The notes beneath the pieces are model-generated. The model did no database searches. It was given only the letters and a program-made list of their open reading frames with translations, and was not told the origin of the DNA. A program made the position numbers and the translations under genes. Shown here in pieces: positions 1 through 8,279 of a stretch of 8,279 bases of DNA. The stretch is from an uncultured Pseudomonas sp. GTDB lineage: Bacteria > Pseudomonadota > Gammaproteobacteria > Pseudomonadales > Pseudomonadaceae. Location: contig NZ_CAMPHN010000186.1 in NCBI RefSeq assembly GCF_946885885.1, forward strand, positions 1 through 8,279, read 5' to 3'. Each line of letters begins with the position of its first letter. Positions within the stretch are counted from its first letter, which is position 1.

Positions 1-241
1 GTTGATCATCATCTTGCTACTTGCGCTAGAGGAGGAGTCCATATACGGGCTACGAGGCTAGGTCGCTGAGCACGGCGTAAACATTAAGACTCGATTGACT
101 TCGAGATATCCGTATCCGCGCACTACACTCTATCCAAGCAACATCCAGAGGCAGCAGAGCAACACCTTCTTACTGAGCGGGTCAGGCACGTCGCCCGAGC
201 AGCCATAACGCTCGACGCCAATCATCAGGATGGATCCGATC
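1..241. other. Upstream region without a convincing gene
   Basis: I see no supported gene here. A short open stretch at 2-61 reads as a hydrophobic run followed by charged residues and a stop. It could be the tail of a gene beginning outside the window, but it is too short to support. A TTGACT hexamer at 95-100 resembles a -35 box but has no good -10 at normal spacing. A GGAGGAG at 31-37 looks like a ribosome binding site but has no ATG, GTG or TTG at a usable distance. Base composition looks less GC-rich than the genes that follow. The promoter of the GTPase-kinase block should lie here, but I cannot place it. Confidence 0.5.
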
Positions 242-907
242 ATGGCCGACCACCAAGCACATGAACGCAAGCTCACGCTCAAGGTGGTCTATTACGGCCC
301 GGCCTTGAGCGGCAAGACCACCAATCTGATGCAACTGCACACCCTGCTCCGCCCACAGCGCAAGGGCGAATTGATGGTCTTGGAAACCCGCGACGATCGC
401 ACGCTGTTCTTCGATGTATTGCCGATCGGCCTGCGCAACGCGGCCGGTATCGACCTGCGCCTGAAGCTCTACACCGTACCCGGCCAAGTGCAGCACGACA
501 GCACCCGCAAGGCGGTGCTGTCGCGTGCGGACGGGGTGATCTTCGTCGCCGACTCGCAGCCGGCGCAGCAGGACAACAACGCCAACGCCTTCGAAAACCT
601 GGCCGATAACCTGCAAAAGCTCGGCATGGACATCGAAACGCTGCCCTTGGTGGTGCAATTCAATAAGCGCGACGTCGCCAATGCGGTACCCGAACAGGAG
701 CTGCAAGCGCGCTGGCGCGACACCCCCTGGGCGCCGCTGTGCATGGCCTCGGCGCTGAGCGGACAAGGCGTGGTCGAGAGCTTTCGCCTGCTGCTCGAAC
801 GCCTATACCCGAAACTGGACGACGAGTACCGGTTAGCCGCCCAGGAAGGCATCAGCGCTGAGGATTTCGTCCGCCGCTTGAGCAGCATGGAGGGCGGCGA
901 TGCTTAG
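242..907 (+). CDS. MglA-like small Ras/Arf-type GTPase
   Basis: A cytoplasmic GTP-binding switch protein of the MglA type, a group known from Myxococcus and Thermus for controlling cell polarity and type IV pilus motility. Visible from the 242 start (221 aa): P-loop GPALSGKTT at about residues 19-27, the MglA-typical DRTLFFD at 52-58 (switch I region), TVPGQV at 78-83 (G3; PGQ in place of the usual D-x-x-G), VIFVADSQ at 99-106, NKRD at 141-144 (G4, guanine recognition) and SAL at 170-172 (G5). A C-terminal tail of about 25 residues extends beyond the G domain. An in-frame ATG at 230 would add four residues, but its only purine-rich stretch (AGGA) runs into the start codon, so I prefer 242. 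The gene overlaps the histidine kinase downstream by 8 bp, so the two are very probably co-translated. No MglB/roadblock GTPase-activating partner is seen nearby. Family is clear; the regulated process is inferred. Confidence 0.92.
   Translation: MADHQAHERKLTLKVVYYGPALSGKTTNLMQLHTLLRPQRKGELMVLETRDDRTLFFDVLPIGLRNAAGIDLRLKLYTVPGQVQHDSTRKAVLSRADGVIFVADSQPAQQDNNANAFENLADNLQKLGMDIETLPLVVQFNKRDVANAVPEQELQARWRDTPWAPLCMASALSGQGVVESFRLLLERLYPKLDDEYRLAAQEGISAEDFVRRLSSMEGGDA
889..894 (+). promoter_or_regulatory. Ribosome binding site of the histidine kinase, inside the GTPase gene
   Basis: GGAGGG lies five bases before the ATG at 900 and within the last codons of the GTPase gene. This supports the 900 start and the 8-bp overlap (ATG at 900, GTPase stop TAG at 905-907), an arrangement typical of translational coupling. 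Confidence 0.7.
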
Positions 908-2030
908 CTTCGAAGACGATCCGCGCCTCGACGATCTGCTCCCCAGGGAGCGCCAAGAGCGCCTGACGCAGCTGCTGCAAGCCTTGCTCGGACACCCGCT
1001 AGCCTTGACCGAGCAAGCCGAAGCTGGCGCCGAAACGGTCGAATTCAACCTGGAAACCCTCGCCTGGCTGAGCTGCCCCAGCGCACCGGCGCTACAGGAG
1101 CCAGCCGCGCGGCTGCTGGAATTCGTGCTGTTCTATGTCGGCAAATACCGCCTGGCGGCTAACCTGCATCACGACACCACCGAGGCCAGTTTCGCCGAAC
1201 TGCAACGCCAACACGCAGAATTGCAGGAGTCCGAGGCCCGCTACCGGGCGCTTTCAGCACAGTTGCAGAGCCGTGTGAACGAGCAGGTCAAGGTCATCGA
1301 AACGACCCAGCAGCAGCTCTACGAGAGCGCCCGTTTGCGCGCCATCGGCCAACTCGCGGCCGGCGTCGCCCACGAGGTCAACAACCCCATCGGCTTTATC
1401 GCCAGCAACCTGCGGGTAGCCGGCGATTACCTCAACGAGCTGGTCGCAAAGCTCCCCGCCGATCCCGCGACGACCGCGCTGCTGGAAGATTTCCGCGCGC
1501 TGCTCAAAGAGTCGGGCAGCGGCACCCAACGCATCGCCACGATAGTCGCCGACCTCAAGACGTTCTCCAATATCGACCAGAACGATTTCGTCTCCTGCGA
1601 CCTCAACGCCCTCGTCGCCAGCACCTGCCACCTGTTGCGAACCGAAAGCCAGCAACCCTTGCAAATCGAGTTACGCCTCGGCGAGCTGCCGCAACTGGCC
1701 GGTTACCCCGCGAAGATATCCCAGGCCACCTACAATGTTCTGGACAATGCCGTAAAAGCCATCGATGCCAACGGCAAGATCCGCATCACCACCAACAGAG
1801 ACGAACTCGGTCAGATTCAAGTGATAGTCGAAGACAACGGCTGCGGGATCGCCGCCGAGCACATGCCTTGCCTGTTCGACCCCTTCTTCACCACCCGTGA
1901 TGTGGGCGCAGGCACTGGCCTGGGTTTAACGGTCGCGCGGGAGATCATGAATGCGCATCAGGGCGAAATCCTGATCAAAAGCCAACCCGGCATAGGAACC
2001 CGCGTGACGCTGCGTTTCCTTTGTCGTTAG
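900..2030 (+). CDS. Soluble sensor histidine kinase
   Basis: A cytoplasmic two-component histidine kinase of 376 aa with no membrane segment or signal peptide. Residues 1-90 match no domain I recognise. About 95-145 is glutamine- and glutamate-rich and should form a coiled coil. The dimerisation/phosphoacceptor helix carries AAGVAHEVNNPIGF, with the probable phosphorylated histidine at H158; the HEVNNP form is typical of NtrB-like or HPK4-type kinases. The ATPase domain has all boxes: N box around N279-N283 (NVLDNAVKAI), G1 EDNGCGI at 311-317, F box FDPFFTT at 326-332 and G2 GAGTGLGL at 336-343. It should therefore be catalytically competent. The N-terminal region presumably receives the input, perhaps from the GTPase made just before it (inference). 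The natural target is the receiver domain of the next gene. The stop codon lies within the 4-bp target duplication of the inserted element that follows. Confidence 0.93.
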   Translation: MLSFEDDPRLDDLLPRERQERLTQLLQALLGHPLALTEQAEAGAETVEFNLETLAWLSCPSAPALQEPAARLLEFVLFYVGKYRLAANLHHDTTEASFAELQRQHAELQESEARYRALSAQLQSRVNEQVKVIETTQQQLYESARLRAIGQLAAGVAHEVNNPIGFIASNLRVAGDYLNELVAKLPADPATTALLEDFRALLKESGSGTQRIATIVADLKTFSNIDQNDFVSCDLNALVASTCHLLRTESQQPLQIELRLGELPQLAGYPAKISQATYNVLDNAVKAIDANGKIRITTNRDELGQIQVIVEDNGCGIAAEHMPCLFDPFFTTRDVGAGTGLGLTVAREIMNAHQGEILIKSQPGIGTRVTLRFLCR

Positions 2031-2219
2031 CAGGCTGTTGAAAAACGTAGGCGAGGCAGGCAAGACAAGGACTAGGCGTCCCCACAAAAACAGCCGAAAA
2101 AGCGACTGGGGTCGCATTCGACTTTACGTGCTGTAAATGAGCATTTTGACTGGGCTCGCACGCGAGGCTGTTTTTAACGCAGTATTGCCAACGCAGGTAG
2201 TTTTTCAACGGCCTGTTAG
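2027..2219 (+). repeat. TTAG target-site duplication flanking the MITE
   Basis: TTAG occurs immediately before the element (2027-2030) and immediately after it (2216-2219). This is what a 4-bp target-site duplication looks like. The left copy supplies the TAG stop of the histidine kinase. The partial copy at the window end is preceded by CTAG, so both fit a YTAR-type target. Members of the IS5 group are known to choose such targets, but no transposase is present to confirm the family. Confidence 0.6.
2031..2215 (+). mobile_element. MITE-like non-autonomous element, complete copy (185 bp)
   Basis: The ends are imperfect inverted repeats: CAGGCTGTTGAAAAAC at 2031-2046 pairs with 2200-2215, matching at 15 of 16 positions. 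A nested inverted repeat lies inside (AAAAACAGCC at 2086-2095, GGCTGTTTTT at 2166-2175). Two small perfect hairpins follow it: GCGAC/GTCGC at 2102-2115 and CTCGC/GCGAG at 2155-2166. No open frame inside resembles a transposase. With the TTAG duplication and a second inverted copy at 8230, this is best read as a miniature inverted-repeat transposable element moved in trans. I recall this sequence type as a recurrent intergenic repeat of Pseudomonas. It separates the histidine kinase from the receiver-ATPase gene; removing it and one TTAG would leave only about 79 bp between them. Its structure could affect read-through transcription or mRNA stability. Confidence 0.8.
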
Positions 2220-2287
2220 CGAACGACGTTCAAGTCGACTTGGTCCAATGCCGCATGGCCTGGTGGAGCAGTGTTCAACAAGCCGCT

Positions 2288-2293
2288 AAGGAG
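2288..2293 (+). promoter_or_regulatory. Ribosome binding site deciding the GTG start of the ATPase fusion
   Basis: AAGGAG lies five bases (ttttc) before the GTG at 2299. It is the best ribosome binding site near the start of this open frame, and it places the GTG about 25 codons before the first beta-strand of the receiver domain. Confidence 0.75.
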
Positions 2294-2298
2294 TTTTC

Positions 2299-4542
2299 GT
2301 GGCAAAACGTTATGCATCGTTGTTCGTGGGCGCGGATACCCCGGGCGAAGGACGCGAAAGCCCTGTCGACAGTCCGTACAGCCTGCTGTTGGTGGATGAC
2401 GAGCCGGGGATACTCGCAGCCCTGCGCCGCGTGCTGCACCGCGAAAACTACCAACTGCACTTCGCCCGCAACGGTGTCGAAGCACTGAAAATTCTCGCCA
2501 GCCAACCGGTCCATCTGATCATCAGCGATTTCATGATGCCGCAGATGAATGGCAGCGAATTGCTCAGTCAGGTGCGCGAACGCTGGCCGGCGACTATCCG
2601 CATCATGCTCACCGGGCACGCCAATACCGAGGCGGTGATGGGCTCGATTCAGGGCGGCGCGGTTTACCGTTTCATCCTCAAGCCGTGGAACGACGACGAC
2701 CTGCGCCTGACCATCGCCCTGGCGCTCGAACAGTACGATTTGAAACAGCGCAACCGCGCGCTCGAGCAGGAAAACCACAAGCAGCACCGCGACCTGGAAA
2801 CCCTGGCCAAGCTGGGCATCACCAACCGCAGCCAATTGGCGATCATGTTGCATAAAAAGGGCCTGCTCAACGCCCAGCAGATCCAGCAGTTGCACAAGGA
2901 AATGCGCACCCACAAAACCCCGGTGATGCGCCAGTTGATGCAGCACGATTGGGTCGACAGCCGCAAGATCTACGACCTGATGCGCAAGGACCTGATGCTC
3001 GAGGAAATCGACCTGCGCGAATTCCAGATCGATCCGCCGCTGCTGTCGTTGGTGCCCCAGGCGGTGTGTACGCGCCAATTGGTGCTGCCGTTGCGGGTGG
3101 TCGACAAGCGCCTGCGCCTGGCGATGGCCGATCCCATGGACCAGGGGTTGATCGAAGAACTCGCATTCATGACCGGCTTCAGCATCCACCCGCTGCTGTG
3201 CGAGCTGACCCAGTTGCAGGACAAGCTCAACGAAATTTTCGGCACGCCCGGCAACCGCCTCGACGACCTGGCGACCATAGTTGGCGACAGCGACCCCTAC
3301 GAAGGCATCGAGATCGTCCTCGACGATGATGGCGAAAGCGAGAACCTGGAGCAGCTGCTCGGCAGTTCCGAAGATCCGCCAGCGATTCGTCTGGTCAACG
3401 CGATCATCCTCGAAGCCCTGCGCCTGGGCGCCAGCGACATCCATATCCACCCGCGGACGAAAAACGTGGTGGTGCGTTATCGCATCGATGGCGTGCTGCA
3501 GGACAAGATCCAGATCCCCAGCAACCTGCTGATGTCGCTGGTCTCGCGCATCAAGGTCATGGCCGAGCTGGATATCACCGAACGGCGGCGCCCGCAGGAC
3601 GGGCGAATCACGGTGAAAACGCCGATGCGCATCGTCGACCTGCGCATTTCCACCCTACCGACCATCAATGGCGAAAAGATCGTGATGCGCGTGCTGGAGC
3701 GCCAGTCGGCCGCGCAATCGCTCGAGGATCTGGGCCTGTCGGCTAACAACCTGCGGCGCCTGTTGCACGTGGTCAACAAACCGCAGGGCATCATCCTCGC
3801 CACCGGTCCCACCGGCAGCGGCAAGACCACCACCCTGTTCGCCCTGCTACAGCACGAGGCTTCGTCGGAAAAGAACTACATCACCATCGAGGACCCGGTG
3901 GAAATCCACGTCGACCTGGCCGGGCAAGTGCCGGTGCGCGAACGCATCGGCTTGAACTTCGCCAGCGTCTTGCGCGCAATTCTGCGTCAGGACCCGGATG
4001 TGATCCTGCTCGGCGAGATCCGCGATCACGAAACCGCCGACGTGGCCTTCCATGCCGCCCTCACCGGCCACCTGGTGTTCTCCACCCTGCACACCAATTC
4101 GGCGGCGGCGACCATCGCCCGGCTGTTCGACCTTGGGCTGAAACCCTATGTGCTGGCCTCCGCCCTTGAGGCGATTGTCGCGCAGCGCCTGGTCCGGCGG
4201 ATCTGCAGCCATTGCCGCGGGCCGGTAAAACCGCCCGAAGAGCGCTTGCGCAGCCTGGGCCCGGAATTTCTCGAAGCCGATATGCAGTTCTTCCAGGGCG
4301 CCGGTTGCAACCATTGCAACCAGGGCTACAAGGGCCGGGTCGGCATCCATGAAGTGCTGACCATGAACGACACGCTGCGCGACGCCATCTCCCAGGGTGC
4401 AGGCGCCACACAACTGCAAAACCTGGCCCGCGAACAAGGCATGACCACCCTGCTCGACGATGCCCGGGAAAAAATCCGTCAAGGCCTGACCACCGTCGAG
4501 GAGGTGCTGCGCCTGCTCGGCCCGCAGGATCTTCAGGATTAG
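2299..4542 (+). CDS. Response regulator receiver fused to a GspE/PilB-type ATPase
   Basis: A 747-aa cytoplasmic motor ATPase with a built-in two-component receiver. Residues 27-145 form the receiver: acidic pair D33-D34, phosphoacceptor D77 in HLIISDFMMPQMNG, T105 in MLTGH and K128 in LKPW, so all key residues are present. About 145-170 is a charged, probably helical linker. About 170-315 resembles the N-terminal GspE/MshEN domain in degenerate form. About 355-740 is the secretion ATPase: Walker A GPTGSGKT at 503-510 (K509), Asp box TIEDPVE near E531-D532, Walker B with E573 in VILLGEIRD, His box HLVFSTLHTN at 591-600, and a zinc-site tetracysteine C636/C639/C670/C673. Tetracysteines mark GspE and PilB assembly ATPases; PilT retraction ATPases lack them. 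Such ATPases drive assembly of type IV pili or type II pseudopili at the inner membrane. Phosphorylation of D77 by the upstream kinase presumably regulates this motor (inference). Pilin, platform and secretin genes are absent from the window. Confidence 0.93.
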   Translation: MAKRYASLFVGADTPGEGRESPVDSPYSLLLVDDEPGILAALRRVLHRENYQLHFARNGVEALKILASQPVHLIISDFMMPQMNGSELLSQVRERWPATIRIMLTGHANTEAVMGSIQGGAVYRFILKPWNDDDLRLTIALALEQYDLKQRNRALEQENHKQHRDLETLAKLGITNRSQLAIMLHKKGLLNAQQIQQLHKEMRTHKTPVMRQLMQHDWVDSRKIYDLMRKDLMLEEIDLREFQIDPPLLSLVPQAVCTRQLVLPLRVVDKRLRLAMADPMDQGLIEELAFMTGFSIHPLLCELTQLQDKLNEIFGTPGNRLDDLATIVGDSDPYEGIEIVLDDDGESENLEQLLGSSEDPPAIRLVNAIILEALRLGASDIHIHPRTKNVVVRYRIDGVLQDKIQIPSNLLMSLVSRIKVMAELDITERRRPQDGRITVKTPMRIVDLRISTLPTINGEKIVMRVLERQSAAQSLEDLGLSANNLRRLLHVVNKPQGIILATGPTGSGKTTTLFALLQHEASSEKNYITIEDPVEIHVDLAGQVPVRERIGLNFASVLRAILRQDPDVILLGEIRDHETADVAFHAALTGHLVFSTLHTNSAAATIARLFDLGLKPYVLASALEAIVAQRLVRRICSHCRGPVKPPEERLRSLGPEFLEADMQFFQGAGCNHCNQGYKGRVGIHEVLTMNDTLRDAISQGAGATQLQNLAREQGMTTLLDDAREKIRQGLTTVEEVLRLLGPQDLQD

Positions 4543-4803
4543 CGCGCTCGCACCCGCCGATCCTGTACAAACGCCTGCAAGAGATCGAACGCGCAGCCTG
4601 AACGGCCTGCATAGAGGGCTCCTCCCTCCGCGCCGAGGGCGGCATCGACGATCTGCAACGGCTGGTCCCGACTTCTACTGACTGATGGACGCGCAAACGG
4701 CAGCCGCCGACCTGCGCCGAGTACCTGCCGAGGTAACGGCGGGTACCGGCGCAACGCATCGTCCGGGCCTGTCAACGCCCAGCATGACCACAATCGCCAG
4801 GCA
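4543..4803. other. Convergent intergenic region with possible gene debris
   Basis: This lies between the ends of the rightward ATPase gene and the leftward TPR gene. No intact gene is supported. One plus-strand frame from 4557 to 4685 reads protein-like on both sides of an in-frame TGA: ILYKRLQEIERAA before it, and GGIDDLQRLVPTSTD near the end before a second stop. It has no plausible start. It may be the decayed tail of a lost gene, but chance is not excluded. GAGGG/CCCTC at 4614-4628 can form a short hairpin, and a stronger one is listed at 4721-4746. Confidence 0.4.
4721..4746. terminator. Strong hairpin between convergent genes
   Basis: GTACCTGCCG at 4721-4730 pairs with CGGCGGGTAC at 4737-4746 over ten positions, one of them a G-T wobble, around the six-base loop AGGTAA. 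Its place between two converging genes suits a shared transcription end point. Neither side has a T-tract, so it is not a textbook intrinsic terminator. It may instead protect mRNA 3' ends. Confidence 0.35.
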
Positions 4804-5532
4804 TCAGCGACTCAGGGTCCGATCCATCAAGGCCAGGAATTTCGGCGGGAACTGGCGACGGTCGATCGTCATCTCGGGGGCGGAGGAGCTTGCTTGTTGC
4901 AAGCTGTCATGGATATCAGAGATCGCTTTACGGTCGGCTTCGCCACTCAGGATATGCAGCGTGTATTGGCTGGCCGCACGATAAATCCACGCCTGGGCGC
5001 GGGCGACATCCGTGGTCAATGTGGCGGGATCGAAGCTGGCAACCTGCTCATAGGCACCATTGAAGTATGCCTCGACGACTTCATGCAGCACGGGGTCCTC
5101 AGCCTCCCCCGCCCCGGGCTTTCGCACATCCGCAACGGGAAGGCTTTGCCCCGCCTGCAGCAAGCTCGCCTCACAATCCGCCCGACCGCGGGCCATGATG
5201 CTGGCATTCTCGCCGGACAGCACCTTGAAACGCGCCTCGTTCGCCCAACTGGCCAATGCCTTATCGCATCGACCCAAGCGGTAATGAGCCAACCCGAGGA
5301 AGTAATGGGGCGTGTAAGGGGCGAAACGCATGCCATACAGCCGAATACGCGGCCGCGAAGCGGGCACTTCGCTGATCACCTCTTCGAGCAAGGGTATCGC
5401 TTTGTCGTAACGCTCCCGCTCGATGTTCAAAATGGCGGTGTCGTAATCTTTTCCCAGCAAAGCCCAAGCAGGGCTCGCAGCCGTCAGCACCAGCAGAATC
5501 AGCCATCGGCATCCGGAATATGAGCGATTCAT
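4804..5532 (-). CDS. Secreted TPR-like protein
   Basis: A 242-aa exported protein. The N-terminus MNRSYSGCRW followed by a hydrophobic run to AWA at 22-24 is a signal peptide with a probable signal peptidase I cut after A24. No lipobox cysteine is present, so it is probably periplasmic and soluble. Helical pairs typical of tetratricopeptide repeats follow: one around residues 29-57 (ERYDKAIPLLEEV) and one around 75-105 (HYFLGLAHYRLGRCDKALAS). The remainder is helical without a domain I recognise. GGAG at 5540-5543 lies about seven bases before the ATG at 5532. An in-frame ATG at 5562 also has a ribosome-binding-like AGGAG but would put ten hydrophilic residues before the signal peptide, so I prefer 5532. 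It lies 49 bp after the kinase-like gene and is probably co-transcribed with it. The shared TPR and envelope character suggests the two products work together; the exact role is unknown. Confidence 0.8.
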   Translation of the reverse strand: MNRSYSGCRWLILLVLTAASPAWALLGKDYDTAILNIERERYDKAIPLLEEVISEVPASRPRIRLYGMRFAPYTPHYFLGLAHYRLGRCDKALASWANEARFKVLSGENASIMARGRADCEASLLQAGQSLPVADVRKPGAGEAEDPVLHEVVEAYFNGAYEQVASFDPATLTTDVARAQAWIYRAASQYTLHILSGEADRKAISDIHDSLQQASSSAPEMTIDRRQFPPKFLALMDRTLSR

Positions 5533-5581
5533 ACGCCCTCCCGTCCTCACGTCTGCGGCCATACCCGCCTCTCCTGAAATA

Positions 5582-8179
5582 TTATTGTTCGCCGCGCAAG
5601 TTCACACTGACGCTGGTGCTCTGGCCCGATCGTACCTTGGCATGTACTTCGCGCGTTTGCCCACTATTGGGGTTGTGCAGCTCAATCGAATAATCTCCGG
5701 CCGGAACCGACAATCGAAGCGGCGTCGTGGCATCCGCTTCCAGTTGGACAGGCTGTCCATCCGCCTTGCGCACCGAACTGATGTAGCCCCAGGGAACCGC
5801 GTTGATTGCAATATAACCATCGACCAGCGCGTCGCTGGAAGAGCGTTGTTCGATGATCGAGTTCAAGGTCAATTTACGCCGGCCCAATTCGGCATCGTTG
5901 GCGATATGTTCGCGGGCCTGCTCCAGCAGCACGCCGGCGGCGTCGTAGCGAAGTTGCGCCATCAGGCTGTCCACGTCGTTCAACACGGCGGCGCGCAGTT
6001 TTTTCAAGCCCGCCTGGATGACAGGCTGCGCCTCGGGGTATGCCTGCGCACGTTGATACAGTGTCCAGGCGCTGCTCGCCTGTGGGTTGAAATAGTTGCC
6101 GCGGCGCAAGGCGAGTTCGGCCTCATCGAGCAGTTTACGAACGGCGGCGGATTGTTCATGGGCGCCCTGCGCGACTCGGGCGTCCAGCTCAGCGAGCTCG
6201 GCACTCGTTGGCAAGACGCTATGCCCCAGCGCCAGGTAGGCCCTGGCCGACGCCCACTCCTTGCGTTCGACGGCCTGGCGGGTGCGCGCCAAGGCGACCT
6301 GCCCCAAAGCGTCCGCACGTAGACGCGCGGCAGTGTCGCTCGGCTCCAAGCGCAGAACTTGCAGATACGCTTTGAGCGCTCGCGCCAAAGCTGCTGGCCG
6401 ATCGATGCCGGCCTCGTCCGCCGCGCTCGCTTCCTCGCGCAATTGCGCCAGTTGCTTCCTATGTGCTTCGACCCCGAGCAACCTTCGGTAATCCGCCTCC
6501 AGGTTGGCCAGCGCGATGCCGGAATGCGCTATTTCGCGCAAGCGGTCCAAGGTTTCCTTGGCCTGTTGCAAGTGCCCGCTCTGCAGTTCGGTCCTCGCCT
6601 GCCCGGCCAGAATACCCTCCAAGCGCAATCGCCGTTCCTCTACGCCAGCGTCTTCTGCGGCCAAGTCCTGCGCCTGCCGCAGCAGCATGATTGCAGCATC
6701 GACTTGCCCGGCTGCCGGGGACGCCCCGACTAACCGAGCATCGATACCCGCAAAGAGCCCGTTGAGCCGCTCCCGCTCTTCCGCTTCGCGACGCGCCTGG
6801 GCCAGAGCGCCCGATAACGCCACGAGCTGCTGATTGTCAGGAAAGGCTCGAATGGCTCGACTCAACGCCAGGTCCGCTTCATCCAGTTGCCCCTGCCGAA
6901 GCACCTCCTGCACGACCTCGGCCGCGCCTTCCTCGATCCGTGCCGAGATAGCGGCAAGCTCGGTGTTGCCAGGGTCTGCGATACGCAAAGTGCGTAATGT
7001 ATCCAGGGCATTGTCGTCGGCCGGCAACAGCAGCTTGCCCTCCTTGAGCTGAACGTCGGCATGCTGAACGAGCTTCTGAATCAGCCCCAGTTGCGGCTCC
7101 GGGCGAGTCTGCGACCAGATAAGCAAGGCCGAGCCGCAGACCAAGATCAACCCCATGGACAACAGCAATGCATTCCAGCGCCCGCTACCGGCGGGCGCAT
7201 CCCAACGGCTGGCGTCGACCCCTTCCATAGGTGTGCCCACGCCGGTTAACGCTGGCCGCTGCGACAGCGCCGACAGGGGCGTCACAAGACGTTCGAAGGC
7301 GGGATCGCCAATATGCCGATCCGCCTCGATTCTTGTGGCGAGACGGGGGGAGCGTATTACCAGGGCGTTCAGCTGATCCAACAGCATGGCCACGCTGGGC
7401 CGCTGCGCTGGCTGCTCGACCAGCATCAGCGCCAGGAGCGACTCCAGATCGGCGAGCCCTTCGGGCAAAGCCGAGAGCCGCGCGAGCTGCCCGGAGCGAG
7501 TGCGGTTCGGCTTCTCGCCAGTCAACAGATAATGCAACAACAGGCCAAGGCTATAGATATCGGCCCGCGCATCCGGTGACCGGCTGGAAAAACACTCGGG
7601 CGCGCAATAATCGAGGGCATCCCCGCCGCCTCGATGCGTACCGGCGATCCAGGTCATGCCGAGATCGAGCAAAACGGCTTCACCGTTCGCACGTATGCCG
7701 ATCCGATCCGGATGAAGAGCCGTATGGAAAACCCCCGCCCGGTGCAGCCCGCCGACTGCCGACGTCGTTTCCGCGAACAGTCGTAGACGCTCGCGCAGCG
7801 ACAAGCTGGAAAGCCAATCCGAATCGCCGGGCCACTTACCCGTCAAAGGTTCCGCGCAGCGGCTGTCCTTCCCCTTCCCCACCTGCACATCGCGTAACAG
7901 ATTCGGGTGACGGGCCTGACGCAACAATTCGGTTTCCCGGGAGAAACGCCCCTGCGGCAGGCCACGCCCGCGGCCAGGCAGGCATAGCGTAAACAGCGAG
8001 CCTTGCGCCTCGGGTTGCCAGGCAACCAGGCGGCTGATGAATCGCTTATCGGCGGCTTGCTCACTCAAAGCGACATTCCAGAATCGAGATGGTGGGGTAG
8101 GCTCCGCCGTGGAAAGGTACAAGGCATCCGTCGAATACAGCGGGCAGGGGGATCGATCGAGAAGCCTTGGCTCCGGCAA
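5582..8179 (-). CDS. Membrane-anchored Ser/Thr kinase-like protein (probable pseudokinase) with TPR-like and PEGA-like regions
   Basis: An 865-aa protein with a cytoplasmic Hanks-type kinase fold (about residues 30-275), one membrane segment (about 336-355) and a long periplasmic part of TPR-like helices (about 365-780) ending in a PEGA-like beta domain (about 787-865, NAVPWG, TTPLRLSVPAGDYSIEL). Kinase landmarks are HPNLL at 91-95, HTALHPDRI at 152-160 where HRDLKPENI is expected, DLG at 172-174 for DFG, APE at 193-195, ADIYSLG at 206-212 and QRPS at 259-262. The catalytic Asp is Ala154, the loop Asn is Arg159, and no clear VAIK lysine or glycine loop is present, so phosphotransfer is doubtful. 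Such proteins could sense or scaffold at the envelope. The start is uncertain: TTG at 8179 is the first usable start codon after an in-frame stop and lacks a well-spaced ribosome binding site, while a GTG at 8192 in another frame has a very good one. See the findings for a possible frameshift. Confidence 0.82.
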   Translation of the reverse strand: MPEPRLLDRSPCPLYSTDALYLSTAEPTPPSRFWNVALSEQAADKRFISRLVAWQPEAQGSLFTLCLPGRGRGLPQGRFSRETELLRQARHPNLLRDVQVGKGKDSRCAEPLTGKWPGDSDWLSSLSLRERLRLFAETTSAVGGLHRAGVFHTALHPDRIGIRANGEAVLLDLGMTWIAGTHRGGGDALDYCAPECFSSRSPDARADIYSLGLLLHYLLTGEKPNRTRSGQLARLSALPEGLADLESLLALMLVEQPAQRPSVAMLLDQLNALVIRSPRLATRIEADRHIGDPAFERLVTPLSALSQRPALTGVGTPMEGVDASRWDAPAGSGRWNALLLSMGLILVCGSALLIWSQTRPEPQLGLIQKLVQHADVQLKEGKLLLPADDNALDTLRTLRIADPGNTELAAISARIEEGAAEVVQEVLRQGQLDEADLALSRAIRAFPDNQQLVALSGALAQARREAEERERLNGLFAGIDARLVGASPAAGQVDAAIMLLRQAQDLAAEDAGVEERRLRLEGILAGQARTELQSGHLQQAKETLDRLREIAHSGIALANLEADYRRLLGVEAHRKQLAQLREEASAADEAGIDRPAALARALKAYLQVLRLEPSDTAARLRADALGQVALARTRQAVERKEWASARAYLALGHSVLPTSAELAELDARVAQGAHEQSAAVRKLLDEAELALRRGNYFNPQASSAWTLYQRAQAYPEAQPVIQAGLKKLRAAVLNDVDSLMAQLRYDAAGVLLEQAREHIANDAELGRRKLTLNSIIEQRSSSDALVDGYIAINAVPWGYISSVRKADGQPVQLEADATTPLRLSVPAGDYSIELHNPNSGQTREVHAKVRSGQSTSVSVNLRGEQ

Positions 8180-8197
8180 ATACCAGACGCACTATCG

Positions 8198-8204
8198 CTC
8201 TCCT
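8198..8204 (-). promoter_or_regulatory. Ribosome binding site spaced for GTG 8192, not TTG 8179
   Basis: AGGAGAG on the minus strand lies five bases before a GTG at 8190-8192 but 18 bases before the TTG at 8179. It is the strongest binding site near the kinase-like gene. It therefore points to a translation start in a different frame from the long open frame. Confidence 0.5.
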
Positions 8205-8229
8205 CGAATAATCTCTATCCGGGCGCTAG

Positions 8230-8279
8230 CAGGCTGTTGAAAAACTACCTGCGTTGGCAATACTGCGTTAAAAACGGCC
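8230..8279 (-). mobile_element. Second copy of the MITE-like element, cut by the window end
   Basis: These 50 bases match the reverse complement of 2166-2215 at 48 of 50 positions, starting with the same terminal CAGGCTGTTGAAAAAC. The copy is therefore inverted relative to the first. It is preceded by CTAG at 8226-8229, which may be its target duplication; the other side is outside the window. It sits about 50 bp upstream of the kinase-like gene, where that gene's promoter would be expected. Confidence 0.85.

What the first reader, a model, noticed from the sequence alone, without database searches (positions are those of the whole stretch)
242..4542. MglA GTPase, histidine kinase and receiver-PilB/GspE fusion as one control module
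Three switch types lie in one block: a GTPase of the family that controls pilus motors in Myxococcus, a complete soluble histidine kinase, and an assembly ATPase with its own intact receiver domain (D33, D34, D77, T105, K128). Two-component control of a pilus or secretion motor normally runs through transcription or separate CheY-like proteins; here phosphorylation could act on the motor itself, with GTPase state as a second input. The pairing is inferred from gene order and intact motifs.
Basis: partly seen in the sequence, partly recalled or inferred. Interest (0 to 1): 0.72.

Follow-up and report, generated by a model that had tools for sequence, protein, structure and literature searches.

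The report
Phosphorylation-ready pilus motor with MglA GTPase
A set of neighbouring bacterial genes encodes a pilus-type motor with a built-in phosphorylation switch, a signalling kinase and a small GTPase; the set stays together in many distant bacteria, which suggests that cells may switch a motor directly rather than through gene expression.

Summary
The three genes are real and intact: an MglA-type GTPase (242-907), a soluble HEVNNP histidine kinase (900-2030) and a receiver-PilB/GspE fusion (2299-4542). Receiver residues D33, D77, T105 and K128 are invariant in 75 of 75 aligned fusions and the ATPase motifs are intact. The motor is a separate ATPase subfamily, has no platform gene near it in 6 of 6 genomes and coexists with other full-length PilB/GspE-type ATPases. 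The GTPase has MglA group 1 motifs, yet 11 of 13 module genomes have no MglB-type protein. In many relatives the triad is the core of a larger cluster with a second kinase, a REC-HD-GYP protein and further receivers, so which kinase feeds the motor is open. Direct phospho-control of the motor is likely but untested. Nine library searches showed no listing that describes the module.

The parts
242..907 (+). MglA-type small GTPase, 221 aa; P-loop, R53, T54, TVPGQ with Q82, NKRD
   Evidence: start; motif conservation
900..2030 (+). soluble histidine kinase, 376 aa; small alpha-beta N-terminal domain without Pfam match, long helix, HisKA with H158, HATPase_c
2299..4542 (+). receiver - MshEN-type domain - T2SSE ATPase fusion, 747 aa (GTG start)
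2386..2715 (+). receiver domain of the fusion (residues 30-139), D33, D34, D77, T105, K128
   Evidence: coordinates computed from residue numbers
2692..2817 (+). predicted helix 132-173 linking receiver and MshEN-type bundle (last part of low confidence)
3370..4512 (+). T2SSE ATPase domain (residues 358-738) with Walker A, Walker B, His box and four-cysteine site
2024..2222 (.). inverted-repeat element (23-nt arms, 199 bp), not part of the module: an insertion between kinase and fusion

Best explanation
The window holds the core of a widespread signalling module that controls a dedicated pilus-type extension ATPase. Shown: three intact genes, conserved order, invariant phosphorylation and ATPase chemistry, no MglB-type protein in 11 of 13 module genomes, and no platform gene near the motor in 6 of 6 genomes. 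Inferred: the soluble kinase senses a cytoplasmic state, possibly the nucleotide state of the GTPase bound at its unassigned N-terminal domain, and phosphorylates D77 of the receiver on the motor. Phosphorylation is passed through helix 132-173 to the MshEN-type ring, where other motors of this class receive c-di-GMP, and so switches the ATPase. Lacking its own platform, the motor would engage the cell's ordinary type IVa pilus platform beside or instead of PilB. The GTPase most likely sets where in the cell this happens, as MglA does through SgmX in Myxococcus.
For: Order: 66 of 80 loci; GTPase-led sample 26 of 30 against 0 of 10 controls; Gammaproteobacteria 6 of 7 close GTPases, the centre genome included. 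Chemistry: D33/D77/T105/K128 75 of 75 and E531, E573, H591, H598 and four cysteines 75 of 75; kinase H158 and N283 74 of 74; GTPase R53 and T54 70 of 70, Q82 69 of 70. c-di-GMP contacts changed at 6 of 6 key positions in the window and never all kept in 75. Motor without nearby platform gene, separate clade with support 100, other T2SSE ATPases in 6 of 6 genomes, PilM in 13 of 13. No roadblock protein in 11 of 13. Adjacent kinase and fusion have the highest corrected divergence correlation of six pairs (0.49, n 21).
Against: No phosphotransfer, binding or phenotype is known to me. Other intact receivers and a second kinase share the cluster in many relatives, and their kinase-contacting helices are alike. 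The 0.49 has no significance test, and the second kinase also correlates best with the fusion (0.36). The cluster is dispersed or interrupted in some genomes (L037, L051, L060, L066, L075, L080, L141, L143-L145). PilM is common (9 of 14 control genomes), so its presence is weak support. In this window an insertion element separates kinase and fusion. The window's own genome is not held.
Confidence: 0.5

Rival explanations
1. Branched relay: the motor's receiver is fed mainly by the second kinase or by both kinases, and the kinase beside the GTPase serves mainly the REC-HD-GYP protein or a stand-alone receiver; the motor is one of several outputs.
For: Of 66 triads, 46 have a REC-HD-GYP gene and 53 a further receiver in the held stretch. 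Companion receivers keep D and K (97 of 98 REC-HD-GYP-like rows with one gap, 40 of 40 small ones) and share about 52% of the kinase-contacting helix with the fusion's receiver.
Against: Kinase and fusion are next to each other even where the others are missing nearby (window, L037, L091). Corrected divergence is most correlated for the adjacent kinase and the fusion.
Confidence: 0.25
2. The fusion is not a pilus motor but a signalling ATPase that joins, blocks or competes with PilB or GspE hexamers, or reports their state.
For: No platform gene near it in 6 of 6 genomes; separate clade; below the curated cut-offs for PilB and GspE. PilB has been proposed to act as a signalling protein in Myxococcus (PMC5544727, search listing only).
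Against: ATPase motifs and zinc cysteines are fully conserved, which a mere adaptor would not need.
Confidence: 0.15
3. Genes co-transcribed for a common physiological state, without direct contact among the three proteins.
For: No interaction is tested; other two-component genes come and go in the cluster.
Against: Fixed order and orientation in distant lineages, overlapping or nearly touching GTPase and kinase genes in 36 of 68 loci measured, parallel divergence (shared ancestry can explain this too).
Confidence: 0.08

Closest known systems
MglA/MglB with SgmX and PilB in Myxococcus xanthus (PMC7519303, passages)
   Same: An MglA-family GTPase works upstream of a pilus extension ATPase; receiver proteins take part in that polarity system (RomR, FrzS; PMC4316618 passages)
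   Different: There MglA acts through the TPR protein SgmX with MglB as GAP, and PilB has no receiver; here no MglB-type protein in 11 of 13 genomes, the receiver is fused to the motor, and a kinase lies between the two genes
Conservons / actinobacterial G protein systems (PMC4316618 passages; PMC13343842 abstract)
   Same: Histidine kinase and MglA-family GTPase encoded together
   Different: Conservons have a roadblock protein, CvnC, a group 2 GTPase and no response regulator; here group 1 motifs, no roadblock neighbour seen and a motor with a receiver
Receiver proteins that act on PilB: PilG and FimX in Pseudomonas aeruginosa, PATAN-bearing regulators in cyanobacteria (PMC10519157 and PMC11656802, passages)
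   Same: Two-component signals reach a pilus motor without transcription
   Different: There the receiver is a separate protein, and FimX's receiver lacks the phospho-accepting aspartate; here an intact receiver is part of the motor
MshE-type extension ATPases gated by c-di-GMP (PMC5013675, section 12 and passages)
   Same: Same MshEN-type and T2SSE architecture; the paper notes that MshEN can be associated with receivers
   Different: All six key c-di-GMP contacts are changed in the window's protein; a receiver is present

Membership tests
MglA family, group 1 (definition from PMC4316618 section 15) | Arginine beside the G2 threonine and TVPGQ in G3, NKxD in G4 | tested here: met
   R53 and T54 70 of 70, TVPGQ with Q82 69 of 70, N141, K142 and D144 70 of 70; MglA chains are the best solved relatives
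MglA family, group 1 | Coupled MglB GAP (usual, not obligatory: 390 of 449 in PMC4316618 section 14) | tested here: not met
   No roadblock protein in 11 of 13 module genomes; in G255 it is on the same contig about 400 kb away, in G005 the best one is beside a canonical mglA. Orphan members exist in the family, so this makes it an orphan, not a non-member
Two-component histidine kinases | Phospho-accepting His, N box, G boxes | tested here: met
   H158, E159, N161, P163 and N283 74 of 74; G314, G316, G338, G340, G342 73 of 74, the other row a gap
Receiver domains capable of phosphorylation | Acid pair, phospho-accepting Asp, Thr/Ser, Lys | tested here: met
   D33, D77, T105, K128 75 of 75; D34 74 of 75
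Receiver domains capable of phosphorylation | Accepts phosphate from the adjacent kinase | not testable with these tools
   needs phosphotransfer assay
PilB/GspE-type assembly ATPases (T2SSE) | Walker A, Asp box, Walker B, His box, zinc cysteines | tested here: met
   G503-K509-T510, E531, E573, H591, H598, C636, C639, C670, C673 75 of 75 (S507 74 of 75); T2SSE 442 bits
PilB or GspE equivalog (NCBIfam) | Score above the curated cut-off | tested here: not met
   574.3 against 675.65 for PilB, 549.7 against 630.25 for GspE; separate clade
c-di-GMP-binding MshEN domain | R, G and Q of both RLG...Q motifs | tested here: not met
   Window has Q, A, M and P, M, D at the six positions; best relatives keep 4 of 6. 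Binding with an imperfect motif is not excluded (PMC5013675 discussion passage)
Conservon / actinobacterial G protein system | Kinase + MglB + CvnC + group 2 GTPase | tested here: not met
   Group 1 motifs; no roadblock gene in 11 of 13 genomes. CvnC was not searched for

The most novel reading that the evidence does not exclude
A new class of signalling machine: a small GTPase and a soluble kinase form one sensor whose output is direct phosphorylation of an extension motor, so that the fused receiver replaces c-di-GMP as the gate of the motor ring, and the kinase's unassigned N-terminal domain replaces MglB as the partner that reads or sets the GTPase.
Probability: 0.25. Interest if true: 0.82.

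Novelty: new variant of a known kind. Interest (0 to 1): 0.64.

Why it matters
How signals reach pilus motors is an open question: the routes described in what I read go through transcription, c-di-GMP or separate receiver proteins. A conserved motor that carries its own intact receiver, beside a kinase and an MglA GTPase, makes direct phospho-control of a motor testable with a few purified proteins. It also offers a group 1 MglA that seems to work without MglB. The fusion occurs in culturable genera such as Pseudomonas, Stutzerimonas, Marinobacter, Janthinobacterium and Massilia (for Stutzerimonas and Marinobacter only the fusion, not the triad, was seen).

Tried and rejected
Chance neighbours: rejected by the GTPase-led sample and the canonical mglA controls. 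Phage or plasmid cargo: no match among phages at megablast sensitivity; among the 5000 best plasmid records none covers 80% of the fusion, and none of the 20 rows listed aligns to the receiver part. Defence system: no PADLOC family for the GTPase and one weak ATP-domain hit for the kinase; the fusion was not given to that search. RNA element in the window: none at gathering score. Promoters and terminators in 1-5000: no more than in shuffles. Known domain at the kinase N-terminus: no coherent Pfam match there in 58 members at E 0.1; the structure rows cover mainly residues 134-376, so the N-terminal fold is barely tested and may be known. Kinase-receiver pairing from divergence: too weak to decide. 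Uniform loss of the HD-GYP site: first suspected from Pseudomonas, then rejected, since many companions in other lineages keep the HD pair. The fusion's model has modest confidence (mean pLDDT 76.6, pTM 0.48, residues 166-176 under 50); only its secondary structure is used. In the GTPase tree the ten canonical MglAs split off with support 0.99, but the split of module GTPases (with L087) from all others has only 0.69.

Full report
What is there. The window (fusion 97% identical to a protein named from uncultured Pseudomonas; next nearest P. chengduensis at 86%) encodes on the + strand an MglA-type GTPase (242-907), a soluble histidine kinase (900-2030) and a 747-residue fusion of receiver, MshEN-type domain and T2SSE ATPase (2299-4542). 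The GTPase stop and kinase start overlap by 8 nt, which fits translational coupling; in 36 of 68 relatives measured the two genes overlap or lie within 10 nt (starts chosen by script). The downstream genes on the - strand do not belong: none of 80 loci matches the 252-aa protein, and one locus (L009) has a weak match to the protein-kinase-like protein.

Is it more than chance? A scan of genome contigs with the fusion gave 174 relatives, of which the best 80 were kept. The ordered triad GTPase-kinase-fusion is present in 66 of the 80. The 14 others: contigs cut near the gene (L036, L055, L061), proteins without the receiver (L078, L079), a gene broken over two frames (L071), one in several pieces (L080), and clusters that are rearranged, interrupted or without GTPase nearby (L051, L052, L053, L058, L060, L066, L075). 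As that sample starts from the fusion, I also started from the GTPase. In 146 Desulfuromonadia genomes 142 have an MglA-family match, with a gap in score between 38 places at 210 bits or more and the next at 174. I fetched 30 of the 38 (one left out because its contig ends about 420 bases away, and the seven lowest) and 10 of the lower group as controls. Of the 30, 28 have a kinase next and 26 have kinase then fusion; L145 has kinase next and the fusion about 4.7 kb on; L141 has a kinase next but no fusion in the stretch; L143 and L144 have neither next to the GTPase. Of the 10 controls none has a kinase match and none a receiver fusion; one (L157) has a partial ATPase match 5.7 kb away. The two samples overlap: equal contig lengths show that, for example, L143 and L053, and L144 and L058, are the same contigs, with GTPase and fusion apart on one contig. 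In 274 Gammaproteobacteria 9 have a GTPase match, 7 of them close; 6 of the 7 (centre genome included) continue with kinase and start of the fusion, and L087, a partial GTPase, does not. In the genus sample 3 of 149 have it, centre included, all with the triad. So the module is rare and patchy in Pseudomonas, yet stays together.

Constraint. Short sequences were dropped before alignment (6 of 80 fusions, 2 of 71 GTPases, none of 73 kinases) and the window was added. In 75 fusions D33, D77, T105 and K128 never vary and D34 varies once; Walker A varies once at S507; E531, E573, H591, H598 and four cysteines never vary. In 74 kinases H158 and N283 never vary; in 70 GTPases R53 and T54 never vary and Q82 varies once. 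Distances of the three proteins correlate at 0.86-0.91 in 66 shared sets (window included), against permutation maxima of 0.11-0.18; common descent of whole clusters explains this as well as contact does.

The wider cluster. In close relatives the order is second kinase (PAS-bearing in L001), REC-HD-GYP, stand-alone receiver, GTPase, kinase, fusion; deltaproteobacterial and Nitrospirota members have other receivers upstream and one after the fusion. Of 66 triads, 46 have a REC-HD-GYP gene and 53 a further receiver in the held stretch. The HD pair is lost in the five Pseudomonas rows but kept in many others. Window 1-241 holds no such receiver tail. L037 also lacks these genes nearby, though its genome has the REC-HD-GYP relative on another contig. 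The triad is the constant core, the rest a variable shell.

The motor. All six genomes examined have further full-length T2SSE ATPases besides the fusion, plus shorter PilT-like matches; which is PilB or GspE I judged from length and neighbouring platform matches. Platform (T2SSF) matches never lie near the fusion: none on its contig in five genomes, about 27 kb away in the sixth. In a tree of 36 ATPases the 14 fusions form one clade with support 100, apart from the PilB and GspE rows, with weak support (63) for its sister. The fusion scores below the curated cut-offs for PilB and GspE. It is thus a separate subfamily without its own platform gene nearby. PilM is found in 13 of 13 module genomes; as it is also in 9 of 14 control genomes, this is weak support.

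Inputs. The c-di-GMP contacts of MshEN domains (two RLG...Q motifs; PMC5013675, section 12 and passages) are changed at all six key positions in the window (Q, A, M, P, M, D), and no aligned relative keeps all six: of 75, 11 keep none, 30 one, 10 two, 22 three, 2 four. Positions were placed by the paper's spacing and by the gapless alignment of this stretch to a solved PilB. I read this as loss of c-di-GMP gating in the Pseudomonas lineage, with phosphorylation in its place; binding is untested, and the paper warns that a perfect motif may not be needed. The model shows the receiver followed by helix 132-173 into the MshEN bundle, its end at low confidence. The kinase model has a small alpha-beta domain, a long helix and a standard kinase core; its N-terminal domain has no coherent Pfam match. 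The GTPase has group 1 motifs as defined in PMC4316618 (section 15), but 11 of 13 module genomes have no roadblock match, and in G005 the best one lies beside a canonical MglA. Something else may take the place of MglB; the kinase N-terminus is my candidate, by inference only.

Who feeds the motor? The cluster's receivers are nearly all chemically intact and alike in the helix that contacts kinases (about 52% identity to the fusion's; which helix does so is recalled). Of six kinase-receiver pairs, divergence corrected for the GTPase is most correlated for adjacent kinase and fusion (0.49), then second kinase and fusion (0.36), adjacent kinase and REC-HD-GYP (0.34), second kinase and REC-HD-GYP (0.19), and near zero for the small receiver (n 21, no significance test).

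Known or new? The MglA survey PMC4316618 (abstract, sections 13-15, passages) and the PilB review PMC11656802 (passages) do not describe this module in what I read; the survey says that group 1 neighbourhoods vary widely. PMC5013675 says that MshEN is found with receivers, so that pairing is known in general. PMC10519157, PMC10333796, PMC3164672 and PMC2864759 (passages), PMC7519303 (passages) and PMC13343842 (abstract) do not mention it in what I saw. Nine searches of the open library showed no title or abstract that describes it; I did not open every listed paper, and subscription papers and preprints are not held. I file it as a new variant of a known kind: known parts in a conserved arrangement that I found described nowhere.

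Noticed in passing
window 2024-2222: A 199-bp element with 23-nt inverted ends (87% complementary) lies between kinase and fusion; relatives at 70-79% identity lie in unannotated stretches of two Pseudomonas plasmid records, and a partial one in a Halomonas record. It looks like a miniature mobile element and may uncouple the two genes in this strain.
   Followed up: partly
window 5582-8179 (-): Protein-kinase-like protein of 865 aa with a long helical, repeat-like C-terminal part; the stretch HTALHPDRIG stands where an HRD motif is expected and has no aspartate there, so it may be a pseudokinase (motif knowledge recalled; Pkinase 42.9 bits).
   Followed up: no
window 4804-5562 (-): 252-aa protein with a weak TPR match below the Pfam cut-off, beside the kinase-like gene; absent from all 80 related loci.
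   Followed up: no
L001 4349-5668 and companions in other loci: The companion REC-HD-GYP protein has lost the HD pair in the five Pseudomonas rows but keeps it in many beta-, delta- and Nitrospirota members: a phosphodiesterase decaying into something else within one cluster.
   Followed up: partly
L164, L168, L171, L173: A second orphan T2SSE ATPase clade (open frames of 596-681 aa) in four of the six genomes, weakly sister to the receiver fusions (support 63).
   Followed up: no
L088, L089: Two gammaproteobacterial open frames of 488-493 aa whose first part is MglA-like (29-34% identity to the window's GTPase), so a larger protein with a GTPase domain.
   Followed up: no
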